From assembly GCA_018267705.1 (NCBI GenBank), contig JAFDXX010000004.1, positions 248,001-312,000 of the forward strand: a stretch of DNA of 64,000 nt. The letters are read 5' to 3'. This DNA comes from Bacteroidota bacterium (GTDB lineage Bacteria > Bacteroidota > Bacteroidia > Chitinophagales > Chitinophagaceae). Positions 1 to 64,000 of the stretch are shown one piece after another; the stretch's first letter is position 1, and every line of letters begins with the position of its first letter. The notes under the pieces are model-generated. The model searched no databases and was not told the DNA's origin. It was given only the letters and a program-made list of their open reading frames with translations. The position numbers and the translations under genes were made by a program.

Positions 1-1194
1 ATCTTCGCTATTTTCTATTCCAACACTTAATCTTATTAAACCGTTGGTAATACCAAATTTTAATCTTTCTTCTTGGCTTACACCTAGGTGGCTGGTGCTT
101 GCAGGGTGAGATATTAATGTATCGGTAGTGCCTAATGAAATTGCTTGTGTGCACATTTTTAATGCATTCATAAATTTTGTTGCTGCTGTATAACCATTTT
201 TTAATTCAAAACTTATTAATGATCCAAATTGTTTCATTTGCTTTTTTGCAATAGCATGATCGGGATGTGTTGGTAAGCCAACATAATTTACTAAAGCAAC
301 TGCCGAATGATTTTGTAAATAGGTTGCAACTTTCATTGCATTGCTGCAATGCCTATCCATTCTAAGCTCTAATGTTTTTAAACCATTGCCTAATAAAAAT
401 GCATCAAAAGGGCTGGTATTGCTGCCTAAAAGTACATGCCATTTCCAAACTTTTGTATTCATGTATTCATCATCTTTTCCTATTAAAACACCACCTATTG
501 AAGTGCCGTGACCGTTTAAAAATTTTGTGGTAGAATGAATTACAAAATCTACATCGTATTTAAATGGTTGTTGTAAATAAGGAGTTGCAAATGTATTATC
601 AACTGAAACTTTAATATGATATTTTTTTGCTATTTGTGTGATGCTTTCAATATCAATACAATTAATGGTTGGGTTAGAAGGTGTTTCAATATGTATTAAT
701 TTAATAGAAGAATTTTCTTTCAGTGTTTTTTCTAATACATCTGTATTTCTTATGTCTGCAATTATTGTTTTTATTCCGGTATCTGTTAAAACTTTATGCA
801 TTACTTCATAAGTGCCACCGTATAATGCGTAATGTGATAAAATTGTATCGCCTGTTTTTAAGTTACTTAAAAATAAAGTAGCTAAAGCTGCTTGCCCGCT
901 TGAATGCAACAAGGCTTTAAGTTTTAATGGTTCATTATTTTTGTTTTTCAAACCAAAACTTTCTAAAGCAGCAATGGTTTTTTCTGCAGCAACAAAAGTG
1001 GGGTTGCCTAAACGGGTGTAAATTTTACTTTTGTCCTCTCCGGCAAATCTTGCTGCACCATCTTCGGTTGAATTAAATGTAAATGTTGAAGTTGCATAAA
1101 TAGGCGTTAAGTGTGCATGTTCTGCATTATGATTACTTGCAGTATGTATTGCTGTTGATGTGATGCCTTTTAAAGTGAATGATGAATTACTCAT
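1..1194 (-). CDS. Trans-sulfuration PLP enzyme (methionine gamma-lyase / O-acetylhomoserine sulfhydrylase family), 3' truncated by window edge
   Basis: The minus-strand frame opens with MSNSSFTLKG at the ATG at 1192-1194 and runs off the left edge after about 398 codons. The last residues read are GLIRLSVGIENSED, so only a short C-terminal tail is missing. Family signs are the PLP-lysine motif HSTTKF (Lys near residue 224), the preceding DNTFATP segment and the SHPAS motif near the C-terminus. These enzymes use PLP on cystathionine, O-acetylhomoserine or methionine. The exact reaction cannot be told from sequence by eye. A second family member lies at 35608-36810 behind a SAM riboswitch. This copy has no such leader in its 198-nt upstream gap, so it is probably regulated differently. 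It is separated from fabH by a terminator hairpin. Confidence 0.9.
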   Translation of the reverse strand, partial: MSNSSFTLKGITSTAIHTASNHNAEHAHLTPIYATSTFTFNSTEDGAARFAGEDKSKIYTRLGNPTFVAAEKTIAALESFGLKNKNNEPLKLKALLHSSGQAALATLFLSNLKTGDTILSHYALYGGTYEVMHKVLTDTGIKTIIADIRNTDVLEKTLKENSSIKLIHIETPSNPTINCIDIESITQIAKKYHIKVSVDNTFATPYLQQPFKYDVDFVIHSTTKFLNGHGTSIGGVLIGKDDEYMNTKVWKWHVLLGSNTSPFDAFLLGNGLKTLELRMDRHCSNAMKVATYLQNHSAVALVNYVGLPTHPDHAIAKKQMKQFGSLISFELKNGYTAATKFMNALKMCTQAISLGTTDTLISHPASTSHLGVSQEERLKFGITNGLIRLSVGIENSED

Positions 1195-1229
1195 AATTTT
1201 TTGTTACAACAGAAGTAGTTGTTGCTAAC

Positions 1230-1237
1230 CAAAAGTA
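1230..1237 (-). promoter_or_regulatory. Possible -7 element (TACTTTTG) of the trans-sulfuration gene
   Basis: On the minus strand this reads TACTTTTG, matching the Bacteroidota -7 consensus TAnnTTTG, 35 nt ahead of the start codon. I could not find a convincing TTTG -33 partner at the usual 19-20 nt spacing, so the call is weak. Confidence 0.3.
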
Positions 1238-1344
1238 ATCAATCAATATGAAAGAGTTGTTTTGTTTATAATGCAATTAAATGTAACATACATTATACAT
1301 TTTGTAACTGCTGATATTATTTGTTTTGGTACTAAAGAAAATTT

Positions 1345-1375
1345 AAAAGCCAATCAAAATATGAGATTGGCTTTT
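1345..1375 (-). terminator. Rho-independent terminator after fabH
   Basis: A perfect 11-bp stem (1345-1355 with 1365-1375) with a 9-nt loop is closed by A and T runs. It lies between the fabH stop and the next minus-strand gene, so it most likely ends the fabH transcript. Confidence 0.7.
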
Positions 1376-1392
1376 ATGTGAAGTAGTAAAAT

Positions 1393-2391
1393 TTATTTTG
1401 AATCGTAAGCCCACTTAATCAAAGTAGCACCCCAAGTAAAACCACCACCAAAAGCTGCTAATACAATTTTATCGCCTTTGTGTAATTGTTTTTCCCACTC
1501 CCATAAACATAACGGGATAGTTGCTGCTGTTGTATTTCCGTATTTCTGAATGTTTATCATTACCTTTTCTTTGGTTAATCCCATTCTGTTGGCTGTGGCA
1601 TCAATAATTCTTAAATTGGCTTGGTGTGGTACTAGCCATGCAATATCATTTCCGGTTAAATTATTTCTTTCTAATAATTCAGCACTTACATCTGCCATAC
1701 CTTTAACGGCATATTTAAATACAGGCTGCCCATCTTGAAAAATAAAATGTTCTTTTCTGGTAACTGTTTCAATACTTGCAGGGTTTAAAGAACCTCCTGC
1801 TTTTTGATATAAATAATTTTTTCCTACACCATCGCTTTTTAATAAACTGTCTAATATTCCGTTTTCATCTGTACTTGGTTCTAACAAAACGGCACCTGAG
1901 GCATCTCCAAATAAAACACAAGTAGTTCTATCAGTATAATCTACAATGCTGCTCATTTTATCGGCACCAACCACTATTACTTTTTTATATCTGCCACTTT
2001 CAATAAAAGAGGCACCGGTTGTTAAAGCAAATAAGAAACCGCTACATGCTGCATTTAAGTCAAATCCAAATGCATTGTTTGCACCAACATTATAACTTAT
2101 AATATTTGCTGTTGCAGGAAATAGCATATCGGGTGTTACGGTTGCACAAATAATGCAGTCTATTTCTTTGGGGTCAAGGTTTTTTTTCTGAATTATATCC
2201 ATTACGGCACCTGTTCCTAAATCACTACTGGCTTTTCCGGGTTCTTTTAAAATTCTTCTTTCACTAATTCCCGTTCTTGTTCTTATCCATTCATCATTGG
2301 TTTCAACCATTTTTTCTAAATCGGCATTGGTAAGTTTTGTTTCGGGAACATAGCCGCCAACGGCGGTAATTGCTGCTGTAATTTTATTCAT
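1393..2391 (-). CDS. fabH: 3-oxoacyl-[ACP] synthase III (KAS III)
   Basis: The protein has 332 residues, the usual length for FabH. It condenses an acyl-CoA primer with malonyl-ACP to start type II fatty acid synthesis in the cytoplasm. The full thiolase-fold triad is visible: Cys116 in AACSGF, His256 in VPHQAN and Asn286 in YGNTTAA. The C-terminal glycine-rich GGGFTWGA is also typical. It is transcribed away from ruvA and ends at a clear terminator, so it is probably monocistronic. Bacteroidota often carry several FabH-like paralogues, so a role in a side pathway rather than bulk fatty acid initiation is possible. Confidence 0.95.
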
Positions 2392-2474
2392 TGTAAAATC
2401 TTATTCTAAAAAAAGAAAACAAATATCGTAATTATTTTTTATTGCATAATGAATGCTTGTAATGGCTAAAAAGT

Positions 2475-2482
2475 TATTTTTG
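2475..2482 (+). promoter_or_regulatory. Putative -7 element (TATTTTTG) of ruvA-sprA
   Basis: TATTTTTG matches the TAnnTTTG consensus and sits 7 nt before the ruvA ATG, which would give a very short leader. No good -33 element is seen at standard spacing. Confidence 0.4.
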
Positions 2483-2489
2483 AAACAAT

Positions 2490-3071
2490 ATGATAGCATT
2501 TTTGAAAGGAAGGTTTGCTGTAAAAACACCCGCTTATGTTGTAATAGATGTAAACGGTGTGGGTTATGGTGTACAAATTAGTTTAACTACTTATTCAGCT
2601 ATTGCAGAAAAAGAAACGGGTTTATTGCACACTTATTTGCATATTACAGAAAATGCACAAGTATTATTTGGTTTTGCCGAAGAAGCAGAAAAAGAAATGT
2701 TTTTACAGTTAATTTCTGTTTCGGGTGTTGGTGCTGCTACTGCACGTATGATGTTATCGGGAATGAAAATTAATGAAATAGCTAATGCTATTGTTGCCGG
2801 AAATGTAAATCAACTTTCTCTCATAAAAGGTATTGGTAAAAAAACGGCCGAAAGAATTATTGTAGAGTTAAAAGATAAATTACAAAAACATACAATAAAT
2901 ATTGTGTCTGATGGTTCTGTAGCAAGTTCTACCAATACAGATGCAGTTGATGCTTTAATGGCTTTAGGTATTGCAAAAAATGTAGCAGAACAAGCTGTAA
3001 AAAAAGTAATTATAAGCAATCCTTCCCTATCTTTAGAAAATATTATTAAACTCGCATTAAAAAATCTATAA
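2490..3071 (+). CDS. ruvA: Holliday junction branch migration protein RuvA
   Basis: At 193 aa this matches RuvA, the DNA-binding subunit that tetramerises on Holliday junctions and loads the RuvB helicase. The N-terminal OB fold starts MIAFLKGRFAVKTPAYVVIDVNG-like. The tandem helix-hairpin-helix region follows (LISVSGVGAATARMML around residues 76-92, and LIKGIGKKTAERIIVELKDK around 111-130). The C-terminal UBA-like RuvB-binding domain includes DAVDALMALGIAKNVAEQAVKK. The gap to sprA is only 40 nt, so the two are probably co-transcribed. A ruvA-sprA pairing is common in Bacteroidota. Confidence 0.96.
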   Translation: MIAFLKGRFAVKTPAYVVIDVNGVGYGVQISLTTYSAIAEKETGLLHTYLHITENAQVLFGFAEEAEKEMFLQLISVSGVGAATARMMLSGMKINEIANAIVAGNVNQLSLIKGIGKKTAERIIVELKDKLQKHTINIVSDGSVASSTNTDAVDALMALGIAKNVAEQAVKKVIISNPSLSLENIIKLALKNL

Positions 3072-3111
3072 AGTATAAACCAATTCTACTTAACCAAGCT
3101 GTGAAACTGCT

Positions 3112-6100
3112 TTGAAGCGTTTACTTTTATTTCTTACAATTGTTTTTTTAATTACAATAAACTGTGTGCCATTGTTTGTGCAGGCACAGAGCAAAGATTC
3201 TATTGGCCCAACTCCCAAAGATTCTTTACGGTTTCCTATTCACGATAGAAGAGGAGATAGGTTTACATGGAAAAACAATAATCCTTTTGATTTATCCGAT
3301 ACCGGAATTATTCAGCAAAATATTATTTACGATCCTAAAACCAATGAATATTATATTGAAGAAAAAGTGGGTAAAACCATTTATCGAAAACCAACTTCAT
3401 TAACCTTTGAACAATTTTATTTATTAAGAAATAAACAATATGAAGCCGAGTATTTTAAACAACGTGCCAATGCATTAACACTTTTAAACAAAAAAGTACA
3501 ACGCCCCAAACCCACCGTTTATGATAAATTGTTTGATAGAATTTTTGGTGTGGGTGCCAACGGTTTAAAAGTTGATGTAAAACCACAAGGTAGTGTAGAT
3601 GTTTTATTAGGTTACGATGGACAAAACACTTTAAATCCAACTTTACCCGAGCGTGCAAGAAAAACAGGTGGTTTTGATTTTAATATGAACGCTAACTTAA
3701 ACGTAAATGCAAATATTGGAGATAAATTAAAACTTCCTATTAGTTATAATACACAAGCCACATTCGATTATCTGAATCAATTAAAGTTAGATTATAAAGG
3801 GATGGATGATGAAATTTTAAAAAGCGTAGAAGCTGGTAATATTTCATTTCAAACAAAAAGTACTTTAATTGGAAGCGTACAAAATTTATTTGGGATAAAA
3901 ACACAATTGCAATTTGGTAAATTATTTATTACAGCAGCCATTGCCAACCAACGCTCTCAAAGGCAAACACAAACTTTAAAAGGCGGTGCAGCATTAAGCA
4001 CTTATCAAAAAAAGTTAGATGATTATGAAGAGAATAGACATTTCTTATTAGCCCAATATATGAGAAATAATTATAATACGGCAATGTCTAATTTACCTAT
4101 TGTAAACAGCCAAGTACAAATACAACGTATTGAAGTTTGGGTAACCAACCGTACAGGAGCAACCACTAATGCAAGAGATGTAGTAGGTTTTATGGATTTA
4201 GGAGAAAATCAACCTTATAACACCAATATTCATTCATTAACATCATCTGCATTGCCACAAAATCAAGCAAATGATTTATATGGAAAATTAACAACAAACC
4301 CTGCCAATAGAAGTCCGGCATTGGTTATAAGTAATTTACAAGCACAAGGTTTACAACCTATTAACGATTTTGAAAAAGTATTTGCCCGTAAACTTGCACC
4401 AACAGAATATTATTTTAATCCACAAATTGGGTTTTTATCATTAAGTGCACAACTGCAACCCGATGATGTTTTGGCGGTAGCTTATCAATACACTTATAAT
4501 GGACGCGTATATCAGGTAGGAGAATTTTCACAAGATGTTGCTTTAGATTCAACACAAGGTGTTCAAAAAGTTTTATTCTTAAAATTATTAAAAGCAACTT
4601 CTGCACGCACTGCATTACCTATATGGAAATTAATGATGAAGAATGTGTATTCTATTGATATGGCAGGCATTTCAAAAGATGGTTTTCAAATGAATGTTTT
4701 GTACAATCAACCTAGTGCGGGCTTAAAAAGATATTTGCCCGAAGCCGATGCAGCTGTTGATGGAAAAGCATTATTATCTATTTTACAATTAGACAGATTA
4801 AACAGCCAAAACGATCCACAACCCGATGGTGTGTTTGATTTTGTAGAAGGGTTCACGGTTCTTTCTCAACAAGGAAAAATTATTTTTCCTGTATTAGAAC
4901 CTTTTGGCAGCGATTTAGAAAGATTAGCTTTCAACTCTGCACCCGCATTAGCATTTAAAAATAAATATTTGTTTCAACAATTATATGATTCTATTAAAGC
5001 TATTGCACAAACCTTTGCCAATTTAGACAGGTTTGTAATGCAAGGGCAAGCTAAAGGTAGCGGCACTAGTGAAATTTATTTAAATGCAGCTAATATTCCG
5101 CAAGGGTCTGTAAAAGTTAATGCAGCCGGACAAACTTTAATTGAAAACATAGATTATGTAATTGATTATAATATTGGCTCATTAAAAATTATTAATCAAG
5201 CAATTTTAAATTCAGGAGTTCCCATTAATGTTTCTTACGAAAACAATGCAGCATTTGGTATTCAACAACGTGGGTTTATGGGTGTACGGTTAGATTATTT
5301 GGCAAGTAAAAAATTATCGCTTGGTGCCACTTACGAACGTTTAAATGAAAGACCCTTTTTTACTAAAACAAATTATGGAGAAGACCCCATTAGAAACAGT
5401 ATGTATGGTGTTGATTTTAGCTATAAAGCAAACTGGCCGGGTTTAACAAGAGCATTAAATAAACTTCCTTTTTTCAATACCAAAGCAATGAGTAGCATTA
5501 CTGCTTACGGAGAAGGAGCTTATTTTAAACCGGGGCATCCACCGCAAATTGGTAAGGGAGATAGTGGTTTAATTTATTTAGATGATTTTGAAGGAGCACG
5601 CAGTAATATAGATTTACGTTTTCCTTTGGTAGCATGGGCTTTAGCTTCAACACCCGCTAATAACGGAAAATTTCCTGAAGCAACTTTATCTGATTCTGTT
5701 GATTACGGAAAGAACAGAGCCAAATTAGCATGGTATAATATTGAACCTAATTTGCAAGATAAAAACAGTTCCAATAACCCTTTAAGAGGTAATTTAAATG
5801 AGTTGAGTGATCCTCGTGTTCGGTTGGTTTATACCAATGAATTGTTTCCCCAACAAACAACCAATATTGTAAATACACAAACCACCACTTTCGATTTAGC
5901 TTTCTATCCAAAAGAAATGGGTCCGTATAATTATGAAACAAGTTCTGCACAAATAGATGCCAACGGAAAATTTAAAAACCCAAGTGCCAAATGGGGTGGG
6001 CTTATGCGAAGCCTTGACCAAACCGATTTTGAAACCAACAATTTTGAATTTATAGAATTTTGGGTACAAGATCCTTTTATAAAAACACCAAACAGTACAG

Positions 6101-9100
6101 GCGGGCAACTATATTTTGATTTAGGAAGTGTTAGTGAAGATATTTTAAAAGATGGAAAACGATTTTACGAAAACGGATTAACCACACCTACATCTCCGGC
6201 AGCAGTTGATAGCACCAGTACTTGGGGAACCGTTCCCGTAAACCCGATACAAGTTACCAATGCATTTAGTAATGATGCTAACGATAGACCTTACCAAGAT
6301 GTTGGTTTTGATGGCTTAGATAATAATGGAGAAAGAAGAAAACGTGCAGGATATTTAAATCAATTGGCAGCAACGTTTGGCACTGCATCTGCATTATATC
6401 AAAAAGCAATCAATGATCCATCTAATGATGATTATGTATGGTACAGAGATGCACAGTTTGATGCAACAGGCACAGGTATATTAGGTAGATATAAAAATTA
6501 TAACAATCCGCAAGGCAACTCTCCAGTATCCTCCACCAATTCGCAATTTGCATCGGCAGCAACTTTATATCCCGATAATGAAGATTTAAACCACGATAAT
6601 ACTTTAAATGAAACAGAAGAGTATTACGAATATCAAGTTAATTTAAAACCCGGAATGGATGTGGGCAATACAAAATATATTACCGATAAACGTGTAGTGC
6701 CTGTTACTTATGCCAACGGAACAAAAGCAAATGAAAACTGGTATTTATTTAGAATACCTATTAAAGACTATGCTCAAAAAGTAGGTCAGATCCCCGATTT
6801 TAAATCTATTCGTTTTATTAGAATGTATATGACTGGTTTTCAAGATTCTGTTATCATGCGTTTTGCATCTTTAAACTTAGTAAGAAATACATGGAGGCAA
6901 TTTACTTATGAAGTAGATACTACAGGTTCCTATACACCCATTAATACTTCTGTTACAACTTCAAATACATTAGCTGTAAATTTAGAAGAAAACAGTAGTC
7001 GTACACCGGTTAATTACGTTATCCCTCCGGGTATAGAACGTGTACAAACTTTAAGTAATAATGGTGTAAATCTTTTGCAAAATGAACAATCATTAAGCAT
7101 ACAAGTAAAAAATTTATTAACCGGAAATTCAAGGGGCGTTTTTAAAACATTACCCAATTGTGATATGCGTAATTACGGCAGGTTATCAATGTTTGTACAC
7201 GCAGAAAGTATTGTTGGACAAGTTGCTTTAAATGATAATGACTTAAATATTGTTGTACGCATAGGACAAGATTTTTTAAACAATTATTACGAAATAAAAT
7301 ATCCTTTAAAAGTAACCTTACCCGGTTATTATTCTACCTCGCAAGCAGAAACTGTTTGGCCAACTCTGAATAATCTTGATTTTAATTTACAAGATTTAAT
7401 AACCGTAAAAACTCAACGTAATGCAACAACAGGGGCATCGGTAACTAATATTTTCCGACAAATAATTAATGGAAAAACCATAAGTGTATTAGGCAATCCT
7501 AACCTTGGTGCTGTAACAGGAATTTTAGTTGCAGTACAAAATGCAAAAAATAGTATTACAACACCACTGAATGCAGAAGTATGGATAGATGAATTAAGAT
7601 TAAGTGAAATTAATGAACAAGGAGCTTATGCTGCAACCGGTAAAGTTGAAGTACAATTGGCAGACTTAGGTAGAATAAGCGTTTCGGCAAATACCTATAC
7701 ACAAGGTTGGGGAAGTTTAGAATCTCATATTAACGATAGAGCGAGAGATAATATGATGCAATTTGATGCTGCTGCAAGTATTGATGCCGGAAGATTATTA
7801 CCTAAGGCAGCCAGACTTTCTATACCCGTATATGCCAGTTATAATCGTATAGTGCATACACCACAATACGATCCGTTTGATAATGACATTTTATATAAAA
7901 CAAAATTAAATTTAGCAAAGTCTTTAGCCGAAAGAGATTCTATTAAAAATGCAGCTATTGATCAAACAACAATAGCTACCATTAATTTTACCAATGTACG
8001 CGTAATGCCCAAAGGTAAAATACATATATGGAGCATTAGCAACTTTGATGTAAGTTATTCTGTAACACAAATCTTACAAAGCAATCCAACTGTATTAAGT
8101 AATAATGTTAATAAATGGCGGTTAGGCTTAGGTTATACATTTAATAAACAATCAAAATTTACAGAGCCGTTAAAAAAAGTAATTAAAGGAAGAAGTCAGT
8201 GGTTAAGTTTGGTACGCGATTTTAATTTTAATTTAATGCCTTCTCTATTAAGTTTCAGAAGTGATATAAACAGGCAGTTTGCTCAATTTATTCCACGTAT
8301 TGTAAATACAGATTTAACAGTAACCAAAGTACAAAGAGTAGATACAACGTATGATAAATATTTTACATTTGATAGATTTTACAATCTTAGATGGGATTTA
8401 TCTCGCTCTATAAACATAGATTTTTCTGCAATAGATAATGCAAGAGTAGATGAGCCTTATGGTTTATTAAATACGCAAGTAAAAAAAGATACTGTAAGAA
8501 ATAATTTTTGGAAAGGAGGAAGAAACACTTTATACACACAACGTGCAACAGCAAGCTACACCTTCCCATTAAATAAATTTCCTTTAACAGATTGGATAAC
8601 TGCACGTTATACTTACGGCACTTCTTATAATTGGATTGGTGCAAGTTTATTGGCAAGAACATTAGGTAATACTTTAGAAAACACACAAGAAAATAGTATT
8701 AACGGACAATTTGATTTTTCAAGATTGTATATGAAAAGTAAATGGCTTCGTTCAGTTAATAATGCTTCTTTCCAAAATAATACAAAAAATACTAATATAA
8801 AAAATAATAACAAACCAATTGTTCAACCAACGGGTATAACCATTAAACCAAGAAACGAAGTAATTAGAGATGATAAAGGCAATTTACTAAAAGGAAAAGC
8901 AAAAAGACAAGCATTAGCAAAGTGGCGGCAATTAAAACGAGATGATAGACTTGCTAAAAAATTGCAACAGCAAAATATGCCTTATGAAATGAGTGAAGTT
9001 GCAAAAACCGCAGGCACTTTAATTACAATGGTAAAACATGTTACGGTTGATTATAGTGAAAATTACCATAGCCGTGTGCCGGGCTATTTAGATAGCACAC

Positions 9101-10419
9101 AATTTTTGGGGCAAAATTGGAGAACTATGCAACCTGGTTTAGGTTATGTTTTTGGGCAACAACCCGATACAGGTTGGTTAAATGATAAATCAAGAAAAAA
9201 TTTAATATCAAGAGATAGTACATTTAATGCCTACTACAGACAAAATTTTGAACAAAAATTAAGAATAACAGCACAAATAGAACCGATAAAAGAATTTAGA
9301 ATTGATTTAAGTTGGGAAAAAAGTTTTAGTAAAGAATATAGTGAATTGTTTAAAGACACAACCAATACAGGCATTGCACAACAACATTTAAGTCCTTATG
9401 TAAATGGTGGTTTTAGTGTATCGTATATTTCATTTGGTACTTTATTTAAAAGTAGTGATCCCAATGAAGTATCTCAAACGTTTAAAAATTTTGAAGCTAA
9501 CCGTATTATTGTTTCACAACGTGTTGCTGCATTAAATCCGTATTATAGTGGTGGTACTACGGCCGATGGTTTTGCAAAAGGTTATGGTAGATACGCACAA
9601 GATGTTTTAATACCTTCATTCTTGGCAGCATATACCGGTAAAAGTGCAAAAGATATTTCTTTACTTGGACAAAGTAACGGAAATATAAAATCAAATCCGT
9701 TTAGTGGCATTCTTCCCAAACCCAATTGGAGAGTAACTTATACAGGATTAACAAAAATTCCTGCATTGCAAAAAATATTTTCTGCCATAACACTTACACA
9801 TGCCTACTCAGGCACATTAAGCATGAATAGTTATACCAGTGCATTGTTGTATAGTGATCCTTTTAAATTTGGAGCACCGGGTTTTATTGATACCGTTAGC
9901 GGAAATTATATTCCTTTTTATTTAGTTCCTAATATTACTGTTAGTGAGGCATTTGCACCTTTAATTGGTATTGATGTTACTACTACTAAACAATTAAATT
10001 TAAAATTTGAATATAGAAAAAGCAGGCAATTAAGTTTAAGTTTAATTGATTATCAATTAAGCCAAACATTAAGCACAGAGTGGGTTACAGGGTTTAGTTG
10101 GCGTAAACGCGGATTGAATTTACCTTTTAGGTTACCGGGAATGAAAAACAAAAAATTGCAAAATGATTTAAGTATAAAATTAGATTTAGGTTTTAGAGAT
10201 GATGCTACCAGCAACAGCAGGTTAGATCAAAGTAATGCATACGGTACAGGAGGGCAAAAAGTAATTACTATACAGCCCTCTATAGATTATGTATTAAATA
10301 ACAGATTAAATATTAAATTTTATTTTTATCAGCAGAGAGTAACACCATACATTTCAACTTCTGCACCTACAATAGTTACAAGAGCAGGTTTACAATTTAG
10401 AATTTCATTAGCTCCGTAA
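3112..10419 (+). CDS. sprA: SprA, outer-membrane translocon of the type IX secretion system
   Basis: This 2435-aa protein has the size and features of SprA (also called Sov), the giant single-polypeptide beta-barrel through which T9SS substrates leave the cell. The start is a TTG at 3112-3114. The upstream GTG at 3101 is in another frame and hits a stop, and the TTG is followed at once by a signal peptide (KRLLLFLTIVFLI...VQAQ). Long N-terminal plug and periplasmic regions precede repeated amphipathic beta strands, and the chain ends in an aromatic/Phe-containing strand (AGLQFRISLAP). The gene is 40 nt behind ruvA. The T9SS cargo encoded nearby (11337-16507 and 43799-47557) fits a working secretion system. 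Confidence 0.95.
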   Translation: MKRLLLFLTIVFLITINCVPLFVQAQSKDSIGPTPKDSLRFPIHDRRGDRFTWKNNNPFDLSDTGIIQQNIIYDPKTNEYYIEEKVGKTIYRKPTSLTFEQFYLLRNKQYEAEYFKQRANALTLLNKKVQRPKPTVYDKLFDRIFGVGANGLKVDVKPQGSVDVLLGYDGQNTLNPTLPERARKTGGFDFNMNANLNVNANIGDKLKLPISYNTQATFDYLNQLKLDYKGMDDEILKSVEAGNISFQTKSTLIGSVQNLFGIKTQLQFGKLFITAAIANQRSQRQTQTLKGGAALSTYQKKLDDYEENRHFLLAQYMRNNYNTAMSNLPIVNSQVQIQRIEVWVTNRTGATTNARDVVGFMDLGENQPYNTNIHSLTSSALPQNQANDLYGKLTTNPANRSPALVISNLQAQGLQPINDFEKVFARKLAPTEYYFNPQIGFLSLSAQLQPDDVLAVAYQYTYNGRVYQVGEFSQDVALDSTQGVQKVLFLKLLKATSARTALPIWKLMMKNVYSIDMAGISKDGFQMNVLYNQPSAGLKRYLPEADAAVDGKALLSILQLDRLNSQNDPQPDGVFDFVEGFTVLSQQGKIIFPVLEPFGSDLERLAFNSAPALAFKNKYLFQQLYDSIKAIAQTFANLDRFVMQGQAKGSGTSEIYLNAANIPQGSVKVNAAGQTLIENIDYVIDYNIGSLKIINQAILNSGVPINVSYENNAAFGIQQRGFMGVRLDYLASKKLSLGATYERLNERPFFTKTNYGEDPIRNSMYGVDFSYKANWPGLTRALNKLPFFNTKAMSSITAYGEGAYFKPGHPPQIGKGDSGLIYLDDFEGARSNIDLRFPLVAWALASTPANNGKFPEATLSDSVDYGKNRAKLAWYNIEPNLQDKNSSNNPLRGNLNELSDPRVRLVYTNELFPQQTTNIVNTQTTTFDLAFYPKEMGPYNYETSSAQIDANGKFKNPSAKWGGLMRSLDQTDFETNNFEFIEFWVQDPFIKTPNSTGGQLYFDLGSVSEDILKDGKRFYENGLTTPTSPAAVDSTSTWGTVPVNPIQVTNAFSNDANDRPYQDVGFDGLDNNGERRKRAGYLNQLAATFGTASALYQKAINDPSNDDYVWYRDAQFDATGTGILGRYKNYNNPQGNSPVSSTNSQFASAATLYPDNEDLNHDNTLNETEEYYEYQVNLKPGMDVGNTKYITDKRVVPVTYANGTKANENWYLFRIPIKDYAQKVGQIPDFKSIRFIRMYMTGFQDSVIMRFASLNLVRNTWRQFTYEVDTTGSYTPINTSVTTSNTLAVNLEENSSRTPVNYVIPPGIERVQTLSNNGVNLLQNEQSLSIQVKNLLTGNSRGVFKTLPNCDMRNYGRLSMFVHAESIVGQVALNDNDLNIVVRIGQDFLNNYYEIKYPLKVTLPGYYSTSQAETVWPTLNNLDFNLQDLITVKTQRNATTGASVTNIFRQIINGKTISVLGNPNLGAVTGILVAVQNAKNSITTPLNAEVWIDELRLSEINEQGAYAATGKVEVQLADLGRISVSANTYTQGWGSLESHINDRARDNMMQFDAAASIDAGRLLPKAARLSIPVYASYNRIVHTPQYDPFDNDILYKTKLNLAKSLAERDSIKNAAIDQTTIATINFTNVRVMPKGKIHIWSISNFDVSYSVTQILQSNPTVLSNNVNKWRLGLGYTFNKQSKFTEPLKKVIKGRSQWLSLVRDFNFNLMPSLLSFRSDINRQFAQFIPRIVNTDLTVTKVQRVDTTYDKYFTFDRFYNLRWDLSRSINIDFSAIDNARVDEPYGLLNTQVKKDTVRNNFWKGGRNTLYTQRATASYTFPLNKFPLTDWITARYTYGTSYNWIGASLLARTLGNTLENTQENSINGQFDFSRLYMKSKWLRSVNNASFQNNTKNTNIKNNNKPIVQPTGITIKPRNEVIRDDKGNLLKGKAKRQALAKWRQLKRDDRLAKKLQQQNMPYEMSEVAKTAGTLITMVKHVTVDYSENYHSRVPGYLDSTQFLGQNWRTMQPGLGYVFGQQPDTGWLNDKSRKNLISRDSTFNAYYRQNFEQKLRITAQIEPIKEFRIDLSWEKSFSKEYSELFKDTTNTGIAQQHLSPYVNGGFSVSYISFGTLFKSSDPNEVSQTFKNFEANRIIVSQRVAALNPYYSGGTTADGFAKGYGRYAQDVLIPSFLAAYTGKSAKDISLLGQSNGNIKSNPFSGILPKPNWRVTYTGLTKIPALQKIFSAITLTHAYSGTLSMNSYTSALLYSDPFKFGAPGFIDTVSGNYIPFYLVPNITVSEAFAPLIGIDVTTTKQLNLKFEYRKSRQLSLSLIDYQLSQTLSTEWVTGFSWRKRGLNLPFRLPGMKNKKLQNDLSIKLDLGFRDDATSNSRLDQSNAYGTGGQKVITIQPSIDYVLNNRLNIKFYFYQQRVTPYISTSAPTIVTRAGLQFRISLAP

Positions 10420-10509
10420 AAATATTTGTTGTTGAAAAAATGTTTTTTCTTGAGAGATAGAGAAAGAAATATCTTCATTCTGCAATATCTTATCAAAAAT
10501 AAAAATGTA

Positions 10510-11265
10510 TTATGCTTCTTTGTTAAAATAAATACCATCTGCTTGTGCTGTGCAAGTAACTACTAAATCGTTTATACAAACATTATATGGTAAAGTAGCA
10601 CAGTAATAAATAATATCTGCAATATCATTTGAGTGCAAGGGTTCAAAGCCTTTATAAGTTGCTGCGGCTTTTGTTTCATCTCCTTTAAAACGTACCAAAG
10701 CAAATTCAGTATTGGCCGCACCCGGATGTATTGCCGTTACTTTTATTTTGTGCGGAAGCAAATCAATTCTCATACTATGTGATAGTGCATCAACAGCGGC
10801 TTTGGCGGCACAATATACATTGCCGTATTGATACATATTTTTTGCAGCTACTGAACCCATATTAATAATATGCCCTTTTTTATTGGCAATCATATAAGGT
10901 AATATGGCTTTAGAAACATATAATAATCCATTTACATTTGTATTAAGTATTGTTTCATAATCTTCTATTAAACCATTTTCAAAACTATCTCTTCCCCATG
11001 CACCGCCGGCATTATTATACAATACGTCAATTTGTTTCCATTCATTGGGTAAGTTTTGTAATGTGCTAAAAACTTCTTCTTTATTTCTTACATCAAAAAC
11101 AAGTGGTAAAACTTTTACTTTGTAGGTTGCAATTAATTTTTCGGCTAATTGAAATAGTTTTTCTTTTCTTCTTCCTGTAATAATACAATCCCAATTATTG
11201 GCTGCAAATTTTTCGGCAGTTGCTTTTCCAAAACCTGCTGTTGCACCTGTAATAAGTATTATCAT
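10510..11265 (-). CDS. Short-chain dehydrogenase/reductase (YdfG-like)
   Basis: This is a 251-aa classical SDR. The cofactor-binding motif TGATAGFG is at residues 6-13, the NNAGG motif at 84-88, and the catalytic Ser138, Tyr151 and Lys155 are all present (GSVAAK, NVYCAAK). The GRRKEKL segment after beta strand 2 suggests NADP(H). The closest named relatives are NADP-dependent serine/3-hydroxy acid dehydrogenases such as YdfG, but the substrate cannot be assigned. It is convergent with sprA and is the last gene of the minus-strand run that begins near 18491. Confidence 0.88.
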   Translation of the reverse strand: MIILITGATAGFGKATAEKFAANNWDCIITGRRKEKLFQLAEKLIATYKVKVLPLVFDVRNKEEVFSTLQNLPNEWKQIDVLYNNAGGAWGRDSFENGLIEDYETILNTNVNGLLYVSKAILPYMIANKKGHIINMGSVAAKNMYQYGNVYCAAKAAVDALSHSMRIDLLPHKIKVTAIHPGAANTEFALVRFKGDETKAAATYKGFEPLHSNDIADIIYYCATLPYNVCINDLVVTCTAQADGIYFNKEA

Positions 11266-11336
11266 TTTAATAAATTATTTGAAGGTTTAATTGATTATTT
11301 GTGAATGCAAGAAACGTAATTAAATCAAAATTTTCT

Positions 11337-13967
11337 TTATCTAATTAATACAATGGTTCCTTTTCTAAAAATTGTTTTGCCTGTGTAATCAATTCCTTGT
11401 GTTATGTAAATATAAGTACCGCTGGGTTGTACTATTCCGCCTACATTTCCATCCCATCCTTGTCCAATTTCAGAAGTAATATATAATAATTGTCCCCATC
11501 TATTATATATTTTAAAATAATTTAATGTAACAATGCCAACAGGTATAGGTTTTAAAATATCATTCAAGCCATCGTTATTGGGAGTGAATGCCGATGGAAC
11601 AAAAATATCGGGATCTGTTTTGAAAACTTTCACCCAAATATCATCCATACCATAACATCCCGCAGAATCTAATGTTACTTTTACTATGTAACGAATAGAA
11701 TCTGTTGTAGTGTTTAATATAGCAATTGGGTGAGATATATTTGGATTATCTAGCCCTGTTGAGGGAGACCATATAAATGACATACCTGTTGTATCTGTAA
11801 CAGTAGCATGTAATTGTAACGGCTGATTAATAACAATGCTTGTATCGTTTCCTGCATTAACTGTAATAAGTGGAATTATTTTTACAGTTACCGTATCGCT
11901 AACAGATTTTGGGCAACCGATAGTATCAGTAACTGTTATAATATATTGTGTTGTTTTGTTGGGTCCAGCAATTGGGTTTAATGAATTGGCATTGAGTAAA
12001 GTACCGGAAGGTTTCCAATTAAATGATGAACCTATAATAGTTGCGTTTAATTGTACTCTACTTCCAAAACATAATGTAGTATCTTTTGTTGCCATAACAG
12101 AAGGGTAAGGTGCTACTTTTACCAATACAGAATCTTTATCTTGACATTTGCCTAAGTTGGCAGTTACATAATACTTTGTTGTTACAAGTGGTTGTATTAA
12201 CGGTTGTTTTACACTATCAACAAACACACCTGTTGAGGCAATCCATTTGTAACTGAGAGCATGGCTTGTTGGATTTAATCTAATGGTATCTGTTTTGCAA
12301 ATTCCGGTATCTCTTCCTGCATCTACGGTAATAAACTGTAGTACGTTTACTTTAATAGAATCTTCATTAATACATCCGTTATTGTTTACGGTAACATGAT
12401 ACACTGTTGTATCTGTAGGATATACTAAAGGCGTTGCAGAAATTGGATTAATAATTCTTGTAGCAGGCGTCCACGTTATAATGCCACCATTTGTATTGGC
12501 AATTAATGGTAAAGTATCTATGCTGCAAATTAATGTATCATGAAACGGCAAACTGAGACTGGGTTTATCGTTTACACTTAATGGTTTAGTTATTACATCT
12601 ACACAACCTTTACTGTTGGCAACCGTTAATGTAATGGTTTTATTTCCTGATGTTGCATATAAATGCGATGGGTTTTGTATAGAAGTAGTATCTAATGTTC
12701 CTGAGGTAGGATCTCCAAAACTCCAACTCCAATTATTTACTACACCATATTTTGTGTAGGTTAAATCTTTAAATAAATATGGATTTAAATAACAATTTCC
12801 TGTAATACTAAAGTCTGGCGTAAAACCCGGAAATACACGTACTGTTGCAGTTGTAGAATCTTGACAACCACCAGTAGCGGTAACTTTTAATTTCATTACA
12901 TAAACACCTGTATCGTGATAAGTATATGTGGGTGTTGAATTAGTAGAAGTATCAGTAGTGTAACTGGTTTCTCCAAAATCCCACGCATAAGAAATAATAT
13001 TTGATGAAGTACTTTCATTTTGAAAACTCATAGTAAAACCATTACAAGTAATATAAGATGGTTTTAATGAAGCTGCAGAAACTGAACAGTTAGCAACAGT
13101 AATATGAATTTCTTTTTTTGTAGTGCCAATTAAAACACCGCCTCTGTATTCATTTGCACAAACAGCTATAACATAATCGCCTATTGCAGAAGGAGCTACA
13201 CCAGATATAATACCTGTAATAGGATTAATGGTTACTGCTGCACCTAAAGGCGTACCGCCTGTATAACCACTATTATAAGGTACAGATGAAAATGGTGGGG
13301 CAGAAGGAGGATTAGGTGTTGGGGTTAGACTACTTCCACCAATTAAACCATTACAAAATGTGTAGCTTAAAGAGTCTCCATCGGCATCAGTAGCACTAAA
13401 ATCAAACGTAAAGTTGGTTTTATAGCAAACTACGGCAGTATCTTTTTGAGCAAAAACCGGACTACTGTTTTTTGAATAATCGCTACCATTTATTGTTCCG
13501 GGTATTGTGTTAGTATAAGTAATACCAACTTGATCTGAATTTGAAACATTAATTATACCGGCTATTCTACAACATCTTTGTACTGCTAATGTATATCCGT
13601 TTGTATTAAAAGGTAAATCAACGGTTGTGGTATATTTATCAATTCTATAGCAAACAGTTGGTACGGGAGATAAGCATGGATTAAAACTTGTTTTATTTAA
13701 AATATCGGTTGCTGTTTTGTTAACCGTTATTGTATTTAGTAAATTATTGGTTACTGCATCAAACACACCTAAAGCAACCGAAGCATCTATTTGTGCACCA
13801 CTAGAAGTACAAAGTAAATATTGATTTATTGTTATAGAATATTTGTTTGTTTTATTAACATTATCTGTACTAATATATTGGTATGAAATCCAACCACCTT
13901 TTAAATGTGCAGCAAACCCAATTCGAATAAAAAGTAAAAGCGTTATGAGTAACAAAAATTTTTTCAT
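11337..13967 (-). CDS. Secreted multi-PKD protein with T9SS type B sorting domain
   Basis: The 876-aa product begins with a signal peptide (MKKFLLLITLLLFIRIGFAAHL). The middle holds Ig/PKD-like modules, with PKD signatures such as YAWDFGE and WSWSFGD and repeated SxxPVxVN-type beta strands. The C-terminal 90 residues form a gliding-motility-type (type B) sorting domain: FVPSAFTPNNDGLND, YFKIYNRWGQ, GWDG and PSGTYIY. The family role is export through SprA and retention at or release from the cell surface, often as adhesins. Several cysteine pairs (CCRIAG, CYKTNF) suggest disulfides. It shares its last roughly 190 residues with the next gene upstream (14087-16507), but the N-terminal part is unrelated to that gene. 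No catalytic domain is recognisable. Confidence 0.88.
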   Translation of the reverse strand: MKKFLLLITLLLFIRIGFAAHLKGGWISYQYISTDNVNKTNKYSITINQYLLCTSSGAQIDASVALGVFDAVTNNLLNTITVNKTATDILNKTSFNPCLSPVPTVCYRIDKYTTTVDLPFNTNGYTLAVQRCCRIAGIINVSNSDQVGITYTNTIPGTINGSDYSKNSSPVFAQKDTAVVCYKTNFTFDFSATDADGDSLSYTFCNGLIGGSSLTPTPNPPSAPPFSSVPYNSGYTGGTPLGAAVTINPITGIISGVAPSAIGDYVIAVCANEYRGGVLIGTTKKEIHITVANCSVSAASLKPSYITCNGFTMSFQNESTSSNIISYAWDFGETSYTTDTSTNSTPTYTYHDTGVYVMKLKVTATGGCQDSTTATVRVFPGFTPDFSITGNCYLNPYLFKDLTYTKYGVVNNWSWSFGDPTSGTLDTTSIQNPSHLYATSGNKTITLTVANSKGCVDVITKPLSVNDKPSLSLPFHDTLICSIDTLPLIANTNGGIITWTPATRIINPISATPLVYPTDTTVYHVTVNNNGCINEDSIKVNVLQFITVDAGRDTGICKTDTIRLNPTSHALSYKWIASTGVFVDSVKQPLIQPLVTTKYYVTANLGKCQDKDSVLVKVAPYPSVMATKDTTLCFGSRVQLNATIIGSSFNWKPSGTLLNANSLNPIAGPNKTTQYIITVTDTIGCPKSVSDTVTVKIIPLITVNAGNDTSIVINQPLQLHATVTDTTGMSFIWSPSTGLDNPNISHPIAILNTTTDSIRYIVKVTLDSAGCYGMDDIWVKVFKTDPDIFVPSAFTPNNDGLNDILKPIPVGIVTLNYFKIYNRWGQLLYITSEIGQGWDGNVGGIVQPSGTYIYITQGIDYTGKTIFRKGTIVLIR

Positions 13968-14086
13968 GAAATATCCCTGTAATTCAATTTAATAATTTCA
14001 GGTGGTGAAGATAACTAACTAATACTTCAATTAACTTGCTATTTGTGTATTTAGTAAGATATATTGTTATAGAATTGAAATGTATT

Positions 14087-16507
14087 TTAACGTATTAAAA
14101 CAGTAGTTCCTTTTCTAAAAACTTTCTTCCCATTATAATCTATACCTTCAGTTATATACACATACGTGCCACTGGGTTGGGCTGTTCCGTTTACATATCC
14201 ATCCCATCCTTTGCCAATCTCAGAAGTACTGTATAATAAATTTCCCCACCTATTATATATTTTAAAATAATTTAATGTAACAATGCCAACAGTTATTGGT
14301 TTTAATACATCATTCAAACCATCGTTGTTAGGTGTAAATGCTGATGGTACAAATATTTCAGGACCGGTTTTAAAAATTCTAACTAAAACCGAGGCTGTGC
14401 CATAACAACCAAAAGGATTTAATGTTGCTTTAACTGTATACTTAATAACAGAATCAAATGCTGTATTTATTAATGCAATAGGATTTGAAATATTTGGATT
14501 ATTTAATCCTGTTGATGGAGACCAATTAAATTGTGTTACAGAAGAATCAGTAACAATAGCGTTTAATTGCAAAGGTTGGTTTAGCACAATTGCTGTATCA
14601 TTACCTGCACTTACTATAATAGGTGGTATTACTTTTACATAGAATGTATCCGTCCAAATATTAGGGCAATTATTATTTTTTATTGATAACACATAACTTG
14701 TAGTTTTTGATGGTGCAACTTTTGCGTTAATGGTTGCAGGCAGTTGATTTATTGCTCCATTACCTACATCATATACTGTATTGTTATTCCATGTATAATT
14801 AGAACCAATAGTAACATTTGCATTTAATGTAGCAGCGGTGCCAAAGCAAATGGTTGAACTATCCGGAAAAATGCTTGCAACAGGAAATGGAGTATTATAA
14901 AAATTAATGGAAGAAACTTTGCTGGTATCTGAAGGACAAACACCGTTTTGAACAATTGCTCTGTATTTTATGGTTGAAGAAATGCCTACTACATCGTAAC
15001 TATTACTGGTGTTGGGGGGTGTAACATTATTCCACACAATACTATCGTATGAATATTGCCAATTTAAAACATCTCCCCGTGCATTTTGTAATTGTAATGT
15101 TGTGTTTTGATTTTGCCCTACACATATAGGAAGTAATGATGGATAAATTTCTCCGCCAATTGTTTTTGTATTCACTGTTATTAATACACTATTGGTAGAA
15201 TCTATACTGCATTGTGTTCCTTTTTGTACAATGGCTTTATATAATGTGGTACTGTTTAAATTTTGTACAGTTAATGTATTAAAAGTATTATTAATATCAC
15301 TCCAGCTTTTTCCGGTATCGGTTGAGCTAACCCACTTCAATATATTCCCGTCATTACCGGTTAAAGTAATAGTAGAATTATTAATTCCTTCACAAACTAT
15401 ATTGTTCCCACTTAATGTACCGGCTATTGTTGGAGAGCTGGTAGTTACATATAAAGTTGAAGATAAATCTGCACATGAATTAGTAGCTCTTGCTGTTATA
15501 TTGCCTGATTGATTTCCTGCTTTTACAGAAATAATATTGGTGCCATTTCCTGAAACTATTGCCCATCCTGTAGGAACCGTCCATGAATAAACTGCACCGG
15601 CTAATGACGGGATTGAAAATGTTGATATACCATTTTCACAAACATTAGGTAAACCGCTAATAGTTAAACCACTACACTCATTTCTAACCGCAAAATAGGC
15701 ATAAGCAAAATGCCCTTTGGGTACACAGTTTTCGGCAGTAAAAACCAACTTAACTTTTTGCCCTCTGTATGCAGTTAAATCAAAAGTAACTTCAGTCCAA
15801 TTTTTTGTCCAAACTCTATAGGCATTACTGCCACCTGTATTAGGAGAAGGCATATTACTTAATGTAAAACCATTTTGAATTGCAGTAGCCTGATCTAAGG
15901 TTCCATTATTAGTTGGAAGAAAATATTTAGTAGATGCACATTGTATAATACCTGCATCTGTATATAAAGTAGCCGATGCTAAAGGTTGTTGTGAAGATTC
16001 GTGATTACCATTTTCTAAAACCATTGCATAAGCGTAAGTCATAGTGTAAGGGCCACTACCTGCAGGAACATTTATTTCATATCTAATACCTCTAAAAAAA
16101 CCGCCCGGCAAAGAGTTTGTAGATGTTGAACCTAATAAAACCGAATACTTGTAATTGTAATTATTAATGGTAGGTATGGTTTGAAAATACCCAAATGGAT
16201 CGAGGCTACTGGTTGTTAATACACGTACACCTTGCCCGCCCGATGATGTATACTCAGGTAAACTAACAGCATTAAGTGTACCTAATGGGAAAGAAGCAGA
16301 GCTGTCATAATTTTGTTGAGCATAAGCAACTCTTGCAGAGTTTGTTTGAAAAGTGCCTGTATATGCATACCAATGGTTTAATGCACCTTCTGAAAAATTA
16401 ATATTTACGGGGCATGCTTGGGTTTGTGTATAAGAATAATTTACCAATAACATAATTGGTAGTAACCATACTAATATTAAAACAGATTTAAACATTGTAT
16501 ACTTCAC
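14087..16507 (-). CDS. Secreted Ig-like-repeat protein with T9SS type B sorting domain
   Basis: The 806-aa product has a signal peptide (KSVLILVWLLPIMLLVNYSYTQ). An N-terminal jelly-roll-like region (about residues 30-280) follows, with a beta-rich FDLTAYRGQKVKLVFTAEN segment typical of carbohydrate-binding-like folds. Then come several Ig-like modules (CEGINNSTITLTG, CVGQNQNTTL, CFGTAATLNA) and a type B sorting domain (FVPSAFTPNNDGLND ... PSGTYVYI). The gene starts 20 nt after the hydrolase stop and is probably in the same transcript. The final module pair is a close paralogue of that in 11337-13967. It is likely a surface adhesin or matrix protein, but the ligand is unknown. Confidence 0.87.
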   Translation of the reverse strand: MKYTMFKSVLILVWLLPIMLLVNYSYTQTQACPVNINFSEGALNHWYAYTGTFQTNSARVAYAQQNYDSSASFPLGTLNAVSLPEYTSSGGQGVRVLTTSSLDPFGYFQTIPTINNYNYKYSVLLGSTSTNSLPGGFFRGIRYEINVPAGSGPYTMTYAYAMVLENGNHESSQQPLASATLYTDAGIIQCASTKYFLPTNNGTLDQATAIQNGFTLSNMPSPNTGGSNAYRVWTKNWTEVTFDLTAYRGQKVKLVFTAENCVPKGHFAYAYFAVRNECSGLTISGLPNVCENGISTFSIPSLAGAVYSWTVPTGWAIVSGNGTNIISVKAGNQSGNITARATNSCADLSSTLYVTTSSPTIAGTLSGNNIVCEGINNSTITLTGNDGNILKWVSSTDTGKSWSDINNTFNTLTVQNLNSTTLYKAIVQKGTQCSIDSTNSVLITVNTKTIGGEIYPSLLPICVGQNQNTTLQLQNARGDVLNWQYSYDSIVWNNVTPPNTSNSYDVVGISSTIKYRAIVQNGVCPSDTSKVSSINFYNTPFPVASIFPDSSTICFGTAATLNANVTIGSNYTWNNNTVYDVGNGAINQLPATINAKVAPSKTTSYVLSIKNNNCPNIWTDTFYVKVIPPIIVSAGNDTAIVLNQPLQLNAIVTDSSVTQFNWSPSTGLNNPNISNPIALINTAFDSVIKYTVKATLNPFGCYGTASVLVRIFKTGPEIFVPSAFTPNNDGLNDVLKPITVGIVTLNYFKIYNRWGNLLYSTSEIGKGWDGYVNGTAQPSGTYVYITEGIDYNGKKVFRKGTTVLIR
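14250..14292. repeat. 43-bp exact repeat shared with 11500-11542 (sorting-domain coding DNA)
   Basis: Bases 14250-14292 are identical to 11500-11542, including all wobble positions. The block encodes the VGIVTLNYFKIYNRW part of the type B sorting domain in both neighbouring secreted-protein genes. Flanking DNA is similar but clearly diverged. Confidence 0.9.
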
Positions 16508-16527
16508 TCAAAGTGATTTATTTTTTT

Positions 16528-17331
16528 TTAAATCGCTTGTATGAAATGTATTAAAAATTGGTTAAGATTTTCTGTTGCTTCCCACATACTCATATGCCCA
16601 ATATTTTCAAGTATATGAATATACGAACTTAATGGTAGTTTAGCTTGTTGTAATACATCATTCATAGGGGCAGCAACATCTTCGGTACCAATAATAAATA
16701 AAACAGGTAATGAAGTGTTTTTTAAAACAGAAGTTTTATCTGTTCTATTCATCATTGCTTTATAATATTGTTGTAATGCTTTGGTTGAAAATTTTCTTCC
16801 TTCTTCTATAAGTAGCGTAAGTTTTTCAGGATAATTTTTTTTGAAATTTGTAGAGAATAAATTAGGAATGGTGGTTTTTAAAAAAGCATAACCACCATAC
16901 TCTTCCATCATTTCAATGCCACGTAAACGATTTTGTTTTTTTTCTTCACTATCGGGAAATGCTGTTGAATGTATTAAACCAAAACCGTTTAAGTGTTGTG
17001 GATACATTTCTCCAAAAGATAAAGTTATATAACCGCCCATACTGTGCCCAAGCATTATACATGATTGAATGTTTTCTTGTATAAGCAAAGCATAAATACA
17101 TTTTGCATAATCATTAATTGTAATATCGCCGTTTTCTTCATTTAGCATTTCAGAGTTTCCGCTTCCCGGCAAATCAGGAACAATAAGTTGGCAATAGTGT
17201 TTAAGAAAATTTATTTGGTGATTGAAAATATTGCTGTCTTCTCCAAAGCCATGTAATAAAACAACAACTTTTCCTTTGCCTTCAACTCGGTAAAAAATAG
17301 TTGATTGGTAGTATGTGAAATGTTTTATCAT
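16528..17331 (-). CDS. Alpha/beta-fold hydrolase
   Basis: This 267-aa protein is a classic alpha/beta hydrolase. The oxyanion-hole HGFG motif is near residues 27-30, the nucleophile elbow GHSMGG holds Ser97, an acid is likely in GTEDVAAP, and the catalytic His lies in the C-terminal ENIGHMSMWEA. Its overall pattern resembles small esterases and BioH/MenH-like enzymes, with no further specificity visible. No signal peptide is seen, so it is probably cytoplasmic. Its ATG overlaps the stop of the DUF4105 gene by 4 nt (ATGA), which implies translational coupling. It is followed after 20 nt by a T9SS cargo gene. Confidence 0.88.
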   Translation of the reverse strand: MIKHFTYYQSTIFYRVEGKGKVVVLLHGFGEDSNIFNHQINFLKHYCQLIVPDLPGSGNSEMLNEENGDITINDYAKCIYALLIQENIQSCIMLGHSMGGYITLSFGEMYPQHLNGFGLIHSTAFPDSEEKKQNRLRGIEMMEEYGGYAFLKTTIPNLFSTNFKKNYPEKLTLLIEEGRKFSTKALQQYYKAMMNRTDKTSVLKNTSLPVLFIIGTEDVAAPMNDVLQQAKLPLSSYIHILENIGHMSMWEATENLNQFLIHFIQAI

Positions 17332-18491
17332 TTGCTGTTATGAATCATTCTTGCACTCATATTTAACAACAAAATTACAATAGGCAGCAATGCAATGTTT
17401 AATTGTTGCGGAAGCATGCTCCATGTAACTATTGTAATAGCACTAATAAATGCAACCACATAAAAATATTTTATTAACCAATTAGGTTTTTTAAATAAAG
17501 CAAATGCTGCAATAATATTGGTTGGTAATGCCCATAATAAATTATAGTTGGCTGCACAAGCTTTATGGTCTGTACAAAACATCATAAATAAAATTACCAA
17601 CCCTAATAAACCTGTAATGTATAATAAAATGGAGTTGGAAATAATTGTAATTTTTTTTAATATTTTATTTTTTGAAAAAGAAATAAGTAATAGGATTAAT
17701 GATATGCCACCTATTAAATAAAACGGATAATGTTGGTTGCTTGTTTCAGTAATAGGTTCTGCAACATTTAATAAAACTTTTTTATTGCTTATTAGTATAG
17801 TAGGAGTGTTTGTAGAGCTATCAACAGCTTTTAATAAATAATCGGGTAAAAAAACACTTTCATAAATAGTTAGTTTTTTATCGGTAGGGCTGCCCAATAA
17901 AATATCAATCCCTAATTTACTCCAACACATATTCATACTGTCTAAATAAATATGAATCATGTTTCTAAATGTTGTTTGTGCGGGCACTAATGGTTTTGTA
18001 ATAGTTAAACCTGCTTGCTTTGTTAAAATATCTCTTATGCGTGTGGTACAGTTGTCATAGAAAAAATCGTATTTATAATATTTGTTATTGCCTATTAAAT
18101 TTTGTTGCAGAAAAGAAATTATATTTTGTTTTTGTATAGCAGTAAGGTTTAATTCTTGCTCGTATATATTTCTTTTTTCTAAAGTATAATTATATAAAAA
18201 TTGGGGTAAGCCATCATAAGCTAAAGCATAATCTAATTTTCCGGTAGTAAACTTTAAATAAAAATTGGGTTCTTCAAAATTAAAAGTACCGTAATTATAA
18301 ACTATGTCGGAATGGTTAGTGCTATCTGTTATTCTTAATGCAGTATGACCAAATACTGCGTACAAATCTGCACCGGGAGAGCAGGTTAATAAACTTATTC
18401 TAATATGCGATGAATCTGTTTGTGCAAAGAGTTTAGTGTTTGAAATTAGAAAACTAAAAATTACTATTATAAATACAACAAGCTTTTTCAT
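17328..18491 (-). CDS. DUF4105 (Lnb-type N-terminal periplasmic domain) membrane protein
   Basis: The 387-aa protein begins with a signal peptide (LVVFIIVIFSFLISNTKLFAQ). A DUF4105 domain follows, with the characteristic LLTCSPGADLYAVFGHTALRI, VYNYGTFNF and YDFFYDNCTTRIRD stretches. About four or five transmembrane helices fill the C-terminal half from residue 255 on. The conserved Cys, His and NC residues suggest a NlpC/P60-like or lipase-like periplasmic activity, as in the Lnb family, but the biochemical role is not settled. It heads the run DUF4105-hydrolase-T9SS cargo and is insulated from the ABC operon by a terminator. Confidence 0.82.
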   Translation of the reverse strand: MKKLVVFIIVIFSFLISNTKLFAQTDSSHIRISLLTCSPGADLYAVFGHTALRITDSTNHSDIVYNYGTFNFEEPNFYLKFTTGKLDYALAYDGLPQFLYNYTLEKRNIYEQELNLTAIQKQNIISFLQQNLIGNNKYYKYDFFYDNCTTRIRDILTKQAGLTITKPLVPAQTTFRNMIHIYLDSMNMCWSKLGIDILLGSPTDKKLTIYESVFLPDYLLKAVDSSTNTPTILISNKKVLLNVAEPITETSNQHYPFYLIGGISLILLLISFSKNKILKKITIISNSILLYITGLLGLVILFMMFCTDHKACAANYNLLWALPTNIIAAFALFKKPNWLIKYFYVVAFISAITIVTWSMLPQQLNIALLPIVILLLNMSARMIHNSK

Positions 18492-18548
18492 ACACGCAAG
18501 TTATTGTAATATTTTATTTTGATGGAGTAAAAGCAACAGTAAAAAAAA

Positions 18549-18577
18549 TCCCGCACAAATAAGTGCGGGATTTTTTT
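18549..18577. terminator. Rho-independent terminator (bidirectional form)
   Basis: A perfect 8-bp GC-rich stem (18549-18556 with 18563-18570) with a 6-nt loop is flanked by eight A and seven T. It directly follows the stop of the ABC permease gene on the minus strand and separates that operon from the DUF4105 gene. Confidence 0.9.
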
Positions 18578-18578
18578 A

Positions 18579-19913
18579 TTAAGCTGTTTTGGTAAATGCC
18601 CACTTCATCATTTCTTTCCATGTTATTTTTTTTCCATACATTAAAATACCTGTTCGGTATATTTTTCCGGCAAGCCATGTGGTAAATAAAAAACCAAGTA
18701 TTAAAACAATTATACTTACGCCTAGTTGCCAATATGGTACGGTTGATGGTACACCAAATGCAATACGGGCCATCATAACAATTGGAGAGCTGAATGGCAC
18801 AATGCCTGCCCAAACTGCTAACGAACTATCGGGCGATTGTATAACGCTCGTCATGATAAAAAATGAAAATATAATAGGCATTGTAATGGGCAAAGTAAGG
18901 CTTTGCGATGTTTGTAAATCTTCAACCACACTACCTACTGCAGCAAATAAAGCAGCATAAAATAAATAACCGCCAATAAAATAAAAAATAAAACAACTTA
19001 TTATTAAACCCCAATTGGCAGTGCCTAAAGTATGTTTTACGTTGTATAAATTTTGAGCAGCATCACTTGCTTGCATTGCACTTGCACCGGGCATTACGCC
19101 GCCATTTTGTTGTAATGTTTTAACTTGTTCTAATGTTTCGTGTGGTATAAAAGTTTGTGCAACAGATAATAAAGTAAATATTAAAACTACCCATAATAAA
19201 AATTGTGTAATTCCAACTGCACCAATACCAATTATTTTTCCTGCCATTAGTTGAAAGGGTCTAACGCTGCTAACAATTACTTCTGCAATACGGTTTGTTT
19301 TTTCTTCCATTACGCCGCGTAAAACCATCATTCCGTACACTAGCATTGTTATATAAATTAAAATACCACAACCGTAACCAATGCCGTAAGCCAAACCTTC
19401 ATTGCTTTCTTTAACACTTGCTCCGGCTTGTTGTTCTGTTTTTAATTTTGCAAACTGAGATTGGCTATGAATAGAATCTAGCATGGTTTTTGTAATGCCA
19501 TTGTCTTGTAAATTTTTATCTTCAATAGCGGTATTAATTCTTTCTTCAATTTTTTCTTGTGCAATTAACCCAATGCTTTTTTTAGAACGAAGGATGTAAG
19601 TAGTTTTTTCGGTGCCATTAAATTTTGGTATTAATAAAATATCGCTATAGCCTTTGGTTATATAGTTAGTGGTATCAACACCTTCAGGAAATTCGAAAAT
19701 TAAATCGTTTGAATTTTTTAAGTTATTTTTAAAAAATCCATTCTCATCAATTACTGCTATTTTGTGTGCTGTTTTTCCTTGTATAGAAAAATAAGTTGCT
19801 CCGGCAATCATAACTACAAAAAGCAATGGTGTTAAAAGTGTTGTAAGAATAAATGCTTTATTTTTTACTCGTGATAAATATTCTCTTTGTATTATTAATA
19901 ATATTTTGTTCAT
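18579..19913 (-). CDS. ABC-2 type transporter permease (NatB-like)
   Basis: This is a 444-aa membrane protein. One N-terminal helix is followed by a large extracytoplasmic domain (about residues 40-180), then five or six helices. The segment GMMVLRGVMEEKTNRIAEVIVSSVRPFQLMAGKIIG is diagnostic of the NatB/YhaP group of ABC-2 permeases. With the ATPase encoded 27 nt upstream it should form an exporter. NatAB pumps Na+ in Bacillus, but homologues in Bacteroidota have no proven substrate. The second half of the protein is very hydrophobic, as expected. Confidence 0.88.
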   Translation of the reverse strand: MNKILLIIQREYLSRVKNKAFILTTLLTPLLFVVMIAGATYFSIQGKTAHKIAVIDENGFFKNNLKNSNDLIFEFPEGVDTTNYITKGYSDILLIPKFNGTEKTTYILRSKKSIGLIAQEKIEERINTAIEDKNLQDNGITKTMLDSIHSQSQFAKLKTEQQAGASVKESNEGLAYGIGYGCGILIYITMLVYGMMVLRGVMEEKTNRIAEVIVSSVRPFQLMAGKIIGIGAVGITQFLLWVVLIFTLLSVAQTFIPHETLEQVKTLQQNGGVMPGASAMQASDAAQNLYNVKHTLGTANWGLIISCFIFYFIGGYLFYAALFAAVGSVVEDLQTSQSLTLPITMPIIFSFFIMTSVIQSPDSSLAVWAGIVPFSSPIVMMARIAFGVPSTVPYWQLGVSIIVLILGFLFTTWLAGKIYRTGILMYGKKITWKEMMKWAFTKTA

Positions 19914-19940
19914 ATAACAAGATAAGGTGGTAAAATTTGT

Positions 19941-20873
19941 TTATATTTTTTGGAATGCTCTTGTAGTGGCTTTAGTGCCTTCAACTAATTGAATAAAAAT
20001 ATCGTTTAATGAGGGTAATATTTCGTTAAACGATTCTATTGTTAAATTTTGTTGAATTAAATATTGCAACACATCATTGCTTTTATATCCGTTATTTATT
20101 TTTACGGTTAATGCATTGGCTTTTTGTTCAATTACTTCAAATGTAGAGCTGTTAAGGGTTGCAGGAACTTCGTATAATTTAATACCAAATTTGTTTTCTT
20201 TAAATTGTTGTTTTACATCGTGTACAGATCCGTCTAAAATTTTCTTTCCAAGATTTACTAAAACAATATGATCACATATTTCTTCTACTTGTTCCATTCT
20301 GTGTGTACTAAATATTATTGTGCTTCCTCTTTGTGCCAAACCGTAAATTTCATCTTTAATTAAATTGGCATTTATAGGGTCTAGTCCACTAAAAGGTTCA
20401 TCTAAAATTATTAGCTTAGGTTCGTGTAAAACGGTGGTAACAAATTGTAATTTTTGACTCATTCCTTTGCTTAAATCTTCTACTTTTTTATTCCACCAAC
20501 TTTGCATTTCAAGGCGTTGAAACCAAAATTTTATTTTTTCTGCTGCTTCGGTTTTGCTTAATCCTTTTAGTTGAGCTAAATACATTGCCTGCTCTCCAAT
20601 TTTCATTTTTTTATATAAGCCACGCTCTTCCGGCATGTAACCAATTTTAGAAATATCGTTTAATGGATCAAACTTTTTTCCGTCAAAAATTATTTCACCG
20701 TTATCGGAAAAAAATATTCCGGTAATCATTCGTAGTAATGTGGTTTTGCCTGCACCGTTTGGGCCAAGTAAACCAAAAATGCTTCCTTTATTTATACTAA
20801 AACTAATATCATCTACTGCCTTTTGTGTGGCATAATATTTTTTTAGGTTATGTAATTCTAAAATGGTGTTCAT
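19941..20873 (-). CDS. ABC transporter ATP-binding protein (NatA-like)
   Basis: The 310-aa nucleotide-binding subunit has Walker A GPNGAGKTTLL, a Q-loop at GYMPEERGLY, signature LSKGMSQKL, Walker B LIILDEPFSGLDP and switch His in STHRME. The C-terminal 80 residues match the extra domain of drug/Na+ exporter ATPases (DUF4162-like). It is the first gene of a two-gene operon with the NatB-like permease. A minus-strand promoter should lie in the gap 20874-20979, but I found no clear consensus there. Confidence 0.9.
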   Translation of the reverse strand: MNTILELHNLKKYYATQKAVDDISFSINKGSIFGLLGPNGAGKTTLLRMITGIFFSDNGEIIFDGKKFDPLNDISKIGYMPEERGLYKKMKIGEQAMYLAQLKGLSKTEAAEKIKFWFQRLEMQSWWNKKVEDLSKGMSQKLQFVTTVLHEPKLIILDEPFSGLDPINANLIKDEIYGLAQRGSTIIFSTHRMEQVEEICDHIVLVNLGKKILDGSVHDVKQQFKENKFGIKLYEVPATLNSSTFEVIEQKANALTVKINNGYKSNDVLQYLIQQNLTIESFNEILPSLNDIFIQLVEGTKATTRAFQKI

Positions 20874-20979
20874 GATTTTTTTTGTTTGAAGAATAACAAC
20901 TGTTAGTTTAAAATTGAAAGTATTACAAAATGACTAACAAATTTTAATAAGTTTTATAAAGGGGGGAAATATGTTAGTA

Positions 20980-21402
20980 TTATTTTAAAAGTAATTTTTC
21001 AAAACGTTTTAAATCGTTTAATTCATTGGCGGTTAATTGTTGTTTTTTATTAATTTTTGTTTGAAGCAATAATACTTGTTTGTGTTGCGGATATTTTATT
21101 AAAATGGCAGCAATTGTATTTTCTATATTTTCATTTTTTTGAAATAAAGGTTTACTTGTGTTGGCAGGAGTTTTATCTCTAGTGGGCATTTTTAAAATGG
21201 TTGCTTCTAAAGTGGCTAACCAATTGGTGGGTATGTCTTTTACTTTTAATGCTTTTTGATGCAAACCTTGTAATTGCTTTTTACTTAAGCTACCTCTTTC
21301 TTCGTATTGATGCATTAAACTCATAATAAACAATGCATCGGGATTGTGTTGGTAGCAGGCATTTAAAATTTTATCTATAATATCTAATTTGCTTTTATTC
21401 AT
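20980..21402 (-). CDS. Conserved small hypothetical protein (140 aa)
   Basis: I do not recognise a domain. The product is mainly helical, Lys/Leu/Gln-rich and soluble, with no signal peptide. N-terminal helices (SKLDIIDKILNACYQHNPDALFIMSLMHQYEERG) and a C-terminal helical pair (KQQLTANELNDLKRFEKLLLK) flank a polar linker near residues 80-95. It starts only 6 nt after the LolD stop codon and is therefore probably co-transcribed with it. Codon use is like the neighbours. A lineage-specific accessory protein is as far as the evidence goes. Confidence 0.6.
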   Translation of the reverse strand: MNKSKLDIIDKILNACYQHNPDALFIMSLMHQYEERGSLSKKQLQGLHQKALKVKDIPTNWLATLEATILKMPTRDKTPANTSKPLFQKNENIENTIAAILIKYPQHKQVLLLQTKINKKQQLTANELNDLKRFEKLLLK

Positions 21403-21408
21403 GCGTAA

Positions 21409-22062
21409 TTATTCAACCATTAATCCGTCTTTCATATGTAAAATTCTACTGCTTAAAGCTGCTAATTCTTCATTATGTGTTACAATTAAAAATGTTTGTT
21501 GTAATTCGTTTTTTAACTGCACAAATAATTGATGCAATTCTCTAGCATGCTTGCTGTCTAAGTTTCCTGTAGGTTCATCTGCAAACACTAACGAGGGTTT
21601 ATTTATTAAGGCTCTTGCCACTGCAACGCGTTGTTGTTCTCCGCCACTTAATTGTTGTGGTTTATTTTCTAATCTGTTTTTTAAACCTAATAATTCTAAT
21701 AATTTTTTAGCTTCTTGTTTTACCACCTGTTTTTTTTTGTTAGCAATCCATCCGGGAATACAAACATTTTCTATAGCTGTAAACTCCGGTAATAAATGAT
21801 GAAATTGGAAAACAAAGCCAATATGTTTATTTCTAAAAGCTGCTAATGTTTTTCCTTTTAATAAATGAATGGGTTGATTGTTTAAAAATATTTCACCTTT
21901 ATCTGCTTTGTCTAATGTTCCTAAAATATGCAACAAAGTACTTTTGCCTGCACCCGATGAGCCCACAATAGAAACAATCTCTCCTTTATTGATGGCAACA
22001 TCAACACCTTTTAAAACATTTACTTCTCCGTAACTTTTATAAATATTAACCGCTTTTAGCAT
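21409..22062 (-). CDS. lolD: Lipoprotein-releasing ABC transporter ATPase (LolD-like)
   Basis: The chosen ATG at 22060-22062 gives MLKAVNIYKSYGE, the usual LolD start. An in-frame ATG nine codons upstream would add MYVYKELNS, which has no family counterpart. The 217-aa ATPase has Walker A GSSGAGKSTLL, signature LSGGEQQRVAVARAL, Walker B LVFADEPTGNLD and the H-loop in THNEEL. LolD powers LolCE, which moves lipoproteins from the inner membrane toward the outer membrane. MacB-type partners use very similar ATPases, and no permease gene is adjacent, so the partner is inferred. Confidence 0.87.
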   Translation of the reverse strand: MLKAVNIYKSYGEVNVLKGVDVAINKGEIVSIVGSSGAGKSTLLHILGTLDKADKGEIFLNNQPIHLLKGKTLAAFRNKHIGFVFQFHHLLPEFTAIENVCIPGWIANKKKQVVKQEAKKLLELLGLKNRLENKPQQLSGGEQQRVAVARALINKPSLVFADEPTGNLDSKHARELHQLFVQLKNELQQTFLIVTHNEELAALSSRILHMKDGLMVE

Positions 22063-22147
22063 ACTGTTTAATTCTTTGTAAACATACAAAAGCAGGTTTG
22101 TATGGCAATTATAGCGTATAAAATATTTTATGAAGTAAAAACTGCAA

Positions 22148-22178
22148 TTTGGTAGTTTAAATTATACGGCTACATTTG
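22148..22178 (+). promoter_or_regulatory. Bacteroidota-type promoter TTTG-N19-TAnnTTTG
   Basis: TTTG at 22148-22151 and TACATTTG at 22171-22178 are separated by exactly 19 nt, a perfect match to the Bacteroidota housekeeping (sigma ABfr-type) promoter. The DUF2795 ATG follows 15 nt later, so the leader would be only a few bases long. Confidence 0.8.
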
Positions 22179-22193
22179 CAAAAATTTGAAATT

Positions 22194-22418
22194 ATGTTTT
22201 GGAGTTTAGAATTGGCAAGTTATTTAGAAGAAGCTCCCTGGCCGGCAACTAAAGATGAATTGATTGATTACAGCATTAGAAGCGGTGCACCTATTGAGGT
22301 TGTTGAAAATTTGCAAGAGTTAGAAGATGACGGTGCAGAGGTATATGAAAGTATTGAAGATATTTGGCCCGATTATCCAAGTCAGGAAGATTTTATGTTT
22401 AATGAAGACGAATATTAA
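22194..22418 (+). CDS. DUF2795 domain protein (74 aa)
   Basis: The product starts MFWSLELASYL at the ATG at 22194. A TTG 18 nt earlier lies inside the -7 promoter element and is unlikely to be used. The small acidic protein contains the DUF2795 pattern PWPATKDELIDYSIRSGAPIEVVENLQEL and ends in a very acidic tail (PSQEDFMFNEDEY). This protein is strongly conserved in Bacteroidota, but its function is unknown. It has its own strong promoter and its own terminator, so it is a monocistronic, probably well expressed gene. Confidence 0.9.
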   Translation: MFWSLELASYLEEAPWPATKDELIDYSIRSGAPIEVVENLQELEDDGAEVYESIEDIWPDYPSQEDFMFNEDEY

Positions 22419-22442
22419 TGGCTTCATTAAAAAAAAATAATG

Positions 22443-22465
22443 CCCCGTATTATACGGGGTTTTTT
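22443..22465 (+). terminator. Rho-independent terminator of the DUF2795 gene
   Basis: A 7-bp stem (22443-22449 with 22453-22459) closes a 3-nt loop and is followed by six T. It lies 24 nt after the DUF2795 stop codon. Confidence 0.88.
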
Positions 22466-22494
22466 ATTTTATGAAAATCTGCAATTCAAAATAG

Positions 22495-22502
22495 TATTTT
22501 TG
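22495..22502 (+). promoter_or_regulatory. Putative -7 element (TATTTTTG) for the HD hydrolase
   Basis: TATTTTTG fits TAnnTTTG and is 5 nt before the ATG, implying an almost leaderless mRNA. The -33 region (TATG near 22471) is only a partial match. Confidence 0.4.
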
Positions 22503-22507
22503 ATTAT

Positions 22508-23716
22508 ATGAATGAAAAAAGAAAAATTATTAACGATCCCGTTTATGGTTTCATCACCATTAATCATCCGTTATTATTTCAAATAATTGCCCATCCTTAT
22601 TATCAGCGTTTAAGAAGAATACATCAAATGGCATTGGCTTATTTGGTGTATCCCGGAGCTGTACATACAAGGTTGCATCATTCATTGGGGGCTTATCATT
22701 TAATGTGCAATGCGTTGAATGAATTAAAAGCAAAAGGTGTAAACATTACAGAAGAAGAAAATATTGCTGCCAAAGCTGCTATTTTATTGCACGATGTTGG
22801 TCATGGCCCATTTTCTCACGCCTTAGAAAATCAGTTATTAAAAGGCGTTCATCACGAAGAATTGAGCTTGCAAATTATGTATGCCATGAATGAAGATTTG
22901 AATGGTGCATTAACAATGGCCATAGACATCTTCACTGATAAGCATCCTAAAAAATTCTTGCATCAATTAGTGAGTGGACAATTAGATGTTGACCGCATGG
23001 ATTATTTAACTAGAGATAGTTTTTTTACAGGCGTTAGCGAAGGTGTTATTGGTTACGACAGAATTTTAAAAATGTTGGTAGTACATAACGGTGAATTAAT
23101 GGTAGAAGAAAAGGGTATTTACAGTATTGAAAAATTTTTAGTGGCTCGCAGGCAAATGTATTGGCAGGTTTACTTGCACAAAACAGTATTGGCTGCAGAA
23201 AAAATGTTAGTGAATATTTTGAAAAGGGTTAGATACTTAATTGAGAAGGGAGATAACAATTTGCAAACAGGTACTACCGTTGATTATTTTTTACACGATT
23301 TTAAAGGAACCATAACTAAAGAAGTATTGCAACGTTTTTGTGCGTTAGATGATATAGATTTTTCTTTTGCTGTAAAAAAATGGAGCCATCATTCAGATAA
23401 GGTTTTGAACGAATTGTGCAACAGACTACTAAACAGAAAATTGTTGAAAGTTAAAATTCAATCAGACGAATTTGATGCTGCTTTTCTTCAACAAAAAATA
23501 AAAGAAACTGCAACACAATTAAACATAACTGAAGAAGAAGCAAGCTATTTTGCTTTTAGCGGAGAAGCCGTAAATACTTTATACAAAACAGAAGATGAAA
23601 AAATAAATATTTTGTTTAAAGATGGCACCGTAAAAAGTATTTCTGCAATTGATGATGCACTTATTCATCAAACTATTTCTTCGCCTGTTAAAAAATTCTA
23701 CATTTGTTCGTTATGA
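22508..23716 (+). CDS. HD domain phosphohydrolase (dGTPase/SAMHD1-like superfamily)
   Basis: The 402-aa protein has the metal-binding series of HD hydrolases: HTRLHHSLGAYHL near residues 53-65, LLHDVGHGPFSHAL near 92-105, and a later Asp in DVDRMDYLTRDSFFTG. This layout is that of the YdhJ/SAMHD1-like group, which hydrolyses nucleoside triphosphates in some members. The true substrate here is unknown. The C-terminal half lacks a recognised domain. Divergent LolD and terminated DUF2795 neighbours suggest an independent gene. Confidence 0.88.
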   Translation: MNEKRKIINDPVYGFITINHPLLFQIIAHPYYQRLRRIHQMALAYLVYPGAVHTRLHHSLGAYHLMCNALNELKAKGVNITEEENIAAKAAILLHDVGHGPFSHALENQLLKGVHHEELSLQIMYAMNEDLNGALTMAIDIFTDKHPKKFLHQLVSGQLDVDRMDYLTRDSFFTGVSEGVIGYDRILKMLVVHNGELMVEEKGIYSIEKFLVARRQMYWQVYLHKTVLAAEKMLVNILKRVRYLIEKGDNNLQTGTTVDYFLHDFKGTITKEVLQRFCALDDIDFSFAVKKWSHHSDKVLNELCNRLLNRKLLKVKIQSDEFDAAFLQQKIKETATQLNITEEEASYFAFSGEAVNTLYKTEDEKINILFKDGTVKSISAIDDALIHQTISSPVKKFYICSL

Positions 23717-23790
23717 TAAACAAAGGGTTAAGAAATCTGACCTCTTTTATAAAGAAAACGAGTACAATTAGGGAGATGTAGTAAACTAAC

Positions 23791-24075
23791 TTAGCTATAT
23801 CCAAATATGAACTTTTTAAAAAAGCGAAGACAAGAACATAAAAAATAACTGCAAGAGTTATAAAGTGATTTTTTAGGGATTAAAAAATCGTTTTTATAAA
23901 AAAGATAATAACTGTAAGCTATATTATAAATTGCCAAAGATAATAACGATAAATTTGTATAAGGATTGGAATCCACCAAGTATAAACTAATTAAAAGTAC
24001 AATATTAAGCAGAGAAAATAGGTAAAATATTTCATCAACCTGTCGGTTAAAATTTTTTAAAATGGTATCTCGCAA
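23791..24075 (-). CDS. Doubtful small membrane ORF (94 aa)
   Basis: The frame opens with a TTG and encodes about two hydrophobic segments (IFYLFSLLNIVLLISLYLV and LSLLSLAIYNIAYSYYLFY). It overlaps the 5' end of the plus-strand ORF 24062-24355 by 14 nt. Codons are AT-rich as in real genes, but there is no ATG, no family match that I recognise and no promoter. It may be a chance ORF or a relic. Confidence 0.25.
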   Translation of the reverse strand: MRDTILKNFNRQVDEIFYLFSLLNIVLLISLYLVDSNPYTNLSLLSLAIYNIAYSYYLFYKNDFLIPKKSLYNSCSYFLCSCLRFFKKFIFGYS

Positions 24076-24355
24076 TTTATTTATTAAAGGCCTTTTAGTT
24101 ATTGGTTATACTTTTCTTGTATTTAGTTATATTAAAAATAAACAAATTAAATTTTATAGTTTTCGATTTCAAAAATTTATTGCATACGAGAAAATTGCAT
24201 CCATATTTATACTACTTGCGGCAACAACAACTTTAGTATTTTCTTTTTATTATTTCAAAGAAGAAAAAATTGATTCAATTAGAAAAAGCAATTTTATGTT
24301 GGTGATATTTCTGTTGTTTCTTACTGCTGTTATTTTGCAAATTTGCAAAGTTTAA
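24062..24355 (+). CDS. Small membrane protein, unknown (97 aa)
   Basis: The ORF starts with ATG and encodes about three transmembrane helices (LFIKGLLVIGYTFLVFSYI, IASIFILLAATTTLVFSFYYF, FMLVIFLLFLTAVILQI) separated by short basic loops. I recognise no family. Third-codon bases are mostly A/T as in neighbouring real genes. It ends 48 nt before lpxD, and the lpxD promoter overlaps its last codons. The 345 nt between the HD gene stop and this ORF contain only the doubtful minus-strand ORF. Confidence 0.5.
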   Translation: MVSRNLFIKGLLVIGYTFLVFSYIKNKQIKFYSFRFQKFIAYEKIASIFILLAATTTLVFSFYYFKEEKIDSIRKSNFMLVIFLLFLTAVILQICKV

Positions 24356-24373
24356 ATATTAGGAATATGTTTG
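24342..24373 (+). promoter_or_regulatory. Putative lpxD promoter (TTTG-N20-TATGTTTG)
   Basis: TTTG at 24342-24345 and TATGTTTG at 24366-24373 match both Bacteroidota elements with a 20-nt spacer. The lpxD ATG lies 30 nt downstream. Confidence 0.55.
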
Positions 24374-24403
24374 CTAATTGCTTAAACTTCAAGTAAACAG
24401 AAT

Positions 24404-25450
24404 ATGACATTTACTGCACAACAAATTGCTTTGCTGATTAATGCAAAAATTGAAGGAGATGAAACTGCTGCTGTAGCTTCTTTCGGTAAAATTGAAGAAG
24501 CCCAAAAAGGTCAATTGGCTTTTTTGGCAAATCCTAAATATGAAGAACATCTTTACACAACCAAAGCATCTATTATTATTATTAATGATAGTCTTGAATT
24601 GAAGCAAAAAGTGAACGCAACTTTATTACGTGTTCCCGATGCTTATGTAGCATTTGCAGGTTTGTTAAGCAAGTATCAGGAAATAGTTACACAACAATTA
24701 TCCGGTATTCAAGAACCATCGTTTATTGCTAAAACAGCTCAATTAGGCGAGCAAGTTTTTATTGCAGCATTTGTATATGTTAGTGAAGAAGTAAGCATTG
24801 GTAATAATGTAAAAATATTTGCAGGGGCTTTTATTGGCAACAATGTAAAAATTGGTAACAATGCTATTATTCATGCCGGTGTAAAAATTTATAATGAATG
24901 TATTATTGGCAACAATGTAACCATACATGCAGGAACAGTAATTGGTAGTGATGGTTTTGGTTTTGCACCATTGGCAGATGGTACATTTAAAAAAGTACCG
25001 CAAATTGGTAATGTTATAGTTGAAGATAATGTTGAAATAGGAGCAAATACAACAATTGACAGAGCTACTATTGGCTCAACTATTATTAAAGCAGGAGCAA
25101 AATTGGATAATCTGATTCAGGTTGCTCATAATGTTGAAATAGGCAATAATACAGTCATTGCAGCCCAAAGCGGTATTAGCGGCAGTACTAAATTAGGGAG
25201 AAATGTTATGGTTGGCGGACAGGCAGGAATTGTTGGGCATATAACAATTGCAGATGGCAGTAAAATAAATGCTCAAAGCGGCGTTACAAAATCTATTAAA
25301 GAAACTAATACAGCAGTAACCGGCTCTCCGGCTTACGATTATACAGCTTCATTAAGAAGCCAGGTAGCAACAAGAAATTTACCCGATTTAGAAAAACGTG
25401 TAAAAGAACTAGAAAAATTAGTACAACAATTACTGGCTGAAAAAGTGTAA
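24404..25450 (+). CDS. lpxD: UDP-3-O-acylglucosamine N-acyltransferase LpxD
   Basis: The 348-aa protein has the LpxD plan. An N-terminal uridine-binding domain (about residues 1-100, with [17 protein letters not shown]) is followed by a long left-handed beta helix of hexapeptide repeats ([21 protein letters not shown]), and a short C-terminal helix ([16 protein letters not shown]). The catalytic His is in QVAHNVEIG. It adds the N-linked 3-hydroxyacyl chain in lipid A synthesis. A second lipid A gene is not adjacent, which is unusual because lpxD often sits beside lpxC-fabZ in this phylum. Confidence 0.95.
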
Positions 25451-25480
25451 GTAATTAAAAAATATTCGTATTTATTTTAA

Positions 25481-25517
25481 AAAACATTCTGCAAATTTTA
25501 CACTTGCAGAATGTTTT
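25481..25517. terminator. Bidirectional terminator between lpxD and the RND operon
   Basis: A perfect 14-bp stem (25481-25494 with 25504-25517) and 9-nt loop, with A run before and T run within the arm, lie between two convergent genes and can serve both. Confidence 0.85.
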
Positions 25518-25529
25518 GATATGAGAGTT

Positions 25530-26615
25530 TTAAATAACAACAGCACCTTCTTTTATTTCATCATTTGCATTAATAATTACCTGTTCTCCTTCTTTTAGTA
25601 AACCTGTAATAGCAACTTTTCCGTTTGTTTCATTTGTTGTGGTAACATCAACTTTTACTGTTTTATTATTTCGTACAACTAAAACATATTTGCGTTGAGT
25701 AGAAGTTACAACTGCCGAAGTCGGAACCACTAATGAAGCATCATTGCCACTTGATTTTACAATTACATCTGCATACATACCCGGTGTAAGCGTACCGTCA
25801 TTTTGTACATCTGCTTCTACTCTTTCAAAACGGTATTGTGTATTTACATTATCCGATTTTCTGCTTATTACTGCACTTATTTTTCTGTTGTTTAAAGCAG
25901 TAATGTAAAAAGTTACAGAATCTTTTTCTTTAAGTGTAGAAAAATTTTCGGGTAAATCAATTAATAATCTTAAATGGTTTATCTGCTTCAATTCTAACAT
26001 TGGTTTATCTTTTAAAGTTGCACTTGCTAAAGCACCTTCATGTGTGTTGCGTTCGGTAATAACGCCGTTAAAAGGTGCAGTTATGTTTAAATAAGAAATC
26101 ATTGTTTGTTGCATTTGCCAATTGGCTTTTTCTTGTTGGCATAAAATACTATCTTCTTCAACTTTAGATTTTGCAATTGATAAATCTAACGGAGAAATGG
26201 CACCTGCTGTTTTAGAGGCTTGCAATAAGCGATTGTAATTTTCTTTTACAACAATAAAATCAACTTTTGCTTTTGTGTATTTTTCTTTTGCTTGTACACT
26301 TGCTTGTTCTAATTCTGGTGCTTCTAATGTCATTAACAATTCACCTGTTTTTACGGAAGAACCAATATCTACATATACTTTTTTTACATAACCGTTCACT
26401 TTCGGAAAAATACTTATTTCTCTATAGGCCGCTAATTGAGCGGGCAGTTTAATGGTTGCTGCTAAGTTTTCTTTGGTAACAGTTGCAAAACTGTAATGAG
26501 GGGCTGTTGGCGTTTGTGCTGCTTTCTGTTCATCTGTATGTTTATTAGAACACGATAGTAATATAAACGCAAGAAATAAAATTTTTGTAATAGCAATATT
26601 TCTATATGTTGTCAT
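25530..26615 (-). CDS. RND efflux periplasmic adaptor (HlyD/MFP family), lipoprotein
   Basis: The 361-aa adaptor has a lipoprotein signal (ILFLAFILLSCSNK). It then shows the barrel-sandwich half-motif KVNGYVKKVYVDIGSSVKTGELLMTLEAPEL, an alpha hairpin, the second lipoyl half (NITAPFNGVITERNTHEGALA) and beta-barrel and membrane-proximal domains. It links the inner-membrane pump to the TolC-like channel. It is the last gene of the operon, 29 nt after the pump gene, which is an unusual order because the adaptor is commonly before the pump. Confidence 0.92.
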   Translation of the reverse strand: MTTYRNIAITKILFLAFILLSCSNKHTDEQKAAQTPTAPHYSFATVTKENLAATIKLPAQLAAYREISIFPKVNGYVKKVYVDIGSSVKTGELLMTLEAPELEQASVQAKEKYTKAKVDFIVVKENYNRLLQASKTAGAISPLDLSIAKSKVEEDSILCQQEKANWQMQQTMISYLNITAPFNGVITERNTHEGALASATLKDKPMLELKQINHLRLLIDLPENFSTLKEKDSVTFYITALNNRKISAVISRKSDNVNTQYRFERVEADVQNDGTLTPGMYADVIVKSSGNDASLVVPTSAVVTSTQRKYVLVVRNNKTVKVDVTTTNETNGKVAITGLLKEGEQVIINANDEIKEGAVVI

Positions 26616-26644
26616 CTTAAATATATTATAGTTTATAAATTAAT

Positions 26645-29600
26645 TTATTTGTTAATATCATCTTCAGGTAATAATGAAATTGAATGGAAAGATTTTTTTT
26701 GTTGTATCCAACCATATACTAATGGCACAATAAATAAGGCAGCAAAGGTTGATGCAATTAATCCGCCAATTACTGCACGCCCTAAAGGTGCAGATTGATC
26801 TCCCGATTCTCCTATACCACTTGCCATTGGTATCATGCCTGCAATCATTGCAAGACTTGTCATTAATATAGGCCTTAGCCTTATACCTGCTGCTACACTT
26901 GCTGCTTTAAATGGATCTCTATATTCTAATCTTAATGATTCGGCATTGGTTACAATTAAAATTGCATTGGCAACAGAAATACCAACCGACATAATGATGC
27001 CCATGTATGATTGAAGGTTTAATGTGGAATGTGTTGCCAATAATAATAACATTGAACCTAACAGCACTGCAGGAACTGTTGATAAAACTGAGACAGATAA
27101 CCCGAAAGATTGATAGTTAGCTGCCAGTAATAGTAATATAACAATTATTGCTGCTATTAAACCACTTTGTAATGAACCTAATGTTTCGGTTAATAATGAT
27201 GACATTCCTTTTATTTCTATTATAGTTCCTATTGGTGGTTTGCCTAATCCATCAATTGTTTTTTGAACAGCTTGTGTGGCAGCACCCAAATCTTTTTTAT
27301 AAATATTTGCACTTACGGTTACAAATCTTCTTGGCCCGCTTCTGTCGTATTCTCCGGGTAATGTGTCTGTTGTAATAGTTGCTATATCTGAAAGAATTGG
27401 CCTTGCTTGTCCTTTCACTAATGGAATAGATTGTAATTGTTGCATTGAATTCATAATATATTCCGGAACTTGTACTTGCACTTGATAAGTATAAGCAACA
27501 CGTTTATCAAGCCATTGATTTTTTTCTGTAAATCTGCTGGATGAAGTAGCATCTGTAATACTTCTTGCTACATCATTCAATTTTAAGTTCATTTGTGCTA
27601 AGCGGTATCTATCAATAGTAATATTAATTACAGGAAATGCTTGCGGTTGTGCTATTTGTACATCGCGTAAATAATCTTTCTGTTGTAATTGATTAACAAG
27701 TTTAGTAGCAACAGATTTTATATCGTTATAATTTTTTCCTGCAATTCTTACTTCAATAGGTGTTGCTGCACCTTGAGCCATTATTTTTTCGGTTAATTCA
27801 ATAGGCTCAAACGATAATCTTAACTGAGGATATTTTGATAGTATATTTTTTCTTAATATATCTTTCAACTCATCCATATTTGCTTTATAATCTTCATTTA
27901 ATTTTATTTGCAAAACAGCTTCGTTAGTACCGCTATTAAATACATATAAATTACTGCTGCCATAACTGCTGGGTACAATTCCAACATAACCTGAAGAAAT
28001 TTCAATGTTTTTATGTACAGTAGAATCAATAATTTTCAAGATATTTTTTGCTGTATTTTCTGTTACTTCTAACCTTGTTCCATCAGGTTCTTTTATTCTT
28101 ATTTGAATTTGACCAACATTGTTTTTAGGCAATAAATCTTTTCCTATTGTTACAAAGCATATTCCTGCAAATGCTAGAATAACAATTAAATAAATACTTA
28201 CAATCCATTTTCTTTTGGGCATCCATTTATTTAATTTTCTTTCTAAACCTACTTTTAGTTTTTGAAATAAATTATTTTCTTCTTGATGCTTTTCATCTTG
28301 CTTAGTATGCACATTTACTTCTGTTATTTCTTTATTATCTAGTGCCATGCCGGCATGTGCATGAAATAAGTTGTGTTTATAATGAAACATGTTTTCTTTT
28401 AATAACCAAACCGATAAAATAGGTACTAAAGTTTGTGCTGCTATAAAAGAAATAATCATTGCAAAAGCAATAGATAATGAAAGAGGGAGAAACATTGCTT
28501 TAGGTACACCATTCATTACAAACGATGGAGCAAACACGGCAAGAATACATAACAAAATTAACAGTAGTGGAAATGATATTTCTGTGCAAGCATCTAATAT
28601 TGCTTGCTTTTTTGTTTTGCCCATTTCTAAGTGCTGATGTATGTTTTCTATTGTTACGGTTGCTTGGTCAACCAATATTCCAATGGCTAATGCTAAACCG
28701 CTTAATGTCATAATATTAATGGTTTGCCCAAGCATTTTTAAAAATAAAACAGCATTTAAAACAGCAACAGGAATAGTAATAATAACTATTAAACTGCTTC
28801 GCCAATCTTTTAAAAATAGTAGTACAACTAAGCCTGTTAGTACAGCACCTAAAATACCTTCTGTCATTAAACTTTTTGCAGCATTCATTACAAAAACAGA
28901 TTGATCAAATTCATAACTCACATTTACATCATTGGGTAATAAATTTTGCATCTCGGGTATTTTGCCTTTAAGGCTTTGTACTACTTCCCATGTAGAAGCA
29001 TCTGCTGTTTTAACTACAGGAATATAAATTGAACGTTTCCCGTTTACTAAAGCATAATCTACGGTTATATCAGATGCATCGGCAACTTTAGCAACATCAC
29101 GAATAAATACAGTAGCATTATCTTTTGTTTTGATAGAGATGTTTTCAAAATCTTCAACCTTATCTTCTAATGAATTAAGATTTGTTACATACATAATACT
29201 ATCTACTCTTAAATTTCCTGAAGGGCTCATAATATTATTTTGTGCAACTGCACTTACAATTTCATCGGGAGATATATTGTAGGCTCTTAGTTTAGCAGGG
29301 TCTGCATTAATAACTACCGACCTTGAGTTTGCACCAAACGGTGGCGGAGCCGATAAACCTTGTATTGAAGCAAACATTGGCCTAATGCGAGTTGCAGCCA
29401 AATCATAAATTTCTTTTAGTGATTTTGTTTTACTGCTTAATACCAATTCTCCTACAGGAAGTGATGATGCATCAAACCGAATTACTTGCGGCGGTAATGC
29501 CCCCGGAGGAAAAAATTTCATGGCTCTATTTACTTGCAAAGCCACTTGTGCAGAGGCTTCGGCCATATTTGCATTTTCATAAAACGATAATTTAATTAAT

Positions 29601-29860
29601 GTTAAGCCTTGTATATTTTTGCTTTCAATATTTTTTATTCCATTAATATATAAAAACTGATCTTGCATTCTTGTAGCAAAAAAACCTTCCATTTGTTGTG
29701 GCGACATACCGCCATACGATTCAATTACATAAATGGTTGGTAAGTTTAAACGCGGAAATATATCAATGGGAATTGTTTTTATTGCCAATATTGAGAACAA
29801 CAGAAGGCCAATAAATAAAACCAAAATTGTTATTGGTCTTTTTAAAGCTGTTCTTACCAT
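26645..29860 (-). CDS. RND efflux pump permease (AcrB/CusA superfamily)
   Basis: The 1071-aa inner-membrane pump has the two-fold RND plan: a first helix at residues 10-30, two large periplasmic domains and two sets of TM helices. In TM4 the proton-relay motif reads GILVDQATVTIEN with Asp398 present and the second Asp of AcrB-type pumps replaced by Gln399. Single-Asp relays are known in metal-exporting CusA. The central cytoplasmic loop (about residues 495-540) is polar and His-containing. I cannot decide between metal and organic substrates. It starts 6 nt after the TolC-like gene. Confidence 0.93.
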   Translation of the reverse strand: MVRTALKRPITILVLFIGLLLFSILAIKTIPIDIFPRLNLPTIYVIESYGGMSPQQMEGFFATRMQDQFLYINGIKNIESKNIQGLTLIKLSFYENANMAEASAQVALQVNRAMKFFPPGALPPQVIRFDASSLPVGELVLSSKTKSLKEIYDLAATRIRPMFASIQGLSAPPPFGANSRSVVINADPAKLRAYNISPDEIVSAVAQNNIMSPSGNLRVDSIMYVTNLNSLEDKVEDFENISIKTKDNATVFIRDVAKVADASDITVDYALVNGKRSIYIPVVKTADASTWEVVQSLKGKIPEMQNLLPNDVNVSYEFDQSVFVMNAAKSLMTEGILGAVLTGLVVLLFLKDWRSSLIVIITIPVAVLNAVLFLKMLGQTINIMTLSGLALAIGILVDQATVTIENIHQHLEMGKTKKQAILDACTEISFPLLLILLCILAVFAPSFVMNGVPKAMFLPLSLSIAFAMIISFIAAQTLVPILSVWLLKENMFHYKHNLFHAHAGMALDNKEITEVNVHTKQDEKHQEENNLFQKLKVGLERKLNKWMPKRKWIVSIYLIVILAFAGICFVTIGKDLLPKNNVGQIQIRIKEPDGTRLEVTENTAKNILKIIDSTVHKNIEISSGYVGIVPSSYGSSNLYVFNSGTNEAVLQIKLNEDYKANMDELKDILRKNILSKYPQLRLSFEPIELTEKIMAQGAATPIEVRIAGKNYNDIKSVATKLVNQLQQKDYLRDVQIAQPQAFPVINITIDRYRLAQMNLKLNDVARSITDATSSSRFTEKNQWLDKRVAYTYQVQVQVPEYIMNSMQQLQSIPLVKGQARPILSDIATITTDTLPGEYDRSGPRRFVTVSANIYKKDLGAATQAVQKTIDGLGKPPIGTIIEIKGMSSLLTETLGSLQSGLIAAIIVILLLLAANYQSFGLSVSVLSTVPAVLLGSMLLLLATHSTLNLQSYMGIIMSVGISVANAILIVTNAESLRLEYRDPFKAASVAAGIRLRPILMTSLAMIAGMIPMASGIGESGDQSAPLGRAVIGGLIASTFAALFIVPLVYGWIQQKKSFHSISLLPEDDINK

Positions 29861-29866
29861 AAAAAA

Positions 29867-31252
29867 TTATTTTATATTTTGTATAAATAAATCAAGATTT
29901 CCTGTTGCTGCTGCTTTGTTTAATTTAGCTGCATACCAATTACTTAAAGTTTCAACATAATCTGTTTGCGACCGATATAAAACAAATGCCGCATTAGTTA
30001 AATCTATCAACGTTATTAACCCGGCTTTATACTGTGCTTGCTTTTGTAAATACACATTTTGTGCAGCATTTAACTGAATAGGTAATTCTGATAAATTTTG
30101 TAAAGTTGTTTTAAGTGTTTCATCTGCTTGTAAGGATGATGATTGCAATGCCAATTTTTGTTGTTGCAACTCAAAATCACTTGCTTGTATTTCATAACGA
30201 TTAATATTTAATTTATCTTTTTTATGAATACCATTAAATAAATTGTACGTAATACCAATGCCCACTAAATAATTTAATTTTTGATATCCTAAACCATTTT
30301 CTAAAGATTTATAATTATCGTTATAAAAAATGCTTGAACCTCTTGCCCAAGTTGCGGCACCTAATGTTACTTTAGGCAAAAAGCTTTTTTTAATTAATGT
30401 TTCGTTTGAAAGAAAAATATCTTTCTTCTTTGAATAAAAATCAATTAACGGGTTTGAAACACTATCAAATAACAAATTAGGTAGAAACAAATTATTTAGT
30501 GAAGTATTTCGAAGGGTATCAATATTTATTTGTGTTGATGAAATACCTGTTAAATACGCTAACTGTTGTTTTAATATTTCTATTTTTCCTAAAGTTTGAT
30601 TGTAATTTATTTTGGTAGATGATAGTTCTGCTTTTGCTAAAGAAGAATCTGCACCTGCTTTAATACCACTGGCGGTTAAAGATTGAATAACTATAAAAAT
30701 GGTATTGTATCGGTCAATATTTTGCTTATCAATTAGAAGCTTGTATTTGTTTTGTAATAAATTAAAATACAATTGGCATACTTGTAACTTTATCTCGTAT
30801 AGTTGTTTTTCATAATTTGATTTTTGAAAATTAACCAAACTTTCTGCTGCTTTAATTTTTGCATTGGTTAAACCGAAATTAGCTAACTCATACTCGCCGT
30901 ACAAAATACCAATATTGCCTGTTACAGGTTGATAGTTATTGTTGGCTCTAATACCACCCGATGCAGATGGAATAGTGGTTAAGGGCAAATAGGCACCCGC
31001 AGTTGAGTTATCTGTGCCAATATTTATTTCATCGCTAATTTTTAGTTGGGGCAAAAACGAATGTTTAACATCTGTAACATTTGCTGTTGCACTATTTATA
31101 AGTGATTGTTGTTGTTTTAATAATGGTAAATATGCTTGAGAAGCATTTACCAACTCATTTAAAGTGTAGTAGTGTTTTTGAGCCTGTAAATTATTTAATA
31201 TTAAAAATATTGCACAAAACAAAATACACTTTCTGTGTAAGAAAGTAGTCAT
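29867..31252 (-). CDS. TolC-family outer-membrane efflux channel
   Basis: The 461-aa protein begins with a signal peptide (HRKCILFCAIFLILNNLQAQ). It contains the two-repeat coiled-coil pattern of outer-membrane efflux proteins, for example LVNASQAYLPLLKQQQSLINSA near the N-terminus and the equivalent repeat around residue 350. The C-terminal ends with LYRSQTDYVETLSNWYAAKLNKAAATG. It forms the exit duct for the RND pump encoded 6 nt downstream. The preceding gene in the transcript is the His-rich small protein. Confidence 0.92.
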   Translation of the reverse strand: MTTFLHRKCILFCAIFLILNNLQAQKHYYTLNELVNASQAYLPLLKQQQSLINSATANVTDVKHSFLPQLKISDEINIGTDNSTAGAYLPLTTIPSASGGIRANNNYQPVTGNIGILYGEYELANFGLTNAKIKAAESLVNFQKSNYEKQLYEIKLQVCQLYFNLLQNKYKLLIDKQNIDRYNTIFIVIQSLTASGIKAGADSSLAKAELSSTKINYNQTLGKIEILKQQLAYLTGISSTQINIDTLRNTSLNNLFLPNLLFDSVSNPLIDFYSKKKDIFLSNETLIKKSFLPKVTLGAATWARGSSIFYNDNYKSLENGLGYQKLNYLVGIGITYNLFNGIHKKDKLNINRYEIQASDFELQQQKLALQSSSLQADETLKTTLQNLSELPIQLNAAQNVYLQKQAQYKAGLITLIDLTNAAFVLYRSQTDYVETLSNWYAAKLNKAAATGNLDLFIQNIK

Positions 31253-31293
31253 ATTAAATTCTAAGGTTTAAGAAATTTTTTTTGCTGGAGAAT

Positions 31294-31668
31294 TTAAATA
31301 AGAGCAGGTGGCCCTCTTAATGCTGTGCTGTAAAATATTGTAGTATAAACTTTTTCTTTATAAGAAGAAAAGTAGTTTTCAATAAAAATTGTTTCGGGAA
31401 CCGAAACGGTTGTAATATTTGCAGGAAGCGTTTCCGGCTGAAAACGTTTATTTAAACGAATACTTTTTTTAGGAGGATGATGTTGTTTTACTACCGAGAA
31501 TGAATGTTGTAAGCTGCTACTTATTGTATGTAATTGTGTATGATGTTTCTTTACAACAGCATTTGATGTATCAAAATTGTATATACATTGTACTATAAAA
31601 AAAGCTAAGTATACAGTTGCTAAAAATGTATAAAATATTGTTCTTTTTATAGTTGAATGGATATTCAT
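31294..31668 (-). CDS. Small His-rich membrane-anchored protein leading the RND operon
   Basis: I chose the ATG at 31666-31668 over the GTG at 31672-31674, which lies only 2 nt from a -7-like element. The 124-aa product has one N-terminal transmembrane segment (RTIFYTFLATVYLAFFIVQCIY). A His-rich stretch follows (KKHHTQLHT, VKQHHPPKK), and the C-terminus reads ALRGPPALI. Small proteins with a terminal PP motif and metal-ligand residues often accompany metal-efflux loci in Bacteroidota (the HYC_CC_PP type), but this one lacks the CC motif. A role in metal sensing or delivery in the periplasm is inferred. Confidence 0.65.
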   Translation of the reverse strand: MNIHSTIKRTIFYTFLATVYLAFFIVQCIYNFDTSNAVVKKHHTQLHTISSSLQHSFSVVKQHHPPKKSIRLNKRFQPETLPANITTVSVPETIFIENYFSSYKEKVYTTIFYSTALRGPPALI

Positions 31669-31676
31669 TTCCACTT

Positions 31677-31684
31677 CAAAAGTA
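31677..31684 (-). promoter_or_regulatory. Putative -7 element (TACTTTTG) for the RND operon
   Basis: On the minus strand TACTTTTG matches TAnnTTTG, just before the His-rich protein gene and 10 nt downstream of the uvrA stop codon. No TTTG partner is seen at 19-20 nt, so co-transcription with uvrA is also possible. Confidence 0.4.
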
Positions 31685-31693
31685 TAAAAAAAA

Positions 31694-34597
31694 TTAATAT
31701 TGATTTTTCATTTCTATTTTTAAAAACTGGGCAGTATGGCTTTCATTGTTTTTTATCATTGCTTCAGGAGTGCCTTCAAACAAAATTTTTCCGCCACCAT
31801 CACCACCTTCGGGGCCTAAATCAATAATATGATCTGCCATTTTAATTACATCTAAATTGTGTTCAATTATTAAAACGGTATTACCTCTATCAACCAATTT
31901 ATTTACTACACTCATTAATAATTTTATATCTTGAAAGTGCAAGCCTGTTGTAGGTTCGTCTAAAATATAAAATGTTTTTCCGGTATCTTTTTTTCCTAAT
32001 TCGGTAGAAAGTTTAACGCGTTGGGCCTCGCCGCCACTAAGTGTTACAGCCGATTGCCCTAATGTGATATAACCTAAACCAACTTCTTGCAACACTTTAA
32101 TTTTTCGGTATAGCCAAGGAATTGTGTTAAAGAAATCACAAGCTTCATCAACTGTCATTTCTAAAACATCACTAATGCTTTTTCCTTTATATCTTATTTC
32201 TAAAGTTTCTCTATTGTAGCGTTTGCCATTGCATTTTTCACAATGCACATATACATCTGGTAAAAAATTCATTTCAATAACACGCATGCCGCCGCCTTCA
32301 CACATTTCGCATCTGCCTGTTTTTACGTTGAAAGAAAATCTTCCTGCATTATAACCACGAATTTTTGCTTCGGGTACGCTTGCAAATAATGTTCTTATTT
32401 CTGTAAAAAATCCGCAATAGGTTGCCGGATTACTTCTGGGTGTTCTGCCAATAGGTGATTGATCAATTTCAATTACTTTATCAATATGCTCTAAACCATT
32501 TACCAACTTATATTCCATTGGCTGTGCTTTACTTCCGTAGGTATGCTGTGAGAGGATAGGATATAGTGTTTCATTAATTAAAGTTGATTTACCACTGCCA
32601 CTTACACCTGTAACAACAATTAATTTTGCTAAAGGAAATTTTACATCAACATTTTTTAAATTATTTCCTGTAACGCCTTTTAATTCAATAAACTTTTTGT
32701 TACCATTTCTTCTTTCTTTTGGAATTTCTAATTTAGATTTTCCACTTAAATAGTTTGCTGTTTCAGAGTTTATTTTTAATATTTCTTTGGGTGTTCCTGC
32801 TGCAACAATTTGTCCGCCGTATTTTCCTGCTTTAGGACCAATATCAACCAAATGATCACTTGCCAGCATAATATCTTTATCGTGTTCAACTACTAAAACA
32901 CTATTGCCAATATCTCTTAAGTTTTTTAATGCCTCAATTAATCTATGATTATCTCTTTGATGCAAACCAATACTTGGTTCATCTAAAATATAAGTAATGC
33001 CTTGTAGTTGAGAACCAATTTGTGTTGCTAAGCGAATACGCTGAGACTCTCCACCACTAAGGGTTTTAGAAGGTCTGTTTAAGGAAAGATAAGTTAAACC
33101 AACATCTAATAAAAATTGTAAACGCTCTCTAATTTCTTTAATAATATCTTTTGCAATTGTATTTTGTTTATTGTTTAATTTTTTTTCAATGCCATTAAAC
33201 CACAACATTAATTTATCTAAATTCATATTACTTAATTCAGCAATATTTTTTTCATCAATTTTAAACCATAAACTTTCTTTTCTTAATCTATCTCCATTGC
33301 AGGTATGGCAAGTTTCTAAACTCATATATTTTTCTACCCAAGTTCTTAAACCTTCATTGCTGTTGGGAGAAATAAACCAACGTTTTAACATGGGAATAAT
33401 TCCTTCATAACTACCTGTGTATTCTGCTGGAATATTTTCATCATCCATTACCACATCTAATGTAGAGGTAATATTTTTATCTCCATATAATATTAAGTCT
33501 AATTGTTGTTGCGATAAATTCTCAATAGGTGTATCTAAATTTATTTTATGTTTTTTTGCAAATACTGCTACTTGTTTATATACGCTGGCTTCTCTTTCGC
33601 TACCCAATGCATGAATGCCTCCTTCTTTTATACTGATAGATTTATCGGGTAAAACCAAATTCATATCAATAGTGTAAACATTTCCTAAACCTTTGCAAGT
33701 TGGGCAAGCTCCGTACGGTGAGTTGAATGAAAATGCATTGGGGCTTGGTTCTTCGTAACTAATGCCTGTATCAATACACATTAATTGTTTGGAATATTGA
33801 ATTATTGAACCGTCATTATTCAGTAAAACAAACATTAAATCTTTTCCTAATTTTAAACTCTGTTGTACGCTTTGACTTAAGCGAGTTTTCATATCTTCTG
33901 CAACACTCAATCTATCCACAACAATTTCTATATCATGAATTTTATATCTATCAACCTGCATTTTTGCAGCAATATCTTTTACTTCACCATCTACTCTTAC
34001 TTTTAAAAATCCTTTTTTTCTAATTTCTTCAAACAGTTCTCTGTAATGTCCTTTTCTTCCGCGAACAATAGGAGCTAATAAAGAAATTTTTTCTCCTTTA
34101 AATTTTTTAAAAATATTTTCTACAATTTCTTCTTCGCTAAACTTAACCATTTTTTTTCCGGTGTTATAACTATATGCTTCACCAATTCTTGCAAATAGTA
34201 AACGCATAAAATCGTACACTTCTGTAACGGTACCAACAGTTGATCGTGGATTTTTATTTGTAGTTTTTTGTTCAATAGAAATTACAGGAGATAATCCTGT
34301 TATTTTATCAACATCAGGTCTTTCCATATCTCCAATAAATTGACGTGCATACGCACCAAAGCTTTCCATATAACGGCGTTGCCCTTCGTTATAAATAGTA
34401 TCAAATGCCAATGAGCTTTTTCCACTGCCGCTTACACCTGTAAAAACAACCAACTTATTTTTTGGAATTGAAATATCAATATTTTTTAAATTATGTTCTC
34501 TTGCACCCAGTACTTCAATTTGTTCGGTTGTGTTTATTTCGGAAGTAGTAGTGTGCAATAAATTTTCTTTTTTAATCTTTACCATATATTTATGCAA
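31694..34597 (-). CDS. uvrA: Excinuclease ABC subunit A
   Basis: The 967-aa DNA damage sensor of nucleotide excision repair has both ABC modules. The first Walker A is GVSGSGKSSLAFDT and the second GVSGSGKSTLINET. Signature motifs LSGGESQRIRLA and LSGGEAQRVKLS and Walker B regions YILDEPSIGLHQRD and YILDEPTTGLHFQD are all seen. Zinc modules are visible in CPTCKGLG, CHTCNGDR and CEMCEGGG/CEKCNGKR. The start may be either ATG 34597 or the ATG four codons later. It is divergent from the 174-aa gene at 34658. Confidence 0.97.
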   Translation of the reverse strand: MHKYMVKIKKENLLHTTTSEINTTEQIEVLGAREHNLKNIDISIPKNKLVVFTGVSGSGKSSLAFDTIYNEGQRRYMESFGAYARQFIGDMERPDVDKITGLSPVISIEQKTTNKNPRSTVGTVTEVYDFMRLLFARIGEAYSYNTGKKMVKFSEEEIVENIFKKFKGEKISLLAPIVRGRKGHYRELFEEIRKKGFLKVRVDGEVKDIAAKMQVDRYKIHDIEIVVDRLSVAEDMKTRLSQSVQQSLKLGKDLMFVLLNNDGSIIQYSKQLMCIDTGISYEEPSPNAFSFNSPYGACPTCKGLGNVYTIDMNLVLPDKSISIKEGGIHALGSEREASVYKQVAVFAKKHKINLDTPIENLSQQQLDLILYGDKNITSTLDVVMDDENIPAEYTGSYEGIIPMLKRWFISPNSNEGLRTWVEKYMSLETCHTCNGDRLRKESLWFKIDEKNIAELSNMNLDKLMLWFNGIEKKLNNKQNTIAKDIIKEIRERLQFLLDVGLTYLSLNRPSKTLSGGESQRIRLATQIGSQLQGITYILDEPSIGLHQRDNHRLIEALKNLRDIGNSVLVVEHDKDIMLASDHLVDIGPKAGKYGGQIVAAGTPKEILKINSETANYLSGKSKLEIPKERRNGNKKFIELKGVTGNNLKNVDVKFPLAKLIVVTGVSGSGKSTLINETLYPILSQHTYGSKAQPMEYKLVNGLEHIDKVIEIDQSPIGRTPRSNPATYCGFFTEIRTLFASVPEAKIRGYNAGRFSFNVKTGRCEMCEGGGMRVIEMNFLPDVYVHCEKCNGKRYNRETLEIRYKGKSISDVLEMTVDEACDFFNTIPWLYRKIKVLQEVGLGYITLGQSAVTLSGGEAQRVKLSTELGKKDTGKTFYILDEPTTGLHFQDIKLLMSVVNKLVDRGNTVLIIEHNLDVIKMADHIIDLGPEGGDGGGKILFEGTPEAMIKNNESHTAQFLKIEMKNQY

Positions 34598-34657
34598 TGT
34601 AAAACAATTGCATTTTAATTTTTAAGAATTAATGTAACATTTGTATAAAATTCTGTC

Positions 34658-35182
34658 ATGTTTAATTTCTTTAAGAAAAATACTTCCATAAAAATTATAA
34701 ATAAGGTTTATTTAACCGAAGCAACAAAATGGGAAGCATGTGAAAAAATGCTGCAAACTAATCCCAATACAGTTTTTATTACTTGGTTTGAAGAAACATA
34801 TAATGCTTTAAATAATTTTTTAGAACAACATTGCTACACTGAAAAAGTTGTTATGTATAGGCAAGTAATTAAAAATAATAATGTGAAATATTTTTTTGTA
34901 GAACATTATCCGTTGTATGCAAAAGAAGAAGAACTGTTTACTAAACTTGGTTTAAATGAGGTTGTTGTAATGTGTTCTTTAGATGAAGCTTTTCTTAAAC
35001 ATTTTGGCAGCGAAAAAATTATTGATTTATTAGAAAAATTGGGAATGAATAAAGAGGAAGTGATTGAGCATGAAATGATTTCTTCTTCCATAAAAAATGC
35101 ACAAACTAAATTGGCAAAACAAGTTTTAATTGATAATGCAGCCAGAAGCCAAACAGAATGGTTTAGAAAAAATTTAATATAA
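34658..35182 (+). CDS. Hypothetical cytoplasmic protein (174 aa)
   Basis: No domain is recognised. The protein is soluble, mixed alpha/beta and lacks a signal peptide. The first 130 residues alternate strands and helices (TVFITWFEETYNALNNFLEQ, EKVVMYRQVIKNNNVKYFFVEHYPL, GLNEVVVMCSLDEAFLKHFG). The C-terminal part is a charged helix with SSSIKNAQTKLAKQVLIDNAARSQTEWFRKNL. The later part is reminiscent of a helical linker in larger ATPases but is too short to assign. It is transcribed away from uvrA and precedes the SAM riboswitch leader. Confidence 0.7.
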   Translation: MFNFFKKNTSIKIINKVYLTEATKWEACEKMLQTNPNTVFITWFEETYNALNNFLEQHCYTEKVVMYRQVIKNNNVKYFFVEHYPLYAKEEELFTKLGLNEVVVMCSLDEAFLKHFGSEKIIDLLEKLGMNKEEVIEHEMISSSIKNAQTKLAKQVLIDNAARSQTEWFRKNLI

Positions 35183-35247
35183 TACATTCTCTAAAACCAT
35201 TAACAGCAAAGGGTTGTATGCGATTTAAAAAATTATTTTAATTTTTA

Positions 35248-35280
35248 TTTGGAAGTTTAAAGTTTACATTTATACATTTG
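35248..35280 (+). promoter_or_regulatory. Putative promoter of the SAM-riboswitch methionine operon
   Basis: TTTG at 35248-35251 and TACATTTG at 35273-35280 match the Bacteroidota elements with a 21-nt spacer, slightly longer than ideal. The aptamer begins about 20 nt downstream, which is the expected place for a leader RNA. Confidence 0.65.
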
Positions 35281-35300
35281 CATTAGTTCTTTACAAAACA

Positions 35301-35412
35301 ACTTATCAAGAAAGGCAGAGGGATTGGCCCGTTGAAGCCTTTGCAACCCTGATGAATTACTCATTCATCAGAAGGTGCAAACTCCATCACGTAAAAGCGT
35401 GAAGAGATAAGT
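35301..35412 (+). ncRNA. SAM-I (S-box) riboswitch aptamer
   Basis: The sequence carries the S-box hallmarks in order. The P1 5' strand is ACTTATC (35301-35307), followed by AAGAAAGGCAGAGGGA, TGGCCCGTTGAAGCCT and GCAACC. P3 has perfect 8-bp arms (CTGATGAA with TTCATCAG). Then come AAGGTGCAAACTCC, a P4 hairpin (TCACG with CGTGA) and the P1 3' strand GATAAGT (35406-35412). SAM binding stabilises P1. The genes downstream, a trans-sulfuration enzyme and homoserine dehydrogenase, are methionine-pathway genes, which fits an OFF switch. Confidence 0.95.
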
Positions 35413-35461
35413 CAGAGTACGGTTTGATTTTTTTGTGATACAATTTCGCTTCAAATACTTC

Positions 35462-35494
35462 AAGCTCATCTGACTTACCGGATGAGCTTTTTTA
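35462..35494 (+). terminator. Intrinsic terminator of the SAM riboswitch (expression platform)
   Basis: A perfect 9-bp stem (35462-35470 with 35481-35489) with a 10-nt loop is followed by T residues to 35494. Bases 35469-35477 in its 5' arm and loop are exactly complementary to 35408-35416, which begins in the P1 3' strand. The two pairings exclude each other, so this is a terminator/antiterminator switch. Confidence 0.88.
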
Positions 35495-35594
35495 TTACCC
35501 CTAACTCAGAAGGGAGTGGGAAAGCCTCGGTAAGCACTCGTTGTTTCTGTTAAAGCATTTTAAAATTATTAAAACAAAAAACTCCCTTAGGGAG

Positions 35595-35601
35595 AAGGAG
35601 G
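35595..35601 (+). promoter_or_regulatory. Strong Shine-Dalgarno AAGGAGG, 6 nt before the ATG
   Basis: AAGGAGG is a full SD, rare in Bacteroidota, where the 16S anti-SD is normally sequestered. A small hairpin (CTCCC at 35582-35586 with GGGAG at 35590-35594) abuts it. It fixes the start codon at 35608. Confidence 0.75.
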
Positions 35602-35607
35602 TAAACA

Positions 35608-36810
35608 ATGAGCAACGCCACACAATTATTGCAAAGCATTCCGGTTGATGAATTAACAGGTGCATTATCTGTTCCTATTTATCAAACATCAACATTTGTG
35701 CAAGAGGCACCCGGAGTAAATAAAGGCTACGATTATTCAAGAACAAATAATCCTACCAGAGCTACTTTAGAAAAAATTATTGCAGAATTAGAAAACGGAA
35801 AAATAGGTGCAGCTTTTGCAAGCGGATTAGCAGCTATTGATGCTGTTGTTAAACTTTTAAAATATGGGGATGAAATTATTGCTGTTGATGATATTTACGG
35901 CGGTGCTTATCGGTTGTTTACACAAGTGTATGAGCAATATGGAATTGTTATAAAATTTGTTGATGCCAGTAAACCTGAAAATATTTTTAATGCTATTTCA
36001 GAAAAAACAAAATTGATTTGGATTGAAACACCAACTAATCCTACTTTAAAAATTGCAGACATTAGTGCTATAGCAAAAATTGCAAGAGCTAATGGCTGCT
36101 TACTTTGCGTGGATAACACTTTTGCTTCACCCGCCTTACAACAGCCTATTACATTGGGAGCTGATATTGTAGTACACAGTGCAACAAAATATTTGGGTGG
36201 ACATAGTGATGTAATTGCAGGTATTGTTGTTACGAAAGATGAAAGCATTGGAGCAAGAATTAAATTTTTTCAAAATGCATGCGGTGCAGTATTGGCACCA
36301 TTAGATAGTTGGTTGGTAATTAGAGGAATTGAAACTTTATTTTTAAGAGTAAAACAACATTGTATTAATGCACAAATTGTTGCAGAGTATTTAGAAAATC
36401 ATCCATTGGTTGATAAAGTTTTTTATCCGGGTTTAAAATCGCATCCTAATCACAACATTGCAAAACAACAACAAAAAAATTTTGGAGGCGTTGTTTCTTT
36501 CTCTTTAAAAAATGATTGTTTAAAGTTGGCAGAACAATTTGTTTCTAATACAAAAATTTTTAAACTGGCAGAAAGTTTAGGTGGTGTAAAAAGTTTAATT
36601 AGCCATCCTGCAAATATGACGCATAAAAGCATTCCTGCCGAAAAACGAATAGCAGCAGGTGTTTCAGACAGTTTAATAAGATTAAGTATTGGTATTGAAG
36701 AAGCAGATGATTTGATTAATGATTTAGAAAATGCATTTGAATATGTACAATCAATTATTTGGAAAACAGAAAATTTATATCATGATTATGCAACAATAAA
36801 AGTGGAATAA
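35608..36810 (+). CDS. Trans-sulfuration PLP enzyme (cystathionine gamma-synthase/lyase-like)
   Basis: This 400-aa Cys/Met-metabolism enzyme has the PLP lysine at Lys194 in HSATKYLGGHSD. The substrate/phosphate-binding YDYSRTNNPTR segment is at residues 41-51, DNTFASP around 169-175, and SHPANMTHKSIP near 334-345. It probably joins O-acetyl- or O-succinylhomoserine to a sulfur donor, or cleaves cystathionine. Sequence alone does not separate MetB, MetC and Cgl. Control is clear: a SAM-I riboswitch with terminator precedes it, and an SD of unusual strength sets translation. Homoserine dehydrogenase follows after 160 nt on the same strand. Confidence 0.92.
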   Translation: MSNATQLLQSIPVDELTGALSVPIYQTSTFVQEAPGVNKGYDYSRTNNPTRATLEKIIAELENGKIGAAFASGLAAIDAVVKLLKYGDEIIAVDDIYGGAYRLFTQVYEQYGIVIKFVDASKPENIFNAISEKTKLIWIETPTNPTLKIADISAIAKIARANGCLLCVDNTFASPALQQPITLGADIVVHSATKYLGGHSDVIAGIVVTKDESIGARIKFFQNACGAVLAPLDSWLVIRGIETLFLRVKQHCINAQIVAEYLENHPLVDKVFYPGLKSHPNHNIAKQQQKNFGGVVSFSLKNDCLKLAEQFVSNTKIFKLAESLGGVKSLISHPANMTHKSIPAEKRIAAGVSDSLIRLSIGIEEADDLINDLENAFEYVQSIIWKTENLYHDYATIKVE

Positions 36811-36970
36811 AAAATGTTACGTAGCATAAAGTGAATCATTTCTTCAATTATAGTTTTCTTGTTTACTTATTATGATGATTAAAAAACAGAAAGTATAAGT
36901 GAGTGACACAACAAAAGAAAAATAGAATTACTAAAATTTAGTACAAAAAAATAAATAATAAAAAATTAAA

Positions 36971-38227
36971 ATGGAAACACATAAACAATTAAATATTGGA
37001 TTATTTGGATTTGGTGTAGTAGGAGAAGGGTTATATAAAGTATTGCAACAAACACCATCGTTAAAAGCAACCATAAAAAAAGTTTGTATAAAACATGCTA
37101 ACAAACAGCGTAATGCACCCGCATCTTTATTTACAACAGATAAAAATGATTTGTTATATGATGAAAATATAAATGTAATTGTTGAAGTAATTGATGATGC
37201 TAATGCTGCATTTGAAATTGTTTCAACAGCATTGAAAAATAAAAAAGCAGTTGTAAGTGCAAGTAAAAAAATGATAGCAGAACATTTGCCTGAAATTTTA
37301 CAATTGCAATTAGAAACTGAGCAACCGTTTTTATGTGAAAGTGCAGCTTGTGCTTCCATTCCTGTAATTAGAAATTTAGAAGAGTATTACGATAATGATT
37401 TGCTTCATTCAATAAAAGCTATTGTAAATGGTTCTACTAATTTTATTCTTACAAAAATTATTGAAGAAAATTTAGCGTTTAATGATGCGTTATTGTTAGC
37501 ACAGCAATTGGGTTTTGCGGAAAGTAATCCGAAGTTAGATGTGGAAGGATTTGATGCAGTTAATAAATGGAGTATATTATTAAACCATGCGTATGGTATT
37601 GTTGAGCATCCTGATAATATTTTGTTTAACGGCATTCAGAATATTCAATTAACCGATGCAATGGTTGCTAAAGAAAAACATTTTGAAATAAAATTAGTTG
37701 CACAAGCACAAAAATTAAAAGATGGGAAAGTTGCTGCATTTGTATTGCCGCAATTTGTAAAACATGATGATCATTTAGCATTTGTAAAAAATGAATATAA
37801 CGGTGTTGTAATTGAAAGCGGTTTTGCCGATAAACAATTTTTTTATGGAAAAGGTGCCGGAAGTTTTCCTACGGCATCGGCTGTATTGAGTGATATTGCT
37901 GCATTGCGTTATGGCTATAGATATGAGTATAAAAAATTATATCATCATAAACCACATGAATTATCGAGAGATTTTTATGTGAAAGTGTATGTGAGTTTTG
38001 ATGATTGGAAATTTATTCCGAAAGAAAAATTTGAATGGATAGAAGAGTGGCATGCAGGTGAAGAAAGAAAATATTTAGTTGGTGTGTTGCATGCAAAAGA
38101 ATTGTTTAATAATGATTGGTGGAAAGAAAATAATACATCGTTAATATTATTCTCCGAACCAATTATTGAAAATGTTGATATTGTTAAACTTAAAAAACGG
38201 AGCCTTGAATTGGCAGGAGTTGAATAA
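36971..38227 (+). CDS. hom: Homoserine dehydrogenase
   Basis: The 418-aa protein opens with a Rossmann motif (IGLFGFGVVGEGLYKVLQ). It shows the family signature in NGSTNFILTKI and LGFAESNPKLDVEGFDAVNKWSILLN, where the conserved Asp and Lys of the catalytic site lie. It reduces aspartate semialdehyde to homoserine, the branch point to methionine and threonine. The C-terminal 90 residues are not an obvious ACT domain by eye. Its position behind the riboswitch-controlled trans-sulfuration gene suggests methionine-linked control, unless the 160-nt gap holds a separate promoter. Confidence 0.9.
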   Translation: METHKQLNIGLFGFGVVGEGLYKVLQQTPSLKATIKKVCIKHANKQRNAPASLFTTDKNDLLYDENINVIVEVIDDANAAFEIVSTALKNKKAVVSASKKMIAEHLPEILQLQLETEQPFLCESAACASIPVIRNLEEYYDNDLLHSIKAIVNGSTNFILTKIIEENLAFNDALLLAQQLGFAESNPKLDVEGFDAVNKWSILLNHAYGIVEHPDNILFNGIQNIQLTDAMVAKEKHFEIKLVAQAQKLKDGKVAAFVLPQFVKHDDHLAFVKNEYNGVVIESGFADKQFFYGKGAGSFPTASAVLSDIAALRYGYRYEYKKLYHHKPHELSRDFYVKVYVSFDDWKFIPKEKFEWIEEWHAGEERKYLVGVLHAKELFNNDWWKENNTSLILFSEPIIENVDIVKLKKRSLELAGVE

Positions 38228-38255
38228 TTTTTTGTACAGTTGTTTTTAGTGAAAT

Positions 38256-38278
38256 GCCCTGCTATTATATAGCAGGGC
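38256..38278. terminator. Terminator between homoserine dehydrogenase and the M28 pseudogene
   Basis: A perfect 9-bp GC-containing stem (38256-38264 with 38270-38278) with a 5-nt loop and a T-rich tail lies between two convergent units. Confidence 0.85.
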
Positions 38279-38286
38279 TTATTTCT

Positions 38287-39940
38287 TTATTTTGTTTTTT
38301 CTCTTATTGCTTTAAATTCTGAACCACTTTTCCATTGAGGCCATGATGTTTCATTTGCAATTTTCTTTCCTACCATAAATAATAATTGTAAATCTTGAAT
38401 ACCACCATCAAAAGTCCATGTAGGATTAAATTCATCTGCCGGGCGATGATAACGATTGTTAGTATAATCATCATCTAATTTTTTACCATATTCTTTTCCT
38501 TTTCCAACAACATCAATACCACTTTCACAATCTAATGCGGGCACACCAACTTTTGCAAAACAAAAATGATCTGATCGGTAATAATATCCTGCTTCGGGGT
38601 GTGCTTCGGCTGATACATATCTGTTTTGTTTTTTTGCAGCTTCAATTAAATAACCTTCTAAATCATTTTGCCCTTGTCCTATAATTGTTATATCATTTGT
38701 TTTTTCTCCCGGATTAATTCCATCCATATTAATATTAGCAACGGTTTTTGCTAAAGGATATATAGGATGTTGTGCATAATAAGCAGAGCCTAATAAACCT
38801 TGTTCTTCTGCTGTTACAAATAAAAATACAATGGTTCGTTCAGGTTTTTCTTTTAAACTTTTAAAGGCTAAAGGCTCTTGCTATTTCTAATAATCCTGCT
38901 GATCCACTGGCATTATCTAATGCACCATTATAAATTGAATCGCCTTTTTCATCTTTTTTACCAATGCCAAAGTGATCCCAATGTGCTGTGTAAATAATAT
39001 ATTCATCGGGTCTTTTACTTCCGGTAATTTTTCCAATTACATTGTGTGAAGTATTGAATACTGATTTCACTTTTACATTTAAAGAAAATTTTTCTCCTAA
39101 ATCAACCGCCTTAAAAGTGTTTTTATTAGCACTCACAATTAATGAAGTATCTTTTCCTGCAGCAGCAAATATTTTTTTAGCAGCATCTGCAGAAACCCAT
39201 CCTTGCAATGCCAGAGGTTTGGTAGAAGCATCTTTTGATGCTAAATATAAATTAGAACTACCCCATGAATTTTGAATAACATTAAACGGATAAGATGCAG
39301 CTTCTGTGTTGTGAATAATGAAACATGCTTTTGCACCTTGCCTTGCTGCTTCTTCATATTTATATGTCCATCTTCCGTAATACGTCATTGTATTACCCTT
39401 AAAAATACTGGTATCTACACCAAAGCCGGGATCATTCACTAATACTAAAACAATTTTTCCTTTTACATTAATGTTAGCATAATCATTCCAATTATATTCG
39501 GGTGCTACAACGCCATAACCCGCAAATATTACTTCGTCATTTTGTAAAGAAATTAATGAGTCTGTATTTTGAGTTGTTACAACAAAGTCAGTTAAGTTTT
39601 TTAATTCAAAATTTCCTTTGGCAGATTGTACTTTCATTACTGCATCTGCTTTTGGTGTAATTTCTACTAATGGCACATCTTAAATATAGCTGGCACCATT
39701 ACCTGCTTCTATATCCATTTGTTTGAATTGATTTTGTAGGTAATCAATTGTTCTTTTTTCGCCCAAAGAAAAAGGCCTACGACCTTGAAAAGAATCTGAT
39801 GCTAACATTTTTATATGCACCAGCATACTGTCTTTATTAAATGATGCAAGTCCATCATCGGTTGTGTTATTATTTTGTTTGCATGATTGAATGGATAAGA
39901 ATAATCCCATTGCACAAACAGATAAAATTATTTTTTGCAT
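38287..39940 (-). pseudogene. M28-family zinc peptidase, disrupted by a nonsense codon and a 7-bp duplication
   Basis: Three minus-strand ORF pieces (39940-39680, 39676-38861, 38727-38287) are consecutive parts of one secreted M28 aminopeptidase. The start at ATG 39938-39940 gives a lipoprotein signal (LSVCAMGLFLSIQSCKQ). Lesion 1 is an in-frame TAA at 39680-39682, where a CAA (Gln) would restore ...ASYIQDVPLVEI. Lesion 2 is a tandem duplication of the 7-mer AAAGGCT (plus strand 38863-38869 and 38870-38876), which shifts the frame inside ...EIARAFKSLKEKPERT. Removing it restores a continuous 548-codon frame through TAEEQGLLGS and RSDHFCFAKVG. Metal ligands such as HWDHFG and LDNASG are otherwise intact, so decay looks recent. 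Confidence 0.93.
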
Positions 39941-40011
39941 GTGTATAGTTTTGACCAAGTAATTATTTTACTATAAAAAAATAATTACTACTTAAAAAGC
40001 CTTTGCTTTCT

Positions 40012-40019
40012 TACATTTG
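40012..40019 (+). promoter_or_regulatory. Putative -7 element (TACATTTG) of the PAP2 gene
   Basis: TACATTTG is a full match to TAnnTTTG. It overlaps a possible TTG start at 40017, which argues that translation begins at the ATG at 40029 instead. No -33 partner is clear. Confidence 0.45.
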
Positions 40020-40028
40020 ATTTATTGT

Positions 40029-40658
40029 ATGCACAAACTCAACATCAAACAGTTTAAAACAGCAACATTTCTTACACTAGGTTTAGGAGTAAGTATTTTT
40101 ATACTGAATTATTTTATTGGTACGAATAATTTTTTCCTTTTATTAAATACCAATTTAGGAATTGTAGCCGACTATTTTTTTCATTATTATACTTATTTGG
40201 GCGATGGTGTTTTTTGGATACCCGTTTTATTGATAGTTTATTTTTATAAAAGAGAATATTTAATATTAGTTATAGCTGCTATACTTTTTTCAACGGTATT
40301 TACACATATATTTAAAAATTGGTTAATGCAAGGAGAGCCTAGACCCACAAAAGCTATTACCGATTTAAGTTTAATTCATGTTGTTAAAGGAGTAGCATTA
40401 CATAGTATTGATAGTTTTCCATCGGGACATAGCACAACTGCATTTTGTTTTTATTTATTGACTTGTTTATTTTTTAATAAAAAATGGGTTGTTGTAATAG
40501 GTTTAATTTTTGCATTATTAGTTGGCTATTCAAGAATTTATTTAGCCCAACACTTTCCCAGAGATGTTGCAGGTGGAATGTTGGTGGCTGTTATTTCAAT
40601 AGCACTTTCAATAAAAATTCAATCCATTGATTGGGCATCTCGCTATTCTAAAAAGTAA
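40029..40658 (+). CDS. PAP2-superfamily phosphatase, membrane-bound
   Basis: The start at ATG 40029 gives a 209-aa protein with about five or six transmembrane helices. The PAP2 acid phosphatase signatures appear as KNWLMQGEPRP, PSGHSTT and SRIYLAQHFPRD, which hold the catalytic His and Asp and the phosphate-binding Arg residues. Members remove phosphate from lipid phosphates such as phosphatidic acid or undecaprenyl pyrophosphate on the outer face of the inner membrane. The lipid cannot be chosen here. It is divergent from the peptidase pseudogene, with 88 nt between the starts. Confidence 0.9.
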   Translation: MHKLNIKQFKTATFLTLGLGVSIFILNYFIGTNNFFLLLNTNLGIVADYFFHYYTYLGDGVFWIPVLLIVYFYKREYLILVIAAILFSTVFTHIFKNWLMQGEPRPTKAITDLSLIHVVKGVALHSIDSFPSGHSTTAFCFYLLTCLFFNKKWVVVIGLIFALLVGYSRIYLAQHFPRDVAGGMLVAVISIALSIKIQSIDWASRYSKK

Positions 40659-40675
40659 AAAAGTTTAATTTTTTC

Positions 40676-40705
40676 TTTGTATTTTAAGAAATAATACTAT
40701 TTTTA
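40676..40705 (+). promoter_or_regulatory. Putative promoter of the 45-aa membrane protein
   Basis: TTTG at 40676-40679 and TATTTTTA at 40698-40705 (one mismatch from TAnnTTTG) have an 18-nt spacer. The ATG follows 21 nt later. Confidence 0.4.
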
Positions 40706-40726
40706 CGGTGTAAAACCAATCAATCC

Positions 40727-40864
40727 ATGAAGAATCAAAATCAACCTACACAGGTTATTGCAAAGCCTGCTAAACATTCCAAAACTAGAACGGTTATTAT
40801 TTTTGAAATTATTGTTTATGTATTAGTTGTTGCTTTTTGGACACACTTTATTATGCATTTGTAA
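40727..40864 (+). CDS. Small single-pass membrane protein (45 aa)
   Basis: An ATG ORF encodes a polar, basic N-terminus (MKNQNQPTQVIAKPAKHSKTR) and one transmembrane helix (VIIFEIIVYVLVVAFWTHFIM). A promoter-like pair sits just upstream, and the ORF fills the gap between the PAP2 and enoyl-CoA hydratase genes. The positive-inside N-terminus and single helix are typical of small membrane regulators or subunits. No family is recognised and the function is unknown. Confidence 0.6.
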   Translation: MKNQNQPTQVIAKPAKHSKTRTVIIFEIIVYVLVVAFWTHFIMHL

Positions 40865-40945
40865 TTCTTTAAACATTTTTTTTTAATTTATTTATGACTA
40901 TTTTGTTATAGTCATTGGCTTTATATTTACTAAAATATTGTAGCC

Positions 40946-41722
40946 ATGCACAGTACTTTGTTAGTTGAATTAGTTAACGGCGTTTTTATCATCACTATTA
41001 ATAGACCCGATAAACTAAATGCTTTAAATAAAGATGTTTTTGCAGATTTGAATAAAGCATTAGATGAGGTTTATACAAACAATCAAATTCAATCGGTAAT
41101 TATTACGGGTTCGGGTTTAAAGGCGTTTGTTGCCGGTGCAGATATTAGTGAATTTGGTAATTTATCTGTTGAGCAAGGAAAGGCTTTAGCAAAAGCAGGT
41201 CAAGATACTTTTTTTAGAATTGAAAATTCGCCGAAACCAATTGTTGCTTGTGTAAATGGTTTTGCATTAGGCGGCGGTTGTGAGTTGGCTATGAGTTGCC
41301 ATTTTAGAATAGCAAGTATTAATGCTAAATTTGGCCAGCCTGAGGTTAATTTAGGTTTAATACCTGGTTATGGCGGCACACAACGTTTAGTGCAATTAAT
41401 TGGTAAAGGTAGAGCAATGGAGTTATTAATGAGTGCTGCAATGATTGATGCAACTACTGCATTTAATTATGGTTTAGTAAATTATGTTGTTGCTCAAGAA
41501 GAATTAATAAATAAAGCAAAAGAAATTCTTACTGTAATAAACACTAAAGCTCCATTAGCAGTTGCAGGCTGTATTACCAGTGCTAACGCAGTGTTTAATG
41601 AAAATGAAAATGGATTTGCAGTAGAAGTAAATGAATTTGGTAAATGCTTTGGAACTGAAGATATGAAAGAAGGAACTACAGCATTTTTAGAAAAACGAAA
41701 AGCAAGTTTTAAAGGAAAATAG
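40946..41722 (+). CDS. Enoyl-CoA hydratase/isomerase (crotonase family)
   Basis: At 258 aa it matches crotonases. The oxyanion hole is formed by AGADISEF near residues 65-71 and ALGGGCELAM near 106-115. The two catalytic glutamates are expected in GGGCELAMS and GQPEVNLGLIPGYGG. The C-terminal EGTTAFLEKRKASFKG is the usual ending. It hydrates trans-2-enoyl-CoA in fatty-acid or amino-acid degradation. No other beta-oxidation gene is adjacent, so the pathway is not fixed. Its stop abuts the stop of the convergent GNAT gene with no gap. Confidence 0.92.
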   Translation: MHSTLLVELVNGVFIITINRPDKLNALNKDVFADLNKALDEVYTNNQIQSVIITGSGLKAFVAGADISEFGNLSVEQGKALAKAGQDTFFRIENSPKPIVACVNGFALGGGCELAMSCHFRIASINAKFGQPEVNLGLIPGYGGTQRLVQLIGKGRAMELLMSAAMIDATTAFNYGLVNYVVAQEELINKAKEILTVINTKAPLAVAGCITSANAVFNENENGFAVEVNEFGKCFGTEDMKEGTTAFLEKRKASFKGK

Positions 41723-42151
41723 TTACAAATCTTTTTCCATTACATAATGCGGAATGGTTACTTCTTCAAACTCGTTGCTTGCAATTTTGTAATCTAATTT
41801 TTCGTAAAAACCAACGGCAGATTTTCTGGCATGCATAGTAATTTTTTTATATCCTGCATCTCTTGCTACGTTTTCTGCAAAAGCCATTAAACTTCTTCCA
41901 ATACCTTTTCCTTGTAAACCAAAAATAACTGCCATTTGCCTTAGCCTAACAGTTCCTTCTGCAGTTTGGGTAAGTAGGCAGCATCCTTCTAAAACATCTT
42001 CATCAAAATATCCTAATAAAATATCATTTTTTTCTTTTTCCAATTCTTCATTAGTAAAAGAAAGGCCTAAAGGTGTACGAAGAATTTGCAATCTTAAATC
42101 AACCATTTGTTGGTATTCTTCAGTGCCGTAGTCAATAATTCTTAAAGGCAT
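41723..42151 (-). CDS. GNAT-family N-acetyltransferase
   Basis: The 142-aa protein has the GNAT core. A beta4 strand (VRLRQMAVI) leads into the acetyl-CoA pyrophosphate loop LQGKGIGRSLMAFAENVARDAG (Q/RxxGxG/A type). A C-terminal AVGFYEKLDYKI motif follows, typical of the ElaA/YjdJ-like small acetyltransferases. Substrate unknown. It is convergent with the enoyl-CoA hydratase gene and stands alone. Confidence 0.88.
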   Translation of the reverse strand: MPLRIIDYGTEEYQQMVDLRLQILRTPLGLSFTNEELEKEKNDILLGYFDEDVLEGCCLLTQTAEGTVRLRQMAVIFGLQGKGIGRSLMAFAENVARDAGYKKITMHARKSAVGFYEKLDYKIASNEFEEVTIPHYVMEKDL

Positions 42152-42325
42152 GTTAGGGGTTTAGTGTTACAATATAAACATCATTTCGAAAAAAATAAAA
42201 AAAATGCGTAACAATAGTTGTAATTAAATATTTAGGATAATTATTTTTAAGAATGAAACTATGTTTTCTGCGGAGAACATTATTTGCATGGTGTATGTTA
42301 TTTTTATTTCGAAATTATTTATAGA

Positions 42326-42976
42326 ATGACCAAAAAAGAACGCTACGTATTTGTAATAGATTATTTTCAGAAGCATTCACCTAATGCAGAAACAGAATTG
42401 TTGTACGATAATCCGTTTGAATTATTAGTTGCCGTTATTTTATCGGCTCAGTGTACCGATGTTCGTGTAAACCAAACTACTCCTGCTGTTTTTAGAAGAT
42501 ATCCAACTCCGCAAAAATTGGCTAAAGCAGATTTTGATGATTTGTTTCAATTAATAAAAAGTATTTCTTATCCTAACAATAAAACAAAACATTTAATAGG
42601 AATGGCTAATATGTTGTTAGAAAAATTTAATGCTGAAGTGCCTATGACGGTTGATGCATTAATACAACTACCCGGTGTTGGAAGAAAAACAGCCAATGTT
42701 GTAACAAGTGTAATTGATAAGCAACCTAATATGGCTGTAGATACACATGTGTTTAGAGTTAGTAATAGGATAGGTTTAACTACAAATGCAAAAACACCTT
42801 TAGCAACAGAATTGCAATTAGTAAAAAATATTCCAGAACAATTAATTCATAAAGCTCACCACTGGCTTATATTACATGGTAGATACGTTTGTATTGCCCG
42901 AAATCCGAAATGCAATATTTGCGGATTAAAAGAGGTTTGTAAATATTATGAAAAAATAAAAATTGAAAAACACTAA
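42326..42976 (+). CDS. nth: Endonuclease III
   Basis: The chosen start MTKKERYVFV at 42326 gives 216 aa, the usual length. An ATG 14 codons upstream adds a hydrophobic stretch without a family counterpart. The HhH motif LPGVGRKTANVV contains the catalytic Lys121, and Asp139 follows in VDTHVFR. The C-terminal 4Fe-4S cluster shows the exact C-X6-C-X2-C-X5-C spacing in CIARNPKCNICGLKEVC. It is a bifunctional DNA glycosylase/AP lyase for oxidised pyrimidines. Its last 4 nt overlap the convergent reductase gene. Confidence 0.95.
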   Translation: MTKKERYVFVIDYFQKHSPNAETELLYDNPFELLVAVILSAQCTDVRVNQTTPAVFRRYPTPQKLAKADFDDLFQLIKSISYPNNKTKHLIGMANMLLEKFNAEVPMTVDALIQLPGVGRKTANVVTSVIDKQPNMAVDTHVFRVSNRIGLTTNAKTPLATELQLVKNIPEQLIHKAHHWLILHGRYVCIARNPKCNICGLKEVCKYYEKIKIEKH

Positions 42977-43698
42977 CCGTATAGTTCTAAATGAATATCT
43001 TTTTTATCGTAACCTAAAGCAATGATGCGTTGTTTGGCTTCATCAATCATATTTTTCCATCCGCATAAATAAAACTTCGCAGGCCTTTTGTCATTGCTTA
43101 ATAATTTTTCATATACTTGATGTACATAGCCTTTATATTGCCCTTCGTGAACAACTTCTTCTCTTGAAAAAGTTGGATGATAAAAGAAATGGGCATGTGT
43201 ATTTTGTAATGCATTCAATTCATTAAAATATAAAGCATCTGCAAATTTTCTGCAGCCAAAAATTATATGAACATTTTTATGTTCAATATTAAAATTTTGT
43301 AAATGTTTTGCCATTGCTCTAAAAGGTGCAATGCCTGTACCGGTACATATTAAAAATAAATCTTTATCAATAATTTTAGGTAATGTAAACTTTCCTTGCG
43401 GGCCACGTAAGGTTAATTCGCTGCCAACAGAAACGTGGTTAAATAAATAAGTTGTACCTGCTCCGCCTTCTAACAAAACAATAATTAATTCAATAACGTT
43501 TGTTCCATTAGGAGCCGATGCAATTGAGTAGCTTCTCCATCTTTTATTTTTTTGCTCATGTATAGGTAAATCAAGCGTTACAAATTGCCCTGGTTCAAAA
43601 ACAAAATCATTCGTGTTTTGAATTTGAATAAAAAATTTTTTTGTAGATGGAGTTTCATCTTGTATATCAATTACTTTCCCTGTTGTCCATTCAAGCAT
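42973..43698 (-). CDS. FAD-binding oxidoreductase (ferredoxin-NADP reductase-like)
   Basis: The 241-aa protein has the two-domain FNR fold. The FAD-binding region is RWRSYSIASAPN (RxYS motif, near residues 53-64), with a second flavin segment GGAGTTYLFNHV. The NADP-binding motif GTGIAPFRAMAKHL is near residue 118, and a C-terminal YLCGWKNMIDEAKQ follows the CG motif used for hydride transfer. The partner may be ferredoxin or flavodoxin. It is convergent with nth and shares 4 bp with it, and is separated from the subtilase gene by a terminator. Confidence 0.9.
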   Translation of the reverse strand: MLEWTTGKVIDIQDETPSTKKFFIQIQNTNDFVFEPGQFVTLDLPIHEQKNKRWRSYSIASAPNGTNVIELIIVLLEGGAGTTYLFNHVSVGSELTLRGPQGKFTLPKIIDKDLFLICTGTGIAPFRAMAKHLQNFNIEHKNVHIIFGCRKFADALYFNELNALQNTHAHFFYHPTFSREEVVHEGQYKGYVHQVYEKLLSNDKRPAKFYLCGWKNMIDEAKQRIIALGYDKKDIHLELYG

Positions 43699-43744
43699 AA
43701 TTATCTTTTTAGCTAATATACAGTTTCACTTTTAATAAAGAAAT

Positions 43745-43770
43745 AAAAGCACAGTTTAAACTGTGCTTTT
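43745..43770 (-). terminator. Rho-independent terminator of the subtilase gene
   Basis: A perfect 11-bp stem (43745-43755 with 43760-43770) and a 4-nt loop begins with an A run that becomes the U tract on the minus strand. It lies just 3' of the subtilase stop. Confidence 0.85.
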
Positions 43771-43798
43771 ATAATAAAAAGAAGGTGTTACTGAATAT

Positions 43799-46700
43799 TT
43801 ATTTGGTTATTAAAACTTTTTGTCTGTACACTTTATTGCCTTGCTGCACTTTTAAAACATATATGCCTGCAGCCAAATTACTTACGTTGTATTGTTGATT
43901 AAACTTACCAACAAAATTGCTATAAGTATTACTGATAGAACTTGTGCCTACTGCATTTAGTAATTGCACATTTACATCGGCTTTTGTGTTGGTAGTAAAA
44001 TTTACATTTATTTGTGATGATGCAGGGTTGGGTGAAACAGTTAAACCTATTTCACTATTGTTTGCATTTATAACTGCTGTAATAGTTACTGTAATTGTGT
44101 TTGATGTTTTTTGGCAACCTAATGCATCTGTAACTACTACATAATATGAGCCTGATGCTGTTGCAGTATAAGAGGCACTGGTGGCTCCGCTAATAGATCC
44201 ACTTGCATTAAACCATTGTAATGTTCCTGAAGTAATATTACTGCTTAATACATTACCAGTTTGTGTTATAACAGGCGTAGGTGCTGTAGTTGGGGTAACT
44301 GCAATTCTATCACTTAACGAATCATATGTTACTAATTTCATATTATAAAGAAAATAATAATAATTATCTGGATTGGTTACTAAAGTGTTTGCAACTTGAA
44401 AAATATTTGCCGGCCCAATTGGATAAGGTGTAGGAGCGGGAACTGCATTATTCCTGTATATGCTTGTACCATTTAAACAATTAAAATAAACAAGATAACC
44501 GGTAGTGCCTGAGTAGGAATTATCAAAATGTAAATTCAAATAATGGTAAGCTCCAGTATCATTACTACTAGCATCTAAATTAGGATATACATCTAAAGTA
44601 ACAGTATCAGAAGGGCTTATGTAATACGAGTAACCACCGGAAGAGTTTTTAGTAGCAGGATGAATTCCAATACCTAATTTTCCAGCGGTGGTTGCATAAA
44701 TTTTTGCTGTTTCTAAAATTACGGGAACACCTGCTGTTACATATATGTAATTACCTACAAAAGAGTTATATCCACCGGTGCCGAATACTGTATTATTAGC
44801 AGGTCCCACCGTTACCCTTGCACCTGATGAAACATAAATTGGATTTGCTGTAGTATTTACAGCACCTGTAGTACCTGTAGCAATAGGTGTATTTGCATTT
44901 GCGGCATCATACCAAAAATAATTTCTTGATGTAACAGGGTTATTTACTTTATAGAAAACAGAAGGAGATGTACAAATTTCTGCAATAGCATTAGGTGCTG
45001 CTCCTTTTGCTCCGGTAGTAATAGTTTGGGTGAGTGTATCATTAGTATGGTTTTGATCTCCACTGATAGATTGTATAACTGTTATTGTATAAGTTGTTGC
45101 GGCAGAAAGTGTAAATGGAGTTTGAAATGTGTAGTTAATAGAATTTCCTGCAGTAACTGTACCCGGAAAGTTTCCGGTTAAAGTGGCTACTGTTGTACTT
45201 CCATTTTTAATAATAGCAGTAAGTGGAATATTGGTTTTATCAACTGATCCTACATTTCTAATAGATACTGCTAAGTATTGATTTGCATTAAATGTGCTTC
45301 CATTGGTTGGAGCTATTATTGAATTTACTGTTAAATCATTAGATGGATTTGAAACTAAAAGTCTGTAATCTTCAGTTTCGCCATTAGTATAAGTTCCTGT
45401 TGGATTGATTGTAGAAGCATCTGTTGTTTCAACTGTTACAATTCTCATTAACAAGGTATTTCCAATAGTTAAACCAGCCGGTGTACTAATAGAGGTTGTA
45501 TAAGTTTGAGAACCTCCACCTAATGTTCCGCTGGTTGCTACTAAATCTCCGGCATCTGTAAAAGATCCATTATTATTATAATCAATATAAACTTTTACAA
45601 TTTTGCTGGCAGTACTTCCATCGCAACTGCTTAATTGAATTGTAAGTGGAATAGTTTGATTTGCTTGAACTGATCCTGCAATATTTGTATAATCTCTATA
45701 AGTAGTACAGCCGGTTGTTGTTTTATTTGCAATGCCTGCAAAATTAACGCTATCAATTCTTGTACCTGCACTACTTGTTGCACTTGAGGTTGCATAAGCA
45801 GTTCCGCCAATTCCACTAATAATTAGAGAAAAAGGTTGTGTGCCTCTTACAAGAGCTCCTTTATTAGAAACAGTAATGGTGTATGTTTTTCCCGGAATTG
45901 TACTATCAACTAATACTTGTTCAACCGTATTTAAATTATCATCTCCTTTTGTGGCTGCTGCAGTAGGATTGTTAGGGTTTAAAATCCAAGGGTAATAAGT
46001 TGAACTGCCTTGTGCAATTCTCAAATCAAGATCATGTACCAATTTAGGAGTAGGATTGTTGAGTACATTAGTATTATCTACAGTTCCGGTAGGGTCACTC
46101 CATACAATAGTTGCTTTTAATGGACCACTACCCGATGCAACTACAGATATGGTGTATGGTGTACCGCTAGTTAAAGTTTTTTCAATAATTGTATCTGTTT
46201 TTTGGTTGTATGAAGAAGTAATAACAGATGTAGCTTTTAATACATTTAATAATCCGTACCCAAATTTATAATCAGGCCCATTTGTGGTGCCTGCTTCATC
46301 TGCGGTATGAATAGCTAATGCTTTTAAAGTAGCTCCTTTCATAAACAAACCCGGATGTTTTTGGTTATAATATTCTTGTACTAATAATAGAGAGCCTGCT
46401 GCATTGGGTGATGACATTGATGTGCCGCTTTCTGCCTCGTACGCTGTATTAGAGGTAGATATAGTTGAAACTACATTTACGCCATCTGCAACAATATCCG
46501 GTTTAATTCTTCCATCATCTGTAGGGCCCCAACAACTAAAATCAGCTATTTTAACATCTGAAGGAGAATTGTATCCTGAAGGAATACCCGAAACAGCACC
46601 AACTGTAATCATGTTTTTAGCAACTTGCCCACCCCCTACAGAACCATAAGTTGGGTTAGAACTAAATCCTGCTGTTCTTGTTCTTACAGCAGAACCATTA

Positions 46701-47557
46701 TAAGCATATGTAGCTCCTACTGCAGGTCCTTGGTTACCGCTACTATTTCCATTTGCATTTCCTGCAGACATAACCATCATGTAATTAGGGGCATTGTATA
46801 AAATTGAATCATATAATTGAGCTCTTGAACCATAATACCCAAATATGTACGATTCGTAACTAATAGTTGTATCTCCATACCAACTGTATGCGGGAGAATT
46901 TCCGGTATAAACCCAACCTTCTGATTGCCCGTACGAGTGATTTGAAATAAGCATATTGGGTGCTTCAATTGAAATGGTTGATACATCGTTCGATAATCCG
47001 TAATATGCAATTAATTTTTGTAAGCCATAAGCCATTCCTTTTGCAATAGGGTTTACACCTGCAGCAATCATTGTTCCTGAAGTGTGTGTAGCATGATTAC
47101 TTAGAGTAATATCAGTTCTCGAAGAATCTTTTTGCATAATTCTTCCTCCTGCAAATTCAACATGTGTTCTTAATATCAAACCTCCATCCCACACACCTAG
47201 TTTACCTGTTACGGCAGATGAAGAACCATTTAGATTTAATCCTGAACTTCCGCCGGGCCATAGTTGATTGGCTCTTGTGGTAGCTGCAGCAATAGTGTTA
47301 TTATAAGTTGTTAAATATTCTGGATTACCTAAAGCATCAATACGTTGAAGTACTGCAATATTACCATTTGCAAATTTTTGAGTAATTGGCCAACCTTTTT
47401 GTTTGGCTACCTCTACAGCTTTGGCAAATTCTGCATCTTCAACAATACGATGTTGTTTGGCAAGATTTTGAAGTGTTGCTAATTGTTTAGCATTTTGTGC
47501 ATGCAATGCAAGTATTGAAAAAAAAGTTAAAGCAGTTAAGATTATCTTTTTAAGCAT
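43799..47557 (-). CDS. Secreted subtilisin-like serine protease (S8) with GEVED/CARDB modules and T9SS type A signal
   Basis: The 1252-aa protein starts with a signal peptide (KKIILTALTFFSILALHAQ). The S8 catalytic triad is readable: Asp124 in LGVWDGG, His155 in NHATHTSGT and Ser380 in GTSMSSPN. A P-domain-like beta region follows (about 430-590). A GEVED module comes next (TTTGCTTYRDYTNIAG ... VYIDYNNNG), then a CARDB-like module (about 740-840). Late Ig-like repeats end in a type A sorting domain (ISVSPNPAS ... GIYVLKVQQGNKVYRQKVLITK-type). It should be exported by the T9SS and is likely cell-surface or released. The protease domain has HATH rather than the common HGTH. Confidence 0.92.
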   Translation of the reverse strand: MLKKIILTALTFFSILALHAQNAKQLATLQNLAKQHRIVEDAEFAKAVEVAKQKGWPITQKFANGNIAVLQRIDALGNPEYLTTYNNTIAAATTRANQLWPGGSSGLNLNGSSSAVTGKLGVWDGGLILRTHVEFAGGRIMQKDSSRTDITLSNHATHTSGTMIAAGVNPIAKGMAYGLQKLIAYYGLSNDVSTISIEAPNMLISNHSYGQSEGWVYTGNSPAYSWYGDTTISYESYIFGYYGSRAQLYDSILYNAPNYMMVMSAGNANGNSSGNQGPAVGATYAYNGSAVRTRTAGFSSNPTYGSVGGGQVAKNMITVGAVSGIPSGYNSPSDVKIADFSCWGPTDDGRIKPDIVADGVNVVSTISTSNTAYEAESGTSMSSPNAAGSLLLVQEYYNQKHPGLFMKGATLKALAIHTADEAGTTNGPDYKFGYGLLNVLKATSVITSSYNQKTDTIIEKTLTSGTPYTISVVASGSGPLKATIVWSDPTGTVDNTNVLNNPTPKLVHDLDLRIAQGSSTYYPWILNPNNPTAAATKGDDNLNTVEQVLVDSTIPGKTYTITVSNKGALVRGTQPFSLIISGIGGTAYATSSATSSAGTRIDSVNFAGIANKTTTGCTTYRDYTNIAGSVQANQTIPLTIQLSSCDGSTASKIVKVYIDYNNNGSFTDAGDLVATSGTLGGGSQTYTTSISTPAGLTIGNTLLMRIVTVETTDASTINPTGTYTNGETEDYRLLVSNPSNDLTVNSIIAPTNGSTFNANQYLAVSIRNVGSVDKTNIPLTAIIKNGSTTVATLTGNFPGTVTAGNSINYTFQTPFTLSAATTYTITVIQSISGDQNHTNDTLTQTITTGAKGAAPNAIAEICTSPSVFYKVNNPVTSRNYFWYDAANANTPIATGTTGAVNTTANPIYVSSGARVTVGPANNTVFGTGGYNSFVGNYIYVTAGVPVILETAKIYATTAGKLGIGIHPATKNSSGGYSYYISPSDTVTLDVYPNLDASSNDTGAYHYLNLHFDNSYSGTTGYLVYFNCLNGTSIYRNNAVPAPTPYPIGPANIFQVANTLVTNPDNYYYFLYNMKLVTYDSLSDRIAVTPTTAPTPVITQTGNVLSSNITSGTLQWFNASGSISGATSASYTATASGSYYVVVTDALGCQKTSNTITVTITAVINANNSEIGLTVSPNPASSQINVNFTTNTKADVNVQLLNAVGTSSISNTYSNFVGKFNQQYNVSNLAAGIYVLKVQQGNKVYRQKVLITK

Positions 47558-47623
47558 AGATGTTGGTTATAAAAAATATAAATAATCCACTAAAATAAAT
47601 ACTTTCATTATTAAAATTGCAGT

Positions 47624-48091
47624 ATGAAAAAAAATATTTACATTTTAGTTTCAGTTGTTCTTTTTTTGTCTTGTTCTTCAACAAGAAGAAACAAATCTTC
47701 CAATGCGAAATCTTTTCAGGGAATTGAAGGATATGTGGTTAAAGTAGTTGGAAATCAAATGCCAATGGTTGATGCCCCGCCATCTAAACCTCAACCTGTA
47801 ATAACAACTGTTTTTATTTATGATTCAACCAATATTAAAGAGGTTACACAAGTAAATCAATCTCCTTTTTATTCAAACCTTAAAACTAGATTAATAACCA
47901 CTGTTCAGTCAGATAGTTTAGGGCATTTTTCAGTTTCCCTACCCGAAGGAAAATATTCTCTATTTGTAAAAGTTAAGGGTATGTATTATGCAAATTTATA
48001 TGATGAAAAAAATAATATTTTTTTAGTTACGGTTGAAAAAAATAAACCTACTAAAGTCGAAATAAAACTTTCTAACGAAGCAGTTTTTTAA
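47624..48091 (+). CDS. Lipoprotein with carboxypeptidase-regulatory-like fold (155 aa)
   Basis: The signal peptide ends in a lipobox (SVVLFLSCSSTRR), so it is a lipoprotein. The mature part has the pattern of a small beta-sandwich: GIEGYVVKVVGNQMP, TTVFIYDSTN, then SDSLGHFSVSLPEGKYSLFVKVKGMYYANLYD. This resembles transthyretin-like/carboxypeptidase regulatory domains. A function cannot be set. It is divergent from the subtilase gene, with 66 nt between the starts, so the two may share control. mfd follows after 39 nt. Confidence 0.75.
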   Translation: MKKNIYILVSVVLFLSCSSTRRNKSSNAKSFQGIEGYVVKVVGNQMPMVDAPPSKPQPVITTVFIYDSTNIKEVTQVNQSPFYSNLKTRLITTVQSDSLGHFSVSLPEGKYSLFVKVKGMYYANLYDEKNNIFLVTVEKNKPTKVEIKLSNEAVF

Positions 48092-48111
48092 AATAAACGT
48101 TTTATCGTCTT

Positions 48112-48119
48112 TATATTTG
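48112..48119 (+). promoter_or_regulatory. Putative -7 element (TATATTTG) of mfd
   Basis: TATATTTG fits TAnnTTTG and lies 11 nt before the mfd ATG. A T-rich stretch near 48084-48089 may supply a degenerate -33. Confidence 0.45.
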
Positions 48120-48130
48120 CACCCTCTTTT

Positions 48131-51100
48131 ATGAATTTGGGTGAATTATTGGAGCAATATAAAAACAACCCCCGCATTTTTCAATTTGCGAGTAGGCTTC
48201 TATTTGCCAATAACAATTCATCAGACCAAAAAATATATCTTAAAAACTTACAAGGCAGCAGTTTAGAATTTATTGTAAGCAGTATTTTTTTGCATGAAAA
48301 AACACAAAGCTTAAATCATTTAATTGTTTTGAATGATGCTGAAGAAGCAGCTTATTTTCATAACACGTTAGAAAATCTTACTTCAGCGTTAGACCTTTTT
48401 TATTTTCCTTCATCATTCAAAAACAGAAAAAATTTCCGCTTACTTAATTCATCGCATGTAATGCTAAGAATTGAGATGCTTACTAAACTTTCTGCAGGTG
48501 GTAATAAGAAAATTATTGTTACTTATCCTGAAGCATTATTTGAAAAAGTAGTATTGCCTAAAACACTTAACAACAATATCATTAACATAAAAACTAACGA
48601 TACTATTAATCTTGATAGTTTAATGGAATTGTTTGTAATGTATGGTTTTGTTAGAACAGATTTTGTGTACGAACCCGGGCAGTTTGCTTTACGTGGTGGT
48701 ATTTTAGATATATACTCTTTTGGTAATGAAAAACCTTATAGAGTTGAACTTTTTGGAAATGAAGTGGATAGTATTAGAATTTTTGATCCTGAAACACAAT
48801 TAAGTGAACGTAAAATTTTGCAAGTATCTATTATACCTAATGTTGAAACACTTCCAACAATTGGAAATGATAATGCAGAAAAAATAACACTGTTAGAGTT
48901 TCTTCCTGAAAGTACAATTGTATGGTTAAAAGATTGGGATGTAATTAAAGAAAAAATTGAAACACAAGAAGAAGATTTAGGAATTTTTCTTCAATTAAAA
49001 AATAAAAACGAAGGAATAAAAATTGAGGAAACAGAAGACGAAGATGACACCAAAATTTTAAAAGAAATTTCATTAAAAGATTTTGTTCCGGCTACAACTA
49101 TTGAAAGACAAATACAAAAAAATTATCTTATTGAGTTTGGGCGTAAACCAATATTAACAGATAACAATAACGCGGTTGTTTCGTTTTCTACCAAACAACA
49201 ACCCTCGTTTAACAGAAAGTTTGAATTATTAATTCAAGATTTAAAACAACATGAAAGCTTAGGATACAAAATTTACATTTTTGCAGAGCAAGCAAAACAA
49301 TTAGAACGGTTACATTCCATATTTAAAGATCTTAATACAGAAATACAATTCACACCTATTGCAACAAGTATTCACGAAGGTTTTATTGATGATGATTTGA
49401 AAATTATTTGTTACACAGATCATCAAATATTTCAACGCTATCACAAGTATAAAGTAAAGCAAGCCTATAATAAAAATAAAGCACTCACCTTAAAAACACT
49501 TCTCGATTTACAACCAGGAGACTTTGTAACACATATTGATCATGGCGTAGGAAGATATAGTGGTTTGCAAAAAATAGAAGTAAATGGAAAAATACAAGAA
49601 GCCGTTAGAATTATTTATAAAGACAGCGATATTTTATATGTAAATATTAATTCACTTCATAAAATTTCTAAATACACAGGTAAAGAAGGAACAGAACCAA
49701 AAATTAATAAATTAGGAAGTGATGTTTGGAATAAACTAAAAGAAAAAACAAAAACCAAAGTAAAAGAAATTGCTTTTGATTTAATTAAACTATACGCTCA
49801 ACGCAAAGCACAGCAAGGGTTTGCACATACTCCCGATAATTATATGCAAACAGAATTAGAAGCAAGTTTTATTTATGAAGATACGCCCGACCAAGCCAAA
49901 GCAGTTGCCGATGTAAAGAAAGATATGGAAAGCCCAAGCCCAATGGATAGATTGGTTTGCGGCGATGTAGGTTTTGGTAAAACAGAAGTAGCCATACGTG
50001 CAGCATTTAAAACCTGTTGCGATGGAAAGCAAGCTGCTATATTAGTTCCTACAACTATATTGGCATTTCAACATTATAAAACATTTAAAGAAAGATTAAA
50101 AGATTTTCCGGTTAAAGTAGATTTCATTAATCGTTTCAAAACAACAAAAGAAAAAAAAGAAACATTACAACAACTAAGTGAAGGCAAGGTTGATATTATT
50201 GTTGGTACCCATGCACTATTAAGTAAAGATGTTCAATTCAAAAATTTAGGTTTAATGATTATTGATGAAGAACAAAAATTTGGAGTTGCCCACAAAGAAA
50301 AATTAAAATTATTACGAACTAATGTAGATAGCCTAACACTTACTGCTACACCTATCCCACGTACATTACAATTCAGTTTAATGGGTGCAAGAGATTTGAG
50401 TATCATCAACACACCTCCACCAAACAGGCAACCTATTCAAACAGAAATACATGTGTTTAATGATGATTTTATACGCGATGTTATTTATTTTGAAACAGAA
50501 CGCGGAGGGCAAGTTTTCTTTATTCATAATCGGGTACAAGGGTTGGCAGAAATGGCAGCACTAATACAAAGCCTTTGTCCTGATTTAATTGTATCATATG
50601 CACACGGACAAATGGAAGGAGATAAGTTAGAAGAACGCATATTAGAATTTATTGATAGAAAATATGATATATTAGTTTGTACTAATATTGTTGAAAGTGG
50701 TGTAGATATAGCTAACGTAAATACAATTATTATTAATAATGCACACCATTTTGGGTTAAGTGATTTACATCAATTGCGTGGGCGTGTTGGACGCAGCAAT
50801 AAAAAAGCATTCTGTTATTTGTTGGCACCCATGAGTACTTTGCCAACCGATAGTCGTAAACGCTTACAAACATTAGAACAATTTACAGATTTAGGCAGCG
50901 GCTTTCAAATAGCCATGCGAGATTTAGATATACGCGGTGCAGGCAACATGTTGGGCGGAGAGCAAAGTGGTTTTATGGCAGAAATTGGTTTTGAAATGTA
51001 TCAGAAAATTTTAGAAGAAGCTATTAGAGAACTAAAACGAACTTCTTTTAAAGAATTATTTAAAGAAGAAATTAGTAAGCAAGATGATTTTGTGAGCGAT

Positions 51101-51562
51101 TGTACAATTGATACTGATTTAGAAATATTAATTCCTGATAGTTATGTAGAAAGTATTACCGAGCGTTTAAGCCTTTACACAAAATTAGATAATTGCGAAA
51201 AAGAAAATGACTTACAAACTTTTCACAATGCAATGATTGATAGGTTTGGCCCAATACCTAATGAAGTAGAAGATTTATTTACCACCGTACGCTGCCGCTG
51301 GCTGGCTGTTGATTTAGGTTTTGAAAAAATGAGTTTAAAAGAAAATACTATGCGTTGCTATTTTGTAAATAAGAATGATAGCCCATATTTTGAAAGCAAC
51401 ATATTTAAAAACATATTAGACTATTTGCAAACAGGAACCAATAAAGCACGTTTAAAACAAGTTGCTAAAAATTTTTTATTAGTGGTAGATAGTATAAAAG
51501 ATATGACTGAAATGTTGATTTTTTTGCAAAGAATGCATAAAACTGTTTTTGAAAAAAAATAA
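48131..51562 (+). CDS. mfd: Transcription-repair coupling factor
   Basis: The 1143-aa protein has the Mfd architecture. A UvrB-homology region is at the N-terminus (YEPGQFALRGGILDIYSFG near residue 178). The RNA polymerase-interacting domain lies near residues 460-520 (LQPGDFVTHIDHGVGRYSGL). The SF2 translocase follows with Walker A GDVGFGKTEVA, DEEQ in IIDEEQKFG, TATPIPRTLQFSLMG, and motif VI in QLRGRVGRSNK. The C-terminal TRCF domain is present. Mfd displaces stalled RNA polymerase and recruits UvrA, which is encoded elsewhere in this window (31694-34597). Confidence 0.96.
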   Translation: MNLGELLEQYKNNPRIFQFASRLLFANNNSSDQKIYLKNLQGSSLEFIVSSIFLHEKTQSLNHLIVLNDAEEAAYFHNTLENLTSALDLFYFPSSFKNRKNFRLLNSSHVMLRIEMLTKLSAGGNKKIIVTYPEALFEKVVLPKTLNNNIINIKTNDTINLDSLMELFVMYGFVRTDFVYEPGQFALRGGILDIYSFGNEKPYRVELFGNEVDSIRIFDPETQLSERKILQVSIIPNVETLPTIGNDNAEKITLLEFLPESTIVWLKDWDVIKEKIETQEEDLGIFLQLKNKNEGIKIEETEDEDDTKILKEISLKDFVPATTIERQIQKNYLIEFGRKPILTDNNNAVVSFSTKQQPSFNRKFELLIQDLKQHESLGYKIYIFAEQAKQLERLHSIFKDLNTEIQFTPIATSIHEGFIDDDLKIICYTDHQIFQRYHKYKVKQAYNKNKALTLKTLLDLQPGDFVTHIDHGVGRYSGLQKIEVNGKIQEAVRIIYKDSDILYVNINSLHKISKYTGKEGTEPKINKLGSDVWNKLKEKTKTKVKEIAFDLIKLYAQRKAQQGFAHTPDNYMQTELEASFIYEDTPDQAKAVADVKKDMESPSPMDRLVCGDVGFGKTEVAIRAAFKTCCDGKQAAILVPTTILAFQHYKTFKERLKDFPVKVDFINRFKTTKEKKETLQQLSEGKVDIIVGTHALLSKDVQFKNLGLMIIDEEQKFGVAHKEKLKLLRTNVDSLTLTATPIPRTLQFSLMGARDLSIINTPPPNRQPIQTEIHVFNDDFIRDVIYFETERGGQVFFIHNRVQGLAEMAALIQSLCPDLIVSYAHGQMEGDKLEERILEFIDRKYDILVCTNIVESGVDIANVNTIIINNAHHFGLSDLHQLRGRVGRSNKKAFCYLLAPMSTLPTDSRKRLQTLEQFTDLGSGFQIAMRDLDIRGAGNMLGGEQSGFMAEIGFEMYQKILEEAIRELKRTSFKELFKEEISKQDDFVSDCTIDTDLEILIPDSYVESITERLSLYTKLDNCEKENDLQTFHNAMIDRFGPIPNEVEDLFTTVRCRWLAVDLGFEKMSLKENTMRCYFVNKNDSPYFESNIFKNILDYLQTGTNKARLKQVAKNFLLVVDSIKDMTEMLIFLQRMHKTVFEKK

Positions 51563-51616
51563 TAGCATTATGAAATATCAATGCTTTGAATTATTTTTCG
51601 GAATAAAACAAAAACT

Positions 51617-51976
51617 ATGGCAGAAAAATCTTTATTAGGCAGCGATGAAACACCTGTTTACCCTGTTACACAAGATGAAAAAAATTTAGGACTACTTGCA
51701 CACATTGTTACTTTAATTTCATCTTTTATAGCCCCGTTAATTATTTATATATTAAAAAAGAATGAGTCTGAATTTGTGGCAGCACACGCAAAAGAATCAC
51801 TTAACTTTCAAATTACTGTTGTTATTGTTTGTGTAATTTGTTTTATTTCAATCATTGGAATTTTGTTTTTGTGGGTGGTTGGTTTTTATTCTTTAATACT
51901 TGTAATTGTTGCAACCATACGAGCCAGCGAGGGTAAGTTGTATAAATACCCGTTTTGTATACGATTGTTAAAATAA
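51617..51976 (+). CDS. DUF4870 (Tic20-like) membrane protein
   Basis: The 119-aa protein has three transmembrane helices after a polar N-terminus. The pattern KNLGLLAHIVTLISSFIAPLIIYILKKNESEFVAAHAKESLNFQ is typical of DUF4870, and the C-terminus ends RASEGKLYKYPFCIRLLK. The function is unknown. It follows mfd by 54 nt and precedes a weak terminator. Confidence 0.88.
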   Translation: MAEKSLLGSDETPVYPVTQDEKNLGLLAHIVTLISSFIAPLIIYILKKNESEFVAAHAKESLNFQITVVIVCVICFISIIGILFLWVVGFYSLILVIVATIRASEGKLYKYPFCIRLLK

Positions 51977-51980
51977 AAAA

Positions 51981-52004
51981 CCTTGCAACTTTTATACTGC
52001 AAGG
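51981..52004. terminator. Weak terminator between the DUF4870 and trigger factor genes
   Basis: A 7-bp stem (51981-51987 with 51998-52004) with a 10-nt loop lies between two convergent genes. A run of six A precedes it, giving a U tract on the minus strand only. Confidence 0.55.
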
Positions 52005-52029
52005 CTTCTAACGTTATATTAAAAATGTT

Positions 52030-53400
52030 TTAGTGATGATGATGGTGCAATTTACTTGCAAAATCTTCGGCACTTATTGCTTCTTCTTTTTCTTTTACTT
52101 GTGTTTCTAAAGCACCAAACATTTTTTCTGTGCTAATGCGGTGGTAGCTGTCTTCTACAAATTTTCTATCCTGCATCATTCTGTTCGCATAATCTTCAAC
52201 CCACTGTTGGTTATCACCTAATGCACCTAATTGCCCACCCATGTATTGAAACAATTGTTGTTTGGCAAAATTTTTAATATCATCGTTGCCAACTTCAATT
52301 TTATTGTCGGTTATAATTTTATTGGTAATTAAAGTCCATCTTAATTGATCTGAAAAACTTGGAAATTCTTGTTCTGCTTCTTCTGCAGTTTTTGGTTTTT
52401 CTCCGCCATTTTGTAACCAACGTTTTAAAAACCCTTCAGGAAAATCCATTTTTACATGATCTAATAAGTAGTGATAAATTTGATCATGCACTTGGTTTCT
52501 GCTTTGAGCAGCATAATAAGTTTCAATTTCTTCTTTTACTGCAGCTTTAAAAGCATCGGCATCGGCAATTTGTTTTGCAGGGTAAACTGCTAAAAATAAT
52601 GCTTCATTTAATTCGGCTTTTTCTACATGGCCAACTTTTGTAATAAGTAGTTTGAAATATTTTTTTATTGCTTCTTCGTCATCTTTTTTCAAACCTAAAT
52701 CGTTCAATACAAAATCTAATTCTTTATCATCAAAAGCCTTTTTCAATTGTAATTCAACTACATCGTCTTTCTTTTTGCCTATTAAATTCTTTCTGAATTT
52801 TTCAGCAAAATATTTAACTAATAATGAGTTGTCTTTTGTAATTCCCCCTTCAATTTCATTGCCTGTTTTATCAGTTTCAATAAATTTTATATTTAAAACA
52901 TTATCATCTCCTGTTACGGTTTCCGGTTCTGTCATTTTACCATGGCGTGTTTGTAAACGTTCAATTTCTTCAGCAACCATTTCGTCGGTAACATTAATTT
53001 TATAACGCGTAACTTTTATTTTTTTTGTATCAATATCAAAAGTTGGCTTTAGTCCAATTTCAAAAGCAAAAGCATAGTCCTTAGGGTTGTTCATGTCTAA
53101 TGCTCTGGCATCAACATCTAATGGTAGTGGTTGGGCAAAAATATCTAACTGCTCTTTGCCTAAATAATCGTTTAAATTTTTTTCTACGTTGCGTAAAACT
53201 TCATCGGTAAATACGCTTTGTCCGTGCATTTTTTTTACCAAGCCTGCTGGAACCATTCCCTTTCTAAAGCCAGGAATATTTGCAGTTTTTGCATATTTTT
53301 TCAGACTTTCTTCAAAATTTTGGTAATAATCTTCTTTGCTAAGGGTAACGGTTAATTTGTCGTTTAATAAACCGATGTTTTCTCTTGTTACTGTTGCCAT
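52030..53400 (-). CDS. tig: Trigger factor chaperone with natural C-terminal His5
   Basis: The 456-aa protein is a trigger factor, the ribosome-associated chaperone and peptidyl-prolyl isomerase. The N-terminal ribosome-binding loop shows the signature IPGFRKGMVPAGLVKK (about residues 41-56). The middle FKBP-like part is divergent, and the long helical C-terminal chaperone arms follow. The last residues are KLHHHHH, encoded by CAC/CAT codons directly before the stop. This His tail is part of a native reading frame and may bind metal. A tRNA-Leu gene is about 100 nt upstream. Confidence 0.93.
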   Translation of the reverse strand: MATVTRENIGLLNDKLTVTLSKEDYYQNFEESLKKYAKTANIPGFRKGMVPAGLVKKMHGQSVFTDEVLRNVEKNLNDYLGKEQLDIFAQPLPLDVDARALDMNNPKDYAFAFEIGLKPTFDIDTKKIKVTRYKINVTDEMVAEEIERLQTRHGKMTEPETVTGDDNVLNIKFIETDKTGNEIEGGITKDNSLLVKYFAEKFRKNLIGKKKDDVVELQLKKAFDDKELDFVLNDLGLKKDDEEAIKKYFKLLITKVGHVEKAELNEALFLAVYPAKQIADADAFKAAVKEEIETYYAAQSRNQVHDQIYHYLLDHVKMDFPEGFLKRWLQNGGEKPKTAEEAEQEFPSFSDQLRWTLITNKIITDNKIEVGNDDIKNFAKQQLFQYMGGQLGALGDNQQWVEDYANRMMQDRKFVEDSYHRISTEKMFGALETQVKEKEEAISAEDFASKLHHHHH

Positions 53401-53500
53401 TGTAAAGTAGAACTGTTTGTAAGTAAAAAATGTAGATAAGAAAAAGAAAGATGATAAAATTTATAAACGAATATCAACTAACCAATCTACCTACGGTAAG

Positions 53501-53582
53501 TGCGGGTGATAGGAATCGAACCTACATGGATTGCTCCGCTAGATCCTAAGTCTAGTGCGTCTGCCAGTTTCGCCACACCCGC
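53501..53582 (-). tRNA. tRNA-Leu (anticodon TAG)
   Basis: On the minus strand the acceptor arms GCGGGTG and CACCCGC pair, the D-arm follows, and the anticodon stem CTAGA/TCTAG closes the loop CTTAGGA with anticodon TAG. A long variable arm, as expected for a class II tRNA, precedes the T-arm GGTTCGATTCC. The 3' CCA is not encoded. Confidence 0.95.
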
Positions 53583-53953
53583 AAATGGGCTGCAAAAGTA
53601 GGGGAATTGTAGGAATGAAAATAGAAAAAAATTTTGAAATTTATTGGTTTTGAAACTCGTCTATAATTGGGTTTAAAATAAGGTTAGAAGTTGCTTTTTG
53701 CAATTTCAATAATAAAGTTTATGACTAACAATAATTAATAGTGTATTTGAAAAATATAGGATGAAGAAAAATAAGAATTCTTTTTTAACTATGTTTTCAA
53801 TTAAAAACCAGCTTATATGCTTTTTGATTTTTTATAGTATAATATTCGAATAAGCTTGCATGTTTCAAAAGAAAAGTGTGTTGATAGGAAATGCGTTCTC
53901 AATTTTATATCAACATGCCGCTGGTTGAACTCATATTTTGAGTATATAAGAAA
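53583..53953. other. 371-nt intergenic region with no recognised feature
   Basis: The stretch between tRNA-Leu and the GGGP synthase gene is AT-rich. I found no ORF with family features, no strong hairpin and no full promoter match. Confidence 0.5.
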
Positions 53954-54709
53954 CTAAACTTTTACAGAAATGCTGTGTACTGCCGAGCTTATTTCTTTAA
54001 TTAACATAGGATCTTTTTCAATTGCATTGCCTACTACAATTACATCGGCACCGGCTTTACAATTTAAATAAGCTTTTTCGGCATTGGTAATGCCTCCGCC
54101 AATAATTAATGGTATTTCAATATTTTGGGCAACTTTTTCTATCATTCTTTCGGTAATTGGTTTCTTGGCTCCACTGCCTGCATCCATATAAATTAATTTC
54201 ATTCCTAACATTTCTCCTGCCATGGCAGTACACATAGCAATATCTGCTTTATCTGCAGGAATGGGTGTTGCATTTGAAATATATGAAACTGTTGTGGGAG
54301 CCCCACCATCAATTACCATATAACCGGTAGGAATAATTTCTAATCCACTTTTTTTTACATGAGAAACGCTTACTACATGCTGGCCAATTAACAATTCGGG
54401 ATTACGGCCGGATATTAATGAAAGATATAATAATGCATCGGCATAGCGGCTTACTTGCGATGGAGAACCCGGAAATAAAACAACAGGAATATTGCAAGAA
54501 GTTTTTATTTGCCTTATACAATCATCTAAATGTGTTGTAATAACTAAACTTCCGCCAACAAAAAAATAATCAACATTGGTTTCTGTTGCTAAACCTACCA
54601 ATTGCTCAATAGAAGCATTATCAACCTTATCGGGGTCAATTAATACTGCAAAAGATTTTTTGTTTGTTTGCTTGTTTTGTATAAACTGGTTATAAATGGT
54701 ATGCTTCAT
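53954..54709 (-). CDS. Geranylgeranylglyceryl phosphate synthase family protein (PcrB/GGGPS-like)
   Basis: The start at ATG 54707-54709 gives MKHTIYNQFI and 251 aa. A 34-codon upstream extension of the same frame shows no family likeness. The TIM-barrel prenyltransferase carries the substrate-binding SFAVLIDPDK near the N-terminus, FVGGSL, VVLFPGSPSQ, YMDAGSGAK and the phosphate-binding GGGITNAEKAY. GGGPS joins a polyprenyl diphosphate to sn-glycerol-1-phosphate. Bacteroidota often carry this archaeal-type enzyme, with a still unclear role in ether-lipid-like compounds. Confidence 0.92.
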   Translation of the reverse strand: MKHTIYNQFIQNKQTNKKSFAVLIDPDKVDNASIEQLVGLATETNVDYFFVGGSLVITTHLDDCIRQIKTSCNIPVVLFPGSPSQVSRYADALLYLSLISGRNPELLIGQHVVSVSHVKKSGLEIIPTGYMVIDGGAPTTVSYISNATPIPADKADIAMCTAMAGEMLGMKLIYMDAGSGAKKPITERMIEKVAQNIEIPLIIGGGITNAEKAYLNCKAGADVIVVGNAIEKDPMLIKEISSAVHSISVKV

Positions 54710-55148
54710 GCAATAAATTAAAATACTGTAATGCAAATGTGCAATAAATTCTTTAAAAATTGGCTTACTGCAAGATAGCAAATTCCATGCACTTTTTTTT
54801 AAAAAAAGCAAAATTTCAATTAAACTTAAATAAGGTAAATTTATTATTTAACAGTGGCAGCAACAGTTTCCATTTATTATAAAAAATAAATATTTCTACA
54901 AGGGATTTTTTCTGTAAAAACTTCCAAAAAATCAACAAATAATTTTCAACAATTCTTTTAAAAATTGTGAACATTTCAGCAAATGCAAACAGGCTTTGAG
55001 GTGCAAAATAATAAACACCCCTTTTCCACAACCTGTGGATTTTAAACATTGGGAATTGTAGTTAGCAAAAAATATTTTCGTCTACCGCTCTTAAAAAAAT
55101 GAACGGGCATTTTAAATCACACACTCGTCATAAATTTTATTACTAACC
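54710..55148. promoter_or_regulatory. 439-nt divergent region with paired DnaA-box-like 9-mers
   Basis: Between the divergent GGGPS and ribonucleotide reductase genes I see TTTTCCACA (55022-55030) and, 3 nt later, TGTGGATTT (55034-55042), an inverted pair resembling DnaA boxes (TTATCCACA). I found no good TTTG/TAnnTTTG promoter and no cobalamin riboswitch. The minus-strand frame at 54816-55049 is not convincing as a gene. Confidence 0.4.
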
Positions 55149-58100
55149 ATGGCTAACTCAAAAACCACAAAAGGCTTGCAATTCTCTCGCCGCTTTACAA
55201 AAAACAATGTTAGTGTTTTCGATTTATTCGAATACGATTACAGAACCAGCATTATTAAAAACCCAACCGGAGAAGTTGTGTTTGAAATGAATAATGTTGA
55301 AGTGCCCAAACATTGGAGCCAAATAGCTACCGATATTTTAGCTCAAAAATATTTTCGTAAAGCAGGTGTTCCGCAAAAAGACGGAAGTGCAGGAAGAGAA
55401 ACCTCAGCCAAACAAGTTGCACATCGTATGGCAAACTGTTGGAAAGTTTGGGGAGAGCGTTATAATTATTTTGCTTCTGCAAAAGATGCAGAAATATTTT
55501 ATGATGAGTTAGTGTTTAGCATATTGAACCAATCATGTGTTCCCAATTCTCCACAATGGTTTAATACAGGGTTATACGAAAGCTATGGCATTACAGGAAA
55601 ACCACAAGGGCATTATTATGTTGATGCTGCTGATGGTGAATTGAAAAAATCTAAAAATGCTTATGAACGTCCGCAACCACACGCCTGTTTTATTTTAAGT
55701 GTGAATGATGATTTAGTTAATGAAGGCGGTATTATGGATTTATGGGTACGCGAAGCAAGAATTTTTAAATACGGAAGCGGTGTAGGAACCAATTTTTCTC
55801 AAATACGCGGTGCAGGCGAAAAATTGAGCGGTGGCGGTACTTCTAGCGGATTAATGAGTTTTTTAAAAATAGGCGATAGAGCTGCAGGTGCTATAAAAAG
55901 TGGTGGAACAACACGCCGTGCAGCAAAAATGGTTTGTTTAGATTTAGACCATCCTGAAATAATGGATTTTATTAACTGGAAAGTTGAAGAAGAAAAAAAA
56001 GTAGGAGCATTAATTGATGCAGGTTATGATAACCATTACGAAGGCGAAGCTTATTTAACCGTAAGCGGGCAAAACTCTAACAACTCTGTTCGTATTCCTA
56101 ATTCATTTTTTGAAAAATTAGAAAACAATGAAGATTGGGAATTGAAAGCAAGAACAGACGGAAGAACAATGAAAAAAATTCCGGCACGCGAGGTTTGGAA
56201 ACAAATTTCTTATGCAGCTTGGCGTTGTGCAGACCCCGGAACACAATACGATACTACAATTAACGAATGGCATACTTGCCCTAAAGGTGGCCGTATTAAT
56301 GCTTCTAACCCATGTAGCGAATACATGTTTTTAGACAATACCGCTTGTAATTTAGCTTCTATCAACTTAAGAAAATTCTTTAATGAAGAAACTAATTTAT
56401 TAGATGTTGAAGGATTAGAATACATAAGCCGTTTATGGACAGTTGTATTAGAAATTTCTGTATTAATGGCTCAATTCCCTTCAAAAGAAGTAGCACAACT
56501 TTCTTATGATTACAGAACATTAGGTTTAGGCTTTGCCAACTTAGGAACCATTTTAATGATTAGCGGTATTGCTTACGATAGTGAAGAAGCAAGAGGTATT
56601 GCAGGTGCGGTAAGTGCAATAATGACGGGTATTTCATACAAAACATCTGCAGAAATGGCTTCCTTTTTAGGTACATTTTCTAAGTACAATGAAAACAAAG
56701 AAGATATGTTACGTGTAATGCGTAACCACCGTGCAGCCGCTTACGATGCCGAAGGTGCTTATGTTGGCATACAAATAAAACCACAAGGTATTAAAGCAAA
56801 ATATTGCCCAGATTATTTATTAAAATCGGCAACCAAAGCTTGGGATGATGCTGTACAGTTAGGAGAACAATATGGTTACAGAAATGCACAAACAACCGTA
56901 ATTGCACCAACCGGAACAATTGGTTTAGTAATGGATTGCGATACAACAGGAGTGGAGCCTGACTTTGCTTTAGTGAAATTTAAAAAACTTTCTGGTGGTG
57001 GTTATTTTAAAATAATAAATGGTGCTGTACCTAATGCATTAAAAACATTAGGATACAAACAAAATGAAATTGATGCAATTGAAAAATATGCAGTAGGTGC
57101 TGCAAGTTTTGAAGGAGCTCCTTTCATTAATCCAACATCATTAAATGAAAAAGGATTTACAAGTGAAGAAATTTCAAAACTAAATGGTGCAGCAAAATCT
57201 GCTTTTGAAATTGGTTTTGTTTTCAACAAATTTATTTTAGGCGAAGCATGTTTGCAACGTTTAGGTTTTACTGAAACACAATACAACGATTGGAATTTTA
57301 ATTTGTTAGAAGCATTAGGATTTACTGATGAAGAAATTGATGCAGCCAACGATTATGTATGCGGAACAATGACGGTAGAAGGTGCACCTTATTTAAAAGA
57401 AGAACATTTACAAATATTTGATTGTGCTAATAAATGCGGTAAAAAAGGTGAAAGATATATTCATGCACATGGGCATATAAAAATGATGAGTGCTTGTCAG
57501 CCATTTTTAAGCGGTGCTATTTCTAAAACAATTAACCTTCCGCACGAAGCAACAATTGAAGAAATAGAAGACAGCTATTTATTAAGTTGGCAATTAGGCT
57601 TAAAAGCTTGTGCATTGTATAGAGATGGCTCAAAACTTTCACAACCATTAAGCAACAAATCTGATAAAAAGAAAAAAGCAGATAGCAGTAAAACCGCTGT
57701 AGACAATGGACTATCTACTGTTGATAGCAACATTGTTGATTTAGGTAAACTATCTGTTGAAGATTTATTAGAAGAAGTTACAAAACGTATGACTGCTTCT
57801 TCAGACACTAAATTAAAAAGAGCTTTATCAAGAATAGTTGAAAGAAAATCTTTACCAGCAAAACGCAGTGGCTTTACTCAAAAAGCAAAAATTAATGGTC
57901 AGGCAATTTTCTTAAGAACAGGAGAATACAGTGATGGAACATTAGGAGAAATATTTATAGATTTAGCTAAAGAAGGTTCAACTGTTCGCAGTTTAATGAA
58001 CTGCTTTGCCATTGCAATTTCTGTTGGCTTACAATATGGTGTACCATTAGAAGAATTTGTAGAAAAGTTTGTGTTTACACGTTTTGAACCATCGGGAATG

Positions 58101-58505
58101 GTAGATCATCCAAACATTAAAACAACCACATCATTAGTAGATTTTGTATTCCGTGCATTAGCGTATGAATATTTAGGAAGAACAGATTTAGTACATGTAT
58201 TAGATAAACCCGAAATAGGCAACACAGGAGATGAAGGTGATTTAAGTTATTTAAACACATCGCCCGAATTAAGCAGCGTACACGTAACAGCACCTTCTGC
58301 CAATGCAACGCCTTCTTCTGTTCAGCCACAAAAACTACAACGCACTGTTGCAGTAAAAGAAGAAGCAGGGTTAGATATGGTTAATGCAGCGGCAAAAAAT
58401 ATGCAGAGTGATGCACCTGCTTGTAACACTTGCGGACACATTACTATACGCAGCGGTACTTGCTACAAATGCTTGAACTGTGGCAACAGCATGGGTTGCA
58501 GCTAA
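55149..58505 (+). CDS. nrdJ: Adenosylcobalamin-dependent (class II) ribonucleotide reductase
   Basis: The 1118-aa protein is a class II ribonucleotide reductase, which uses adenosylcobalamin to make the thiyl radical and needs no oxygen. Seen motifs are SCVPNSPQWFNTGLY, FKYGSGVGTNFSQIRG, NPCSEYMFLDNTACNLASINL and the APTGTIGLVMDCDTTGVEPDF segment of the catalytic barrel. The C-terminus holds a TSCPD-like domain and a zinc-ribbon-like tail with Cys pairs in NTCGH, CYKCLNC and MGCS, probably the redox-active end. Length and domain order match the common large vitamin B12-dependent form. It stands alone between a long divergent region and a terminator. Confidence 0.95.
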   Translation: MANSKTTKGLQFSRRFTKNNVSVFDLFEYDYRTSIIKNPTGEVVFEMNNVEVPKHWSQIATDILAQKYFRKAGVPQKDGSAGRETSAKQVAHRMANCWKVWGERYNYFASAKDAEIFYDELVFSILNQSCVPNSPQWFNTGLYESYGITGKPQGHYYVDAADGELKKSKNAYERPQPHACFILSVNDDLVNEGGIMDLWVREARIFKYGSGVGTNFSQIRGAGEKLSGGGTSSGLMSFLKIGDRAAGAIKSGGTTRRAAKMVCLDLDHPEIMDFINWKVEEEKKVGALIDAGYDNHYEGEAYLTVSGQNSNNSVRIPNSFFEKLENNEDWELKARTDGRTMKKIPAREVWKQISYAAWRCADPGTQYDTTINEWHTCPKGGRINASNPCSEYMFLDNTACNLASINLRKFFNEETNLLDVEGLEYISRLWTVVLEISVLMAQFPSKEVAQLSYDYRTLGLGFANLGTILMISGIAYDSEEARGIAGAVSAIMTGISYKTSAEMASFLGTFSKYNENKEDMLRVMRNHRAAAYDAEGAYVGIQIKPQGIKAKYCPDYLLKSATKAWDDAVQLGEQYGYRNAQTTVIAPTGTIGLVMDCDTTGVEPDFALVKFKKLSGGGYFKIINGAVPNALKTLGYKQNEIDAIEKYAVGAASFEGAPFINPTSLNEKGFTSEEISKLNGAAKSAFEIGFVFNKFILGEACLQRLGFTETQYNDWNFNLLEALGFTDEEIDAANDYVCGTMTVEGAPYLKEEHLQIFDCANKCGKKGERYIHAHGHIKMMSACQPFLSGAISKTINLPHEATIEEIEDSYLLSWQLGLKACALYRDGSKLSQPLSNKSDKKKKADSSKTAVDNGLSTVDSNIVDLGKLSVEDLLEEVTKRMTASSDTKLKRALSRIVERKSLPAKRSGFTQKAKINGQAIFLRTGEYSDGTLGEIFIDLAKEGSTVRSLMNCFAIAISVGLQYGVPLEEFVEKFVFTRFEPSGMVDHPNIKTTTSLVDFVFRALAYEYLGRTDLVHVLDKPEIGNTGDEGDLSYLNTSPELSSVHVTAPSANATPSSVQPQKLQRTVAVKEEAGLDMVNAAAKNMQSDAPACNTCGHITIRSGTCYKCLNCGNSMGCS

Positions 58506-58560
58506 GAAAGAAAAACAGAAGTAAGAAGTTAGAAGGGAGAAGTGAAAATAACAAATCAAT

Positions 58561-58595
58561 AAAAAAGAGCCACTCCTATGAAGTGGCTCTTTTTT
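58561..58595 (+). terminator. Terminator of the ribonucleotide reductase gene
   Basis: A perfect 14-bp stem (58561-58574 with 58582-58595) with a 7-nt loop, A run first and T run last, lies 55 nt after the stop codon. Confidence 0.92.
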
Positions 58596-58637
58596 GGATA
58601 ACAAATAAGTTCTTTGATTTAAACAGATTTAAAAAAT

Positions 58638-58697
58638 AAAGGTCACCTCTTGCTCAGGTAACCTTTAATGTAGACAGTTGTAATTGTTAATTACAAC
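58638..58697 (+). promoter_or_regulatory. Structured leader with two hairpins before the 40-codon ORF
   Basis: Hairpin 1 pairs 58638-58647 with 58657-58666 (9 of 10 bp). Hairpin 2 pairs 58677-58685 with 58689-58697 (9 perfect bp, 3-nt loop). Neither is followed by a T run, so they look like a leader structure rather than terminators. Confidence 0.45.
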
Positions 58698-58736
58698 AAC
58701 ATTTTAAACCAAAAACCATAAAGGAGGTATTCAATC

Positions 58737-58859
58737 ATGGCAGGTTCAAAATGCAAACCTGGGTATCGGGAGATATTTTGCCCTTACATTGTAAGGGGAG
58801 GAAAAAAAATCTACCCGAGGAAGTCCAAGTACTTTCACTTTTTCATAAAGATTAAGTAA
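58737..58859 (+). CDS. 40-residue basic, Cys- and aromatic-rich small protein with strong SD
   Basis: The ATG at 58737 is preceded by AAGGAGG at 58721-58727 (9-nt spacing), one of two full SD sequences I found ahead of genes here. The product is very basic: it begins MAGSKCKPGYREIFCPYI, has many Lys/Arg and Tyr/Phe, and ends FHFFIKIK. Two Cys residues are nine apart. A terminator follows the stop by 15 nt, so it is a complete transcription unit. The fold could suit an RNA- or ribosome-binding peptide, but I recognise no family. GC-richer codons than neighbours and an internal 7-bp hairpin leave open a structured RNA instead. Confidence 0.6.
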   Translation: MAGSKCKPGYREIFCPYIVRGGKKIYPRKSKYFHFFIKIK

Positions 58860-58874
58860 AGTATTTAGAGTTAG

Positions 58875-58900
58875 GGGGAAGTTTAATCTTCCCCTTTTTT
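58875..58900 (+). terminator. Terminator of the 40-codon gene
   Basis: A perfect 7-bp GC-rich stem (58875-58881 with 58888-58894), 6-nt loop and six T. Confidence 0.88.
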
Positions 58901-59091
58901 CCAAAATAAAAGTAAATAAAACGGTATTAAGTTTAAGGTTTTTCAAAAAAAAATTTTCGAAATAAAAGATACTAACATATTAACATGGTTGAAACAATTA
59001 TTATTGAATAAAACCATCTTTGTAAAAAATATTTCAGTCTATCAAAGACTAAACTCAGTTCTAAAAACTTCATAGGTAAAAATTAGAAACC
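58901..59091. other. 191-nt AT-rich gap before another terminator
   Basis: No ORF is seen. The next terminator (59092-59115) therefore ends some transcript that starts in this gap, or attenuates the downstream gene. Confidence 0.4.
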
Positions 59092-59118
59092 ACTGCCCCG
59101 ATTTTTCGGGGCAGTTTT
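59092..59118 (+). terminator. Rho-independent terminator
   Basis: A perfect 10-bp GC-rich stem (59092-59101 with 59106-59115) with a 4-nt T loop and a T-rich tail lies 38 nt before the next ATG. Confidence 0.88.
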
Positions 59119-59155
59119 GTTTTATTTTAGTAGCCCAAACCCTAAAATATTTTTT

Positions 59156-59764
59156 ATGAAAAAAATATGCTGCACAATTTTTTTAGTATTAATTATTTTT
59201 CCTGCTTTTTCGCAAACGCAAGAAGCATTATTAATTAAAAAAGCAAAAGCATTTTATGCATGGTATAATAGCAAAAGCAATAAAATGCCCAACTTTAATT
59301 TGTATAAAGGAAAGAACGCAAAGTTTGAGCCTCCTTATTATATTGACTGGAATACAGTTAATAAATATTTTGCATATATAAAAAACAATGTTCCTTGGTT
59401 GGGAGAAACATTTATAAAAAATGAAAAAGAATTTTTTAAAACTTGCGATGAATATTTTAAAAAATATCCTGACGATGAAATACCTTATGGTTTTGATTAT
59501 GAAAGAATTGTTGGTGGGCAAGTTGGTATTGAGGAAGCTGTAGAAATTTATTTACCAAAAACCGGTAAATGGAAAGCGGTTATACAAGGTAATATTGCTT
59601 ATGTGTATTGCATTTATAAAACCATAGATTATGAAACAGATAAACCAAAAGAAGCTAAATCAATTACAGAATTTAGAAAAGAAAACGGCGTATTTAAAAT
59701 AGCCAAAACCATTGGTATGACTGAGATAGAAGAAATTGACCCTGTAGAAGTTAAAGAAGGATAA
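59156..59764 (+). CDS. Secreted protein of unknown function (202 aa)
   Basis: The start at ATG 59156 gives a signal peptide (KKICCTIFLVLIIFPAFSQ). A longer frame opening at 59117 would put extra residues before it and overlap the terminator tail. The mature protein is Lys/Tyr-rich with an N-terminal helix (ALLIKKAKAFYAWYNSKS), then WNTVNKYFAYIKNNVPWLGE and a final sheet (WKAVIQGNIAYVYCIYKTI, FRKENGVFKIAKTIG). The layout resembles small DUF3828-like periplasmic proteins, but the assignment is tentative. The next gene follows by 48 nt. Confidence 0.7.
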   Translation: MKKICCTIFLVLIIFPAFSQTQEALLIKKAKAFYAWYNSKSNKMPNFNLYKGKNAKFEPPYYIDWNTVNKYFAYIKNNVPWLGETFIKNEKEFFKTCDEYFKKYPDDEIPYGFDYERIVGGQVGIEEAVEIYLPKTGKWKAVIQGNIAYVYCIYKTIDYETDKPKEAKSITEFRKENGVFKIAKTIGMTEIEEIDPVEVKEG

Positions 59765-59785
59765 GTAAATCTTTTTTCATTCATT

Positions 59786-59793
59786 TATATTTG
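59786..59793 (+). promoter_or_regulatory. Putative -7 element (TATATTTG)
   Basis: TATATTTG fits TAnnTTTG and lies 19 nt before the YcxB-like ATG. No clear -33. Confidence 0.4.
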
Positions 59794-59812
59794 TTGTATT
59801 ATACACAACCAC

Positions 59813-60286
59813 ATGCAGTTTAGTTTCGCATACAACAAGAAAAAAGTATTACAAGCATTACGTTATCATTTTATTTCAAAACAAGAAATTAAAGTGATGA
59901 TTATTTTAGTAAATGTATTTGCCATAGCATCGGCAGCATTATTTTATTTTAAAAAAATACGCCCCGAGCCTTTTTTTTTAGGAACTTTTGTTTGGGTAAT
60001 GATGATGGTTAGTGTTTGGTATATTTTGCCTTATATTATTTACAATAAATCAACAACGTTTAAAGAAAAATTTATTATTCATTTTTCTGAACACAATGTT
60101 ACACTTGAAAACGAAAGAGGTTATGTAAATTGGGAATGGAAAACGTTTAGTAAATATTTTGAATCTCCACATTTTTTTCATTTATACTTTGATTCTAAAT
60201 CTTTTTTCTTAGTGCCTAAAGATGCTATGACAGAAGAAAACAAACACGATGTAAGAGCTTTGCTTAAAAATAAAATTGTACAATAA
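59813..60286 (+). CDS. YcxB-like membrane protein (157 aa)
   Basis: Two adjacent transmembrane helices (VMIILVNVFAIASAALFYF and FFLGTFVWVMMMVSVWYILPYII) are followed by a C-terminal soluble part. That part has the YcxB-like pattern IHFSEHNVTLENERGYVNWEWKTFSKYFESPHFFHLYF and a terminal SFFLVPKDAM strand. The family function is unknown. It is just upstream of the two-component system, with an inverted repeat in between. Confidence 0.8.
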   Translation: MQFSFAYNKKKVLQALRYHFISKQEIKVMIILVNVFAIASAALFYFKKIRPEPFFLGTFVWVMMMVSVWYILPYIIYNKSTTFKEKFIIHFSEHNVTLENERGYVNWEWKTFSKYFESPHFFHLYFDSKSFFLVPKDAMTEENKHDVRALLKNKIVQ

Positions 60287-60305
60287 ATTTTCCTTCCATA
60301 TAAAG

Positions 60306-60329
60306 TAAATACTACATAGTGAGTATTTA
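60306..60329. promoter_or_regulatory. Inverted repeat TAAATACT-N8-AGTATTTA upstream of the sensor kinase
   Basis: Perfect 8-bp arms (60306-60313 and 60322-60329) flank an 8-nt spacer. The core fits ATACY-N8-RGTAT, the pattern also seen at 63174-63191 and 63401-63418. It is a candidate binding site for the downstream response regulator (autoregulation). Confidence 0.55.
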
Positions 60330-60403
60330 TTTGCCTTCAATATTTTCTTTTCTTTAGAAAAAATTATAGCGTTTTATTTTTTAAAACATTTAAAACTGTG
60401 AGA

Positions 60404-62533
60404 ATGATTTTTCTAAAGAAACTTATTTGTTGTTTATTGGTGTTGTTGCATTTTTTTGTAGCAGCACAATCGCAAGAAACAGAGTTGCAAAAAAAAGATG
60501 CTATTGATAAAATAAAAACAAATCTTTTAAAAGCAAAACAATTATATACCACCAATAGAATACAGGGAGAATTGGTAGCAACAGAAGTATACAAATCAGC
60601 TTCTAAATATTCTGAAACTGTAAAAGAATTTATTGATGCACATAATTTACTCGGATTATTTAATCAGTATAATGATAAAATTACCGAAGCAAAAAAGTTT
60701 TATAATGATGGATTAGAATTGGCAATAAAACACAATGAAAAAAGTTTGGCCGAAAAAATAAAAACCAATATTGGTAATTTATTAATGCATACAGGCAGGT
60801 ATGAAGAATGTATTCAATATTCATTAACCTTAATAGAAACATTAAACGATAATTTACAAGCAAAAGCAAATACACTTGCCAATATTGCTATTTGTTATGC
60901 ATATTTAAAAAATGATAACTCTGCAATTTTTTTTCAGCAAAATGCCAATAAATTATTTGAACAATTAAAAGATAAAAGAGGAATAAGCACAGGATACAAT
61001 TTATTAGGAAGCAGTTATGTGCATTTAAAACAATACGATTCTGCTAATAAATATCTGTATCAATCTCTGCAATATAAAACCGAAATGAAAGATACAAGTG
61101 GTATTATAAACGCAACTTTAAATATTGCAAGTAATTATTATGCTCAAAATAAAATTGAAGAGGCAAAAAGTGTTTATAAAAACCTTGAAAAAATTATTGT
61201 TGCATACAATAGCAATATACACTTGACTTCATTTTATAACAATATTGCAAATGTTTATGATAAATTAAAAATGTTTGATAGTGCAATTATTTACAATAAA
61301 CTTTCTTTTAAACAAGTACAAAAAACACAACATTTATATCTGCAAGCCAATGCAGCCTTAAATCTTAGCAAAGCTTATCATAAAATAAATAATATAGACT
61401 CTGCACTTTATTACAGAATAATTGGAGATAAACTTACCGATTCATTAAACGCAATTGAAAAAAATAAAACATTGTTAGAGTTAAGCACTAAATACGAAAC
61501 AGAAGCCAAACAACTAAAAATAAATTTATTACTGAAAGAAGATTCAATAAAAAAACTACAATTAAATAATCAAACCGTTCAACTAAAAAATCAGCAATTA
61601 AGCTTAGCACAACAAAATTTTGAAATTGCCGAGGCTCAATTAAAAATTGCAGATGATAGTTTACTTCTTATCAAAAAAAATAAAGATATCACCACACAAA
61701 AACTGCAAACTTTAAAAAAAGAACAAGAAATTAATAATCTTTCTAACGAGAAAAAATTGAATGAATTAGCATTAAGTAAAAAGAATAATTTATTAATTGC
61801 AATATCATTACTTCTTTTATTATTAATGTTAGCCGGATATTTATTTTACAAACAAAAGAAGCAACAGCAAGAAAATAAAATGCAGCAACAACTACATATA
61901 CAACAAGAAAAGTCTATGATGGCAGTATTAGAAGCAGAAGAAAAAGAACGTAAAAGAATTGCTGCTGAATTGCATGATGGTATTGGGCAAAGTATGACGG
62001 CAGCTTGGATGAATATGCAATCTGCATTAAACAGTAAAGAGAATGATGAACAAAAAAATATCATCTTTAAAAATGCTTTAACCTTAATAGATGAAAGTTG
62101 TAAAGAAATAAGAGTTGTAAGTCATAATATGATGCCCAATGTGTTATTACAAAAAGGTTTGGTAAATGCTGTAAAAGATTTTTTAACTCAAATAAATAAA
62201 CAAGGTTTAAATATTAATATAGAAGCAGAAGGCTTGCATAAATCAATTCCGCCACATGTTGAGTCTGTATTGTATCGTGTTATTCAAGAAGCCGTTAATA
62301 ATGTTGTTAAACATGCAAATGCTACCGAACTTTTTATAACACTTTATAATGATGCAGATGGTATTGATGTAATGATTGAAGACAATGGCGTTGGGTTTGA
62401 CAAAACAAAAATTAAAAACAACGGCATTGGTTTGCAAAATATAAAAAGCAGAATTGAATTTTTAAAAGGAAATGTAGAGTGGGATACAGCTTTATATAAC
62501 GGAACAGTTTTATCTATTCATGTACCATTATAA
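60404..62533 (+). CDS. TPR sensor histidine kinase (HisKA_3 / NarX-LiaS type)
   Basis: The ATG at 60404 gives 709 aa (a GTG two codons upstream is also in frame). A signal peptide (MIFLKKLICCLLVLLHFFVAA) is followed by periplasmic tetratricopeptide-like repeats over about residues 40-350 and a coiled coil (about 370-460). One transmembrane helix (LLIAISLLLLLLMLAGYLF) comes next. The cytoplasmic part has the HisKA_3 box ERKRIAAELHDGIGQ with His524 and an HATPase_c domain (NNVVKHANA, EDNGVGFD, NNGIGLQNIKSR). It should phosphorylate the regulator encoded 2 nt downstream. The sensed signal is unknown. Confidence 0.92.
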   Translation: MIFLKKLICCLLVLLHFFVAAQSQETELQKKDAIDKIKTNLLKAKQLYTTNRIQGELVATEVYKSASKYSETVKEFIDAHNLLGLFNQYNDKITEAKKFYNDGLELAIKHNEKSLAEKIKTNIGNLLMHTGRYEECIQYSLTLIETLNDNLQAKANTLANIAICYAYLKNDNSAIFFQQNANKLFEQLKDKRGISTGYNLLGSSYVHLKQYDSANKYLYQSLQYKTEMKDTSGIINATLNIASNYYAQNKIEEAKSVYKNLEKIIVAYNSNIHLTSFYNNIANVYDKLKMFDSAIIYNKLSFKQVQKTQHLYLQANAALNLSKAYHKINNIDSALYYRIIGDKLTDSLNAIEKNKTLLELSTKYETEAKQLKINLLLKEDSIKKLQLNNQTVQLKNQQLSLAQQNFEIAEAQLKIADDSLLLIKKNKDITTQKLQTLKKEQEINNLSNEKKLNELALSKKNNLLIAISLLLLLLMLAGYLFYKQKKQQQENKMQQQLHIQQEKSMMAVLEAEEKERKRIAAELHDGIGQSMTAAWMNMQSALNSKENDEQKNIIFKNALTLIDESCKEIRVVSHNMMPNVLLQKGLVNAVKDFLTQINKQGLNINIEAEGLHKSIPPHVESVLYRVIQEAVNNVVKHANATELFITLYNDADGIDVMIEDNGVGFDKTKIKNNGIGLQNIKSRIEFLKGNVEWDTALYNGTVLSIHVPL

Positions 62534-62535
62534 TT

Positions 62536-63168
62536 ATGATAAAAATTGCATTAGTAGATGATCATCAAATTATAATTGATGGTTTAAAATCTTTATTAAA
62601 TCAATCATCAACTATTCAACTTGTTGCAACTGCCAACAGCGGCAAAGAAATTTTGCAAAAAATAAATGAAACAGTAATTGATATTTTAATTACAGACATT
62701 AGCATGCCTGAAATGAATGGGTTAGAATTAGCTAAAAAAGTAAAACAATTATTTCCCGAAATAAAAATTATTGCATTAAGTATGAATGCTGATGGCTCTA
62801 CAATTAATGCTATGGTTAATGATGCAGATATTACAGGATACCTTTTAAAACAAACAGGTGCCAATGAATTAATAACAGCTATTGAAAAAGTTTATAAAGG
62901 AGGCATTTATTTTCAAACCGATATTTTAAATGCTTTAGAACAGCAAACAAAAATTAAACAGCAACAAGTATCGGCTAATTTATCTAACAGAGAAATACAA
63001 ATAATTGCTTTGTTAGAGAAAGATTTTTCTAATAAACAAATTGCTACCGAACTAAATATTTCTGTAAGAACAGTTGAAACACACCGAAAAAATATTTTAA
63101 GAAAAACCAATACCAACAATTTACTCTCTTTAATAAAATGGGCTTACGCCAATAAAGTGCTACAATAA
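62536..63168 (+). CDS. NarL/FixJ-family response regulator
   Basis: The 210-aa regulator has a receiver domain with acidic pair Asp8/Asp9, phospho-acceptor Asp54 in LITDISMPEMNG and the later Lys in YLLKQTG. It is followed by a LuxR-type HTH (NLSNREIQIIALLEKDFSNKQIATELNISVRTVETHRKNIL, here spread over about residues 147-190). It starts 2 nt after the kinase stop, so it is its partner. NarL-type regulators bind inverted heptamers as dimers. Candidate sites of that geometry occur at 60306, 63174 and 63401. Confidence 0.94.
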   Translation: MIKIALVDDHQIIIDGLKSLLNQSSTIQLVATANSGKEILQKINETVIDILITDISMPEMNGLELAKKVKQLFPEIKIIALSMNADGSTINAMVNDADITGYLLKQTGANELITAIEKVYKGGIYFQTDILNALEQQTKIKQQQVSANLSNREIQIIALLEKDFSNKQIATELNISVRTVETHRKNILRKTNTNNLLSLIKWAYANKVLQ

Positions 63169-63173
63169 ATTTT

Positions 63174-63191
63174 ATACCCTATTAACGGTAT
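63174..63191. promoter_or_regulatory. Inverted repeat ATACC-N8-GGTAT (site 1), overlapping a -33 element
   Basis: The arms are 63174-63178 and 63187-63191, starting 5 nt after the regulator stop. The right arm runs into TTG (63191-63193), which with TAGCATTG at 63214-63221 (20-nt spacer) makes a near-consensus promoter for the HTH ORF. Read as a NarL-like 7-2-7 arrangement it is TACCCTA-TT-AACGGTA. Confidence 0.65.
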
Positions 63192-63235
63192 TGTAGTAGT
63201 ACACACAACTTTTTAGCATTGTAAAAAATTATGCA

Positions 63236-63400
63236 ATGCAGTTTCAACCAAACAATATTTTAACTAAAAAGCACCAAGAAGTATATAAGCTAATGCAAGC
63301 AGGCTATACATCTCAGCAAATTGCCCATGCAATTAAAATGTCTGAACTAACGGTAAAAATTATTATAAGAAAAATAAAAAAAGCATTAGAAAAAAATTAA
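63236..63400 (+). CDS. Stand-alone LuxR/GerE-type HTH protein (54 aa)
   Basis: An ATG ORF of 54 codons encodes little more than a LuxR-type helix-turn-helix: LTKKHQEVYKLMQAGYTSQQIAHAIKMSELTV, then a basic RKIKKALEKN tail. The same landmarks occur in the C-terminal domain of the regulator encoded 67 nt upstream (S-x-x-QIA, S-x-x-TV, R-K-I). There is no receiver domain. It could be a constitutive GerE-like DNA-binding protein, a modulator that competes with the regulator, or a remnant. The ORF is bounded on both sides by ATACC-N8-GGTAT repeats. Confidence 0.7.
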   Translation: MQFQPNNILTKKHQEVYKLMQAGYTSQQIAHAIKMSELTVKIIIRKIKKALEKN

Positions 63401-63418
63401 ATACCATATCAACGGTAT
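63401..63418. promoter_or_regulatory. Inverted repeat ATACC-N8-GGTAT (site 2), overlapping a -33 element
   Basis: The arms are 63401-63405 and 63414-63418, immediately after the HTH stop codon. Over 21 bp (TACC to TGTA) it differs from site 1 at two positions. TTG at 63418-63420 and TTTG at 63444-63447 (19 nt before the 8-mer that ends in it) give the same promoter geometry as site 1. The lipoprotein ATG is 66 nt downstream. Confidence 0.65.
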
Positions 63419-63483
63419 TGTAAAAAATATTTTTTACAAACAATTTGCATCAATAAATATTTCATCAATAAAACCTTAACTGT

Positions 63484-64000
63484 ATGAAAAAAATAATTTA
63501 CATTTTAATGTGTGTTACAAGTGTAGTTGCTTGTAAAAAAAATGATTCTTCCATAGGTACTACATCAACTACTTCTGGTAATCTTATTTTTTATATTGAT
63601 AGTGCCAAAATTTATTCAACAGATTTGTCGGGCAATAACAGAAAATTAGTTGTTGGTTTAGATACTACTAATCCTAATTCTTATATAAGTAATTGGGTTA
63701 CTACTACTGCCGATGCTGGTAAAATTTATTTTCGTCATCACATTAGTGGCACAAGCCCTTCAATTAAACAATACGTTGTAAATAGCGATGGTACAGGCCT
63801 TGTATTAATTAAAAATATGGCTACACCTAATTATGAATATGGCGTTACAAAATTAACTACCGATGGAAAACTTACGTTCTATCAAAACCAATGGAGTTCT
63901 CCGGGAACATATACAAACACTTTACAAAGTTTAAGTTTAGATGGAAGCACACAAACCACACTTGGTACTATACCCGGCACATTCACGCATCTTATTTGGG
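63484..64000 (+). CDS. Lipoprotein, possible beta-propeller (3' truncated by window edge)
   Basis: The ATG at 63484 opens MKKIIYILMCVTSVVACKK, a lipoprotein signal with the lipobox Cys at residue 17. The mature part, read to the window end, is Thr/Ser-rich with repeated strand patterns like LIFYIDSAKIYSTDLSGNN, IKQYVVNSDGTGLVLI and LQSLSLDGSTQTTLG. The (x)S-x-DG-x pattern suggests TolB/WD40-like propeller blades, as in DUF5050-type proteins. Its promoter region carries site 2 of the inverted repeat, so it is a likely target of the upstream two-component system. Confidence 0.8.
   Translation, partial: MKKIIYILMCVTSVVACKKNDSSIGTTSTTSGNLIFYIDSAKIYSTDLSGNNRKLVVGLDTTNPNSYISNWVTTTADAGKIYFRHHISGTSPSIKQYVVNSDGTGLVLIKNMATPNYEYGVTKLTTDGKLTFYQNQWSSPGTYTNTLQSLSLDGSTQTTLGTIPGTFTHLIW

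Follow-up and report, generated by a model that had tools for sequence, protein, structure and literature searches.

The window (the whole stretch of 64,000 nucleotides analysed here) carries, towards its end, genes for a sensor histidine kinase and a response regulator followed by genes for a mini-HTH protein and a lipoprotein. Inverted repeats of the form ATACY-N8-RGTAT lie before the kinase, mini-HTH, and lipoprotein genes. A sequence-only reading took these repeats to mark a self-contained regulon of the encoded regulator, which raises the question of whether they form one set and which genes they would control. The features concerned are the following.

60309..60326, + strand: site 1, an inverted repeat upstream of the kinase gene and an exact pattern match; unlikely to be an operator for this regulator
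60398..62533, + strand: ORF for a sensor histidine kinase, 711 aa, with Pfam TPR repeats, HisKA_3, and HATPase_c
62536..63168, + strand: ORF for a NarL/LuxR-type response regulator, 210 aa, with Pfam Response_reg and GerE
63174..63191, + strand: predicted operator 2, ATACCCTATTAACGGTAT, 5 nt past the regulator stop codon
63214..63222, + strand: predicted -7 region of the mini-HTH promoter, TAGCATTGT, with TTGY 28 nt past the operator, as in orthologous loci
63236..63400, + strand: mini-HTH gene, 54 aa, a GerE domain without the last helix
63401..63418, + strand: predicted operator 3, ATACCATATCAACGGTAT, its first base directly after the mini-HTH stop codon
63441..63448, + strand: predicted -7 region of the lipoprotein promoter, CAATTTGC, with TTGC 27 nt past the operator
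63484..64000, + strand: ORF for an exported lipoprotein, cut off by the end of the window; the protein has 324 aa in L016 and L170

The kinase and regulator genes are 2 nt apart. In Pfam, the kinase exceeded the cut-offs for HisKA_3 (42.7 bits) and HATPase_c (43.2 bits) and showed no sensor domain besides its TPR repeats, and the regulator exceeded those for Response_reg (85.9 bits) and GerE (65.1 bits). The nearest solved relatives of the regulator were VraR, RcsB, and NarL. The mini-HTH matched GerE with 29.4 bits against a cut-off of 23.5, over profile positions 2–43 of 57. Its counterpart at the related locus L171 was identical at 24 of 50 aligned residues (pN 0.35 vs pS 0.69) and scored below the Pfam cut-offs for both GerE (16.2 bits) and HTH_7 (22.5 bits); a search for more distant homologues of the mini-HTH returned one cluster, the mini-HTH itself. 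The lipoprotein is probably an exported beta-propeller protein: its homologue P0003 has a PD40 repeat, and the Foldseek list obtained with its structure model (mean pLDDT 57.8, built from three sequences) consisted mostly of beta-propellers. The TM-scores reached only 0.40, and therefore the beta-propeller reading is only a hint.

Exactly three matches to ATACY-N8-RGTAT were found in the window, at 60309–60326, 63174–63191, and 63401–63418, while 100 dinucleotide shuffles of the window gave a mean of 0.19 and none reached three; the three repeats of the earlier reading were thus borne out. The two downstream ones share 19 of 21 bp and both contain GTATTG, as had been claimed; the pair that the earlier reading names "sites 1 and 2" is, however, the second and third of its own list. 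The repeat at 60309–60326 is different: its sequence is ATACTACATAGTGAGTAT, and TTATTTG comes next instead of an immediate TTG. In the 2.63-Mb genome, the pattern had 23 matches compared with 8 for the reversed-pattern control. About half of the 23 lay inside ORFs and 11 overlapped no ORF of at least 60 codons, indicating that the loose pattern, taken by itself, does not single out this locus. The refined pattern of the two downstream sites does. A genome-wide regulon defined by ATACY-N8-RGTAT was rejected, since its matches, although enriched, mix several systems.

The sites at 63174–63191 and 63401–63418 are predicted to share a common, specific operator, [AC]TACCNTATCAACGGTAT. Only these two sites in the whole genome matched this refined pattern with at most one mismatch, and the four matches with two mismatches were all inside ORFs of 501–745 codons. 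Up to three mismatches, 35 matches were found in total, fewer than the 64 of the reversed control, and thus no wider regulon is visible. The three repeats are real, yet they are not one set.

Beyond this genome, the operator also stands behind the orthologue of the response-regulator gene in L171 (two sites), L173, L174, L175, L180, and L286, so that it is kept in five lineages besides that of the window (L171, L173, L174, L175/L180, and L286). Such a site lay behind the regulator at 6 of 15 ortholog loci, whereas 4000 resamplings averaged 0.0365 such loci and never gave more than 1; this count left out L170 (a near copy), L172 and L176 (where the kinase gene was not seen to be followed by a regulator), and L187 and L188 (distant). 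L286 (G093:C1:20533) was also returned, as L203, by a pattern search blind to the regulator. DNA similarity between the window and L171 extended from 60539 to 63418, ending at the last base of operator 3, where an identical 18-base site is present; the genes downstream differ. All site-bearing regulators fell into one supported clade of 18 rows (98/99) in a tree that left out L289, L291, L292, L295, and L299, which are repeats except for L295 (G028, without a site), a row that ought to have stayed in. Eleven of the 18 regulators of the clade, those of the Sediminibacterium-type branch, had no such site behind the gene, and therefore the regulator there must work at other places or in a different manner. 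Among orthologues outside the clade (about 49–59% identity), the operator was absent, and two matches (L294 and L301) were inside ORFs. Exact sites within 300 bp of regulators numbered seven among 69 homology-picked loci, all in the same genus as the window and partly one place repeated. The sites, their conservation in five further lineages, and their uniqueness in the genome, together with a 26–28-nt distance to TTGY, can be read directly from the DNA.

This distance to TTGY, the end of a -7 box, applied to all nine sites. TACC, GG, and TAT were invariant, and TACCNNN-NN-NNNGGTA, the form expected of inverted heptamers in a 7-2-7 arrangement, matched in 9/9, with half-sites that were mostly TACCNTA and TACCGTT. 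If the Y of TTGY is taken as -5, the operator dyad falls at -42.5 to -44.5. TAnnTTGY was matched at five of the nine sites. On the other hand, a TTG at -33 was present only at the two window sites and is thus not conserved. Coupling of this operator to a sigma-A promoter was also rejected, since most conserved sites have no TTG and TAnnTTTG occurred at none.

The repeat before the kinase gene was examined separately. It lacks CAACGG, the conserved inner bases, and TTGY 24–29 nt beyond, and TAC[CT]N8[AG]GTA was not found within 300 bp upstream of 10 related kinase genes; a one-mismatch match lay about 180 bp upstream of the kinase gene in L173. The L171 contig starts inside the kinase gene and provides no upstream DNA. 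The site is identical in L170/G002, but this says little because DNA identity with that genome across the region reaches 97.6%. That all three repeats nevertheless form one autoregulated set is unlikely, although all of them match the loose pattern within 3.2 kb and such sites precede kinase or regulator genes in two other systems of the same genome (L062:4064; L067:3951 and 7004). The repeat probably stands outside the operator set. Thus, the reading of this site as a third operator of the same regulator, and with it control by the regulator of its own operon, is unsupported, and control of the kinase promoter was dropped.

These results suggest that the two downstream operators make up a local, private regulon, a prediction well supported because the sites are conserved at orthologous loci and unique in the genome. 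The same conservation and uniqueness support, as predictions, a self-contained set, a NarL-family regulator whose 7-2-7 operator adjoins the -33 region, and the mini-HTH and lipoprotein genes as targets. We consider it probable that the phosphorylated NarL-type regulator binds both operators as a dimer and activates both promoters. The TPR-containing kinase would sense a signal and phosphorylate the regulator, whose dimer would cover the heptamers TACCNTA and TACCGTT, centred near -43, and touch RNA polymerase at a promoter with a weak or missing -33 element. The likely products are the 54-residue GerE-only protein, which may feed back on its own or another circuit, and the exported, probably beta-propeller protein.

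Another regulator of the same fold might bind both sites instead, as the genome has twelve GerE matches, several other NarL-type pairs own ATACY-N8-RGTAT sites, and the mini-HTH itself is a GerE domain. However, the operator is confined to this locus within the genome, and its occurrence across lineages follows the clade of this regulator; the last GerE helix is missing from the mini-HTH, and in L173, L174, L175, L180, and L286 the operator is kept with no mini-HTH between it and the regulator. A different binder is accordingly improbable, about as much so as the autoregulated set of three. Conservation by itself cannot separate activation from repression. NarL does both, according to PMC4549865, and the TTG at -33 in both window sites could support basal transcription; however, seven of the nine sites have no such TTG, and a dyad near -43 is the position reported there for NarL-activated napF and yeaR. 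A repressor or dual regulator is thus slightly less probable still than a different binder. Chance repeats in AT-rich DNA would fit the 23 loose matches, about half of them inside ORFs, but the resampling control, together with the retention of the operator behind the orthologous gene in six lineages, refutes chance for the two downstream sites, though not for the repeat at 60309, and we give it hardly any credence. Activation by the adjacent regulator is the reading we prefer.

Similar sites are enriched in Chitinophagaceae and sometimes follow other GerE genes. They also lie upstream of some copies of a multi-copy small RNA that appears to be undescribed: the one Rfam match, to Thr_leader, was below threshold and lay elsewhere in L132, and a literature search by sequence gave unrelated papers only. 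ATACYN8RGTATTGN{18,20}TANNTTTG had 37 matches in 30 of 147 genomes and none in the control; this sigma-A-promoter-coupled pattern proves to be a family-wide element. A scan of 394 genomes with the refined operator plus TTGC gave 38 matches against 12 in the control, mostly background; among the 30 loci fetched, L192/L193 (the window system) and L203 (G093) carry the operator in question. Tentatively, Chitinophagaceae may have an unrecognised NarL-type operator code, in which each GerE regulator places a private TACC-N8-GGTA promoter directly downstream of its own gene, regardless of which gene has come to lie there, and operators of the same kind drive copies of the multi-copy, strongly conserved small RNA. 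At this locus, such promoters would drive two genes, one for an exported beta-propeller protein and one for a stand-alone 54-residue GerE protein with feedback on the circuit. If true, the wider pattern offers a route to predicting targets of many uncharacterised GerE regulators. The private operator with its known neighbour, natural variants in six lineages, and two genome copies provide a clean test case for regulators at the phylum's unusual -33/-7 promoters.

Our literature search returned no report of DNA sites bound by NarL-type response regulators in Bacteroidota. The VraR/LiaR type includes the closest solved relative by sequence, VraR (E 6.3e-32), whereas the operator geometry resembles that of NarL. 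Like Escherichia coli NarL, the window regulator has a receiver and a GerE domain. In contrast to NarXL, the kinase carries TPR repeats, Pfam detected no NarX-type sensor in it, no nitrate link is apparent, and the genome has only two sites. According to PMC4549865, E. coli NarL prefers 7-2-7 sites, with TACCCCTAAAGGGGTA as an engineered high-affinity site, and those of napF and yeaR lie at -40 to -49 and -38 to -47. The predicted operators likewise have inverted heptamers 2 bp apart with TACC outermost and a dyad near -42 to -45, but their inner heptamer bases do not fit the consensus TACYYMT, as given in PMC4886647. The sigma-type SM5 promoters of Flavobacterium psychrophilum read TAnnTTGY (PMC9723704), which the predicted promoters here resemble, with TTGY past every operator and the full motif at five of nine. 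Read from the DNA, the operator thus has the NarL 7-2-7 arrangement with a dyad near -43, an already known kind of geometry.

The sequence-only reading proposed a self-contained two-component regulon marked by three ATACY-N8-RGTAT inverted repeats. Three such repeats were indeed present in the window against 0.19 expected, and 0 of 100 shuffles reached three. ORF and domain searches, together with pattern matching, gave the following features.

60398-62533, TPR-containing histidine kinase (ORF, domain search)
62536-63168, receiver-GerE response regulator (ORF, domain search)
63236-63400, mini-HTH gene, GerE-only, 54 residues (ORF, domain search)
63484 onward, lipoprotein gene, start only, at the window end
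60309 (before the kinase), 63174 (operator 2), and 63401 (operator 3), ATACY-N8-RGTAT sites (pattern match)

Elsewhere in the window, an ORF of 40 codons (58737-58859) adjoins a ribonucleotide-reductase-like gene and is preceded by AAAGGAGGT, the consensus Shine-Dalgarno sequence, which is unusual in this phylum.

The loose ATACY-N8-RGTAT pattern matched 23 times in the 2.63 Mb genome versus 8 times for the backwards pattern, and 11 of the 23 matches overlapped no ORF of ≥60 codons. For the refined pattern TACCNTATCAACGGTAT, operators 2 and 3 were the only matches in this genome at ≤1 mismatch, and two mismatches added four more, each within an ORF of 501-745 codons. No wider regulon was visible, because 35 matches were obtained up to three mismatches versus 64 in the reversed-pattern control. 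In the same genome, sites also precede a kinase or regulator gene of two other NarL-type pairs (L062:4064, L067:3951 and 7004); at the site upstream of the L067 regulator, G002, which carries a near copy of the window system, keeps the outer bases and differs in inner bases. Two adjacent ATACY-N8-RGTAT sites also precede another gene of this genome (L017:2921-2959; G000:C18:222420-222458), one of them abutting a perfect TTG-N19-TATTTTTG promoter.

Using the kinase as query, 19 loci were fetched from named genomes. The same operator lies directly 3' of the orthologous regulator gene in L171, L173, L174, L175, and L180. L171 keeps the full order (regulator, site, mini-HTH, site, exported protein), and its second site is identical to that of the window across 18 bases. 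TACC-N8-GGTA occurred ≤150 bp from the regulator stop codon in 6 of 15 ortholog loci, and resampled sequences for these loci gave a mean of 0.0365 sites and a maximum of 1. A second set of 30 orthologues, 52 to 59% identical to the L173 regulator, had the site behind the regulator in 5 cases. Two of these (L291 and L292) represent the system of the window itself in two genomes, and L286 (G093) adds one genuine case that shows the -7 spacing; the sites of L294 and L301 lie within ORFs. The G093 site was also returned by a pattern search blind to the regulator. When 45 regulators were placed in a tree, all seven rows with a convincing site grouped in a single clade of 18 (98/99); the remaining 11 rows, of Sediminibacterium type, had no site and mostly a convergent gene close behind, the operator having been either lost or never present there. 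The DNA similarity that the window shares with L171 stops at 63418, the final base of operator 3: the operator is retained, but what follows it is a different gene.

Control of its own operon by the regulator through the kinase-upstream site, also proposed from the sequence, was not supported, though it may still occur: this site (60309) lacks both CAACGG and an appropriately spaced TTGY, and TAC[CT]N8[AG]GTA was absent ≤300 bp upstream of all 10 related kinase genes; L173 has a one-mismatch match only, about 180 bp upstream. The site is unchanged in L170/G002, but DNA identity with the window there is 97.6%. At L173:8011-8028, ATACCCTTCCCGGGGTAT stands before the gene of a small exported protein, itself located two genes upstream from the Ferruginibacter kinase.

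Judged by its sequence, the mini-HTH is a real gene, because 24 of 50 aligned residues are identical to the L171 counterpart, pN is 0.35 against a pS of 0.69, and stop codons abound in both remaining forward frames. By domain search, the protein ends before the last GerE helix, and its homologues among 5.8 billion proteins were limited to its own cluster. The exported proteins 3' of the operators are related pairwise (L171-L174, 27.6% over 903 columns; L173-L286, 39.8% over 498). That of L173 carries a C-terminal type IX sorting domain over the cut-off, that of L171 has a PQQ_2 match barely over it, and a PD40 repeat occurs in a homologue of the window lipoprotein; the lipoprotein model was weak (pLDDT 57.8), its nearest solved structures being mostly propellers. 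In L175 and L180, the operator product may be a small RNA, since the space separating the operator from the convergent gene holds no gene and a hairpin with a T-run comes next. Past the operator (L175:12326-12450, L180:12359-12480), a conserved stretch without a reading frame ends in a terminator-like hairpin, AAAAGGCC...GGCCTTTT. On the genes, sites, conservation, spacing, and uniqueness that the sequence establishes, a scheme can be proposed in which the kinase would sense a signal and the regulator would be phosphorylated, bind as a dimer, and activate transcription.

Summed over 36 genomes of the family Chitinophagaceae, the loose pattern matched 948 times versus 486 in the control, and over 23 genomes from other families of the order 437 versus 374. 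Enrichment varied by genome, with none in some, such as G007, G010, G014, G015, and G021. Coupled to a promoter, the pattern matched 37 times, in 30 of 147 genomes, versus 0 times in the control; loci were fetched for 30 of the 37. A GerE gene was found in 8 of these 30 versus 1 of 28 own-genome comparison loci, seven surveyed genomes having 12-23 GerE matches each. In six of the eight, the gene has the orientation of the site and stops 4 to 156 bp short of it, and these include two pairs from one neighbourhood each, leaving four independent cases; in the other two, one gene ends about 800 bp before the site and one is on the opposite strand. The operator comes after a VraR-like regulator gene in L126, L138, L153, and L075. 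In L126 and L138, roughly 140 nt with no evident gene separate it from a convergent gene, a stretch that could possibly be a second small RNA. As far as search results showed, no binding site of a NarL-type regulator has been described in Chitinophagaceae.

Nine of the 30 promoter-coupled loci are copies of a multi-copy small RNA. Its core TTTTTCATAGGATATTGGATTTTAAA (≤3 mismatches) occurred in 248 of 394 family genomes, with up to 10 copies per genome and 0 in the reversed control.

L110-L132 (nine loci), L228, and L252-L281, small RNA loci
G000:C3:111712-111737 (-), own-genome small RNA copy (core match)

A terminator hairpin with compensatory changes lies 3' of the core. No Rfam match was found at the RNA in the 8 loci searched, and no description was found in the literature, as far as search results showed; the RNA is apparently undescribed so far. 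Among 31 copies chosen by core alone (L252-L281 and L228), to which the own-genome copy was added, TAC[CT]-N8-[AG]GTA stood at a fixed upstream distance in 8 of 31; the own-genome copy has no such operator upstream.

TACC, GG, and TAT were invariant in 9 of 9 operator sites, all with TTGY 26-28 nt beyond the operator. TAnnTTGY, the box of SM5 promoters at -12 to -5 as described for F. psychrophilum in PMC9723704, fits 5 of 9 and TAnnTTTG 0 of 9; TTG at -33 occurs in 2 of 9, both the window's. If the Y of TTGY is set at -5, the dyads fall at -42.5 to -44.5. According to PMC4549865, the preferred sites of E. coli NarL are inverted heptamers spaced 2 bp apart, an engineered high-affinity site being TACCCCTAAAGGGGTA, and such sites lie at -40 to -49 in napF and -38 to -47 in yeaR; therefore, the operator geometry here is that of NarL. 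In contrast, the inner bases do not match the TACYYMT given for NarL in PMC4886647.
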